DNA of 32,482 bases from Bacteroidales bacterium. Lineage in GTDB: Bacteria > Bacteroidota > Bacteroidia > Bacteroidales > UBA7960. The stretch is from assembly GCA_007131245.1 (NCBI GenBank), contig SLQX01000029.1:1-32482 (forward strand), given 5' to 3'. Under the pieces are notes generated by a model. That model searched no databases, had not been told where the DNA came from, and was given only the letters and a program-made list of their open reading frames with translations. Position numbers and translations under genes: made by a program. Every line of letters begins with the position of its first letter. Position 1 is the stretch's first letter. This document shows, piece by piece, positions 1 through 32,482 of this stretch.

Positions 1-1163
1 GTAAGAACTTTGCAGACCTTGCCTACCAGTGGCTGGAAGATACGCCACCCTATCCGGGTGTCACGATCCCCGATGGTCATGTGGCTTTTGCCATGTTGAA
101 TTATGATGATGGAACCAATCCCGATTTAACCAGCCAGGAGAATGCCCATTACACACGGTTGTATGACCAGGGCTACGAAATAACTTTTGTACGTTTCAGC
201 CGGATGTCAAACTCCGATTTATCAGGTGCCTCGATGATCACAGGCGTGCATTATCCTTCCCTTAACCGTCATATAGTTGAAGAATCGCTGTCTGAAGGAA
301 TAGATGTTTTGCTTATGTATAGCTCAGCCGCTTCAATGGGGGGAGAATGGAACTCCAGCAGTATTACCGGTTACCGAAATTTACATGTGGAAGACAATAC
401 CACTTTTTTAAGTGAATATGATGTGGATGAGGTTGTGTTGATACAGCCAGGAAGTTTAGCCTTTGCTATTACATCCAACCCACCTATTGGGTGGGCAAGC
501 CTTGGGAGAAACACATCCAATGTAAACAATAAGACGGTATTATCTGCAACTTATCCTTCGGCACGTGGATTGATTTATACGTACAACCCAGCCAACTTCA
601 CTGCGGAAGGGGAAGACCTATGGGATGATCTGACCGATTATTTCAGCGAGCCCATTGTGTCTGACTTTTATGAACTCGTTCTCCAGGCGGACCCCGCTGA
701 CATTGGCGTGGAATTAACAGGTTCAGGGCATTACGAAGAAAACGAAACGGTCTCCATAACTGCCACTCTTCCCGACGGATATGAATTTTTAGGATGGGAT
801 GGTAATGTTGATGATTTGGAGTTTTTGGATGATCCCTATTCTTTGACAACTACACTTTTGATGCCAGCCAGAGATGTTGTCTTTACAGCCACCTTTGACT
901 TTGAAATTTTAGTTCAGTCCATAAAAAAAGACGGGGCCAGAATGTTTCCGAACCCATTTACTGATTTTCTCAGGATTCAGGGAGAATTGCCTGTAGAAAA
1001 GCTTGTTGTGTACAACGCCCTTGGCGAAAAAATTATGGTTAAATCCGGCAGGGGACAAACCCACCTGCGGGTAAATACCCATAACATTAAAGCAGGTGTG
1101 TATTTTGTACATTTATATTTTGATGATGGTACTTTGGTTGTTAAAAAAACCATAAAGAATTAA
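1..1163 (+). CDS. T9SS cargo protein, 5'-truncated, InlB-like repeat and type A sorting domain
   Basis: The reading frame is open from the left edge, so the true start and signal peptide lie outside the window; an internal GTG at 81 is not a convincing start. The first ~190 visible codons look like an alpha/beta domain, with strands such as VLLMYS and EVVLIQPGS, and vaguely recall glutamine-amidotransferase-like domains of other secreted Bacteroidota proteins. I do not recognise it firmly and give no function. About 669-902 encodes a divergent InlB-type beta repeat (GYEFLGWDG core). The last ~75 codons (from about 933) are a type A T9SS C-terminal domain: FPNPF, a central strand VVYNALGEK and the closing GVYFVHLYFDDG. 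The product should be secreted through the outer membrane and attached to or released from the surface. A strong terminator follows at once. Confidence 0.85.
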   Translation, partial: KNFADLAYQWLEDTPPYPGVTIPDGHVAFAMLNYDDGTNPDLTSQENAHYTRLYDQGYEITFVRFSRMSNSDLSGASMITGVHYPSLNRHIVEESLSEGIDVLLMYSSAASMGGEWNSSSITGYRNLHVEDNTTFLSEYDVDEVVLIQPGSLAFAITSNPPIGWASLGRNTSNVNNKTVLSATYPSARGLIYTYNPANFTAEGEDLWDDLTDYFSEPIVSDFYELVLQADPADIGVELTGSGHYEENETVSITATLPDGYEFLGWDGNVDDLEFLDDPYSLTTTLLMPARDVVFTATFDFEILVQSIKKDGARMFPNPFTDFLRIQGELPVEKLVVYNALGEKIMVKSGRGQTHLRVNTHNIKAGVYFVHLYFDDGTLVVKKTIKN

Positions 1164-1188
1164 CTTGGAATCGTATTAAAATCTTTGT

Positions 1189-1227
1189 CCCTGGTAATGC
1201 GGTTTACTAGCATTACCAGGGTTTTTT
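1189..1227 (+). terminator. Rho-independent terminator after the first cargo gene
   Basis: A perfect 12-bp stem (CCCTGGTAATGC at 1189-1200 with GCATTACCAGGG at 1210-1221) and a 9-nt loop are followed directly by six T. It lies 26 bp after the stop codon and isolates the first gene from the next. Confidence 0.9.
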
Positions 1228-1473
1228 ATTGCAGATCAGGTAATTATTAAACAGGGCTTGCTCATCCTTTTTGAATTTTTGATGAATTCAGATGACGGCC
1301 ATGTGTGTGAAAATTGCTATTTTGCGCTTTCTTCAATAGTATGGATTAATAAAACCCGGTGAAACTCACATGAGAACAGTGTACTTAAAATACAATGATA
1401 ATGCTCTTTCATGCAAGTTCTCTCACCTTTGACAAGACAAGCTAACAGGCCAAATAATTAACGAAATTGTTTT
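1228..1473 (+). other. Non-coding leader region before the deiminase gene
   Basis: No ORF or RNA gene is convincing here. A near-consensus -7 element, CACCTTTG (one mismatch to TAnnTTTG), sits at 1424-1431, about 43 bp before the ATG. A second imperfect candidate lies near 1318-1324. No clear -33 partner was found, so promoter placement is tentative. Confidence 0.35.
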
Positions 1474-4116
1474 ATGATGAAATCTTTTCTTCCCCTGGCT
1501 TGCGTTACTTATATGTTCTTTCTGCTGGCAGGTAGCTACCTGAAGTCCCAGCCTGTTAACCCTTCACCGGTTCCCGAATATGAACCGTCAAAAGCAGTTG
1601 TTATCCGGTATGACTTTAACCCCAATACATGGCCATTGTATGAACATCTCATTAGGGAATGCCAGGAGGCCGTTCATACCTATCTTCTGGTAAACGACAA
1701 TACAGAACGTTACAACCTGCAGAATCTTTTAAGTAATGCTGACATCCCCATGCACAATATTTCTCTGCTGGTGATTCCAGCCCATCGTATGTGGGTGCGT
1801 GATCATGGTCCACTGGCTGTTCAAACGGATGAAGGAACGGCTTTCATGAATTTTCTGGATTACAATAACAGTGATTTTCACGACCAAAACCTGCCTGTGA
1901 GCCTTGCCCATTTTTGGAGCTACCAACATTTCAGCTTTGACTGGATACTGGACGGAGGCAACTATATGGTGGACAATTACGGGACCCTTTTTGCCACCGA
2001 CCGGCTCTATACCAATAATCCTGAATTTGATTCACAGGAGATTGATCAGGTGCTGGAAGAGTATATGGGCATTATAAATATTGTTACGATTAGTGCGCAG
2101 CATGATGATTATTGGGGACATATTGACATGCAAATGAAACTGTTAAATGATACCACCTTTGTGATTTCTTCTGTGGAGGCTGGCTCAGGCCCCAATTATG
2201 ACATCCTTGAATCCAATGTGGAGCATATTGAAACCCTAACTGCTCCCAATGGCAAACCTTACCATATAGCCCGTCTTCCCAAAGCCGACAACTGGAAAAC
2301 TTATACCAACGCAGTCATCCTCAACGATAAGATTATCATACCCGTTTATGACCACCCCAATGATGAGATTGCATTGAATACTTATGCCGGGCTTATGCCC
2401 GATCATACGGTCGTGGGGGTAAACAGTAACGCCATCATTGGGTGGGGAGGAGCAATCCATTGTATTACCAGGCAGGTATTTGGTGATGGACCTGATTTTT
2501 TCAGCTTTGCAATACAAAAGCAAGGACGGGGAGAGGTTAAGGTTAACGGGGAGATATATTCGGGTTCAATGCAGTTTATGCAGAATCAGGAAATTGATCT
2601 GGAGGCAATAGCCGGACAAGGGTTTGAGTTTGAACGCTGGTCAGGAGATGTTTCTTCTGATGAGAATCCGCTCTCCCTTACAATAACAAACGATTTGTTT
2701 ATTGAAACCCGGTTTGAAAGAATTGCGAAGAACTATGTATCATTTTACCCAAATGATACTGTCGCATATTTTGATTCCAGGGAAAACAGTCACCGTTTTG
2801 TAAGAGTTGAGGATCAGGAGTCCTTTAAAGGGGGGATGAAAATGTATTTTTCGCATAACCTGAAATGGAGTGATGGTGATTGTGCTATTACAGAAACCTC
2901 CTTTATTGGAGAGCATTACCTGATGCTTAATACTGGAGAAGATTTGTTTTTTAACCAGCAGGGCGACACCATTCGTATCAATACCCTTGCATTGGAAGGT
3001 GAGACGTGGATGGTTTACCAGGATGAAAACATACATGTTGAGGGAGAAGTGTTGTCCCATGATCCTGATTACTTTATGGGATTGACCGATTCGGTGAAAA
3101 ATATAGGATTTTCGGTATATGATCAGGCGGGAGAACCTGTTGTACACCCACTAAATTTAAAGAATATCAGGCTAAGTCAATCATATGGGATGGTTCAGAC
3201 CCTGAATTTTTTAAACTTCCCTGGTGGTTCACCCGATGAGTTGACAGGGATACGGGAGTTTCCTTTGGAAGGGGTTGCAAGAGTAAAGGCAGGAATCCAA
3301 AATCTCACATGGCTCGATGTGTTTGATTTTCAACCTGGCGACCAACTACATATCCTCGAATCTTCTTCGAAGCAGGGCAATGGCATTGAAAATAAGAAAA
3401 TTTATACTTTTTTCCATCGTATAAACTATCCCGATTCGGTTACATATCATATTCAAAGAAAAATTCTCCAACATCAAACAAATTATTCCGATGGTACAAC
3501 AACGGATACTTTAATTCATGATACCATTGTGAGCGTTTTTCAACCCCACGATGTGTTTGATCGGTTTGCCCTGGAGCCAGTATTTCATAATGGGGACAAC
3601 CAATTTTCTGTAAATACACAAATTCGAGGTCAATGGCCATTTGCAGTTTCCAAGAAACTCAACTACAGGTGGTTTTCAGGTGATGGTGACTGCTTTACCG
3701 AGGACAGTTTTCACGGCTGTTTCATGCATACCTATCACAAAGGATTGGGGGGACCCTATTATACATGCGATTTTGTTGAGCCCCCTGGCTCAGAAAAAAG
3801 GGAGCTGGTATATTTTAAAAAGGAGGAGGAGGTCTGGGGTTCACCCCTGGTTATTACTTCTGCAAATATTTTGTGCCATAAAAATTCGACCCGGGTTTTT
3901 CCTAATCCTGTTTCCGGCAGCTTTTATGTTGATCTTAAGCCAGGCATGGCTCCTGCAGGTATAACACTTACTGATCTTGCAGGTAAGCTTGTGTTATCAC
4001 ATGAATTGCAAGCAGAGCAACAAAGTATCAATGTTGAACATCTGAAAGCGGGTGTTTATTTATTCCGGATTCTGAGCAGGAAAATGGAAAAATCAGGGAA
4101 AATTATATTACAGTAG
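1474..4116 (+). CDS. Secreted PPAD-like peptidylarginine/agmatine deiminase family protein with T9SS signal
   Basis: This 880-aa protein starts with a signal peptide (hydrophobic stretch ~4-22). Residues ~30-340 match the PAD_porph/agmatine deiminase family (guanidino-modifying superfamily), which hydrolyses a guanidinium group to a ureido group plus ammonia. The catalytic set is visible: MWVRDHGP (D110), GHID (H216, D218), YTNAV (N279) and GGAIHC (C330). Their spacing matches Porphyromonas gingivalis PPAD (D130, H236, D238, N297, C351) within three residues. The two PPAD arginines that bind a C-terminal arginine carboxylate fall on N132 and D134 here (YNNSDFHD), so the substrate may differ. 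An InlB-like repeat (~345-416) and a ~375-residue region I do not recognise follow. A type A T9SS sorting domain (from ~FPNPVSG) ends the protein. P. gingivalis PPAD is also a T9SS cargo but is much shorter. The family assignment is firm; the substrate is unknown. Confidence 0.88.
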   Translation: MMKSFLPLACVTYMFFLLAGSYLKSQPVNPSPVPEYEPSKAVVIRYDFNPNTWPLYEHLIRECQEAVHTYLLVNDNTERYNLQNLLSNADIPMHNISLLVIPAHRMWVRDHGPLAVQTDEGTAFMNFLDYNNSDFHDQNLPVSLAHFWSYQHFSFDWILDGGNYMVDNYGTLFATDRLYTNNPEFDSQEIDQVLEEYMGIINIVTISAQHDDYWGHIDMQMKLLNDTTFVISSVEAGSGPNYDILESNVEHIETLTAPNGKPYHIARLPKADNWKTYTNAVILNDKIIIPVYDHPNDEIALNTYAGLMPDHTVVGVNSNAIIGWGGAIHCITRQVFGDGPDFFSFAIQKQGRGEVKVNGEIYSGSMQFMQNQEIDLEAIAGQGFEFERWSGDVSSDENPLSLTITNDLFIETRFERIAKNYVSFYPNDTVAYFDSRENSHRFVRVEDQESFKGGMKMYFSHNLKWSDGDCAITETSFIGEHYLMLNTGEDLFFNQQGDTIRINTLALEGETWMVYQDENIHVEGEVLSHDPDYFMGLTDSVKNIGFSVYDQAGEPVVHPLNLKNIRLSQSYGMVQTLNFLNFPGGSPDELTGIREFPLEGVARVKAGIQNLTWLDVFDFQPGDQLHILESSSKQGNGIENKKIYTFFHRINYPDSVTYHIQRKILQHQTNYSDGTTTDTLIHDTIVSVFQPHDVFDRFALEPVFHNGDNQFSVNTQIRGQWPFAVSKKLNYRWFSGDGDCFTEDSFHGCFMHTYHKGLGGPYYTCDFVEPPGSEKRELVYFKKEEEVWGSPLVITSANILCHKNSTRVFPNPVSGSFYVDLKPGMAPAGITLTDLAGKLVLSHELQAEQQSINVEHLKAGVYLFRILSRKMEKSGKIILQ

Positions 4117-4144
4117 AAAAAAAGTTAAAACCCTGGTGTATGTC

Positions 4145-4174
4145 TTTCGCAACCAACTTTTTTAAATATTTTTG
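4145..4174 (+). promoter_or_regulatory. Candidate promoter for tldD-tldE
   Basis: The -7 element TATTTTTG at 4167-4174 is a full match to the Bacteroidota TAnnTTTG consensus. TTTC at 4145-4148, 18 bp upstream, is one mismatch from the -33 TTTG. Initiation near 4181 would give a leader of about 175 nt before tldD, overlapping the antisense small ORF. Confidence 0.5.
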
Positions 4175-4209
4175 GCCGGGAAAGCAAAAGGAGTGTAACA
4201 AAAAATACC

Positions 4210-4341
4210 TTAATCCGTCATATTATCTAGATCGTCATGAGAATCAACTAACTCTTCTGCCAAAGCTTTAGGTGTTTTAATTAAGACTTTGGTTTGGGGT
4301 TTGGGAGAATTTGGGCGACCTGTAAAAAAAGCAATATCCAT
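4210..4341 (-). CDS. Small hypothetical ORF (43 aa) antisense to the tldD leader
   Basis: The complement reads ATG at 4341-4339 to TAA at 4212-4210, encoding 43 residues. The peptide has a basic, proline-rich N-terminal part (TGRPNSPKPQTKV), a short amphipathic segment (KTPKALAEELVD) and an acidic tail (SHDDLDNMTD). The strand-then-helix order loosely resembles the start of a ribbon-helix-helix DNA-binding protein, but the second helix is missing, so it could be a remnant. There is no -7 element or clear ribosome-binding site upstream; this is weak counter-evidence because Bacteroidota often lack SD sites. It fills most of the 239-bp gap between the deiminase gene and tldD and points away from tldD. 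It may be a chance ORF. Confidence 0.25.
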   Translation of the reverse strand: MDIAFFTGRPNSPKPQTKVLIKTPKALAEELVDSHDDLDNMTD

Positions 4342-4355
4342 TTAATAGTACTCTT

Positions 4356-5903
4356 ATGAATAAAAATTTCGACCGACGCGATTTTCTGAAAACCGGTGGA
4401 ATAGCCGTGGCGGGCAGTTTTGTTTTGCCATCTATGCTTACCAGCTGTTTTTCTTCACCCGGATCAGCATCGCCATTAAGTTACCAGCTCAGCGATTACC
4501 TGGACCATTTTGGAGTAACCCAAAATGATATAACGGAGGTGATTGCCCAGGGACTTTCCAGGGGTGGTGATTATTGTGATTTGTATTTCCAGCATAGCAT
4601 GAACAATTCCATTGCTCTGGAAGATAACAGTGTAAATCGTGCCTTTTCCAATGTGAGTTTTGGTGTAGGCATTCGTGTACTAAGTGGAGAACAAACAGGT
4701 TACTCCTATACTGAAGACATCACCCTTGGCTCCATGAAGACAGCAGCGCTTACGGCAGCCAATATCGCCGACGGCCCGGCGGGTGCGAAAGTGCTTCCTA
4801 TGGCTGAAAAAGCCCTTCCCAGCTACTATAAAATCAACACACCGTGGGAAGATGTAAGTATTAATAAGAAAATCCCCCTGCTCCAGTCTTTAAATGATCA
4901 AGTTTTTAGCCTGGATGATCGCATTGTGAAAACCAATGTGTTTTTTGGGGATAACACTTCTTATATTCTTTTTGCCAACTCTGAAGGAGTTATTGCCTGT
5001 GATTACCAGCCCATGAGCCAGGTTTCTGTCTCATGTGTAGCAGAGCAAAACGGACAGGTTGAGCAAAATGGGTTCAATATTTCCGGGCGCAACGATATAG
5101 AACTTTTCACCCAGTCAAACCTTGACAGGGTAGCCAAAGAGGCTGTTCAGGGCACTGTTTTGTTATTTGATGCAGTGGCGCCCCGGGCAGGCCAGATGCC
5201 GGTAGTTTTGGGTGCCGGTAGCTCCGGAATATTGTTACATGAAGCCATTGGTCATGGTATGGAGGCCGACTTTAATCGCCGGGAAGAATCTATATTCAGC
5301 GATAAAATTGGTAAAAGGGTGGCGGAGCCATTTGTAAACATCATAGACGACGGCACTGTACCTCACCATAGAGGTTCTATCAATATAGATGACGAAGGAA
5401 ATGATACTCAAAAGACCTCTATGGTTGAAGATGGTATTCTAACATCCTACCTTCATGATCGCATAAGTGCCAAACATTATGGTGTAAAACCCACTGGAAA
5501 CGGACGGCGTGAATCATTCCGCCATATGCCCCTTCCACGTATGCGAAACACTTATATGACCAACGGACCCCATAAAAAAGAAGAGATTATTGAATCAGTA
5601 GACTACGGAATCTTTGCCGAAAGTTTTACCAATGGGCAAGTGAAAATTGGGGCCGGTGACTTTACTTTTTACGTAAAACAAGGCTATTTGATAGAAGACG
5701 GCAAAATAACCCAACCCATTAAGGATGTTAATATCATAGGAAATGGTCCGAAAGTACTTAAGGACATTGTGATGGTTGCTGACGACATGGAAATGTCGGA
5801 AGGAGGCTGGACCTGCGGTAAAGGAGGGCAGGGTGTCCCTGCATCAATGGGACAACCCACCGTTAAAGTATCCTCCATTACTGTTGGAGGTGTTAACGCC
5901 TGA
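4356..5903 (+). CDS. tldD: Tat-exported TldD family metalloprotease
   Basis: This 515-aa protein is the zinc-bearing subunit of the TldD/TldE (PmbA) metalloprotease family (U62), which cleaves unfolded or peptide substrates, as in antibiotic peptide maturation and CcdA degradation in E. coli. The metal motif HEAIGH is at residues 295-300, and the later cysteine (C487, in WTCGKGGQG) matches the third zinc ligand region of E. coli TldD. Unlike cytoplasmic E. coli TldD, it begins with a twin-arginine signal (DRRDFLKTGG, then a hydrophobic run) and a lipobox-like LTSC ending at C31, so it may be a Tat-exported lipoprotein. A tatA gene lies about 5 kb downstream. The tldE partner follows after 129 bp, on the same strand and probably in the same transcript. 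The assignment is firm; export is predicted from the signal only. Confidence 0.93.
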   Translation: MNKNFDRRDFLKTGGIAVAGSFVLPSMLTSCFSSPGSASPLSYQLSDYLDHFGVTQNDITEVIAQGLSRGGDYCDLYFQHSMNNSIALEDNSVNRAFSNVSFGVGIRVLSGEQTGYSYTEDITLGSMKTAALTAANIADGPAGAKVLPMAEKALPSYYKINTPWEDVSINKKIPLLQSLNDQVFSLDDRIVKTNVFFGDNTSYILFANSEGVIACDYQPMSQVSVSCVAEQNGQVEQNGFNISGRNDIELFTQSNLDRVAKEAVQGTVLLFDAVAPRAGQMPVVLGAGSSGILLHEAIGHGMEADFNRREESIFSDKIGKRVAEPFVNIIDDGTVPHHRGSINIDDEGNDTQKTSMVEDGILTSYLHDRISAKHYGVKPTGNGRRESFRHMPLPRMRNTYMTNGPHKKEEIIESVDYGIFAESFTNGQVKIGAGDFTFYVKQGYLIEDGKITQPIKDVNIIGNGPKVLKDIVMVADDMEMSEGGWTCGKGGQGVPASMGQPTVKVSSITVGGVNA

Positions 5904-5986
5904 TTCTGATACCCATTCAAAAGAAAGTGATAGGCTTCTGTGAATCCACCCTTAAGACAAACAGTAACGGTTCAGGGAAGTCTTTT

Positions 5987-6006
5987 AGCCTGCTGGCCGG
6001 CAGGCT
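5987..6006. repeat. Palindromic hairpin in the tldD-tldE spacer
   Basis: Arms AGCCTGC and GCAGGCT enclose TGGCCG. The 20-bp element is a near-complete GC-rich palindrome in an otherwise AT-leaning spacer. There is no T-run after it, so it is not a classical terminator. It looks like a REP-type extragenic palindrome or an mRNA processing/stability hairpin. I saw no second copy in the window. Confidence 0.55.
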
Positions 6007-6032
6007 GCAACAAACTAAAAAAATAACAACAT

Positions 6033-7352
6033 ATGAACAATAAAGAACGTATGGAGCTGGCCCAGTGGGCCAATGATTTCGCTCTGAAAAAGGGTGCTTC
6101 ACAGGCTGCCGTTTCCATTTCCCGGTCAAGAGCCGTGCAGGTGGAAGTTAGAGAGCAGAGGGTTGAAACCATCCGGGAATCAACTGAAAACAGCCTGAAC
6201 CTGCAAATATTCAGAGACAACAAGTATTCAGGCCATTCTACCAACAATCTCAACAAGCGACAACTGGAGCGGTTTATTTCGGATGCCGTAGAAGCAACGC
6301 GCTATCTTTCAGCCGATGAAGACCGGTTGCTGACCGATCCTGCACTGTACCCTGAGGATATTTCCAAAGATCTGGGTCTTGTTGATTCCAGGTACGATGA
6401 GGTTTCTCCCGAGTTTAGGATAGAAACGGCCATGAAAATTGAACAGTTGCTAAGGGATGGATATTCAGATGTTTTGTCTGCCAATGGCCGTTTCAATGAC
6501 AATACTTCTGAAAGTGTGCGGGTACACAGCAATGGCTTCAGGGGCGAACACGCAGCCACCTACTTTGGGTGTGGTGCTTCTGTTACCATCATGGACCAGG
6601 GCTCCAGGCCCGCAGGAAGCTTTTTTGCCGGAACCCGGTTTCTGGATAGCCTGCCTGCCCCTGATTATCTTGCACAACAGTCACTGAAAGATGTTCTCAG
6701 GCAACGAGGTCAGGGAAGTGTGGCCTCAGGAAGGTACAATATGATTGTGGATAACCGGATTGGCGGGAATCTTATCTGGCGTTATTTTCAACCCATGAAT
6801 GCACGCAACATCCAGCAAAGAAATTCTTTCCTGGAAGGAAAAATTGGTGAAAGGATCGGTTCCGAAAAATTCACCATTATTGATGATCCCCTCATTAAAG
6901 GAGGGCTGGGGTCACGACACTTTGACAGTGATGGTATTGCTTCCCGAAAACGTGTTATGATAGAAAAAGGTATCCTCAAATCCTATTTTATAGACAATTA
7001 TTACGGACGTAAGCTTGACCTTACTCCCAACGGTGGTTCTTCATCCAATGTGCTTATGGAGTATGGAGATAAGAACCAGGACCAAATCATTGCTTCGCAG
7101 GACAATGCTATCCTGATAACTTCCTTCAACGGGGGGAATGCCAATTCAACTACCGGTGATTTCTCCTTCGGAATTTCAGGTCAGCTCATTGAAAAAGGTA
7201 AAATTGTAAGAGCTGTGAATGAAATGAATATATCCGGTAACTTCCGTAATTTATGGAACCAGCTGGCGGAAACGGGTAATGACCCTTATCCATACTCTTC
7301 CATGCATAGTCCAACATTGGTATTCAACGATGTAGACTTTAGCGGAATGTAA
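6033..7352 (+). CDS. pmbA: TldE/PmbA family protein, partner of TldD
   Basis: This 439-aa protein has the TldD/PmbA fold from end to end but no HExxxH motif, as expected for the TldE (PmbA) subunit. TldE has no zinc and forms the heterodimer with TldD in E. coli. Typical stretches are visible: an N-terminal region with VEVREQRVETIRES, the central GSRHFDSDGIASRKRVMIEKG and the C-terminal GDFSFGISGQLIEKGKI. The ATG at 6033 is preceded in frame by a TAA at 6024-6026, so no upstream extension can supply a signal peptide. The N-terminus (MNNKERMELAQWANDFALKKG) is soluble and helical. TldE therefore looks cytoplasmic while its neighbour carries a Tat signal; co-export with TldD is one way to reconcile this. 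A terminator follows at 7379. Confidence 0.92.
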   Translation: MNNKERMELAQWANDFALKKGASQAAVSISRSRAVQVEVREQRVETIRESTENSLNLQIFRDNKYSGHSTNNLNKRQLERFISDAVEATRYLSADEDRLLTDPALYPEDISKDLGLVDSRYDEVSPEFRIETAMKIEQLLRDGYSDVLSANGRFNDNTSESVRVHSNGFRGEHAATYFGCGASVTIMDQGSRPAGSFFAGTRFLDSLPAPDYLAQQSLKDVLRQRGQGSVASGRYNMIVDNRIGGNLIWRYFQPMNARNIQQRNSFLEGKIGERIGSEKFTIIDDPLIKGGLGSRHFDSDGIASRKRVMIEKGILKSYFIDNYYGRKLDLTPNGGSSSNVLMEYGDKNQDQIIASQDNAILITSFNGGNANSTTGDFSFGISGQLIEKGKIVRAVNEMNISGNFRNLWNQLAETGNDPYPYSSMHSPTLVFNDVDFSGM

Positions 7353-7378
7353 ATTTGATGTATAAACCCCTTAATACG

Positions 7379-7411
7379 AGGCCCTTGTCTGCATTCCACA
7401 GTCAGGGGCCT
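7379..7411 (+). terminator. Hairpin terminator after tldE
   Basis: AGGCCCTTGTCTG at 7379-7391 pairs with CAGTCAGGGGCCT at 7399-7411, with one wobble and one mismatch, and is followed by TATACTTT. It lies 27 bp after the tldE stop, at the boundary of the tldD-tldE unit. Confidence 0.7.
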
Positions 7412-7488
7412 TATACTTTATTTTGAAATAAAACCTGCTTGCCTTTTCTTTTTCGTTTCTATGCTTAAACATACGCTGAAATAATTCT

Positions 7489-7496
7489 TATTTTTG
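7489..7496 (+). promoter_or_regulatory. -7 promoter element for the FabH-like gene
   Basis: TATTTTTG is a full match to TAnnTTTG. Initiation near 7503 would leave no usable leader for the TTG codon at 7506 but a normal ~45-nt leader for the ATG at 7548, which supports the ATG start. No clear -33 element was found. Confidence 0.5.
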
Positions 7497-7547
7497 CACT
7501 GACAGTTGAACAAAATAAAAGTACTTTTAATAAATAAACCAATACGC

Positions 7548-8624
7548 ATGAAACATCTGAATAGCATAATAACAGGTACAGGTAGTTACATTCCAACTGT
7601 AACCATAAAAAACAGCGATTTTGTTAATCAAACATTTTTTGAAAAGGATAGTACAGCCATTGACAGCCCCGGAGAGGTTGTGGTGAAAAAGTTTAAAGAT
7701 ATTACCGGCATTGCTGAACGCAGATGGGTTGAGGAAGATCAGACCTGTTCTGATATTGCTACCATAGCAGCTCAGAAGGCCATCGATGATGCCGGGGTGG
7801 ATCCTCAAACCATAGACCATATTATTGTGGCGCAAAATTTTGGAGATGTGATAAAGGATACTATTCAGTCCGACTTGCTACCCTGCCTTGCTTCACGGGT
7901 GAAAAAAAATCTGGGTATTGCCAATCCGGCATGTGTTGGTTATGATATTCTTTTTGGCTGCCCCGGCTGGGTGCAGGGTATTATACAGGCTGATTCCTTT
8001 ATTAAAACGGGACTGGCAAAAAGATGTCTGGTGATAGGGGCTGAAACCCTTTCACGGGTAGTTGATAAGTTTGATCGGGATACCATGATTTTTTCTGATG
8101 GTGCAGGTGCTGCTATTTTGGAGGCCCGTGAGGAGGATGAAAAAAGGGGTGTTTTAGCTTCATCCACCGTTACCCATTCCATAGATGAGGCATACTATTT
8201 ATATCTGGGCAAGTCCAATGCCCCTGAAAGTGATCCCAAGGTGCGATATATCAAAATGCATGGACGGAAAATTTACGAATACTCTATTAGCAAAGTACCC
8301 CAGGCCATAAAGTCCGCCCTCGATAAAACAGACATCCCTGTTGAAAAGGTGACCAAAATATTACTTCACCAGGCTAATGAAAAAATGGATGAAGCCATTG
8401 TAAAAAGGTTTTACCGTCAGTATGGCGTAAAGCAAGATGTGGGAGAGGTGATGCCCATGAATATTCATCACCTGGGGAACAGCTCCGTAGCTACAGTTCC
8501 CACTTTATACGATATGGTAAAAAAAGGAGAATTGAAAGATCATGCTATCCATGAAGATGAAATCATCATTTTTGCTTCGGTGGGAGCCGGCATGAACATT
8601 AATGCATTGATATACAGGACCTGA
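7548..8624 (+). CDS. 3-oxoacyl-ACP synthase III (FabH-like ketoacyl synthase)
   Basis: This 358-aa thiolase-fold enzyme belongs to the ketoacyl synthase III family, which joins a primer acyl-CoA to malonyl-ACP in fatty-acid initiation or a related condensation. The Cys-His-Asn triad is visible: C138 in ILFGCPGW, H274 in LLHQAN and N311 in HHLGNSS. SDGAGAAIL (~183-191) and the C-terminal FASVGAGMN are also typical. The ATG at 7548 is preferred over an upstream in-frame TTG at 7506, because MKHLNSIITGTGSYIP is a normal family N-terminus and the promoter lies too close to the TTG. The protein is 25-40 residues longer than E. coli FabH, and the active-site context FGCPGW differs from the usual AACSGF. 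It is probably a FabH paralogue or lineage-specific variant. It stands alone as a single gene, so context gives no clue to substrate. Confidence 0.88.
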   Translation: MKHLNSIITGTGSYIPTVTIKNSDFVNQTFFEKDSTAIDSPGEVVVKKFKDITGIAERRWVEEDQTCSDIATIAAQKAIDDAGVDPQTIDHIIVAQNFGDVIKDTIQSDLLPCLASRVKKNLGIANPACVGYDILFGCPGWVQGIIQADSFIKTGLAKRCLVIGAETLSRVVDKFDRDTMIFSDGAGAAILEAREEDEKRGVLASSTVTHSIDEAYYLYLGKSNAPESDPKVRYIKMHGRKIYEYSISKVPQAIKSALDKTDIPVEKVTKILLHQANEKMDEAIVKRFYRQYGVKQDVGEVMPMNIHHLGNSSVATVPTLYDMVKKGELKDHAIHEDEIIIFASVGAGMNINALIYRT

Positions 8625-8700
8625 TAATTCAGGTTTGTTTAGAGCATTATCTCATCTTCTCTCAAAATAATGGCTGGAGTCAGTTCTGTGAATAAAAGAG

Positions 8701-10422
8701 TTAATTTTCTGCCGTTATTTTAATCTTTTTACCGGGTTCCAGGTTACTTTCGCCTTCGCACTCCAGGTCGTTGAGTTCTTTTAGTTCATCCACACTAAGG
8801 TGGTCATACCGGGCGGCGATATCGTTCAGGGTGTCGCCTTTTTGTACGGTGTAGTAAACGTATTCACCGGGCTGATTTTGTTCGTCTTCTTCAATTTTTG
8901 CTTCATCCTCTTTTATCTCTTCAACGGCCTGGGCTGTTGAGCTTTCTTCTTTTCCCTGGCTTTCCGTTTCACCGGGGTTTCTCACGATGAGGTTTTGCCC
9001 TGGATGGATGGTAGAACCGGTGATGTGGTTCCATTGCCGGATTTGATTCAGCGAAATGCCATAGCGGGAGGCAATGAGACCAAGGGTTTCACCTCTTTTA
9101 ACCACGTGAGTGTTGGTGTTGGAAGAGAGCTGTGTTGCTGGTCTGACGGGTTGTCTGACAATCAGTCTCTGACCAGGTCTTATGAGTGTTCCCCTCATGT
9201 TGTTGAGCCGCTGAATCTGTCGGACAGAAGTTCCATACCTGCGGGCAATACTCCCCAGTACTTCGCCACGTCTAACTACATGGACGGTGGTTTCGCGCAT
9301 TTGGGCAGCCAGCTCTTCCTGTCTTATTTCTTCGGGTGTTTTGTGGTTGTAAATGGTGTCGGCATTGGCAATAAAAAGGCCCGTATAATCTCTGGGTAAC
9401 CGGAGGGAGTAGGGGTTTCTCTCATTGTGTGGAATGATGTTTTGCCGGAAAGTGGGGTTGAGATACCTGAGATGGTCAAGGGGAATATCCAGAAATTCGC
9501 TTACCGTTCTGAGGCTTAACTGTTGCGTAACCTCTACCGTATCCACATCAAAATGCGAATATATGGGTGGGTTGGGATAAAGGTTATGTTCGCGGGCATA
9601 TTCCATTACGTAGGTAACTCCCATAAATGCAGGCACATAATTTCTTGTTTCCCTGGGCAGAAAATGACGTATTGCCCAAAAATCCTTTACACCCCCAGCC
9701 CTCCTGATGGCCCGGTTCACATTGCCGCCACCTGCATTATAAGCAGCCAGCACAAGGTTCCAGTCGTTATATATTTCGTATAAATCAACAAAGTGCTCGC
9801 ATGCTGCTATGGTAGACTTGTAAATATCGCTGCGATCATCTATCATGCTGTTTACTTGCAAGCCATACATTTTACCTGTTCCATACATGAACTGCCAAAG
9901 CCCGGTTGCTCCCATGTGCGAGCGGGCCACGGGGTTAAGTGCTGATTCAATTACTGCCAGGTATTTTAGCTCCAGGGGAAGGTTGTGTTTGTCCAATTGC
10001 TCTTCAAACAGAGGAAAGTACAACTGGGCAAGACCCAATACCCTTTCGGTAAGATCGCGCCGACGCTCGGCATACAGATTTATGTAGCTCTTTACCGAAG
10101 CATTGTATTCGAATTCTATTGGAGAGTAAGCGTTAAGCTTTCTTATCCTTGCCTCATATACCGAATCACTATACTCGGGGCTAAAACCAGGAGGAAAGTC
10201 GTCAGAACGGTCGGGTATCTCGGCTCTTTTTTCGATGTTGCGGAACACTGTGAGCAGGGCAAGGCTGTCAAGCATTGCCACCACAGGGTCATCTGCGGAG
10301 ATGGTAAATTCTTTTGCCGGTTTTTGATCCGGATGGGTCGTGTCAGCAGGGGCTGTTTCACCAGCTAACAAATTAATACTCAAAAAGGAAAAAAGGCTGA
10401 AAACAAGGATGTGCTTGAACAT
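8701..10422 (-). CDS. mltD: MltD-type lytic murein transglycosylase with three LysM domains
   Basis: This 573-aa enzyme cuts the glycan strands of peptidoglycan between MurNAc and GlcNAc, leaving 1,6-anhydro ends. It starts with a signal peptide (~1-20, ending LLAGE). The goose-type SLT domain spans ~145-245, with the catalytic glutamate at E159 (VIESALNP), then GATGLWQFM and LAAYNAGGGNVNRAI. A LysM-like linker (~298-343) is followed by three LysM domains (~380-423, 438-481, 523-569) that bind peptidoglycan. An acidic Glu-rich spacer (~484-520) separates the second and third. E. coli MltD has two LysM domains. No lipobox is seen, so it may be periplasmic rather than a lipoprotein. It converges with the FabH-like gene (76-bp gap) and lies downstream of tatA after a 242-bp spacer, so it probably has its own promoter. 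Confidence 0.94.
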   Translation of the reverse strand: MFKHILVFSLFSFLSINLLAGETAPADTTHPDQKPAKEFTISADDPVVAMLDSLALLTVFRNIEKRAEIPDRSDDFPPGFSPEYSDSVYEARIRKLNAYSPIEFEYNASVKSYINLYAERRRDLTERVLGLAQLYFPLFEEQLDKHNLPLELKYLAVIESALNPVARSHMGATGLWQFMYGTGKMYGLQVNSMIDDRSDIYKSTIAACEHFVDLYEIYNDWNLVLAAYNAGGGNVNRAIRRAGGVKDFWAIRHFLPRETRNYVPAFMGVTYVMEYAREHNLYPNPPIYSHFDVDTVEVTQQLSLRTVSEFLDIPLDHLRYLNPTFRQNIIPHNERNPYSLRLPRDYTGLFIANADTIYNHKTPEEIRQEELAAQMRETTVHVVRRGEVLGSIARRYGTSVRQIQRLNNMRGTLIRPGQRLIVRQPVRPATQLSSNTNTHVVKRGETLGLIASRYGISLNQIRQWNHITGSTIHPGQNLIVRNPGETESQGKEESSTAQAVEEIKEDEAKIEEDEQNQPGEYVYYTVQKGDTLNDIAARYDHLSVDELKELNDLECEGESNLEPGKKIKITAEN

Positions 10423-10471
10423 GGTAATGGGTTTTGTTGGAAGTATTGATAAAACTGGGTAACTCGTTAAT

Positions 10472-10539
10472 TAAAGGTAAATACATTGTACGCAAAAAAG
10501 GACAATAATGTTGTAGGTTGGTAAAGAAATTTACCTTTA
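10472..10539. repeat. 11-bp inverted repeat in the mltD upstream region
   Basis: TAAAGGTAAAT at 10472-10482 is a perfect inverted copy of ATTTACCTTTA at 10529-10539, with a 46-bp spacer. It lies 50-117 bp upstream of mltD, so it could be an operator or an RNA stem in the mltD leader. No full TAnnTTTG element was found for mltD. Confidence 0.45.
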
Positions 10540-10664
10540 CAACAGCTTACAAAGGTTGTGATTTCTTCCACAGCATGCAATAGGGGTTTTGCGGATTTTG
10601 CAGTGTGAAAAACCATTGAAAAAACGAGATAATCCCCTGGGGAAACTAATGAAGACGGGAAAGA

Positions 10665-10871
10665 CTACTCTTCTTTTGGGGTTTCTTTTTGGGTTTCGGG
10701 CTTGTTTTCTGATGTGCCCTCATCCTTTTGGGCGCTTTTGAACTCTTTGATACCTTTGCCAAGTCCGCGCATAAGCTCAGGAATTTTTCTTCCACCAAAA
10801 AGCAAGACAAGAATTACGGCAATGATGATTATTTCGGTATGGCCTATCATGGCCAATATGGGTGTGTTCAT
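10665..10871 (-). CDS. tatA: Sec-independent protein translocase TatA
   Basis: This 68-aa protein is a small pore-forming component of the twin-arginine translocase, which exports folded proteins across the inner membrane. One short N-terminal membrane helix (IIIIAVILVLLF) is followed by the hallmark FGGRKIPELMRGLGKGIKEF, in which FGG is the hinge and the rest is the amphipathic helix. The C-terminal tail is charged and Glu/Lys-rich. MIGHTE at the second methionine (codon 8) is an alternative start. No tatC is in the window. A Tat substrate, tldD, lies about 5 kb away. A -7 element sits 27 bp upstream. mltD follows on the same strand but far enough away to be a separate unit. Confidence 0.95.
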   Translation of the reverse strand: MNTPILAMIGHTEIIIIAVILVLLFGGRKIPELMRGLGKGIKEFKSAQKDEGTSENKPETQKETPKEE

Positions 10872-10897
10872 GATGTTTCAATTATTAAGGTACGGGG

Positions 10898-10905
10898 CAA
10901 AGTTA
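10898..10905 (-). promoter_or_regulatory. -7 promoter element for tatA
   Basis: The complement reads TAACTTTG, a full TAnnTTTG match. Predicted initiation near 10891 gives a ~20-nt leader. No clear -33 element was seen. Confidence 0.45.
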
Positions 10906-11025
10906 AAAAATTATTGCCAGATTATTATGTTAAATGTCTGCTTTCGTTTTAATCATTGTTGTGATTTACTAAACTGAAAAGAGTTTTACACCGTGCAAAC
11001 AGGCCTTTTGGCCTATGAGTCTCGT

Positions 11026-11057
11026 TTTGCTTTCTGTCTTTCAAATACTTATATTTG
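11026..11057 (+). promoter_or_regulatory. Promoter for the M1 peptidase gene
   Basis: TTTG at 11026-11029 (-33) and TATATTTG at 11050-11057 (-7) are separated by 20 bp. Both elements and the spacing fit the Bacteroidota consensus. Initiation near 11064 leaves a ~26-nt leader. Confidence 0.65.
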
Positions 11058-11089
11058 CAATAGGCGAAGTTTAAACATGCCATTATCCC

Positions 11090-13087
11090 ATGACCAAACT
11101 GATTAATCATAAGCACCCTCTTATTAGCAGAAAACTGATTTTGTCTTTGGTTGTATTTTTCTTTGTACAAAATGTTTGTGCTCAACTATCTGGTGAGCAG
11201 CCTCATGTCGGTTGTGAGCACTTTTGTGCCCGGGTTAAAACCTCTTCTCCCCCAAAAGGTATTTATGAACAGGATAATCGGCTGCATGACTATGATATTA
11301 AGTTTTATGGACTGGACCTTGAAGTTTCTCCCCCTTCTACTTTTCTGGATGGCCATACCAGGGTAGTTGCTGAAGTAACAGAGGATACCATGCGGACCTT
11401 TGTTCTGGAACTTTGGCATGAATTACAGGTCAATGATGTAATTAAAGAAGGAAACAATCTCACGTATTCACATGATGAAAACGTTTTGGAGATTGAACTG
11501 GAAGAAGATCTCTACTCCGGGGGCCTGATTGATGTGAAAGTCTATTATTCCGGGCAGGTAGAGGGTGAGGGGTTTTTCACCGGAATACAAAGTGGAACCA
11601 ACAGTTTTGGCGATCCGGTGTTGTGGACCCTCTCTGAACCCCACAATGCGCGTCAGTGGTTTCCATGCAAGCAAGTTCTTGAGGATAAAGCGGATAGCGC
11701 CTGGGTGTTCATTACTACTCCGTCAGATTTTGTGGCTGCCTCAAATGGTTTGCTACATAATGTTGAGCCATTGGATAACAACCGGTTAAGATATGAATGG
11801 AAAACCTTTTATCCTACAACTTATTACCTTTTATCTATGGCTGTGGGTTATTACCAGGAATACAATTTCTATGCACCCCTTTCCAGCAGTCAGGATAGCG
11901 TAATTGTACAGAATTTTATATACGATTACCCGGAGGTGTTGGAAAGCCAAAAAGACAATCTGGAGAAAACCAAAGACTTCATGCATCTGTTTTCACAGAT
12001 TTGGGGCAACTATCCTTTTGCACAAGAAAAATACGGGCATGCCCAGGCCCCCATGGGAGGCGCCATGGAACACCAAACCATTTCCACCATGGGCTATTTC
12101 GGATTTGACATAACAGCACACGAGTTGGCTCATCACTGGTTTGGAAACCAGGTAAGCTGTGCTACCTGGAGCGATATTTGGATCAATGAAGGGTTTGCTT
12201 CTTATGGTGAGTATCTTGCCCGTGAACATTTACTGGGTCGCGAAGAGGCAGATAGCTGGATGAGATTTGCCCATAGCAATGTAAAATCTGAGCCGGGAGG
12301 AAGTGTTTATGTCCCGCCCATGCAGCTCTCTAATGTTTGGCGAATATTCAATGGTAGGCTGTCTTATCGGAAAGGGGCTGCCATTATACATTTGCTAAGG
12401 TTTGAGATCAACGACGATGAGCTTTTCTTTCATATAATGAAAGACTTTCAAAATACATTTGCACATGGGGTAGCTACGGGGGATGATTATCGTAATGTTG
12501 TGGAGAAAAATACGGGGCAAAGTTGGGAGTGGTTTTTTGACCAATGGTACTATGGTGAAGGGTTTCCCGTTTATGAAATAAAGTGGTGGGAGGATAATGG
12601 GTTCCTTTTTATCCAATCATCTCAGACAACATCTGCCAACCTCCCCGGTTTTTTTGCCGGTACAGTTGAGTTTTTGGTGAAAGGAGATTTCTATGATCAG
12701 CAAGTTAGGTTGTTCCAGGAAGAACCTCTTCAACTGTTTAAAATACCTGTGGACGGTTGCGTAGAGGAGGTTGTATTTGATCCGGATGAGTATATGCTTA
12801 TGGACTATGTGTTGGTGGACTCCTCAGCAATGGCTGACCCTGTTGAGGTTGAAAACATTAACATTGGACCCAACCCGGTTATCGATTTGTTGAATGTTTA
12901 CTTTGAAAGAAAATGGGATCAATCGTCTTACAATATCAGCGATTTACCGGGGCGTATTTTGAAGGAGGGAGATATGACCAGCCAGGAGCATGCCATCAAC
13001 CTTGAAGGCTTGAAAACAGGGATGTATTTGTTGAATATCATTTCCCGGTCAGGAAGCAGGAAAAGCTTCAGGTTTTTTAAAAATTAA
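11090..13087 (+). CDS. Secreted M1 family aminopeptidase-like metallopeptidase with T9SS signal
   Basis: This 665-aa zinc metallopeptidase of family M1 is predicted to remove N-terminal residues from peptides outside the cell. The signal peptide is long (~1-31, ending NVCAQ). The M1 N-terminal beta domain covers ~60-260. The catalytic domain holds HELAHHW (H344, E345, H348), the third zinc ligand E367 in NEGFA 19 residues later, and the transition-state tyrosine Y426 in SYRKGA. The substrate-amine motif is GGAMEHQ (E327), with His replacing the Asn of canonical GAMEN. The large C-terminal helical domain of PepN is absent; QWYYGEGFPVYEIKW marks the end of the catalytic part. A type A T9SS sorting domain closes the protein (from IGPNPVIDLLNV). 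It converges with the S51 gene. The family assignment is firm; specificity is unknown. Confidence 0.93.
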   Translation: MTKLINHKHPLISRKLILSLVVFFFVQNVCAQLSGEQPHVGCEHFCARVKTSSPPKGIYEQDNRLHDYDIKFYGLDLEVSPPSTFLDGHTRVVAEVTEDTMRTFVLELWHELQVNDVIKEGNNLTYSHDENVLEIELEEDLYSGGLIDVKVYYSGQVEGEGFFTGIQSGTNSFGDPVLWTLSEPHNARQWFPCKQVLEDKADSAWVFITTPSDFVAASNGLLHNVEPLDNNRLRYEWKTFYPTTYYLLSMAVGYYQEYNFYAPLSSSQDSVIVQNFIYDYPEVLESQKDNLEKTKDFMHLFSQIWGNYPFAQEKYGHAQAPMGGAMEHQTISTMGYFGFDITAHELAHHWFGNQVSCATWSDIWINEGFASYGEYLAREHLLGREEADSWMRFAHSNVKSEPGGSVYVPPMQLSNVWRIFNGRLSYRKGAAIIHLLRFEINDDELFFHIMKDFQNTFAHGVATGDDYRNVVEKNTGQSWEWFFDQWYYGEGFPVYEIKWWEDNGFLFIQSSQTTSANLPGFFAGTVEFLVKGDFYDQQVRLFQEEPLQLFKIPVDGCVEEVVFDPDEYMLMDYVLVDSSAMADPVEVENINIGPNPVIDLLNVYFERKWDQSSYNISDLPGRILKEGDMTSQEHAINLEGLKTGMYLLNIISRSGSRKSFRFFKN

Positions 13088-13164
13088 ATCGTTGATGCAT
13101 AACTCCGGCTGTAAAAGACGAAAACCTGATTTGTAAGACTGGATCAGCAATATGCGGGCTGTAA

Positions 13165-13195
13165 CACCTGGCCCTCTTTGAAAAGGGGCCAGGTG
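13165..13195. terminator. Hairpin between convergent cargo genes
   Basis: A perfect 10-bp stem, CACCTGGCCC at 13165-13174 with GGGCCAGGTG at 13186-13195, has an 11-nt loop. It sits between two convergent stop codons (13087 and 13235), so it could end transcription from either side. No clean T-run follows on either strand, so termination would not be by the classic intrinsic mechanism alone. Confidence 0.6.
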
Positions 13196-13234
13196 AAGTG
13201 TTGTTGCGTTGCATGTAAACGCGCAATAATAACC

Positions 13235-15586
13235 CTAGAGCTGCTTGACAAACTTTAAAGTATAGGTGTTACCCCTTTCGTCAACCGCCGATAGAAGATA
13301 AAATCCGGGAGCCAATGACGAAATGTTGAGCTGTTTGTGCTTGTGAAATGGTGTTTGATTTTCTTTTATCAACCGTCCATCCGGAGCTAATATACTGAGA
13401 TTAATAATGGGTGCTGCATGATTGTTGTTAATATTTAGCACCTGTCTTGCAGGATTAGGGTAGATTGATATGTCAGGCTTGCCAGACTCTGTGGCAATAT
13501 ATGATGGCAAATCCGTTGAAAGGGTAATGCCAGGTGTAATCAGCCAGTTATCGGGATGAAGGGCACTTCCGTCAAAAAAGGATGCACTCAGCATATATCC
13601 GTCACCTTCATAGGCGTCATAGTACCAACTATACCCATCTCCATTATGATCAACCACCTGCCAGTTTTCGGGCAACCAATCTGAATCAACTTCCTCCCCG
13701 TTTAATCCTCCCTGGAAATCTTCCTCGAAAATCACTACCCTTTCTTTGTTTTCTTCTTCTGGTGTGAATTCAACCTTTACATTGTTGATCATGATGCGGT
13801 CATTGTTTGTGCTTTCATGGTGGCGGTAAGCAATGTGCACCTCTTGATCTTCATATTCTGAAATGGAAATACTTCTTGGTTGATACTCCCAGTTTTCTAC
13901 GGAGGGGTCTAGTGTTTCATCAAAAATCTTTACAAAATTCTGTGGATCGGTACCATCTATAGAAATCCATACGCTGTAATACTCCTCGCGATACTGGGGT
14001 GTGTTGGCCGTGGAAGCCACGTCCCAGCGAAGGAGTACTCCCTTGTCATCCTCCGGTGTTTCTTTAAATGCCCCTGCAACAACAATATTTGTATCCAGGC
14101 TTTCATGGGTAAATGTAGCCTCTGTTACCGGTTCGTGGTTGTTGTCAAGAAGGGTGTCTCCGTTGACAGTCCAGTGGCTGAATTCGTATCCGTGGGCTGG
14201 TTCTGCGGAGAATACTATGTCAACACCTTCTTCTATGGATTCGCCGTTTATGACCGGGCTGTTGTTGCTGGTGGCTGAAATCTCACCCTCGCCCTGGCCG
14301 GTATAATAGTTTACGGTATAAGTTCCATCGGGGGCTTCTTCAAATTCCAGCTGTACAAAAATCTTTTTTTCCAGTTCGTTGTAAGAAAATCTTGTGGAAA
14401 TCTCTGGCTGCAACTCTCCGTTTAGCATCCATTCTTTAACGCGGTAGCCCTCATCGGGTAATGCTATGAAAACAACATCATTTCCCAGGGTAACAGCATC
14501 TCCCGGGTTAATTGGCTGTTGCTCCACAGTTGCTTCAATCACTCCGTTATCCCCGGTAACTTCAAAAGATACCTCTGCACCATATGTCAGCTGGCCATTC
14601 TCGGCGTACCAGTAGAACCACTCTCCTCCTGTTCCTTCCTCCATGTTTGTGAGATCAAATGTAGAGGAGCCCGAAAAATCTCCTTTTGCTTTGTATACCG
14701 AAACGGCTTTTTTATCGTGATACCAATGCAACGGTTCCTGGGTTTCACAGACTTCCGGGGCCTCGTTAGCCCTTACAAAATAGGCGTAATCGTCATGATC
14801 TGGATGACCAAAAACGCGGGCCAAACCATTTTCATCAACTCCCACGGCAGTATATTCATCTACCCCGATTCCTCTGGCCGCCATTTCCCAGTCAGCCATC
14901 ATTCGGGCCATAAATGCCATATGTCTGCCATGCCGGTTGTTGTTATCGCCATATATGGCATCGTAATGAGAATCGGTGACAAGGTTTTCAAGGAAGGGGA
15001 CATCCAAAAAGTCCTTTTCAAGCTTAACCCTGAAATGATAGGGGTTGTTAAGTGCTTCTTCACTCCAAACGGTTCCGTTTTCGGCGGTATAAACGACCTC
15101 ACCCAATACGGCAAGGCCTGCACTTGTCCCACCAATGGGGGCTGACTTTTGATTAACGTGATGGTTTAATGCTTCCTGCAGGCAGGTGCCCGACCAGTCA
15201 TGGTAGTAGTTCCACTGGTTACCTCCGGCCAGAAACACCAACTCAGAATCTTCAACGGCCTGGCATACATCCGGATTGTCAGCCTCTTGGGGACTTTGTA
15301 TAACAATGGATGTCACTGAGTTTACTTCAACCCCCAGTTGGGAGTAGATATAGTTGTTATAGCCGTCGCTCCCTGAGGCTCTCAGTACTACTACATCACC
15401 GCCATTTGCGTGCTCTGTAAGCCATTCCATACCATCATCATTGTCAGAGGCTCCTCCGGCCAAAAGTATTCCAAAAGAGGGTTCTGTTGTCACGTTTTCT
15501 TCTGCTCCAACCCTGTAGAAGTCCTGGGAAAATGTAAATAAGGATAGTGTAATTAGAAAAACCGAAAGTGTGAGTTTTGAGATCAT
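13235..15586 (-). CDS. Secreted cyanophycinase-like S51 peptidase with T9SS signal
   Basis: The protein has 783 aa from the ATG at 15586; a TTG two codons upstream is less likely. A signal peptide (~1-20) precedes a peptidase S51 domain (~35-300). The nucleophile elbow is GGTSAG (S155). H207 in TDSHYDA and E244 in GVDEYTAV align with the His and Glu of the cyanophycinase Ser-Glu-His triad. Cyanophycinase releases beta-Asp-Arg dipeptides from the Asp-Arg storage polymer; the substrate here is not established. Two InlB-like beta repeats follow (~338-417 and ~424-510, core GYEFSHW). Next come two half-modules of a cleaved-adhesin/choice-of-anchor J domain in swapped order (~517-606 C-terminal half, ~618-690 N-terminal half). 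A type A T9SS sorting domain ends the protein (IYPNPARQVLN to GFYLLSAVDERG). The peptidase family is secure. Confidence 0.88.
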   Translation of the reverse strand: MISKLTLSVFLITLSLFTFSQDFYRVGAEENVTTEPSFGILLAGGASDNDDGMEWLTEHANGGDVVVLRASGSDGYNNYIYSQLGVEVNSVTSIVIQSPQEADNPDVCQAVEDSELVFLAGGNQWNYYHDWSGTCLQEALNHHVNQKSAPIGGTSAGLAVLGEVVYTAENGTVWSEEALNNPYHFRVKLEKDFLDVPFLENLVTDSHYDAIYGDNNNRHGRHMAFMARMMADWEMAARGIGVDEYTAVGVDENGLARVFGHPDHDDYAYFVRANEAPEVCETQEPLHWYHDKKAVSVYKAKGDFSGSSTFDLTNMEEGTGGEWFYWYAENGQLTYGAEVSFEVTGDNGVIEATVEQQPINPGDAVTLGNDVVFIALPDEGYRVKEWMLNGELQPEISTRFSYNELEKKIFVQLEFEEAPDGTYTVNYYTGQGEGEISATSNNSPVINGESIEEGVDIVFSAEPAHGYEFSHWTVNGDTLLDNNHEPVTEATFTHESLDTNIVVAGAFKETPEDDKGVLLRWDVASTANTPQYREEYYSVWISIDGTDPQNFVKIFDETLDPSVENWEYQPRSISISEYEDQEVHIAYRHHESTNNDRIMINNVKVEFTPEEENKERVVIFEEDFQGGLNGEEVDSDWLPENWQVVDHNGDGYSWYYDAYEGDGYMLSASFFDGSALHPDNWLITPGITLSTDLPSYIATESGKPDISIYPNPARQVLNINNNHAAPIINLSILAPDGRLIKENQTPFHKHKQLNISSLAPGFYLLSAVDERGNTYTLKFVKQL

Positions 15587-15617
15587 CGTCAATGTTTTTT
15601 GAGGTGGTTTTTTGTTA

Positions 15618-15625
15618 CAAAAGTA
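15618..15625 (-). promoter_or_regulatory. -7 promoter element for the cyanophycinase-like gene
   Basis: The complement reads TACTTTTG, a full TAnnTTTG match 31 bp before the ATG. A possible -33 TTTG (complement of 15650-15653) is 24 bp away, rather far. Confidence 0.45.
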
Positions 15626-15752
15626 TTAGTATATTTTAAATGACTATCTCAAACTGGATTAAGAATAGTTAATAAAATCAATTTTACTGTATTAGGAGGG
15701 TTTGACCGATGAAATACTGTATCCTTTGTTCTTTAATGCTGGTTATTTTTTA

Positions 15753-15760
15753 TAATTTTG
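15753..15760 (+). promoter_or_regulatory. Candidate upstream (distal) -7 element for pyk
   Basis: TAATTTTG matches TAnnTTTG. The nearest TTTG upstream (15725-15728) is 24 bp away, outside the usual 19-21 bp. If used, transcripts would include the hairpin at 15772-15816. Confidence 0.3.
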
Positions 15761-15771
15761 TAAAGCCCTTT

Positions 15772-15816
15772 CAAAACACCAGGAGCTTGTTTACCTTGTT
15801 GATTACAAGTGTTTTG
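15772..15816 (+). repeat. Inverted repeat / hairpin in the pyk leader region
   Basis: CAAAACAC at 15772-15779 pairs with GTGTTTTG at 15809-15816. An inner TTGT/ACAA pair extends the stem across a bulge. It sits between the two candidate pyk promoters, so only distal transcripts would contain it. It could also be an operator for the proximal promoter. Confidence 0.4.
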
Positions 15817-15851
15817 TAAGGGATTGTTAACCAATAAGGTGTTTGCATAAG

Positions 15852-15883
15852 TTTTGCTTTTAAAATCCGCCATTATATTTTTG
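15852..15883 (+). promoter_or_regulatory. Proximal promoter for pyk-mgtE
   Basis: A -33 TTTTG at 15852-15856 and a -7 TATTTTTG at 15876-15883 are 19 bp apart, matching the consensus in both sequence and spacing. Initiation near 15890 gives a ~119-nt leader. The rest of the 15593-16008 divergent gap shows no ORF. Confidence 0.65.
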
Positions 15884-16008
15884 GTCGCTGAGCTTTTGAA
15901 AGTGACACCACATTATTATCAGGAGCAAGTTTTCTCGCCGGAAGGGAGGAAGAAGTATCAAGGTAAGGGCGGATAGCAGCCCGTAAATTTTAACTAAATG
16001 ATAGTCAA

Positions 16009-17430
16009 ATGAAAAAATTGACAAAAATAGTTGCCACCATTTCGGATAAAAACTGTAGCGAAACGTTTTTAAAAAGTTTGTATGAGGCAGGGATGAATGT
16101 GGTGCGCATCAATACGGCTCATCAGATGCCCGAAGATACCCTTAAAATCATAGGTAATGTAAAAAAGGTATCCCGCAAAATCCCCATACTGATTGACACC
16201 AAAGGTCCGGAAATTCGAACGGTAAACTCATTGAAAGATGTGGAAGTAAAAAAAGGGGATCTCATCAAAGTAGCTGGGGATCCTTCCGGGGCATCCAGTG
16301 CAGATGGCATTTTTGTAAATTATAAAGACTTTGTTGCCAACCTTGAGGTGGGAAAGACCATCATGATTGATGATGGGGATATCGAGTTGCTGGTAAAGGA
16401 AAAACATCCCCAACACCTGATATGTGAAGTGAAAAACAAGGGGTTTATCAAGCCCCGCAAAAGCATTAACCTTCCCGGTAGTACTGTTGATTTACCATCA
16501 TTATCAGAAAAAGATCGGGAATACATTGATTTTTCTATACAACAAAATGTGGATTTCATTGCACACTCCTTTGTTCGCAATAAGGAGGATGTGATGGAGA
16601 TACAGGAGATTTTAGATAAGCACAACAGTCCGGTAAAGATTATTGCCAAAATTGAAAACCAACAGGGCGTTGATAACATCGATGAAATACTGGATCATGT
16701 TTACGGGATTATGATTGCCCGTGGTGATTTGGCCATTGAGGTACCAGCTGAACGTATACCCGGAATTCAGGCCCAACTGATAGCCAAATGTATTCAACGG
16801 AAAAAAGCTGTTATTGTTGCTACCCAGATGTTGCACAGCATGATTGAGAATCCCCGCCCCACCCGAGCCGAAATTACAGATATTGCCAATGCAGTTTTCA
16901 GTGGAACAGATGCTATCATGCTTAGCGGTGAAACCGCTTATGGTAAGTATCCTCTGGAGACGGTGGAAACCATGACCCGAGCTGCCAGGGAGGCAGAGAA
17001 AAACAAAAAAAATGTGGTTGAGAAAAAAGTGATGCCCCACGATAACAATGTGTCGGTGTTTCTTTCGAAAATGGCCGTAAGATCCATTGAAAAATTAAAC
17101 ACCCAGGCTATTATTACCGATACCGACACCGGCAAAACCGCCAGGTATTTATCGGCATTTCGTGGTAAATCAGCCATCTATGCACAGTGCTACGATGAGC
17201 GCGTGATGCGTGAACTGGGACTCAACTTTGGAGTGTACCCCGATTATATGGATGTGGAAACGTCCAAAAAGGATTTTGCCCGTTTCACCATTGAAAGGCT
17301 GATAAGGCAGCAGGAGGTAAATCCCGAAGATTTGATTGCTGTTCTGGCTGGTAATTTTGGTAAAAAATCAGGACCTTCTTATGTGGAAGTTAGTACAGTA
17401 GGCAATATGCTCAATAGCAAAAAACATTAG
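16009..17430 (+). CDS. pyk: Pyruvate kinase
   Basis: This 473-aa enzyme catalyses the last step of glycolysis, phosphoenolpyruvate plus ADP to pyruvate plus ATP, in the cytoplasm. Clear family motifs are IDTKGPEIR (63-70), KIENQQG, ARGDLAIEVP, ATQMLHSM, RPTRAEITD and SGETAYGKYP. The C-terminal regulatory domain (~350-473) is present. E68 in KGPEIR is the glutamate typical of K+-dependent enzymes. The K+/nucleotide site motif, usually RLNFSH, reads RINTAH (33-38), so the K+-ligand serine is alanine (A37). The GDLGVE motif reads GDLAIE. I believe these substitutions recur in Bacteroidota, so they need not mean loss of activity. mgtE starts 20 bp after the stop and probably shares the transcript. 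The enzyme needs Mg2+, which makes that pairing sensible. Confidence 0.97.
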   Translation: MKKLTKIVATISDKNCSETFLKSLYEAGMNVVRINTAHQMPEDTLKIIGNVKKVSRKIPILIDTKGPEIRTVNSLKDVEVKKGDLIKVAGDPSGASSADGIFVNYKDFVANLEVGKTIMIDDGDIELLVKEKHPQHLICEVKNKGFIKPRKSINLPGSTVDLPSLSEKDREYIDFSIQQNVDFIAHSFVRNKEDVMEIQEILDKHNSPVKIIAKIENQQGVDNIDEILDHVYGIMIARGDLAIEVPAERIPGIQAQLIAKCIQRKKAVIVATQMLHSMIENPRPTRAEITDIANAVFSGTDAIMLSGETAYGKYPLETVETMTRAAREAEKNKKNVVEKKVMPHDNNVSVFLSKMAVRSIEKLNTQAIITDTDTGKTARYLSAFRGKSAIYAQCYDERVMRELGLNFGVYPDYMDVETSKKDFARFTIERLIRQQEVNPEDLIAVLAGNFGKKSGPSYVEVSTVGNMLNSKKH

Positions 17431-17450
17431 AACCATGAAAAAGTAAGGTT

Positions 17451-18812
17451 ATGACTGTCAATGTAAAAGATATCAACCTCGATATAATTCGTGATGCTAT
17501 TAAGGAGGAGCAACGCGACTTCCTTCAGGAAATCATTAATGAGCTTTATCCTGCGGATATTGCCGAGTATATGGATGATCTGAACCTGGAGGAGGCCAAG
17601 TATTTATATACTCTTCTGGACAAGGATGAAGCCGCTGCTGTTCTTATGGAGCTGGAAAAAGATGTACGGGAACGATTCCTGGCTTCTTTTTCTACGCACG
17701 AAATAGCTCGTGAATTTATTTATAACCTTGACTCGGATGATGCGGCTGACCTTATCTCAGAACTGCCAGATGAGATGCGCGAAGATGTACTCAGCCACAT
17801 CGAAGACCGGCAAAAAGCACAGCATATTGCTGACCTTTTGGTTTATCCCTCCAATTCGGCAGGAGGGCTGATGGGAAAAGAGTTTATTAAAGTGAATGTA
17901 AACTGGCACGTGGTTACCTGTGTTAGGGAAATGAGAAAGCAGGCCGAGAATGTGGAGGAAGTGTATGCGGTATATGTGGTTGATGATGATGATGTATTGC
18001 TGGGATTGCTTTCTTTAAAAAAACTTCTGATTGCATCCCCCAGAGCGCGAGTGTCAGAATTGTATGATGATGATGTGGTGAGTATTAAGGCGATGCATAC
18101 CGGGGAGGAGGTAGCCAGCATTATGAATAAATACGACCTGGTGGTATTGCCCGTTGTTGATGAGTTGGGAAGGTTAATTGGTCGTATTACCATTGATGAT
18201 GTGGTAGACTTTATCAAGGAAGAGGCAGAAAAGGACTACCAGATGATGTCGGGTATGACCCAGAATATTGAGTCGGGAGACAAAATATGGGAAATTACCC
18301 AGGGACGTCTTTTTTGGCTTATTGTGGCCTTGTTTGGTGGAATCGTTGGTTCGCGGGTCATCAGTAACTATGAAGATCAAATTTCCATAAACCCTGAAAT
18401 GGCTTTCTTTATGCCATTGATAGCTGCCATGGGGGGCAACGTGGGGGTGCAGTCTTCAGCTCTTATTGTAAAAGGACTTGCGAATAATACGATAAACGCA
18501 GGGCGTATTCTGCCCAAATTGTGGAAAGAAATTTCTGTAGGCTTTATTAATGGACTGGTTTGTTCTGCCATATTGTTGATATACAGCTATATGTTTGCTC
18601 CCTCCATTGCTTTGAGCATGACTGTTAGCACAGCTCTTATGACCGTCATATTGTTTGCATCCATATTTGGCACATTTGTCCCCCTGGCTCTGAACAAGCT
18701 AAAAATTGACCCTGCACTTGCTACAGGCCCATTCATTACCACATCCAATGATATTATCGGGTTGTTCATTTACTTTTTGATTGGAAGGATGATGTATGGA
18801 ATTTTTGTCTGA
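17451..18812 (+). CDS. mgtE: Magnesium transporter MgtE
   Basis: This 453-aa Mg2+-selective inner-membrane channel is gated by cytoplasmic Mg2+. Domains in order: the helical MgtE N domain (~5-130, with acidic repeats such as LDSDDAADLISELPDE), a pair of CBS domains (~135-260), the plug helix (GDKIWEITQGRLFW, ~275-290) and five membrane helices (~290-453). GGNVGVQSSAL and TTSNDIIGL near the C-terminus line the pore. D434 corresponds to the ion-coordinating aspartate (D432) of the Thermus thermophilus protein. Length and domain order are complete. It lies 20 bp after pyk with no promoter between. A terminator-like hairpin follows about 100 bp downstream. Confidence 0.96.
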   Translation: MTVNVKDINLDIIRDAIKEEQRDFLQEIINELYPADIAEYMDDLNLEEAKYLYTLLDKDEAAAVLMELEKDVRERFLASFSTHEIAREFIYNLDSDDAADLISELPDEMREDVLSHIEDRQKAQHIADLLVYPSNSAGGLMGKEFIKVNVNWHVVTCVREMRKQAENVEEVYAVYVVDDDDVLLGLLSLKKLLIASPRARVSELYDDDVVSIKAMHTGEEVASIMNKYDLVVLPVVDELGRLIGRITIDDVVDFIKEEAEKDYQMMSGMTQNIESGDKIWEITQGRLFWLIVALFGGIVGSRVISNYEDQISINPEMAFFMPLIAAMGGNVGVQSSALIVKGLANNTINAGRILPKLWKEISVGFINGLVCSAILLIYSYMFAPSIALSMTVSTALMTVILFASIFGTFVPLALNKLKIDPALATGPFITTSNDIIGLFIYFLIGRMMYGIFV

Positions 18813-18910
18813 TTGCCCGCATGGTTTAGGTGAGACTACTCTCTTGTTGATTTTACACAATGATTCATCAAGGTCCATTTGTTGAAAAGTTTTTTCCACC
18901 CGTTCGGTAG

Positions 18911-18937
18911 ACATCTAAAACTTTTTAGATGTTTTTT
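18911..18937 (+). terminator. Rho-independent terminator after pyk-mgtE
   Basis: ACATCTAAA at 18911-18919 pairs perfectly with TTTAGATGT at 18924-18932 around a 4-nt loop. A T-run follows. It separates mgtE from the polysaccharide export genes. Confidence 0.75.
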
Positions 18938-19023
18938 GGGGGCATCAATAAATCAGCCCCCTAAATTAAAGCCAAACAGGGCGTTAATCATCTAAAAATA
19001 TACAGAGATCCATTTAAATATTG

Positions 19024-19031
19024 TAATTTTG
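19024..19031 (+). promoter_or_regulatory. -7 promoter element for the polysaccharide export genes
   Basis: TAATTTTG is a full TAnnTTTG match 67 bp before the ATG. No clear -33 element was found. Confidence 0.45.
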
Positions 19032-19097
19032 TGCCGCAAAAACACACTTTTTCTACCTGGTTCTATTTCTTCCATTTTGGAAAACACCCTGTAATCT

Positions 19098-19916
19098 ATG
19101 AAACTCAAGCTTATTCGCAAAAAAAAATCTCCAAAGGCCGGATTTTTGGCAAGGCCTTATCCTTTTTTAGTAGTTCTGCTAACTTTTTTCACTGCTTTTT
19201 CTTGTGTGCCGCACAGAGAGTTGCTTTATCTACAGCAGCAACCCTCAGACCCCGACACCCTCGTTTTTGAAAGAAAGGATTACCAGATACAACGTGATGA
19301 TATTTTACATGTTCGTGTTCATACTTTTGACGAGGAAACAGACAGGATTTTTAACAAAGACGAAGCAGACCAGATGAGAGCTTCCGGCACCAATATGAAC
19401 ATGGTATTTTACCTGCAAGGTTATAGCGTTACCAGTGATGGAACCATCAATCTACCTGTGATAGGAAGGGTAAAAGTGGAGGGCTTAACCATCGAACAGG
19501 CCACCAAAGATATTGAGGAAAAGTTGGAAGACTACCTCATAGGTGCCACAGTCGTAGTTAAGCTGGTCAACTTCTCTATTACTGTATTGGGCGAAGTGAA
19601 CAACCCAGGGCAATATTATATTTATGATAATCGCATCAGCGTAATGGATGCCATTGGTATGACAACCGATTTGACAGATTTTGGAAACAGGGATGTTAGG
19701 GTGGTCAGACAAACACAAGAGGGGGCAGTGGTTGCCAATATTGACCTGAAAGATGCAAGTGTGCATACTTCAGAGTTTTTCTATCTGCAGCCCAACGACC
19801 TGGTCTATGTGGAACCACACCGAATAAAAAGGCTGGGCTTTGATACATTCCCTTTTGCGCTTGTTTTTTCCACCATATCAACCACTTTACTGTTAATTAA
19901 TTTTTTCGCTAATTAG
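19098..19916 (+). CDS. Polysaccharide export outer-membrane lipoprotein (Wza family)
   Basis: This 272-aa protein is the outer-membrane exporter of Wza/GumB-type capsule or exopolysaccharide systems. It starts with a basic N-region and a hydrophobic signal ending in a lipobox (TAFSC, lipidated C36). The Poly_export domain covers ~60-140 (DYQIQRDDILHVRV, then GTINLPVIGRVKVEGLT). One SLBB domain follows (~165-225, ITVLGEVNNPGQYYIYD). A C-terminal hydrophobic segment (FALVFSTISTTLLLINFF) is typical of Bacteroidota versions and differs from the amphipathic helix barrel of E. coli Wza. The Wzc-type kinase follows 73 bp downstream and is its expected periplasmic partner. No glycosyltransferases or polymerase are in the window. 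Confidence 0.92.
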   Translation: MKLKLIRKKKSPKAGFLARPYPFLVVLLTFFTAFSCVPHRELLYLQQQPSDPDTLVFERKDYQIQRDDILHVRVHTFDEETDRIFNKDEADQMRASGTNMNMVFYLQGYSVTSDGTINLPVIGRVKVEGLTIEQATKDIEEKLEDYLIGATVVVKLVNFSITVLGEVNNPGQYYIYDNRISVMDAIGMTTDLTDFGNRDVRVVRQTQEGAVVANIDLKDASVHTSEFFYLQPNDLVYVEPHRIKRLGFDTFPFALVFSTISTTLLLINFFAN

Positions 19917-19989
19917 ACAGGAATAAGATATGAGTTGTTGCGTTTATCCATAAAAGTTACTCAACCTGTTGCAAGCTAAAATATCAAAA

Positions 19990-22428
19990 ATGAATAAAGA
20001 TCCCTTCCGCGAAGAAACCCTAGACATCAAAAAATTATTGTTTAAGTACCTGAGATACTGGTACTGGTTTGTCATATGTGTGGGTTTTGCTTTAACGGTA
20101 GCCTATTTTTACAATAAATTTTCTCAAACGGTATACCGTACCGATGCCACCTTGTTGATTCGCGATGACCGCAAGGGAGGGTTTCGGCCCGGTCAGGTTA
20201 TGGGAGAGCTGGATATGTTTTACCAGCGAAATAACGTGATTAATGAAATGGCTCTTTTGCGCTCATTTAGTATGGTAGACAGTGCCCTGCAAGCCATGGA
20301 TGTGGGTGTTACCTATTACAATATTGGCCGATTGGTGGGAGAAATTCGCATGAGCGAGCTCTATCAAAACACTCCCTTTTATGTGGAATGGGACAGAACC
20401 GCTAGCCCCCCTTATAACACACCGGTGCATGTGAAAGTTTTATCGGAAAACACTTATGAGATGGAGATTAATCCGCAGAAAAGGTTTTCTTTATTCAGTA
20501 AAGAGGGGGTTAAACACACTTTAGAGTTTGGAGAAGTATTTGATGCCGGAAACTACAGGATGCGCCTGGTGAAAAGTGACCTCTTCAGACCTGCCTCCAA
20601 CGTGGGAAGGGAGTATATTTTTATCATCAACCAGCAATCAACCCTTACCCGGCAATATCTTTCGAATCTTAATGTTTCGCCCCTGGACGATGAAGTTTCT
20701 ATCATACGGCTATCTTTCCAATCTACACATCCAGACCGCGGTATCGACTTTCTTAACAACCTGTCCGAAGTATATCTGCGCCAGAATCTAATTGATAAAA
20801 ACACCATTGCCCAAAACACCATTGATTTTATTGATCAGCAAATAGGCATCATTTCTGATTCTCTACATATGGCCCAATCCACCCTGGAGGAGTTTCGTCA
20901 GGATAAGCAGCTTATGGATGTGGGGATGGTTTCCACCCGGCTCTTTTCTGACCTCAGCCAGCTCGATAACCAAAAGAGTCTGGAAAATATTAAGCGTAGC
21001 TATTACGAATATATGCTTGATTATATTGAAAAGGATGAAGATTTCACTAATGTGTTCAGCCCTTCGGTTTTGGGTATTGAAGAAGGGGTGCTGAACCAGT
21101 TGATAGGTGAGCTTATTGCTTTGCACTCTGAAAAAGCCCGTCATGAGCGTATTTCTAAAGAGATGAACCCTGCCATTCAGCGCATCAACCAGGAAATAGA
21201 ACAAACCAAGAGTGTGCTGGAAGATAAACTGCACAGTTTGATCGAAGCATCTGATATCTTAATGAAAGAAATAAACGACCGGATCACCAGGGTTGAAAAC
21301 CGATTTGAACAACTCCCGGGTACCGATCGCCAATTTTTGAATATCCAGAGAAGGGTTAGCCTAAGCGACGCCACCTATAACTACCTGATGGAAAAACGCG
21401 CCGAAGCAGGCATTGCAATGGCCAGTAATGTACCCGATCATAAAATTGTTGACCGTGCAAGAAGCACTGGAGTAGTTGCTCCCAATACACAGCGCAACTA
21501 TACTTTTGCTTTTATTCTAGGATTGGGTGCTCCCCTGGTGGTATTGGTGTTGTTCAATTTTTTTGACAACCGTATACATGAGAAAAAGGAAGTAACGGAT
21601 ATTGTGGACTTCCCCGTTCTGGGCGTTATCCCACATAATAGTTATGCAGGTAAAAAAGAAGATTTAAACCTGGTTGTTTTTAAACAAAACAACTCTCCCG
21701 TTACGGAAGCTTTCAGGGCAATGCGAACAAACCTGCAGTATTTTGCCACACAAAGCCAAAACAAAATGATCACCATTTCCTCAACCAGGGATCGGGAGGG
21801 TAAAACGTTTACTGCAATAAACCTTGCATCGGTGATTGCACTTGCGGGTAAAAGAACTGTTATTGTGGGGGCAGATTTGCGTAAACCTAAAATTTTCCAG
21901 GATTTTAAAATTTTGAAAAGTCCCGGGCTATCCAACTACCTGGCTGGAACGGCCAACAAAGAGGATATTATTCAGAAAACTGCGGAAAGCCCCGAGTTGT
22001 TTGTTATTTCATCGGGGCCCACGCCACCCAACCCCAGTGAGTTGTTGGAAGGGGAGCGAATGTCTGTATTGCTCCAGGAGCTTAGGGCTGAGTTTGATTT
22101 TATTATCATTGATACTCCTCCCGTGGGTATCGTTCCGGACGGAATCAACTTGATTAAAAAGTCTGATATTGCCTTGTTTATTGTACGTCAGAAATATAGC
22201 ACCAAAGCCAGCCTTGAGTTTCTCAATGAGTTCTCGGAGAAGATTGGTGTGAAAAATATTTGTATTGAAATTAATGATGTTTCCCTCCGCGGCCCCGGCT
22301 ATGGGCTCGGTTATGGCTATGGCTACGGGTACCACAGCTACTATGGCACCTCGGATAAGAGTGATGGGAATATGTTTAAAAAATGGTACCAGCTTGTAAG
22401 TAAGTCTTTGAAAAAACAGAAAGCCTGA
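19990..22428 (+). CDS. Wzc-type chain-length determinant / tyrosine autokinase
   Basis: The protein has 812 aa from the ATG at 19990; an in-frame TTG at 19969 is an unlikely start. It controls polymer length and export of capsule or exopolysaccharide from the inner membrane. Order: membrane helix ~22-42, Wzz domain, coiled-coil periplasmic region (~270-470) with GNVR-like sequence (RAEAGIAMASNVPDHKIVDRA), second helix ~504-524, then a cytoplasmic BY-kinase domain. Kinase motifs are the P-loop REGKT (ending G604-K605-T606), Walker A' GADLRKP (D629) and Walker B FIIIDTPP (D708). A tyrosine cluster at 771-785 (seven Tyr, GY repeats) is the expected autophosphorylation tail. Transporter and kinase are fused, as in proteobacterial Wzc. 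No cognate phosphatase gene is nearby. Confidence 0.94.
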   Translation: MNKDPFREETLDIKKLLFKYLRYWYWFVICVGFALTVAYFYNKFSQTVYRTDATLLIRDDRKGGFRPGQVMGELDMFYQRNNVINEMALLRSFSMVDSALQAMDVGVTYYNIGRLVGEIRMSELYQNTPFYVEWDRTASPPYNTPVHVKVLSENTYEMEINPQKRFSLFSKEGVKHTLEFGEVFDAGNYRMRLVKSDLFRPASNVGREYIFIINQQSTLTRQYLSNLNVSPLDDEVSIIRLSFQSTHPDRGIDFLNNLSEVYLRQNLIDKNTIAQNTIDFIDQQIGIISDSLHMAQSTLEEFRQDKQLMDVGMVSTRLFSDLSQLDNQKSLENIKRSYYEYMLDYIEKDEDFTNVFSPSVLGIEEGVLNQLIGELIALHSEKARHERISKEMNPAIQRINQEIEQTKSVLEDKLHSLIEASDILMKEINDRITRVENRFEQLPGTDRQFLNIQRRVSLSDATYNYLMEKRAEAGIAMASNVPDHKIVDRARSTGVVAPNTQRNYTFAFILGLGAPLVVLVLFNFFDNRIHEKKEVTDIVDFPVLGVIPHNSYAGKKEDLNLVVFKQNNSPVTEAFRAMRTNLQYFATQSQNKMITISSTRDREGKTFTAINLASVIALAGKRTVIVGADLRKPKIFQDFKILKSPGLSNYLAGTANKEDIIQKTAESPELFVISSGPTPPNPSELLEGERMSVLLQELRAEFDFIIIDTPPVGIVPDGINLIKKSDIALFIVRQKYSTKASLEFLNEFSEKIGVKNICIEINDVSLRGPGYGLGYGYGYGYHSYYGTSDKSDGNMFKKWYQLVSKSLKKQKA

Positions 22429-22548
22429 ATAGAGCATGGTGCAATCCAGGCCTGGGAAATCAATCCTATTGCCAAGCTCCCCGCCGAGCAGTTTCAAATA
22501 TAAATAACGGTGGCAAAGGAAGGAAAAAATAGCCTAAAATGGGACGCT

Positions 22549-23250
22549 ATGAGAGACTTTGCCCAACGTGTTATTGCGTTTAACAAATCATTGGAAATTA
22601 ACATTGAGCTGCCGAAAAATATTCGTGCAATGAACCCCTTTCGGGAAAATCCCGAAGCCCTTGAAGTATCCTCTGCTTTTTATAGAAAGTTTTATTCCGA
22701 CAATAACCCACGTTACCTTGTACTGGGCATCAACCCTGGCAGGTTTGGTGCAGGTGTAACGGGCATCCCATTTACCGATACCAAAAGGTTGAAAAATAAG
22801 TGTGGATTGGAAATAAAACAAACCAGTACCCATGAGCCCTCCTCCGTGTTTGTATATGAGGTAATTGATGCCTGGGGTGGGCCTGAAAAATTTTACCATC
22901 AATTTTATATCAACTCCATCAGCCCATTGGGTTTTGTTAAAACCAACCACAAAAACCGGGAAGTTAATTTTAATTATTACGATAGCAGGGAGCTGCTTGA
23001 TAAGGTCACCCCTTTTGCCGTAAAATCAATCCAGGACCATATAAATATGGGATGCCATACCCACGTTTGCTTTTGCATGGGAACTGGAAAAAACTTTCAC
23101 TTCCTTGATAAATTGAATAAAGAGCATCGGTTTTTTAAAAATATCATCCCCCTGGAGCATCCAAGATACGTTGTTCAGTATAAATCAGCTCAAATGGACA
23201 GTTATGTTGAGAAATACAAAAAGTTGCTGTCAACTGCCGGCGTACTATAA
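22549..23250 (+). CDS. SMUG2-type uracil-DNA glycosylase family protein
   Basis: The protein has 233 aa from the ATG at 22549. A GTG at 22510 would add 13 residues, but MRDFAQRVIAFNKSLEI looks like the usual family start. It belongs to the SMUG2 branch of the uracil-DNA glycosylase superfamily, which excises uracil and related deaminated bases to start base-excision repair. Motif 1 is LGINPGRFGAGVTGIPF (catalytic-water region). The motif 2 region is LEHPRYVVQY, the SMUG2 form rather than the HPSPRN of SMUG1. NPFRENP near the N-terminus is also typical. It lies 120 bp after the Wzc-type gene with no visible promoter or terminator between, so it may be read through from it; there is no functional link to capsule export. 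Confidence 0.88.
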   Translation: MRDFAQRVIAFNKSLEINIELPKNIRAMNPFRENPEALEVSSAFYRKFYSDNNPRYLVLGINPGRFGAGVTGIPFTDTKRLKNKCGLEIKQTSTHEPSSVFVYEVIDAWGGPEKFYHQFYINSISPLGFVKTNHKNREVNFNYYDSRELLDKVTPFAVKSIQDHINMGCHTHVCFCMGTGKNFHFLDKLNKEHRFFKNIIPLEHPRYVVQYKSAQMDSYVEKYKKLLSTAGVL

Positions 23251-23344
23251 AACAGGTTTCTCTGCAAAATATTACCATTCCTTCCAGCTTACGGCATTAA
23301 AAAATCAACATTGCTGGTCATTTTTTTAACCAGAAAATGATTGT

Positions 23345-23352
23345 TAGCTTTG
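23345..23352 (+). promoter_or_regulatory. -7 promoter element for the FemAB-like gene
   Basis: TAGCTTTG is a full TAnnTTTG match 38 bp before the ATG. No -33 element at normal spacing was seen. Confidence 0.45.
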
Positions 23353-23390
23353 CACCCCAAAAATCACACAGTATCTAATGATCTCCCATC

Positions 23391-24521
23391 ATGCTTAGCG
23401 AAGTTTTTGACAAAGAAACCGACCAGGTTTTTGAAACCCCCATTGTTCAGCAGACCTCTTATTGGTCAGAAGTAAAAAGAAAAATTGGTATCAACTCTTA
23501 TGCCTTCAACTTCAAGGTTAAATTGTCTGACATTCACCAAAATAGCCCGGACAGTCAAGCCATCACATCTGATTTATTGGTCATTCTTGAGTATATTGAC
23601 CGAAATCACTGTTATGCTTATGTACCTTATGGGCCAGAGCTTGAGCCGGACACCGACTGCCAGGGTGTTTTTCTGGAAGAACTGTCAGAGTGTCTGCGTT
23701 CTTACCTGCCTGCCAGTTGTATTATGATAAGATACGACCTCTTTTGGGAGTCTCATTGGGCGAGAGATAAGGATTATTATGATGAAGGAGGTAACTGGAC
23801 TGGAGCACCTGAAAATCGTGTCCAGGAACTCCGTTTTAACTTTAGCACCATAAACTGGAATTTTCAGAAAACCTATACCAATGTCCTTCCTACCAATACT
23901 GTATTTTTGGATTTGAGAAAAAGTGAGGATGAGCTGTTGAAAGCTATGAAACCCAAAACCCGCTACAATATAGGCTTGTCAGGGCGCAAGGGGGTGCAGG
24001 TAAAAGTCAGGGACATAGAAGATATTGAAGTTTGGTATCAGCTTTACAGCGAAACTTCGCAAAGAAACGGCATTTATCTGCACGATCTGGAATATTTTCG
24101 TGCGTTATTTACCGCCAGGGTCAACTGCACTCAATCTCCGGCTGAAGTCTTGTTGCTTGTGGCTGAGTTTGATGGATTACCACTGGCATCCATGTTTCTG
24201 GTTCTGAGTCAAAAGCGTGCTGTGTACCTTTATGGAGCTTCATCTTCAGCCTGCCGCAACCTGATGGCCCCCTACGCTTTGCAGTGGGAAGCCATGCGTA
24301 TTGCCAGATCCAGGGGTTGTCTCGAGTATGACATGTTTGGTGTTGCTCCGCGTCCTGATCCAGAGCACCCCATGTATGGACTTTACCGTTTTAAAATAGG
24401 TTTTGGTGGATCGATTTTTCACGCCATGGGCTGCTGGGATTACCCCCTGGACAATGACACCTACAGCTATTTCAAGACCTGGGAAATGAACCGTAAAGGG
24501 TACCATTTGTCCGGAGGATAG
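23391..24521 (+). CDS. FemAB family aminoacyl transferase-like protein (GNAT fold)
   Basis: This 376-aa cytoplasmic protein has the double GNAT fold of FemX/FemA/FemB enzymes, which move an amino acid from aminoacyl-tRNA onto a peptidoglycan precursor in Gram-positive bacteria. Evidence is the N-terminal PIVQQTSYWSEVK, the signature MKPKTRYNIGLSGRKGV (186-202), the second GNAT unit with LLLVAEFDGLPLASMFLV and VYLYGASS, and the C-terminal YDMFGVAP followed by GLYRFKIGFGG. The seryl-tRNA-synthetase-like coiled coil of staphylococcal FemA is absent. Bacteroidota normally have direct cross-links without an interpeptide bridge, so the acceptor is unknown. Similar genes in Gram-negatives are sometimes tied to exopolysaccharide loci, and a Wza/Wzc pair lies just upstream. 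It converges with the glycyl-tRNA synthetase gene (25-bp gap). The family is firm; the reaction is not. Confidence 0.82.
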   Translation: MLSEVFDKETDQVFETPIVQQTSYWSEVKRKIGINSYAFNFKVKLSDIHQNSPDSQAITSDLLVILEYIDRNHCYAYVPYGPELEPDTDCQGVFLEELSECLRSYLPASCIMIRYDLFWESHWARDKDYYDEGGNWTGAPENRVQELRFNFSTINWNFQKTYTNVLPTNTVFLDLRKSEDELLKAMKPKTRYNIGLSGRKGVQVKVRDIEDIEVWYQLYSETSQRNGIYLHDLEYFRALFTARVNCTQSPAEVLLLVAEFDGLPLASMFLVLSQKRAVYLYGASSSACRNLMAPYALQWEAMRIARSRGCLEYDMFGVAPRPDPEHPMYGLYRFKIGFGGSIFHAMGCWDYPLDNDTYSYFKTWEMNRKGYHLSGG

Positions 24522-24546
24522 CCGGGGCATTAAGTGTCCGGGGATG

Positions 24547-26079
24547 CTATTGTTTCTTGTGGTAACTGATTCTTTCCAGTACTACCTGTTTTACATCGTT
24601 GATAGAGATGCGCTCTTGTTTCATGGAGTCCCGTTCTCGGATGGTGACGGTATTATCCTGTAGGGTCTGGTGGTCAATGGTGATGCAGTAAGGCGTTCCT
24701 ATGGCGTCCTGGCGGCGGTATCTGCGCCCAATGGCATCTTTCTCTTCGTAGCGGCACATGAAGTCGTACTTCAGGGTATCCATAACTTCCCTTGCTTTTT
24801 CGGGCAGCCCGTCCTTTTTGGTCAGGGGTAGTACTGCTGCTTTTACAGGAGCCAACATAGGTGGAATGTTGAGTACAACTCTTTGCGAACCATCTTCCAG
24901 GGTCTCTTCTTTGTAAGCGTTGCTGAGGATAGCCAAAAACATGCGGTCAAGACCTATGGAAGTCTCTACGACATACGGCACATAACTTTCATTGGTTTCC
25001 GGGTCGAAATACTGGAGCTTTTTGCCTGAAAACTCCTGGTGGGCCCCCAGGTCAAAGTCAGTGCGCGAATGAATCCCTTCCAATTCTTTAAAGCCAAAGG
25101 GAAAAAGAAATTCAATATCGGCAGCATCCTTGGCATAATGGGCCAGTTTATCATGATCGTGCAGGCGGAAAAGCTCATCAGGTATACCCAATGCTTTGTG
25201 CCATTTTACACGCTCATCTTTCCAGTATTCATACCACTCTTTTTCTTGCCCTGGACGCACAAAAAACTGCATCTCCATCTGCTCAAATTCACGCATGCGA
25301 AAGATAAACTGCCTTGCTACTATTTCATTACGAAAAGCTTTCCCTATTTGGGCAATACCAAACGGGAGTTTCATGCGACCGGTTTTTTGCACGTTAAGGT
25401 AGTTGACAAAAATACCCTGGGCGGTTTCCGGGCGGAGGTAAATCTGGTTAGCTCCTTCGCTTAAAGAGCCCATTTGGGTGCTGAACATCAGGTTAAATTG
25501 GCGAACCTCCGTCCAGTTTTTGGAGCCCGATATAGGGCAGGCAATCCCCAGCTCTTCAATCAGTGCTTTAACATCCTGAAGGTCCTCATTCTCCATATCT
25601 TTCACAAAGCGGCTTCGAATATTGTCAATCTTTTCCTGGTTAGCCTGCACCCTTGGATTGGTTTGGCGGAACATTTTTTCGTCAAAATCTTCACCAAATT
25701 TTTTGGCTGCCTTGCTTATTTCTTTGTTGATTTTTTCTTCCAGCTTGGCCATGTGGTCTTCGATGAGCACATCGGCACGATATCTTTTTTGGGAGTCTTT
25801 GTTGTCTATCAGGGGGTCGTTAAAGGCATCCACGTGACCCGAAGCTTTCCAAACGGTAGGATGCATAAATATGGCAGAATCAATGCCTACAATATTTTCA
25901 TGAAACTGAACCATGGATTTCCACCAATACTCCTTGATGTTGTTTTTCAGGGCTGATCCGTTTTGACCATAGTCGTAAACAGCACTCAGGCCATCATATA
26001 TTTCGCTGGATTGAAAAATAAATCCATACTCTTTGGCATGGGCTATGATTTTTTTGAAAATATCTTCTCCTTTTGACAT
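24547..26079 (-). CDS. glyS: Glycyl-tRNA synthetase (alpha2 type)
   Basis: This 510-aa class II synthetase charges tRNA-Gly. It is the single-chain homodimeric type (also called GlyQS), not the alpha2beta2 GlyQ+GlyS type of E. coli. Motif 1 is near the N-terminus (SSEIYDGLSAVYDYG onward). Motif 2 is FRNEIVARQFIFRMREFEQ (249-267) and motif 3 is ETSIGLDRMFLAIL (372-385). The glycine-site stretch RPETAQGIFVNY (216-227) is clear. The anticodon-binding domain occupies ~400-510 (MLAPVKAAVLPL to DAIGTPYCITID). The gene starts 27 bp after the stop of the lipid kinase gene on the same strand, with no promoter element seen between, so it is likely the second gene of that transcript. Confidence 0.97.
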   Translation of the reverse strand: MSKGEDIFKKIIAHAKEYGFIFQSSEIYDGLSAVYDYGQNGSALKNNIKEYWWKSMVQFHENIVGIDSAIFMHPTVWKASGHVDAFNDPLIDNKDSQKRYRADVLIEDHMAKLEEKINKEISKAAKKFGEDFDEKMFRQTNPRVQANQEKIDNIRSRFVKDMENEDLQDVKALIEELGIACPISGSKNWTEVRQFNLMFSTQMGSLSEGANQIYLRPETAQGIFVNYLNVQKTGRMKLPFGIAQIGKAFRNEIVARQFIFRMREFEQMEMQFFVRPGQEKEWYEYWKDERVKWHKALGIPDELFRLHDHDKLAHYAKDAADIEFLFPFGFKELEGIHSRTDFDLGAHQEFSGKKLQYFDPETNESYVPYVVETSIGLDRMFLAILSNAYKEETLEDGSQRVVLNIPPMLAPVKAAVLPLTKKDGLPEKAREVMDTLKYDFMCRYEEKDAIGRRYRRQDAIGTPYCITIDHQTLQDNTVTIRERDSMKQERISINDVKQVVLERISYHKKQ

Positions 26080-26106
26080 ATACCAATTATTGCTTTGTAA
26101 ATGATG

Positions 26107-27075
26107 TTATTGATTTTTTGTATTAAATAGCTTTTCCTTACTGACAACCACTTTTACACTTTTGGGGATGATGCCAAAAGAAAAAGGTGAATGTCCCAGT
26201 GACTCGCCGTCTGCCTCCATCAAAACAGGGGTTTTGGGCTCTACGATGATATTTCTGCCTTTGTGGGTTTCTACCTTTTTATGTTTGGCGATGGTTCCGT
26301 TATACAGTCGATTGACATTAAAAATTACCGACCATTTGCTCATGTCTTTGATGAGCGTGAGGTCGAAAAAGCCATCATTGGGCACAGCATTGGGTGTTTG
26401 TCGCATCCCACCACCATTAAACTGGCCGATTCCTATTCCCATGCTGAAAATGCTGTGTTTGATTTCACTATTGTCGATGACAATACGCGTGGGAACGGAT
26501 TTGAATGAGAAAAGTGAAGCAAAAATATTTTTCAGGTATACCAGAGGGTTGGCTTTGCCAAGGTCTTTATCGGCATTGGTTTTCTGAGCTACTAAGCCGT
26601 CAAAGCCCAGTCCGGCCATATTGATAAAATACCGCGAACTCATACCTGTATTGGTGGCATAGCTAACCATACCTGCATCTTGTATAAAAGTATCCTCTTT
26701 TTTGATGAGTTTGATGGACTTTTCATAATCTCCAGGTATTTGAAAGGTGCGCACCCAATCGTTACCCGTTCCAACAGATATTACTGCCAGCGTGATATCG
26801 GTGGTGGGTGCCACATTTTGCCAAAAAATACCGTTTACCACTTCATTGAGCGTTCCATCGCCTCCTATGGAAATGATTTTTCGAAACCCTTTTTCTATGT
26901 ATTCTTTGGTTAGTGCTATGGCATGAGTGCGTTTTTCCGTAAAAACAGGATAAAAGTCAATACCATGCCTTTGGGCGAGGCGTTCTATTTTATTCCAGTC
27001 TTTTTTACATTTGCCAACACCCGCATTGGGGTTAACCACTGCCAACCATTTATTCTTTTGATCCTGATTTTCCAA
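26107..27075 (-). CDS. Diacylglycerol/lipid kinase family protein (YegS/DgkB-like)
   Basis: This 322-aa member of the DAGK catalytic-domain family phosphorylates a lipid such as diacylglycerol with ATP in the cytoplasm or at the membrane surface. The N-terminal nucleotide region shows VVNPNAGVGK (13-22) and the signature GGDGTLNEVVNG (71-82). The C-terminal beta domain carries MAGLGFDG and VLMEADGESLG. There is no membrane segment, so it is not the small integral DgkA type. The exact lipid cannot be told from the sequence; recycling diacylglycerol into phosphatidate is the common role. glyS follows after 27 bp. A -7 element lies 70 bp upstream, in the gap to asd, so this pair appears to have its own promoter. 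Confidence 0.92.
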   Translation of the reverse strand: MENQDQKNKWLAVVNPNAGVGKCKKDWNKIERLAQRHGIDFYPVFTEKRTHAIALTKEYIEKGFRKIISIGGDGTLNEVVNGIFWQNVAPTTDITLAVISVGTGNDWVRTFQIPGDYEKSIKLIKKEDTFIQDAGMVSYATNTGMSSRYFINMAGLGFDGLVAQKTNADKDLGKANPLVYLKNIFASLFSFKSVPTRIVIDNSEIKHSIFSMGIGIGQFNGGGMRQTPNAVPNDGFFDLTLIKDMSKWSVIFNVNRLYNGTIAKHKKVETHKGRNIIVEPKTPVLMEADGESLGHSPFSFGIIPKSVKVVVSKEKLFNTKNQ

Positions 27076-27144
27076 AATGTAGAATTCAGATAGTTCTTAT
27101 ATTCAAGACTTTACAAAAAAGCCGTGCTGTTTTTCAGCGAATTG

Positions 27145-27152
27145 CAAAAATA
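27145..27152 (-). promoter_or_regulatory. -7 promoter element for the lipid kinase-glyS pair
   Basis: The complement reads TATTTTTG, a full TAnnTTTG match 70 bp before the kinase ATG, in the 87-bp gap after asd. Readthrough from asd is also possible, as no strong terminator is present. Confidence 0.4.
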
Positions 27153-27162
27153 CGAAAAAAGC

Positions 27163-28158
27163 CTAAGCGGACACCAGTTTTTTTTCAAGCAGAAGCTGGG
27201 CAACCTGAACAGCGTTTGTGGCTGCTCCTTTGCGCAGATTGTCTGCCACAATCCAAATGTTCAATCCGTTTTTACACGATTCATCCTTCCTGATACGGCC
27301 AATGAAAACCTCGTCTTTGTTTTGCGAGGAGAGGGGTGTGGGGTAAATGTTTTCTGCAGGATTATCCTGGATGACAAGCCCCGGAGCGTTGGCAAACAGG
27401 TTCATTATCTCGTTGATCTTAAAAGGTTTCCAGGTTTCAATGTTGATTGATTCTGAATGCCCTCCTTTTACAGGCACCCTTACAACTGTAGCTGTGATGC
27501 CTATGGTGGAATCATTAAATATTTTGCGGGTTTCCCTGATGAGTTTTAGCTCCTCTGCAGTATACCCGTTATCCATAAAATCTCCGCCATGGGGAAGGCA
27601 GTTTAAATCAATGGGGTGAGGGTAGACCCTATGGGCTTCCCGGCCGGCCCTTTCGTCGTCCAATTGTTTTACGGCATCAACCCCGGTGCCTGTTACCGAC
27701 TGGTAGGTGGAAATGATCAACCTTTTTAATCCATAAGCTTTGTGCAAAGGGTTGAGGGCAACCACCATCTGGATGGTGCTGCAGTTGGGATTGGCAATAA
27801 TTTTTGAATCCTCTGTGAGTTCATGAGCATTTACCTCGGGTACAACCAATGGTATATGTTCTTCCATTCGCCAGGCCGAAGAGTTGTCTATCACATAAGT
27901 ACCCTGGGATGCAAATTTTTCTGCCCACTGCTTTGACAAAGCTGCTCCAGCAGAGAAAATGGCAATCTGTGGCCTGACAGCCAGGGCATCTTCAATACTG
28001 ATAACTTTGTACGTCCTGTTGCCAAATGATATGGGTTTTCCAACAGACCGGGACGAAGCAACGGGGTAAAACTCCGTAACCGGCAACTCTCTTTCCTCCA
28101 ATACCCTGGTCATTACCTGGCCAACAAGGCCAGTAGCGCCTATTAATGCAAGTTTCAT
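27163..28158 (-). CDS. asd: Aspartate-semialdehyde dehydrogenase
   Basis: This 331-aa NADPH enzyme reduces aspartyl phosphate to aspartate semialdehyde, the branch point to lysine/diaminopimelate, threonine and methionine. The nucleotide loop is GATGLVGQ (7-14). The active-site cysteine is C126 in ANPNCSTIQ and the base is H234 in KGGHSES. TYQSVTGTG (151-159) and HPIDLNCLPHGG are further family signatures. Length is normal and the N-terminal methionine directly precedes the Rossmann strand (MKLALIGATG). It provides a diaminopimelate precursor for peptidoglycan but is not clustered with dap genes here. It is divergent from the lamin-tail gene across a 318-bp gap. Confidence 0.97.
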   Translation of the reverse strand: MKLALIGATGLVGQVMTRVLEERELPVTEFYPVASSRSVGKPISFGNRTYKVISIEDALAVRPQIAIFSAGAALSKQWAEKFASQGTYVIDNSSAWRMEEHIPLVVPEVNAHELTEDSKIIANPNCSTIQMVVALNPLHKAYGLKRLIISTYQSVTGTGVDAVKQLDDERAGREAHRVYPHPIDLNCLPHGGDFMDNGYTAEELKLIRETRKIFNDSTIGITATVVRVPVKGGHSESINIETWKPFKINEIMNLFANAPGLVIQDNPAENIYPTPLSSQNKDEVFIGRIRKDESCKNGLNIWIVADNLRKGAATNAVQVAQLLLEKKLVSA

Positions 28159-28476
28159 TTTTTTAAAAATTTTGTAAGTCTGTCACATGTCCGTCTTTTT
28201 GCAAGCGAGAGAATAACCTAAATCATCCTTTCCTTGTCAAATGCTGAGAAGAGCCAAGTGATAAATACCTTTTATAAGTGCTTTATGTGGTTTTGTTACT
28301 GAATCAAAGGGAATTACCTGCTTTGCAAAACCTTTATCCATATACCCTGAAGGAGTTGCCGGTGTTGCTTTGCCTGTGAGAATTCCTAAGTAAATGTGAA
28401 ATTATAAGGGATAACATAACCACGTTTTCAGGCAAAATTAGTATATTTAAGTAAAGAACTAAAGAAGGAATACATT
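28159..28476. other. Divergent intergenic region between asd and the lamin-tail gene
   Basis: I see no ORF, RNA gene or clear terminator here. For the plus strand, TATATTTA at 28442-28449 is one mismatch from TAnnTTTG and lies ~28 bp before the ATG, so it is a weak promoter candidate. No convincing element was found for asd on the minus strand close to its start. Confidence 0.4.
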
Positions 28477-31400
28477 ATGGAACGAAAAATCTTTGTGGTT
28501 TTTTACATAATGGCCCCCCTTTTCCTTTCAGCACAATTTACCGATGATTTCAGTGACGGGGATTTCACCCATAATCCAACCTGGCTGGGTAGCACGGATA
28601 AATTTGTTGTTGAAAGCCAGGTGCTGCGTCTCAACGATGACAATGCCGGAATGGCATGGCTGGGGACCCAGAGTTATGTGATGGATAATACGCAATGGGA
28701 GTTTTGGGTGAGACTGGCCTTCACCCCTTCGGATAATAATTACCCCAAAATATACCTGGTAAGTGATTCGGACAATCTAACGGAGCCGCTCAACGGTTAC
28801 TATCTCAGGATAGGCAAAACGGGTACTGACAATAAGCGTTTGTATTTGTACCGGCAAAACGGTGAAGACCACACACAGATATTGGCCGGGGCTGATAATC
28901 TGGCTGCAGCCTCCAATAATGTGTTACGCATAAAAGTTACCAGGGATAATACAGCCAACTGGGAGGTTTGGGCCGACCCCGGGGGCGAAGAGGCCTTTGT
29001 GCCCCAGGGAAGTGCACTGGATGATACCTATACTTTCACCCAGTTCTTTGGTGTTAAATGCACTTATACCATCAGCAACTCCGATGGGTTTTATTTTGAT
29101 GATTTTTATGTCGGAGAAATCATTGAAGATACCATCCCGCCCACTGTTAACCAAATAATTCCAACAAGTGCAAACACCCTGACGTTGGATTTTTCCAAAG
29201 CTGTTGAACCCATCAGTGCGCAAAACACCGTCAACTATTTTGTTTCGGGCTTAGGTGCTCCCGATAGTGCTATCAGGCCTGATGAAACACCCAACCAGGT
29301 CATACTTGAATTTGAACAGGATTTTGAGTTGGGCCAAACCTATACACTCAACGTGAGTAACATTCAGGACTTTGCTGGTAATGTGCTGGAAAGTTTTACA
29401 GGCCAGTTTGCCTGGTATGTGCCCCAACGCTTTGATATGGTTTTTAATGAAATTATGGCCAATCCAACTCCTGAAGTGGGGTTGCCACCCTATCGCTATA
29501 TTGAGCTATACAACACCTCCGCGTTTCCCATTAGCCTGGCTGGCTGGACGCTGGATTACTCCCTCAGCCAAAGAGAGTTGCCGGCTATTACTGTACCTGC
29601 CGGAGGGGTTGTGGTTTTAACAACAGAAAACGGAGCGCAGGCATTACAGGAATTTGATCATGTATATGCAGTTCCGGGTTTGCCCACATCTTTCCTTACC
29701 ATTGGCGGCAGAACATTAAGCTTGCGGGATGAACAGGGAGAGCTTATTTCTTATGTAAGTTATACCGACCAATGGTACCAGGATCCAGAAAAGGCAGAGG
29801 GGGGGTGGGCCCTGGAAAAAATGGATCCTTATAACTACTGCGGGGAAGCATCCAACTGGCAAGCAAGCCAAGATCCCCGGGGAGGGACGCCAGGTGTGGA
29901 AAATTCTGTTTTTGCAGAAAACCCTGACAGCGATCATCCTCAACTAATGGATATTGTTGTAAAAAGTGATATAGAAATTATGCTGCACTTCAATGAATCT
30001 ATGGATGAATCGGGATTGCTAAATACAGAAAACTATTCCATTAACCACGGGGTTGGTTACCCCTTATCAGCTTCTCCTGTGGAGCCTGCGTTTAAAAAGG
30101 TTCACCTTATCCTCTCACAGCCTTTGCAGAGTGATAGGGTCTACCAGTTGGCACTTTCTGATCACATAACCGATTGTGCAGGTAATGAGCCAGTTGAAAA
30201 CTCTCTGCTTTTTGCGGATTACCAGTCTGAACGTTATGATTTGATAATTAGTGAAATTATGGCTAATCCGACCCCCGAGGTTGGGTTGCCACCCCATAAA
30301 TATTTGGAGGTTTATAATGCATCAGAATTCCCCATCAGTCTTTCTGGTTGGACTTTAACTTATGGGGATGGGCATCGTGAGTTGCCGCCTGTGACCATAA
30401 ACTCCCAAAGCTATATGGTTTTAACAACTCGAGAGGGAGCTAAAGCTTTGCAAGGTATGGGTCCGGTAGTGTCTGTAACGAATCTGCCTGCTACCACATT
30501 TCTCACCCAGGGAGGTCAAACTCTCACCCTGGTCAGCCCGGAGAATGAGCTTATCAGTTTTGTGAGCTACTCAGATCAATGGTATGGAGATGCCTCCAAG
30601 GCTGAGGGCGGCTGGGCCCTTGAAAAAATTGACCCTTACAATTTTTGTGGGGGAAAAGAAAACTGGTCGGCAAGTAATTCAGAAAAAGGGGGAACTCCCG
30701 GCCAACCCAACTCCATTATGGATAACAATCCTGACATTGAACAGCCCTATCTTTTGAGAGCGGGGTATGAATCTCCCAACACCATCAGTCTTTTTTTTAA
30801 TGAGCCCATGGAAGAAGGAACCCTGTTGGATACCCGAAACTATAAATTAAGCCCGGATATAGGTGAGCCCCTTTCGGCAGAAGCTATTGCTCCGCATTTC
30901 AATAAAGTGATTCTCACCCTTCACCAGGAGATGGCAGAACAAACCATTTACGAAGTAAGTATTGCCGGCTCCCTGACCGACTGTGCCGGCAACCCTGTTG
31001 ATGACAGCCTTGCCAGGGTGGGTATTCCCAAGCCTGCAGACTCCCTTGATATGGTTATCAATGAAGTTTTGTTTAACCCTCACGACCGGGGAGAGCGGTA
31101 TGTAGAAATATACAATCGGTCTGATCACATTATAGAATTGCAAAATCACATGCTTACTTCGAGAGACACACTTGAAGATGTGCTCATAACTCCCCGCAGC
31201 ATTAGTTCGGAGAGCCAGTTGTTTTTTCCGGGAGAGTACCGGGTTGTAACACCCGATCCCCAGGCTGTTAAAAGCCAGTATATGACCAACAACCCACTGG
31301 GTTTTATAAGTGCTAATCTGCCTTCAATGACCAACACAAGCGGAATAATTGTTTTGGCAAGCAAAGGACAACGTATTATTGATAAACTTATATACCACGA

Positions 31401-31887
31401 AGAGATGCATTATGAACTGCTTACCGATAAAAAAGGAGTGGCCCTGGAGCGGCTCAATTATCATCGCCCCACCCAGGAGCCTTCCAATTGGCATTCGGCG
31501 GCCCAAAATGCAGGGTTTGGCACACCTGGCTACAAAAACTCACAGTTTACTAATGATCCCGACTCAACGGAGGATATGTTTGAAGTATATCCACGTATCT
31601 TTTCACCCAACAACGATGGGGTAGATGATGTGTTGAATATTGCCTGGGAGTTTGAGAGCCCGGGTTATACGGCCAATATTCAAATATACGACAGCAGGGG
31701 GCGCCTGGTGCGTAAACTAACCAGGAGTAAGCTGCTCCCGGTAAAAGGCGTGACAACCTGGGATGGCACTACTGATGACAACCTGAAAGCAAACATTGGG
31801 ATATATGTGATTTTTATTGAGCTTTTCGATCCTCAGGGAAATATAAATACCTATAAAAAAACGGCTGTGCTTGCAGGAAGATTGTAG
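28477..31887 (+). CDS. Secreted multidomain lamin-tail protein with type B T9SS sorting domain
   Basis: This 1136-aa protein has a short signal peptide (~1-19, ending LSAQF). Residues ~20-215 look like a concanavalin-A-like jelly-roll domain (FTDDFSDGDFTHNPTW start, DGFYFDDFYVGEI end). A Big_5/SbsA-type Ig-like domain follows (~220-315, ending in YTLNVSN and DFAGNVLE). Then come two near-duplicate units of lamin-tail domain plus Ig-like domain, starting at ~318 and ~586 (both with EIMANPTPEVGLPP and DPYN-(Y/F)-CG). A third, more diverged lamin-tail domain starts at ~857 (INEVLFNPHDRGERYVEIYN). The last ~100 residues are a gliding-motility-associated type B T9SS domain (FSPNNDGVDDVLNI, TTWDGTTDDN, GIYVIFIELFD). 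No catalytic motif is visible. A structural or adhesive surface role is inferred from domain type only. Confidence 0.88.
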   Translation: MERKIFVVFYIMAPLFLSAQFTDDFSDGDFTHNPTWLGSTDKFVVESQVLRLNDDNAGMAWLGTQSYVMDNTQWEFWVRLAFTPSDNNYPKIYLVSDSDNLTEPLNGYYLRIGKTGTDNKRLYLYRQNGEDHTQILAGADNLAAASNNVLRIKVTRDNTANWEVWADPGGEEAFVPQGSALDDTYTFTQFFGVKCTYTISNSDGFYFDDFYVGEIIEDTIPPTVNQIIPTSANTLTLDFSKAVEPISAQNTVNYFVSGLGAPDSAIRPDETPNQVILEFEQDFELGQTYTLNVSNIQDFAGNVLESFTGQFAWYVPQRFDMVFNEIMANPTPEVGLPPYRYIELYNTSAFPISLAGWTLDYSLSQRELPAITVPAGGVVVLTTENGAQALQEFDHVYAVPGLPTSFLTIGGRTLSLRDEQGELISYVSYTDQWYQDPEKAEGGWALEKMDPYNYCGEASNWQASQDPRGGTPGVENSVFAENPDSDHPQLMDIVVKSDIEIMLHFNESMDESGLLNTENYSINHGVGYPLSASPVEPAFKKVHLILSQPLQSDRVYQLALSDHITDCAGNEPVENSLLFADYQSERYDLIISEIMANPTPEVGLPPHKYLEVYNASEFPISLSGWTLTYGDGHRELPPVTINSQSYMVLTTREGAKALQGMGPVVSVTNLPATTFLTQGGQTLTLVSPENELISFVSYSDQWYGDASKAEGGWALEKIDPYNFCGGKENWSASNSEKGGTPGQPNSIMDNNPDIEQPYLLRAGYESPNTISLFFNEPMEEGTLLDTRNYKLSPDIGEPLSAEAIAPHFNKVILTLHQEMAEQTIYEVSIAGSLTDCAGNPVDDSLARVGIPKPADSLDMVINEVLFNPHDRGERYVEIYNRSDHIIELQNHMLTSRDTLEDVLITPRSISSESQLFFPGEYRVVTPDPQAVKSQYMTNNPLGFISANLPSMTNTSGIIVLASKGQRIIDKLIYHEEMHYELLTDKKGVALERLNYHRPTQEPSNWHSAAQNAGFGTPGYKNSQFTNDPDSTEDMFEVYPRIFSPNNDGVDDVLNIAWEFESPGYTANIQIYDSRGRLVRKLTRSKLLPVKGVTTWDGTTDDNLKANIGIYVIFIELFDPQGNINTYKKTAVLAGRL

Positions 31888-31894
31888 CAAATTC

Positions 31895-32482
31895 TCACAC
31901 CGACATGGCGAGGGTTGCCACCCAAACCCTGGTGCCTTTTACCTCTTTCAATTTATGAGCACATGCTTCAAGCGTGGAGCCTGTGGTAACTACATCATCA
32001 ATCAACAGTATGTTTTTCCCTTTTAAGTCTTCCGGTTTGTTTAACTGGAAAACGGTTTCCACGTTTTCCCACCTTTTAAAACGCGATTTGCGGGTTTGGG
32101 AACTGGTTTTGGTAACCCTCACAAGGTTATTTGCAATCATGGGCTTATTCAGCCCTGCTGAAAGCCCTCTTCCGAAAACTTCACTTTGGTTGAATCCCCT
32201 TTTGTGTTTCTTTTTCGGGTGAAGGGGTACTGGTACAATAATCTCTACCGGTTCCCATAAGGGGTTGTTTTTTATCTCCAGGGCCAATTGTTTACCCAGG
32301 AATATGCCAATATCTTTTCTTCCACGGTATTTAAACTGGTGAATGAGTTGCTGCACTTTACCCCCCTTTTGAAAATAAAAAAGCGCAGTGGCCGTTTCAA
32401 CATCAACTCTTCCCCAGAATATCCGTGACATGGCATTTTCCCGCTCCTTGTGCATCCTGGTCCGGGGAAGCTCAAAGCGGCA
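31895..32482 (-). CDS. comF: ComF family protein (phosphoribosyltransferase-like), 5' end outside window
   Basis: The frame stays open to the right edge. The edge residues CRFELPRTRMHKE match the end of the N-terminal zinc-finger region of ComF proteins, so the ATG at 32455 is internal and the gene is cut by the window. The visible 195 residues include IFWGRVDVETATALFYF, the conserved LIHQFKYRGRKDIG, VPVPLHPKKKHKRGFNQSE and the PRPP-binding loop ILLIDDVVTTGSTLEAC. ComF proteins support DNA uptake during natural transformation in some bacteria; the role in Bacteroidota is unproven. The gene converges with the lamin-tail gene, with only 7 bp between the stop codons and no terminator hairpin. 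Confidence 0.92.
   Translation of the reverse strand, partial: CRFELPRTRMHKERENAMSRIFWGRVDVETATALFYFQKGGKVQQLIHQFKYRGRKDIGIFLGKQLALEIKNNPLWEPVEIIVPVPLHPKKKHKRGFNQSEVFGRGLSAGLNKPMIANNLVRVTKTSSQTRKSRFKRWENVETVFQLNKPEDLKGKNILLIDDVVTTGSTLEACAHKLKEVKGTRVWVATLAMSV

What the first reader, a model, noticed from the sequence alone, without database searches (positions are those of the whole stretch)
1474..4116. PPAD-like secreted deiminase that lacks the C-terminal-arginine-reading pair
The catalytic residues D110, H216, D218, N279 and C330 keep PPAD spacing (offset 18-21 from D130, H236, D238, N297, C351). The positions of PPAD R152 and R154, which bind the carboxylate of a C-terminal arginine, fall on N132 and D134. 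This suggests an active guanidino-modifying enzyme sent to the surface with a different substrate: internal arginine, agmatine or another guanidine. It is also ~320 residues longer than PPAD.
Basis: partly seen in the sequence, partly recalled or inferred. Interest (0 to 1): 0.6.

Follow-up and report, generated by a model that had tools for sequence, protein, structure and literature searches.

The report
Secreted arginine-type deiminase, separate lineage
A bacterium, probably from soda lakes, appears to export an enzyme related to the gum pathogen's citrulline-making enzyme; it keeps the full catalytic machinery but sits on its own branch that lacks the two arginines by which the known enzyme recognises its target, so its true substrate is open and easy to test.

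Summary
Window 1474-4116 (+) encodes 880 aa: PAD_porph catalytic domain (35-335), B-repeat, an uncharacterised beta module (about 418-805) and a T9SS type A sorting domain. W107, D110, H216, D218, N279 and C330 match PPAD; the R152/R154 loop holds no arginine. The trait is shared by 24 of 24 distinct members of one clade: Bacteroidales-type MAGs, two Saprospirales/Saprospiraceae, one Ignavibacteria. The clade (99/94) stands apart from PPAD-type enzymes and agmatine deiminases. The pair's presence changes only once or twice on the tree, so 'lost from PPAD' is not the natural reading. The clade keeps PPAD's Tyr233 (Y213), has an acid (D160) where PPAD-types have Thr, and its own cations R105 and R/K177. 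I favour a secreted deiminase of a carboxylate-bearing arginine (free L-Arg, or C-terminal Arg) read by other residues. Internal arginine is disfavoured (human PAD4 keeps both arginines; Y213 would clash), and so is agmatine (R105 where most agmatine deiminases have Asp). No activity is shown and no distance could be measured. The extra length is an accessory module absent from shorter clade members. New variant of a known kind.

The parts
1474..4116 (+). whole gene, 880 aa secreted deiminase
1474..1548 (+). signal peptide region (about residues 1-25)
   Evidence: hydrophobic N-terminus read by eye; no signal predictor was run
1576..2478 (+). PAD_porph catalytic domain (residues 35-335)
   Evidence: AlphaFold2 model of residues 25-350, pLDDT 95.8, pTM 0.92
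1786..1788 (+). R105 codon, clade-invariant Arg (Ser125 in PPAD, Asp in most agmatine deiminases)
1801..1803 (+). D110 codon (PPAD D130), guanidine binding
1858..1884 (+). loop residues 129-137 without arginine (PPAD R152/R154 loop)
1951..1953 (+). D160 codon, acid before GG (Thr180 in PPAD; Glu in agmatine deiminases)
2002..2004 (+). R177 codon, candidate relocated cation (Ile197 in PPAD)
2107..2127 (+). D212-Y213-W214-G215-H216-I217-D218 (end of Michaelis loop; Y213 = PPAD Tyr233)
2308..2310 (+). N279 codon (PPAD N297)
2461..2463 (+). C330 codon, catalytic Cys (PPAD C351)
2545..2724 (+). divergent InlB-like B-repeat (residues 358-417)
   Evidence: just over the family cut-off (23.9 vs 23.6 bits)
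2725..3888 (+). uncharacterised all-beta accessory module (residues 418-805)
   Evidence: no Pfam match over cut-off here and none on a stand-alone homologue beyond the sorting tail; stand-alone homologues L013-L019; model pLDDT 78.4, no PDB match at E <= 1e-3
3895..4113 (+). T9SS type A C-terminal sorting domain (residues 808-880)

Best explanation
A T9SS-exported guanidine deiminase of its own PAD_porph lineage ('clade C'). Cys330 and His216 act on a guanidinium held by D110 and D218, assisted by N279 and perhaps the acid D160 (residues shown by alignment; activity inferred). The substrate most likely carries a carboxylate, free L-arginine first, C-terminal peptidyl arginine second, read not by a loop arginine pair but by R177 and/or R105 with Y213; products would be citrulline and ammonia outside the cell (all inferred). 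The B-repeat and beta module are accessory and not needed for the enzyme.
For: Catalytic residues kept in 23 of 23 aligned clade members and the fold matches (PPAD 5ak7: TM 0.88 by query length, rmsd 2.0; Z 41.0, rmsd 3.0, 318 aligned). Clade monophyletic 99/94. R105 in 24 of 24; R or K at 177 in 22 of 24; the two Gly177 members (L087, L088) carry a Lys in the loop instead. PPAD I197 (position 177) frames the same channel as N151-R152 and Y233-N235 (PMC4487231 section 5). Y213 kept in 24 of 24; PPAD Tyr233 binds the substrate carboxylate. The arginine-type enzymes ADI and DDAH1 have an Arg 19 and 18 residues after their catalytic acid that contacts the substrate carboxylate (Glu257/Arg276 in M. 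penetrans ADI, PMC3474736; Asp127/Arg145 in DDAH1, PMC10958460); here R177 is 17 after D160. The genome has an ADI-family protein and a carbamate kinase over cut-off, so citrulline could be used; only two PAD_porph proteins, both with sorting tails, and no AguB over cut-off, in an assembly 97% complete.
Against: No activity data. No coordinates could be inspected, so contact of R177 or R105 with a substrate is not shown. The 177/152 contrast rests on one or two changes on the tree; only one independent pair, p = 1. R105 is not exclusive: 8 of 46 sequences with an agmatine-deiminase-type loop have it, and one pair-bearing sequence (L196) has it too. R177 cannot be equated by sequence with the ADI Arg: profile comparison probability 1-3% and gapped there; counted without gaps from the GG motif, the ADI Arg falls on Y179. 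A cytosolic ADI-family protein makes a second arginine deiminase redundant unless location matters. PPAD too is reported to deiminate free L-Arg (PMC12599369), so that activity alone would not set the clade apart. Macromolecular substrates are the usual expectation for a surface enzyme.
Confidence: 0.4

Rival explanations
1. Deiminase of another small guanidine without a carboxylate (agmatine or similar). D212 would bind the amine as Asp220 does in plant agmatine iminohydrolase, in an open site.
For: D212 kept in 23 of 23; MtAIH Asp220 binds agmatine's amine directly (PMC6447857 section 14; equivalence by its distance from His224); acid at 160 and Gly215 as in agmatine deiminases. Eight agmatine-deiminase-like sequences also have Arg105, so Arg there may not exclude agmatine.
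Against: R105 stands where MtAIH Asp89 contacts the amine through water (equivalence by its distance from Trp91); the Trp-bearing loop and the Thr-Asp of agmatine deiminases are absent; far below the NCBIfam agmatine deiminase cut-off (97.5 vs 381.8 bits); AguB over cut-off in 0 of 5 genomes that carry this gene. D212 is also kept in 35 of 35 clade B rows, so it is no agmatine marker.
Confidence: 0.17
2. Internal-arginine (endo) protein deiminase on surface or foreign proteins.
For: Arg152 is one of the two side chains said to collide with a C-terminally extended substrate in PPAD (PMC4487231); here it is absent. T9SS export fits macromolecular substrates.
Against: The other clashing residue, Tyr233, is kept (Y213, 24 of 24), and vertebrate PAD4 keeps both arginines (R372/R374), so lacking the pair is not the endo signature.
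Confidence: 0.15
3. C-terminal arginine deiminase doing the same job as PPAD but reading the carboxylate by other residues, beside a motif-bearing paralogue in the same genome (G000:C276).
For: Y213 kept; R105 and R177 available; C25 peptidase matches in the genome (5) could expose C-terminal arginine.
Against: The genome already has a motif-bearing clade B enzyme, and PPAD's R152 is reported indispensable. Cleavage specificity of the C25 proteins was not examined; one may be the T9SS sortase.
Confidence: 0.2
4. Non-catalytic or lost-function surface protein.
For: No activity is known to me for any clade member.
Against: Catalytic positions invariant in 23 of 23; catalytic domain 66-68% identical between the window and its four same-genus orthologues against 34-37% for the accessory module.
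Confidence: 0.05

Closest known systems
PPAD, Porphyromonas gingivalis peptidylarginine deiminase (4yt9, 5ak7)
   Same: PAD_porph fold, catalytic residues, Trp127, Tyr233 and Trp343 equivalents, short loop; T9SS tail on the window protein (PPAD's own tail is recalled)
   Different: No R152/R154 equivalents; Asp160 for Thr180; Trp214 for Ile234; Met219 for Cys239; R105, R177; separate clade
Agmatine deiminase / iminohydrolase (2jer, 6nib, TIGR03380)
   Same: Fold; acid before GG; Asp212; Gly215
   Different: No [YF]NxW loop; R105 for Asp in most; Tyr-Trp for Thr-Asp; sorting tail; below the equivalog cut-off
Arginine deiminase (ADI) and DDAH
   Same: Cys-His-acid type active site; an Arg 17-19 residues after the acid
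   Different: No PF02274 match; residue equivalence of that Arg not established
Vertebrate PAD1-4
   Same: Pentein fold (PAD1 5hp5 Z 24.9, rmsd 3.2, 277 aligned)
   Different: PAD4 keeps both arginines and has Ser at the Tyr213 place (PMC4487231)

Membership tests
PAD_porph (PF04371) domain family | profile score over curated cut-off | tested here: met
   164.7 bits vs 25
PAD_porph (PF04371) domain family | guanidine-binding Asp pair, His, Asn, Cys | tested here: met
PPAD-type C-terminal-arginine deiminase | R152/R154 carboxylate-binding pair | tested here: not met
   R152 motif absent in 24 of 24 distinct clade rows; present in 108 of 185 distinct rows
PPAD-type C-terminal-arginine deiminase | Tyr233 of the Michaelis loop | tested here: met
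   24 of 24
PPAD-type C-terminal-arginine deiminase | falls in the PPAD clade | tested here: not met
   clade C 99/94, PPAD clade (8 rows) 100/100; the tool warns of long branches
PPAD-type C-terminal-arginine deiminase | Ig-like domain directly after the catalytic domain | tested here: inconclusive
   Pfam finds a marginal B-repeat there; residues 351-417 were not modelled
PPAD-type C-terminal-arginine deiminase | activity on C-terminal arginine | not testable with these tools
   needs protein
Agmatine deiminase | TIGR03380 equivalog cut-off | tested here: not met
   97.5 vs 381.8 bits; weak test, as four agmatine-deiminase-like proteins of the phylum also missed it (213-301 bits)
Agmatine deiminase | [YF]NxW loop and Thr-Asp before Gly-His | tested here: not met
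Arginine deiminase (PF02274) | profile match | tested here: not met
   not among Pfam matches at E <= 1
T9SS cargo | type A C-terminal sorting domain | tested here: met
   PF18962 44.9 bits, TIGR04183 37.2 bits, both over cut-off. Not universal in the clade: over cut-off in 5 of 10 other members scanned

The most novel reading that the evidence does not exclude
Within PAD_porph there is a second solution for reading an arginine carboxylate, with the cations placed elsewhere (R177, R105) and an ADI/DDAH-like catalytic acid retained, giving a dedicated extracellular free-L-arginine deiminase delivered by T9SS beside a motif-bearing peptidyl-arginine enzyme in the same cell.
Probability: 0.25. 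Interest if true: 0.6.

Novelty: new variant of a known kind. Interest (0 to 1): 0.42.

Why it matters
If right, it shows how substrate reading is rewired in the family around PPAD, an enzyme studied for rheumatoid arthritis, and gives a natural comparison that lacks the arginine pair but keeps Tyr233. A 2025 review names PPAD homologues in P. gulae and P. loveana besides P. gingivalis (PMC12599369, passages); the genomes read here hold many secreted relatives with the R152 motif and this pair-less lineage beside them.

Tried and rejected
Chance or artefact: rejected (E = 4.2e-48; same-genus orthologues 66-70% identical in the catalytic domain). 'Pair lost from PPAD': not supported by the tree, though the root is not inferred, the tool warns that long branches meet, and the joining of clade A with clade B is weak (35/8). 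R105 as a clean substitute for R152: weakened by L196 and by eight agmatine-deiminase-like sequences of one unnamed family, f22. Equating R177 with the ADI carboxylate Arg by profile alignment: failed. Statistical coupling of 177 and 152: one independent pair only. Operon partner: a TldD gene begins about 350 bases after the gene in L085/L006 and about 2.1 kb after it in L084 and L086; TldE was seen after it only in L085, the other loci ending sooner; no functional partner seen. Defence system: no PADLOC match. Accessory module: no PDB fold at E <= 1e-3; its model is only moderate (pLDDT 78.4, 13 rows), so a missed fold is possible; VIA-align was not run on it. The T9SS tail is not universal in the clade: of 10 other members scanned, 5 have it over cut-off, L087 below cut-off (20 vs 27 bits), L088 none, and L090, L093 and L098 end in a dockerin type I match instead, L090 running off its contig. 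Literature: (9 papers hold the family name) list no title on pair-less secreted members; no claim beyond those searches. Two papers were opened and not used: PMC11121387 (outline) and PMC10991804 (passages on a more active PPAD variant changed at 231, 232 and 235; it shows that the D212 position can vary in PPAD).

Rows dropped: for alignment A2, the window plus 71 of 98 non-redundant references were used; fragments under 280 aa, copies of the window and near-identical copies had been left out before. The tree used these 72 plus PPAD and four more (77 rows). In one search the YNH of L034 was coded as motif-bearing; recodes it. Counts are over 23 clade rows, those over 185 distinct rows after removing identical cores, 24 of them in the clade (L101, a contig-cut copy, is added there). 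Sampling favours the window's family and order.

Full report
What is there. The gene at 1474-4116 (+) encodes 880 aa. Pfam finds PAD_porph at 35-335 (E = 4.2e-48), a marginal InlB-like B-repeat at 358-417 and a T9SS sorting tail at 808-878; TIGR04183 confirms the tail. Residues 418-805 have no Pfam match over cut-off, but resemble stand-alone proteins of 492-511 aa in other genomes of the order (L013-L019), one of which has only a sorting tail in Pfam. An AlphaFold2 model of residues 25-350 is confident (pLDDT 95.8, pTM 0.92) and matches 1xkn, PPAD and agmatine deiminases best (PPAD 5ak7: TM 0.88, rmsd 2.0; Z 41.0, rmsd 3.0, 318 aligned). The module's model is moderate (pLDDT 78.4) and has no PDB match at E <= 1e-3.

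Checking the finding. Loop alignment is uncertain by one residue, but no shift brings an arginine in. N132/D134 themselves are not conserved; the absence is.

Whose trait it is. Four same-genus genomes carry full-length orthologues (48-49% over 858-864 residues). Five genomes of other genera in the family carry the catalytic domain at 40-44% with other tails. The named collection gave 26 loci: 23 of this clade and three Myxococcota relatives. Of the 23, 16 are 'CSSed' MAGs, four are other Bacteroidetes/Bacteroidales MAGs, two are Saprospirales/Saprospiraceae and one is Ignavibacteria. Soda-lake origin of the CSSed, GEM and DLM names is recalled; the term CSSed occurs in soda-lake sediment papers seen only as a listing. 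In a sample of 198 genomes of the order, matches of this clade appear in 2, with a large gap to the next match (1e-174 against 3e-56); in a sample of 395 of the phylum, only in the window's own genome. It is thus rare and patchy in these samples. Shorter members exist (L087, L088, L105: open frames of 430, 434 and 457 aa, ended by stops), so the extra ~320 residues are not part of the enzyme. Tails vary: of 10 other members scanned, 5 have the T9SS tail over cut-off, L087 is below it, L088 has none, and three carry a dockerin type I match.

Three kinds with the family. Among 185 distinct sequences, 108 have the R152 motif, 46 have an agmatine-deiminase-type loop, and 31 have neither; 24 of the 31 are this clade. 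Motif-bearing sequences fall into a PPAD-like clade A (Tyr233 and mostly Cys239 kept) and a clade B (Tyr233 replaced, Met for Cys239); the window's genome has a clade B member as well (L002, 731 aa). The careful tree (77 rows) supports this clade at 99/94, PPAD's clade at 100/100, clade B at 98/97 and agmatine deiminases at 100/100, and separates this clade plus agmatine deiminases from the rest at 100/96. The tool warns of long branches meeting, and the direct union of A with B is weak (35/8). The R152 motif changes once on the tree if the YNH of L034 counts as motif-bearing, twice if not. With agmatine deiminases as outgroup, the motif arose after this clade split off; the root itself is an assumption.

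Residues that mark the clade. R105, W148, D160, Y213, W214, G215, Q220, K275 and W324 are invariant in 23 of 23 aligned members; some are shared with other groups (Y213 and W324 with clade A, G215 with most agmatine deiminases). D160 takes the place of PPAD Thr180; the position is acidic in 30 of 31 'neither' rows and 46 of 46 agmatine-deiminase-type rows, and in 0 of 108 motif-bearing rows. In ADI and DDAH1 an acid is part of the catalytic triad with Cys and His (PMC3474736 passages; PMC10958460 passages); that it is the acid of this GG motif is inferred from the 19-residue spacing to the Arg in the family's own ADI sequences. Position 177 is Leu or Ile in 108 of 108 motif-bearing rows; in this clade it is Arg in 21, Lys in 1 and Gly in 2 of 24, and the two Gly members have a Lys in the loop. 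In PPAD the equivalent Ile197 frames the same small channel as N151-R152 and Y233-N235 (PMC4487231 section 5 read). Position 105 is Asp in 38 and Arg in 8 of 46 agmatine-deiminase-type rows; MtAIH Asp89, which by its distance from Trp91 is this position, touches the agmatine amine through water (PMC6447857 section 14 read).

How it most likely works. Shown: a protein with a sorting tail and complete deiminase residues in the right predicted fold. Inferred: Cys330 attacks a guanidinium held by D110 and D218, with H216, N279 and perhaps D160 assisting. Inferred and uncertain: the distal end of the substrate is a carboxylate read by Y213 with R177 and/or R105. PPAD's R152 is reported indispensable and R154 less so (PMC4487231 passages; PMC4893104 passages), so some other cation should do that work if a carboxylate is read. 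Internal arginine is disfavoured because PAD4 keeps both arginines and has Ser for Tyr, the opposite of this clade. Agmatine is disfavoured by R105 and the missing loop; the window's genome (97% complete) has only two PAD_porph proteins, both with sorting tails, and no AguB over cut-off. An ADI-family protein and a carbamate kinase are present, so citrulline made outside could be used; uptake and ornithine carbamoyltransferase were not examined.

Results against this reading. The 177/152 contrast is one or two evolutionary events. R105 occurs in eight agmatine-deiminase-like sequences and in one motif-bearing sequence. The ADI Arg could not be aligned to R177. No coordinates were available, so no distance was measured. 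PPAD itself is said to act on free L-Arg as well, so free-arginine activity alone would not set this clade apart.

Verdict. Observation confirmed; interpretation partly supported. The lineage is a new variant of a known kind of enzyme with an open, easily tested substrate question.

Noticed in passing
e.g. loci L002, L020-L025, L110-L128 and most of L144-L211: Secreted-type PAD_porph proteins that do carry the R152 motif are common among the Bacteroidota genomes read here (108 of 185 distinct sequences), although a 2025 review names only P. gulae and P. loveana besides P. gingivalis. Clade B keeps the motif but not Tyr233.
   Followed up: partly
L090, L093, L098: Three clade members end in a dockerin type I match instead of a T9SS tail (L090 runs off its contig): a deiminase on a dockerin is unusual.
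   Followed up: no
window 13235-15592 (-): T9SS-tagged peptidase S51 (cyanophycinase/PepE-like by family) with a B-repeat and a cleaved-adhesin match; such an enzyme might release Arg-containing dipeptides, but no link to the deiminase was shown.
   Followed up: no
window 2725-3888: Orphan all-beta module that also occurs alone as about 500-aa proteins in other genomes of the order; no Pfam family and no PDB fold found.
   Followed up: partly
L129-L133, L135, L137, L138: Agmatine-deiminase-like proteins of about 349 aa, all from one unnamed family (f22), with Arg at position 105 where others have Asp; their substrate may not be agmatine.
   Followed up: no
L106-L108 and L044/L154: Myxococcota and one same-order form with R177 plus a single loop arginine at the R154 side: a possible intermediate arrangement.
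   Followed up: no
window 11090-13087 (+) and 3-1163 (+): T9SS-tagged M1-family peptidase, and the end of another B-repeat/T9SS protein just upstream of the deiminase.
   Followed up: no
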